A DNA stretch of 5,590 bases from Candidatus Eiseniibacteriota bacterium. GTDB lineage: Bacteria; Arandabacterota; Arandabacteria; JAGLYR01. Shown here one piece after another: positions 1 to 5,590 of the stretch. A program made the position numbers and the translations under genes. Numbering within the stretch: the stretch's first letter is position 1; each line of letters begins with the position of its first letter. Location: contig JAGLYR010000095.1 in NCBI GenBank assembly GCA_023132135.1, forward strand, positions 1-5,590. Reading direction: 5' to 3'. The notes under the pieces were generated by a model. That model saw only the letters and a list, made by a program, of their open reading frames with translations. It did no database searches and was not told the origin of the DNA.

Positions 1-970
1 ACAATGACGGCGATCTGGATCTCTACGTGGCCAACCACAGCGGCGGCCGGCCTAACAAGTTGATTCGCAACGATGGCGGCGAGGTCTTTGTCAATGCCAC
101 GAGTGGTCCCCTGGGCGACCTGGGACCGGGAACCGGCGTGGCTTGGGGCGACTACGACAATGACGGCGATCTGGATCTCTATCTCGGAAACTACGGTGCG
201 GCAAACATGCTTTTCCGGAACGACGGGGGCGGGGTTTTCACCGACGTGACGTCGGGGCCTCTGGGAGACGCCGGCTACTCCAATGGAGTGGCCTGGGTGG
301 ACTACGACAATGATGGAGACATCGATCTCTACGTGGTGAATGAGGGGCAGGCGAACGGGCTCTTCCGAAATGACGGAGGGGGCGTGTTCTCCGATGCCAC
401 TGCCGGTCCGCTGGGCGACCTGGGACCGGGAACCGGCGTGGCCTGGGGCGACTACGACAACGATGGAGATGCCGATCTCTACATTGTCAACAACGGTAGT
501 GCCAATGTGCTCCTCCGGAACGACGGTATCGGAGGATTTGTCGATGTCACGGGCGGGCCTCTCGGGGACGGGAGCAATGGAATGGGGGCCGCCTGGGGCG
601 ACTGCGACAACGACGGGGACCTGGACCTTTACCTCGTCAATCATGACCTTGCCAACAGGCTGTTCCGTAACGACGGTGGATCATTCGTCGATGCCACGAA
701 CGGGCCTCTCGGAGACACTGGAAAGGGGAGAGGTGTCGCGTGGGCGGACTATGACAACGACGGCGATCTGGATCTCTTCCTGACAAACGATCCGGGAACG
801 AACCGCCTGTTCGAGAACACGGGCGGAGGGTCCTTTGTCGATGCAACCAACGGTCCGCTGGCCAACACGGGGTCCAACCAGGGCGCTGCCTGGGGCGACT
901 TCGACAACGACGGCGACCTGGATGTCTATGTCACCGAATCCTCCGGCCGCAACTCGCTGGTACGGAACGA
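1..970 (+). repeat. Tandem coding repeats of about 150 bp (FG-GAP/VCBS units)
   Basis: The DNDGD codons recur at 3, 159, 309, 459, 609, 756 and 906, giving unit lengths of 156, 150, 150, 150, 147 and 150 bp. Each unit encodes one propeller blade with the calcium loop. Bases 111-160 and 411-460 match at 49 of 50 positions, exactly two units apart, which points to recent duplication or gene conversion inside the array. The other units have diverged more at synonymous sites. Confidence 0.88.
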
Positions 971-1562
971 TCTTGCCACCGGCAATCACTGGCTCCACGT
1001 GAGTCTTGTTGGAACCGTTTCGAACCGGTCGGGCATTGGAGCCAGGGTCCAGGTCATTACGGCCAGGGGGACTCAGATCCGCGAGATCGGCGGAGAATCG
1101 GGCTACCTGTCTCAGAACTCGCTGACGGCGGAATTCGGAATGGGAACCGATGTGCTTGCGACGTCTGTGCGAGTGACCTGGCCCAGCGGCATTGTGAACG
1201 TGACCCACGATGTGGTCTCCGACCAGACGATCACGATTGTGGAGGAACTGACACCTGTTGCAGAAACCGGCGCAGCTCCGATCGAACTGGCGCTTCACGG
1301 GAACATTCCGAATCCTTTCAACCCGATGACCGTGATCCACTACGATCTGCCGGGGTCGGCTCCTGTCGGTCTTCGCGTCTACGACGTCTCCGGGAGATTG
1401 GTGCGGACGCTTCTGGACAGCGCGGTCCAACATGCGGGACACCACACCATGCCTTGGGACGGGCGGGACGATCGAGGGCGCGGGGTTGCTTCGGGAGTGT
1501 ATTTCTATTCACTCCGGGTGGAGGGAAAGATTCTAACGGAGAGAATGATCCTGACGAGGTGA
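1..1562 (+). CDS. Secreted FG-GAP/VCBS repeat protein with ASPIC/UnbV and C-terminal sorting domain (5' end missing)
   Basis: The reading frame is open from the left edge (first whole codon at 3) to the TGA at 1560-1562, so the true start lies outside the window. It begins with seven DxDNDGDxD-type calcium-binding motifs (the first cut off), spaced about 50 residues apart and each followed by an N-x-L-x-RNDG-type segment; this is the FG-GAP/VCBS beta-propeller pattern of CRTAC1-like proteins. Next comes an ASPIC/UnbV domain (about 984-1245; NHWLHV, GIGARV and VTWPSG are visible). The last part (1287-1559) is a FlgD-Ig/type IX-like C-terminal domain with IPNPFNP, LRVYDVSGR, WDGRD and SGVYFYSL. 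Family knowledge indicates an extracellular or surface protein for adhesion or polysaccharide contact; the exact role is unknown. No ribosome site or promoter can be seen because the 5' end is absent. Confidence 0.9.
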   Translation, partial: NDGDLDLYVANHSGGRPNKLIRNDGGEVFVNATSGPLGDLGPGTGVAWGDYDNDGDLDLYLGNYGAANMLFRNDGGGVFTDVTSGPLGDAGYSNGVAWVDYDNDGDIDLYVVNEGQANGLFRNDGGGVFSDATAGPLGDLGPGTGVAWGDYDNDGDADLYIVNNGSANVLLRNDGIGGFVDVTGGPLGDGSNGMGAAWGDCDNDGDLDLYLVNHDLANRLFRNDGGSFVDATNGPLGDTGKGRGVAWADYDNDGDLDLFLTNDPGTNRLFENTGGGSFVDATNGPLANTGSNQGAAWGDFDNDGDLDVYVTESSGRNSLVRNDLATGNHWLHVSLVGTVSNRSGIGARVQVITARGTQIREIGGESGYLSQNSLTAEFGMGTDVLATSVRVTWPSGIVNVTHDVVSDQTITIVEELTPVAETGAAPIELALHGNIPNPFNPMTVIHYDLPGSAPVGLRVYDVSGRLVRTLLDSAVQHAGHHTMPWDGRDDRGRGVASGVYFYSLRVEGKILTERMILTR

Positions 1563-1600
1563 AAGCCTGGCAAGGGCATGTCTTTTCAGCAAGGCCGGGG

Positions 1601-1623
1601 GGGGCGACCCGCAGGGTCGCCCC
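1601..1623. repeat. Perfect GC-rich intergenic hairpin
   Basis: A 10-bp perfect inverted repeat (GGGGCGACCC at 1601-1610 and GGGTCGCCCC at 1614-1623) encloses a GCA loop, 39 bases after the stop of the repeat-protein gene. A run of eight G (1597-1604) enters the left arm. No T-tract follows, so a classical intrinsic terminator is not supported. It may be a REP-like dispersed palindrome or an mRNA 3'-end stabiliser. Confidence 0.6.
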
Positions 1624-1709
1624 TGCTCAAACTGGATGATCCATCACGTACAGATTGCCGGCGGAGCAGCACGAGCGCTTCCCCGGGATCTCGAGGACTC
1701 GGCTTGAGT

Positions 1710-2777
1710 ATGCGGCACGCGGTTCGCGCAGCGACCACCATGTTCTTCGTCATTCTTCCCGGATGCATCTTCGGGGGCAACGGCTCCAACCATCCTCCCG
1801 TGATTGAATCGCTGTCCGCAGATCCTGTTTCCGTAGAACCCGGCGGTGTCGTGACGCTGATTGTGCAGGCTTCCGACCGGGACGGCGACAGGCTTCGGTA
1901 TCTCTGGGAAGCTACGTGCGGGAACTTCCCCGACGGCAGTCAGGCGTCGTCGGTGGCATGGCAGGCGCCGCGCTGCACGTGCGTTTGCACGCTGACAGCG
2001 GAGGTCAGCGACGGAAAAGACGAAGCCCGCCGGCAGATCGCTATCCAGGTCCGGGAGTCGGGAAACGAAGAGGCGGAGTACTCCTACCAGGTTGTCAATC
2101 GCTATCCCCACGACCCGGACGCCTATACCCAGGGTCTGGTCTTCAGCAATGGATGTCTCTACGAAGGGACCGGACTGCGGGGTGAATCTTCCCTGCGCCG
2201 AGTGGATCTGGAAACCGGCGCCGTCCTGCAGAAGTGGGATCTGCCCCGCCCGTACTTCGGCGAGGGGATTACACTCCTCGATGATCGGATCATCCAGCTC
2301 ACGTTGCATTCACACGTAGGATTCATCTATGATCGGGAAACGTTCGATTCCCTGGGTGTGTTCTCCTACCCGAGGGATGGTTGGGGGCTCACCCACGACG
2401 GGTCGCGTCTCATCACGAGCGACGGAAACCCGGCCCTCTACTTCCTGGATCCGGAGACCTACGAGGATCTGGGGGAGATTTCCGTCTATTCCGACGACGA
2501 TTCGGTGTTGCGGCTCAACGAGCTCGAGTACATCGACGGCGAGGTTTTCGCCAACGTGTGGCTCACCGACCGCATCGCGTGCATCAATCCCGAGACCGGC
2601 CGCGTTACAGCGTGGATAGACCTCCGCGGGCTTCTGACGCCGGAAGAAACCGTGCCGGCCGGGGGCGTCCTCAACGGCATCGCCTGGGACGCGGAGAACG
2701 AACGGCTGTTCGTGACCGGCAAGTACTGGCCATGGGTGTTTGAGATTGAACTGATAATGATCAATGATCCGCGCTAA
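1710..2777 (+). CDS. Predicted lipoprotein: PKD-like domain plus plant-type glutaminyl-peptide cyclotransferase
   Basis: The protein has 355 residues. The ATG at 1710 is chosen because it gives a short charged N-terminus, a hydrophobic core and the lipobox LPGC (Cys19); a GAGGA lies 12 bases upstream. Earlier in-frame starts add an Arg/Pro/Ser-rich leader that would bury the signal peptide. Residues 28-115 resemble an Ig/PKD fold (DRDGD at 57-61) with Cys70, 89, 91 and 93. Residues 125-348 match the papaya-type glutaminyl cyclase propeller (YTQGL, EGTGL, FGEGIT, GWGLT, LNELEY, VLNGIAWD, VTGKYWP). The family turns N-terminal Gln into pyroglutamate on exported proteins; here it would act at the cell envelope. 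Q141, E185, W225, N270, W284 and K338 fit the known active-site positions, but the expected Trp after QLT is Leu199. The closest alternative is a non-enzymatic member of the same fold. Confidence 0.87.
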   Translation: MRHAVRAATTMFFVILPGCIFGGNGSNHPPVIESLSADPVSVEPGGVVTLIVQASDRDGDRLRYLWEATCGNFPDGSQASSVAWQAPRCTCVCTLTAEVSDGKDEARRQIAIQVRESGNEEAEYSYQVVNRYPHDPDAYTQGLVFSNGCLYEGTGLRGESSLRRVDLETGAVLQKWDLPRPYFGEGITLLDDRIIQLTLHSHVGFIYDRETFDSLGVFSYPRDGWGLTHDGSRLITSDGNPALYFLDPETYEDLGEISVYSDDDSVLRLNELEYIDGEVFANVWLTDRIACINPETGRVTAWIDLRGLLTPEETVPAGGVLNGIAWDAENERLFVTGKYWPWVFEIELIMINDPR

Positions 2778-3742
2778 ACGGATTCGCATTTCACGGCGGC
2801 CAGGATGTCCTGGATCCTTGCCTTCGCAAGACAGAGGCTGTAGTCCGCCGCACCGTAGTACAGCCAGACCTCATCTCCCCGGACTATGGCGCCGCTCGAG
2901 AACACCACGTTGGGCGCATCGCCGTTTCTCTCGTAGTCCTCCTCGGGACCAAGCAGCCAGCGGCGGGCGCGGCCGATGAGCTTGGTCGGATCATTCCGGT
3001 CGAGGAGTGCAGCTCCCATCCGGTAGATAGGACCTCCGGCCACCTCCTTGACTCCGTGATAGATCAGCAGCCAGCCGTCATCGGTTTCGATAGGAGACGG
3101 GCCCGCACCCACGCGGACGGCGTCCCACCAGGGCCCTCCGCGGGCGGGGACCACCATCGACGGTTTGCCCCAGAAGACCAGGTCCGGGGAGTAGGAAATC
3201 CAGACGCTTCCGCCGCCCACCGAGGGGCGATGGAGCATTGCGTAGTGTCCGTTGAATCTGCACGGGAAGAGAGCGGCGTTCTTGTCGTCGGGAGGGATAA
3301 CCAGGCCAAGCCTCTCAACGGTCTGGAAATCCTGCGTCTTGGCCAGCGCCACTCCGGGACCTTGGCCGGTGTATGCGACGTAGGCGAGAACCCAGGCATC
3401 CAGTTCGTCAACCCATGTGACACGGCAATCCTCAACCCCGCTGGCCTCGTACAGGTATCCGTCCTCAGGATGAAGCAGGGCGCGGTCGTCTATCCGCCAG
3501 CCCCCGACCCCGTCCTTGCTCCGCGCCACGATGAGGTGGGAACGTCCCGAGCAGGTCTCGACACGCAACAGGAGTATGACCTCGTGGCCCAGATCCGCCG
3601 CGGCCGCGTTGAAAACGGCGTTTGCCTGGTAGGGCAAGTCCTTGACACTGAGAAGGGGATTGCGAGAGCTCCTGATGAACAGCCCCTGGGCATTCGCCTG
3701 TTTCTGTTCCAGCTCCGGTGAAGTGCGTAGTTGCTCGCTCAT
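2774..3742 (-). CDS. GH130-family glycoside phosphorylase (mannoside-acting) or related glycosidase
   Basis: The protein has 322 residues, about the usual size for the shorter GH130 members. The ATG at 3742-3740 is preceded by AGGGAAG six or so bases upstream, and recognisable GH130 homology begins inside this start. Visible family features are GVEDCRV (102-108), DDKNAALFP (152-160), MLHRP (169-173), SPDLVFWG (185-192), GPWWD (203-207), GAGPSPI (212-218), IYHGV (227-231), ALLDRNDP (245-252), PNVVFSSG (277-284) and YYGAAD (295-300). GH130 enzymes are five-bladed propellers that phosphorolyse beta-mannosides, releasing mannose 1-phosphate; some are hydrolases. Asp105 is the likely proton donor. 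No signal peptide is seen, so a cytoplasmic enzyme is likely. The substrate cannot be told from sequence alone. Its stop overlaps that of the convergent cyclase gene. Confidence 0.88.
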   Translation of the reverse strand: MSEQLRTSPELEQKQANAQGLFIRSSRNPLLSVKDLPYQANAVFNAAAADLGHEVILLLRVETCSGRSHLIVARSKDGVGGWRIDDRALLHPEDGYLYEASGVEDCRVTWVDELDAWVLAYVAYTGQGPGVALAKTQDFQTVERLGLVIPPDDKNAALFPCRFNGHYAMLHRPSVGGGSVWISYSPDLVFWGKPSMVVPARGGPWWDAVRVGAGPSPIETDDGWLLIYHGVKEVAGGPIYRMGAALLDRNDPTKLIGRARRWLLGPEEDYERNGDAPNVVFSSGAIVRGDEVWLYYGAADYSLCLAKARIQDILAAVKCESV

Positions 3743-3785
3743 TATCTTCCCTTTCGTCAGGTAGCCCGATGATACGCTGGCCCGT

Positions 3786-3814
3786 ACTATACATGAACCC
3801 GGCGTGGGATTCAC
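3786..3814 (-). promoter_or_regulatory. Candidate promoter of the GH130 gene with overlapping inverted repeat
   Basis: On the minus strand GTGAAT (-35, 3 of 6 consensus matches), a 17-base spacer and TATAGT (-10, 5 of 6) would start transcription near 3779, giving a leader of about 37 bases with an AGGGAAG ribosome site. A 15-base inverted repeat, GCGTG-N5-CACGC at 3802-3816, covers the -35 and could be an operator. The weak -35 fits a regulated promoter, but this is inference. Confidence 0.4.
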
Positions 3815-4028
3815 GCATACCTTTGCTGCGGTCTGCTTCTCCATTTCCCTGTCCATATCGGAGCACAGGTGCATTGCCATGAGATGTTTCAGGCGGATTC
3901 CCCTGCAGGTGGTTTTTTTGCCGTTGCTTTTTCTTGCGCATGAGAGTGGCCGTGGAGCAGATCTCGTCACTGGTTGGCCGAAAAGACACCGGTTGTGTCG
4001 CTGCAACGCAGCACGCAAGGGCGGGAGC
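3815..4028. other. Intergenic stretch with no supported gene
   Basis: This lies between the divergent GH130 and trp promoters. I see T-runs at 3913-3919 and 3928-3932 and an 8-base palindrome CCTGCAGG at 3902-3909, but no stem strong enough to make the T-runs a terminator. Open frames cross it on both strands, but neither has a ribosome site, a recognisable domain or a coding-like composition. Confidence 0.5.
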
Positions 4029-4057
4029 TTGACATGGTCTGCCGGGTGTGGTAGAAT
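4029..4057 (+). promoter_or_regulatory. Strong sigma-70-type promoter of the trp leader/trpE unit
   Basis: TTGACA (4029-4034) is a perfect -35. It is followed by exactly 17 bases and TAGAAT (4052-4057), a 5-of-6 match to the -10, and TGG (4049-4051) supplies an extended -10. Transcription should start at about 4064-4066, roughly 60 bases before the leader peptide start. No TrpR-like operator palindrome was recognised over it, which fits control by attenuation rather than repression. Confidence 0.87.
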
Positions 4058-4069
4058 CACTTGTGATCG

Positions 4070-4085
4070 GGCCCCGGGCGGGGCC
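4070..4085 (+). other. GC-rich hairpin at the 5' end of the trp leader RNA
   Basis: GGCCCC (4070-4075) and GGGGCC (4080-4085) form a 6-bp all-GC stem with a GGGC loop, about five bases from the predicted transcript start and followed by TTT. Three U are probably too few for efficient termination. It may stabilise the 5' end or slow early elongation so that a ribosome can load. Confidence 0.5.
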
Positions 4086-4123
4086 TTTGTGCAGGACCCG
4101 GTAGAGAAGGACAGACGGAGAAG

Positions 4124-4258
4124 ATGAACCGGAAATCGACATACGGCGTTGGCGCTGCGGTCCAGCGATACCGGCAGGCGCTTCGATACTGGTGGCGATG
4201 GTATTACACCATTTCCACCAGCGTAGTGGCACCTGTGTACGTCATAGATTCCGGTTAG
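4124..4258 (+). CDS. trpL: trp operon leader peptide (44 aa, Trp-rich)
   Basis: A 44-codon reading frame runs from ATG 4124 to TAG 4256-4258. A purine-rich GGAGAAG precedes the ATG directly, and AAGGA lies further upstream. Codons 22-28 read Tyr-Trp-Trp-Arg-Trp-Tyr-Tyr, with Trp at 23, 24 and 26. Trp is rare, so three in four codons directly before a terminator and trpE is the hallmark of a ribosome-sensed attenuator. The peptide itself probably has no function; its translation reports charged tRNA-Trp. It is much longer than the 14-residue enterobacterial TrpL and carries 16 further codons (29-44) after the sensing cluster. The sequence is not one I recognise as an annotated leader, and the name is given by role. 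Confidence 0.85.
   Translation: MNRKSTYGVGAAVQRYRQALRYWWRWYYTISTSVVAPVYVIDSG
4175..4235 (+). promoter_or_regulatory. Attenuator 1:2 stem over the Trp codons
   Basis: Bases 4175-4202 fold back on 4208-4235 with a five-base loop (4203-4207) and no bulges. Pairing blocks are CAGG 4175-4178 with CCTG 4232-4235, a GC-rich block 4189-4195 with 4215-4221, and ATGGT 4198-4202 with ACCAT 4208-4212. Five isolated mismatches and a few G-U pairs interrupt the stem. The left arm contains all three Trp codons and the right arm overlaps the antiterminator strand 4223-4240. A ribosome paused at the Trp codons would block this stem. Confidence 0.78.
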
Positions 4259-4292
4259 ATTCACTTGAAAGACCGAGTACACAGCCCACTAC
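4223..4292 (+). promoter_or_regulatory. trp antiterminator (2:3 pairing)
   Basis: GTAGTGG (4223-4229) is complementary to CCACTAC (4286-4292), and CTGTGTAC (4233-4240) to GTACACAG (4277-4284), giving 15 pairs around a small internal loop. The structure consumes the left arm of the terminator (4283-4293) and excludes the upstream stem. It would form when the ribosome pauses at the Trp codons, allowing read-through into trpE. The leader peptide stop lies in its 36-base loop, so a ribosome that finishes the peptide would disrupt it. Confidence 0.78.
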
Positions 4293-4312
4293 CAAGGGGT
4301 AGTGGGCTTTTT
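4283..4312 (+). terminator. trp attenuator: intrinsic terminator before trpE
   Basis: AGCCCACTACC (4283-4293) and GGTAGTGGGCT (4298-4308) form a perfect 11-bp stem with an AAGG loop, running into a T-tract (4308-4312). It lies 30 bases upstream of the trpE start, inside the leader transcript, so it can only be a conditional terminator. High charged tRNA-Trp should favour it. Confidence 0.93.
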
Positions 4313-4342
4313 CTATACCTGCGGACAAAAGAGGAACCTGCA

Positions 4343-5590
4343 ATGCTGACACCTTCACTCGAGGAATTCCTGAAGCTGGCGAAGGAGGGGAAGAAAGTCC
4401 CTCTCCGTAGACGGATCCCCGCGGACCTGGAGACTCCGGTTTCCGCTTTCCTGAAGCTCAAGCCCGCGGGAGCGGTATTCCTGCTGGAGAGTGTTGAGCA
4501 GGGGATCCAGGTTGGACGCTACTCATTCATCGGGATCTCGCCCTATGCCAGCATTGCTCTTCGCAACGGCGCGGCGGAGATCCGGAAGGGGAGGGAATCG
4601 CACCGCGTCGAGGCCGCTGCCGGGGACCCCTTTGCCCCTGTTCGGGAGGAGCTTGGCCGCTCGGAGTTCTGTCTGGACGACCGCCTCCCAGGTCCCTTCG
4701 CAGGTGCGGTGGGCTACATCTCCTACGATCTGGTCCGGCGTTTCGAGAAGATTCCCATGCCGGATGGCCCCGGACTCGGATTGCCTGACTACCAGTTTCT
4801 TTTTCCCGAAACTGTTGCGGTCTTCGACCACGTGAAGAGCGAAATCGAGATTCTCACACTGCCTCCCAACTGGAAACCGGAGGAAGCCTACGCTGCGGCG
4901 CGCGGCCAGATCGAGTCCCTCATCGCGGCTCTGGAGGCGCCCCTCCACGGGGATCGTACGCGGGGTGTTGCAGGAGGAGGGCAACAGCCGGCCTCCAACA
5001 TGCCGAGGGAAGCGTTCGAAGAGAAAGTCCTCCGGGCCAAGGAGCACATCCTTGCCGGCGACGCCTTCCAGATTGTGCTCTCCCAGCGCCTTGGCGGACA
5101 CACGACAGCATCTCCCTTCCAGATCTACCGGGCGCTCAGGATTCTCAACCCGTCGCCCTACATGTTTTTCGTCGATTTCGGGGATTTTCAACTGGTCGGT
5201 TCCTCTCCCGAAGTGCTGGTCAAACTGGAGAAGGGCAAGGCGACTCTCTGCCCCATTGCCGGCACCCGGCCGAGGGGCGCCACGCCGGCCGAGGACGGGA
5301 AACTGGAAGAGGAACTCATGTCCGACGAAAAGGAACTGGCGGAACACACGATGCTCGTCGACCTGGGGCGGAACGATCTCGGCCGGGTCTGCGAAACGGG
5401 AAGCGTTGTCACGGAGTCCCTGATGCAGGTGGAGAAGTACTCTCACGTGATGCACATCGTGTCCAGGATCACGGGAAAGCTCCGGGCGGACCTGGACATG
5501 TTCGAACTCCTCAGGGCCGGCTTCCCGGCGGGAACGGTCACAGGAGCTCCCAAGATCCGGGCGATGGAGATTATCAGCGACCTCGAGGGA
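4343..5590 (+). CDS. trpE: Anthranilate synthase component I (3' end beyond window)
   Basis: The first 416 residues of TrpE are present with no stop before the window edge; about 70-100 residues are missing judged by family length. The ATG at 4343 has GAGGAA eight bases upstream. TrpE converts chorismate to anthranilate, using ammonia from the TrpG glutaminase subunit, as the first committed step of Trp synthesis in the cytoplasm. Visible features are the LLES motif (47-50) and NPSPYM (269-274), both part of the allosteric Trp site in the family, then PIAGTRPRG (304-312), DLGRNDLGRV (340-349) and GTVTGAPK (397-404) of the chorismate-binding catalytic domain. Retained LLES and NPSPYM predict feedback inhibition by Trp in addition to the upstream attenuator. 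PabB and isochorismate synthase are less likely given these motifs and the Trp leader. Whether trpG is fused or follows cannot be seen. Confidence 0.95.
   Translation, partial: MLTPSLEEFLKLAKEGKKVPLRRRIPADLETPVSAFLKLKPAGAVFLLESVEQGIQVGRYSFIGISPYASIALRNGAAEIRKGRESHRVEAAAGDPFAPVREELGRSEFCLDDRLPGPFAGAVGYISYDLVRRFEKIPMPDGPGLGLPDYQFLFPETVAVFDHVKSEIEILTLPPNWKPEEAYAAARGQIESLIAALEAPLHGDRTRGVAGGGQQPASNMPREAFEEKVLRAKEHILAGDAFQIVLSQRLGGHTTASPFQIYRALRILNPSPYMFFVDFGDFQLVGSSPEVLVKLEKGKATLCPIAGTRPRGATPAEDGKLEEELMSDEKELAEHTMLVDLGRNDLGRVCETGSVVTESLMQVEKYSHVMHIVSRITGKLRADLDMFELLRAGFPAGTVTGAPKIRAMEIISDLEG

Follow-up and report, generated by a model that had tools for sequence, protein, structure and literature searches.

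The window (the whole stretch of 5,590 nucleotides that was analysed) is contig C341 of a 3.4-Mb genome, which is 96% complete and consists of 345 contigs. Positions 1-1562 encode a protein with repeated D-x-D-N-D-G-D motifs (FG-GAP/VCBS-like) and a C-terminal domain that resembles T9SS sorting and FlgD domains. On the minus strand, positions 2777-3742 encode a beta-1,2-mannobiose phosphorylase-like enzyme (GH130 type), which is divergent from the trp leader. A partial trpE (TIGR00564, E = 1e-128) occupies 4343-5590 on the plus strand and runs off the contig end, and the remainder of the gene is found on contig C342 of the same genome, G000 (L104, 1-11869). The junction of the two contigs was placed by trpE residues 416 and 427, with about 10 codons of trpE missing between them, and the contigs probably form one operon. 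On C342, the rest of trpE is followed by trpG, trpD, trpC, trpF, trpB, and trpA, and after trpA by DAHP synthase, aroA, aroE, aroC, an aroK-aroB fusion, and aroQ, with the whole run on one strand. The C341-C342 operon covers the pathway from DAHP synthase through to tryptophan without a missing step. The gene order was identical in G003 (L107) and two Krumholzibacteriota genomes, G120 (L109) and G116 (L110), the last up to the contig end at aroB. L114 has a near-identical gene set, and most other genomes have the trp genes and DAHP synthase. Both trpE and the trp and aro genes downstream belong to the pathway cognate to the leader described below.

In a TrpE scan of the named genomes, the nearest relatives, at 64-65% identity, came from JALGZR010000082.1 (L032) and from a genome of Candidatus Krumholzibacteriia (L033). 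The TrpE of the window is 64-65% identical to those of Krumholzibacteriota vs 50-51% to that of its class-mate G003. Mis-binning of the 5.6-kb contig was considered and rejected because its G+C content (0.610 vs 0.598-0.614) and tetranucleotide profile match its own genome. The tetranucleotide profile of contigs 341 and 342 scored 0.69 to their own genome (own-genome controls, 0.62-0.74), 0.56 to Krumholzibacteriota, and 0.50 to class-mates. Lateral transfer of the trp operon into this genome is possible. A close trpE was present in only two of the eight genomes of the window's phylum; G001, G002, and G004-G007 may have lost Trp synthesis, or these genomes may be incomplete.

Upstream of trpE there is a sigma-70-type promoter at 4029-4057 on the plus strand (TTGACA-17-TAGAAT, with an extended -10). 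It has 11 of 12 consensus matches and a TG ahead of the -10, as expected from the near-consensus promoter claimed by the earlier note, and the shuffled region had a mean of 0.3 promoter-like sites. TTGAC...TATxAT-like sites were also found upstream of many relatives' leaders. In the folds, the predicted transcript begins with a strong hairpin rich in G+C (4069-4086), and L032 has a similar hairpin (GGTCCCGAAC...GTTCGGGCC). The leader peptide ORF, on the plus strand at 4124-4258, has 44 codons (MNRKSTYGVGAAVQRYRQALRYWWRWYYTISTSVVAPVYVIDSG), and homologous or analogous ORFs are present in 26 relatives. An SD-like GGAG is only 3 bases from the leader ATG, which is a short spacing, and the stop codon is at 4256-4258. 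The frame contains the claimed Trp-Trp-Arg-Trp at codons 23-26 (4190-4201), with Trp at 23, 24, and 26 and flanking Tyr codons at 22, 27, and 28. The ending GATTCCGGTTAG (DSG and stop) is common to the window and L032. From the first Trp codon to the stop there are 21 codons in the window and 8-24 across the set of 27 leaders (the window and its 26 relatives), vs 5 in E. coli trpL. The window ORF therefore covers the left arm of the antiterminator.

Three structures could be located in the leader RNA, whose folding stability had a z of -4.6 against shuffles. The 1:2 hairpin over the Trp codons (4177-4233, plus strand) has a 7-bp core, 4189-4195 with 4215-4221, which formed with a probability of about 0.995 when free of the ribosome. 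The core is accompanied by a GAUGGU/ACCAUU helix above it and, below, by a weaker stem that extends to about 4177-4233. The left arm of the antiterminator (segment 2, 4223-4240) is within the leader ORF and pairs with the right arm (segment 3, 4277-4292), of which 4283-4292 are shared with the left arm of the terminator. Pairing of 4223-4229 with 4286-4292 (7/7) and of 4233-4240 with 4277-4284 (8/8) gives 15 pairs, all of them standard, and the antiterminator has a dG of -25.8 kcal/mol including flanking pairs (z -5.9). The intrinsic terminator and its U-tract (4283-4313, plus strand) are between the leader ORF and the first gene, 34 bases upstream of trpE. The terminator has a perfect 11-bp stem (4283-4308), a loop of 4, and TTTTC, with -20.6 kcal/mol, and it is mutually exclusive with the antiterminator. 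Thus, the competing antiterminator (4223-4292), the perfect terminator (4283-4312), and the order of the parts before trpE were all found where the earlier note had placed them. Its stem over the Trp codons (4175-4235) also exists, but the conflict with the antiterminator is limited to the lower stem (4223-4233), and the 7-bp core is compatible with 2:3 pairing.

Short ORFs and terminators can each arise by chance, and a chance ORF before the ordinary terminator of an upstream transcript would give a similar picture. Of 20,000 dinucleotide-shuffled versions of the region, 39 contained an ORF with three Trp among four codons and 21 a terminator (a stem of at least 10 bp followed by TTTT), but none contained both. 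Moreover, the gene upstream (2777-3742) is encoded by the other strand, a promoter is just upstream of the ORF, and the layout is conserved. A chance arrangement is therefore extremely unlikely.

We searched the phylum containing L033 for TrpE and obtained about 30 further loci. Upstream of trpE, 26 leaders besides that of the window combine a short ORF that contains a Trp cluster with a terminator after it. Of these, 25 come from Krumholzibacteriota-type genomes and one from a genome (G003) of the window's own class, and their sequences have diverged. The Trp-codon cluster was kept in all 27 leaders, with a common motif close to W-W-R-W. In G003 (L005), the leader reads ...CYRWCRYYYWPWFDSGLVTILSPG and the terminator AGCCCACTATC/GATAGTGGGTT. 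More distant loci (L004, L023, L036), which were left out of the 27-leader analyses, have similar Trp ORFs with terminators. Covariation was judged on duplex energies, not on an alignment. Compared with shuffled segment 2, the duplex that segment 2 forms with the left arm of the terminator had a mean z of -2.75, with p < 0.05 in 19 of the 27 leaders. When segment 2 was swapped between leaders, the mean energy was -21.2 vs -26.3 kcal/mol for the native pairs, and none of 10,000 permutations was as good; for the window, none of the 26 swaps was as good as its own segment 2. Because of the phylogenetic dependence among the 27 leaders, the swap result is to be read as support and not as a probability. 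Every check from the earlier note that the analysis covered came out in its favour: the leaders upstream of trpE in related genomes contain runs of Trp codons, followed by a terminator with an antiterminator arm to match, and their pairings are compensated.

To model ribosome stalling, the A-site was set at each codon in turn and the downstream RNA alone was folded. In nascent RNA of the window, the antiterminator was predicted to form with the A-site up to codon 33 and its outer half up to codon 29; from codon 34 on it is impossible, as segment 2 is then under the ribosome. When the full leader was folded, the predicted terminator probability was 0.75 with the A-site at codon 23, 0.52 at codon 24, and 0.49 at codon 25; it was 0.999 for the ribosome-free leader and also for a ribosome at the stop. 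Moving the A-site to codon 26 brought the full-length equilibrium back to the terminator (0.986). For the 27 leaders, mean antiterminator pairing was 0.83 with the ribosome stalled at the Trp codons and 0.21 once it had reached the stop, and in 25 of them, including the window, it dropped by at least 0.3 from stall to stop. In a few leaders the terminator was poorly chosen by the automatic procedure (L077 and L080 had a terminator probability of 0.00 in all states). For E. coli trpL, the same treatment gave 0.79 at the stall, 0.30 at the stop, and 0.00 without a ribosome, and therefore the folding method reproduces the textbook case. By strict count, the equilibrium shifted to antitermination in only 7 of the 27 leaders, but no such shift was seen in E. 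coli trpL. Without a ribosome, the antiterminator was still predicted in nascent RNA of the window (0.81, vs 0.00 in E. coli) because the core of the Trp hairpin stops at 4221, short of segment 2; in the leader set this value ranged from 0 to 1. In the model, the core 1:2 hairpin of the window is no strict block to the antiterminator.

Based on these results, we are highly confident that 4029-4342 is a ribosome-mediated tryptophan transcription attenuator, and its layout suggests that the operon would be controlled by Trp in the cell. Transcription would begin just past 4057, and the ribosome would follow RNA polymerase along the 44-codon leader. When charged tRNA-Trp is scarce, the ribosome would halt at codons 23-26 and leave 4223-4240 free to pair with 4277-4292. 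This pairing would block the terminator (4283-4308), so that polymerase would enter trpE. When Trp is plentiful, the ribosome would advance over 4223-4240 to the stop at 4256-4258; with segment 2 masked, the terminator would form and transcription would end near 4312. The switch would set the expression of the trpEGDCFBA-DAHPS-aroA-aroE-aroC-aroKB-aroQ operon. Since the ORF runs through the left arm of the antiterminator, the switch probably works mainly by the ribosome covering segment 2 as it advances. The earlier note's suggestion that a ribosome paused at the Trp codons frees 4223-4240 agrees with the folding, in which the antiterminator is predicted at the stall and lost at the stop. Its appeal to the enterobacterial mechanism is borne out for the modelled stall and stop behaviour, but not for the core hairpin, which can coexist with the antiterminator, or for the ORF, which covers the left arm.

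Alternating terminators and antiterminators before a trp operon are also typical of T-box and TRAP systems. Another sensor (a T-box, a TRAP-like protein, or a riboswitch) might therefore read this leader, with the small ORF being incidental, but the Trp-codon cluster is kept in 27 of 27 leaders. No Rfam family, including T-box and Trp_leader, gave a hit in the window at E ≤ 1, and none reached the gathering threshold in 20 relatives. The window leader has no T-box core motif and does not show the core plus stem I expected of a T-box. TRAP-regulated leaders have about 11 regularly spaced (G/U)AG triplets; the window leader has 8, vs 9.6 expected from shuffles, and their spacing is irregular. 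These readings were rejected on the Rfam, motif, and triplet tests, and we consider another sensor very unlikely. At about 2100-2180 of L034, a 'Phototrophicales' record, a T-box-like leader (AAGGTGGCACCGCGA, then a terminator) precedes a trpE relative, where this gene would have a different sensor.

Ribosome-mediated trp attenuation is known from enterobacteria. Like E. coli trpL, the window has a short leader ORF with Trp codons, 2:3 and 3:4 hairpins as alternatives, and a U-tract terminator before trpE, and it is predicted to behave in the same way in the stall scan. Unlike in E. coli trpL, the leader has 44 amino acids instead of 14, the ORF covers segment 2, and the 1:2 core does not exclude 2:3 pairing. 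A layout with the leader ORF running through the antiterminator arm can thus be compared with that of E. coli. The trp attenuators predicted in Corynebacterium and Streptomyces are classical, with double or triple UGG codons (PMC1262725), and they are the closest described case outside Proteobacteria in the open-licence literature that we searched. As in the leaders studied here, conserved complementary triples are common to the antiterminator and the terminator (PMC1262725). Unlike these actinobacterial leaders, which are from a different phylum and have a gGCC-rGCy-GGCC core, the present ones have CCATCCG-like variants in the terminator arm. In a 2010 survey of premature terminators, leader-peptide attenuators had been shown only in Proteobacteria, Actinobacteria, and the survey's own Firmicutes case (PMC2965389), and we found no paper on attenuators in Krumholzibacteria in the open-licence literature. 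The mechanism is known, but the leader family, which the window has in common with Krumholzibacteria-type bacteria, is undescribed. Within the limits of Rfam and the literature searched, the earlier note's proposal of a possibly new attenuator in this lineage stands. A conserved family of trp attenuators is thereby added across a deep, uncultured bacterial lineage, without an Rfam model. In PMC1173090, attenuated aromatic supraoperons are listed, with large aro/trp clusters apparently behind attenuators. The present operon resembles them in being a big aro/trp cluster behind an attenuator, but differs from them in its gene order (trpEGDCFBA, then DAHPS-aroA-aroE-aroC-aroKB-aroQ). Apparently, the whole shikimate-to-tryptophan operon is behind a single amino-acid-sensing switch.

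Since chorismate from this operon would serve Tyr and Phe synthesis as well, the leader might sense aromatics more broadly, with the ribosome stalling at Trp or at flanking Tyr codons. The motifs Y-W-W-R-W-Y-Y in the window and C-Y-R-W-C-R-Y-Y-Y-W-P-W-F in the class-mate G003 would fit this, and the operons carry DAHP synthase, joined in several genomes by the full set of shikimate genes. Near the Trp cluster, Tyr made up 6.3% of the non-Trp residues (20/316) vs 1.1% elsewhere in the leaders (9/796; Fisher p = 5e-6, which is too optimistic since the leaders are related), and in the same leaders there was no enrichment of Phe beside the cluster. However, only 13 of the 27 leaders have Tyr by the Trp cluster, and L033 and L074 have the full aro set yet no Tyr near it. 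In the window, Tyr codons 27-28 form the A/U-rich loop of the hairpin and thus may be kept for structure. We therefore regard broader aromatic sensing as rather unlikely. Slightly more doubtful still is a dual Trp/Tyr attenuator, in which interleaved codons would gauge the general aromatic supply and set one operon from DAHP synthase to tryptophan. Tyr codons cluster by the Trp codons at 4187-4207 of the window and in the leaders of L005, L072, L075, L077, L080, and L084.
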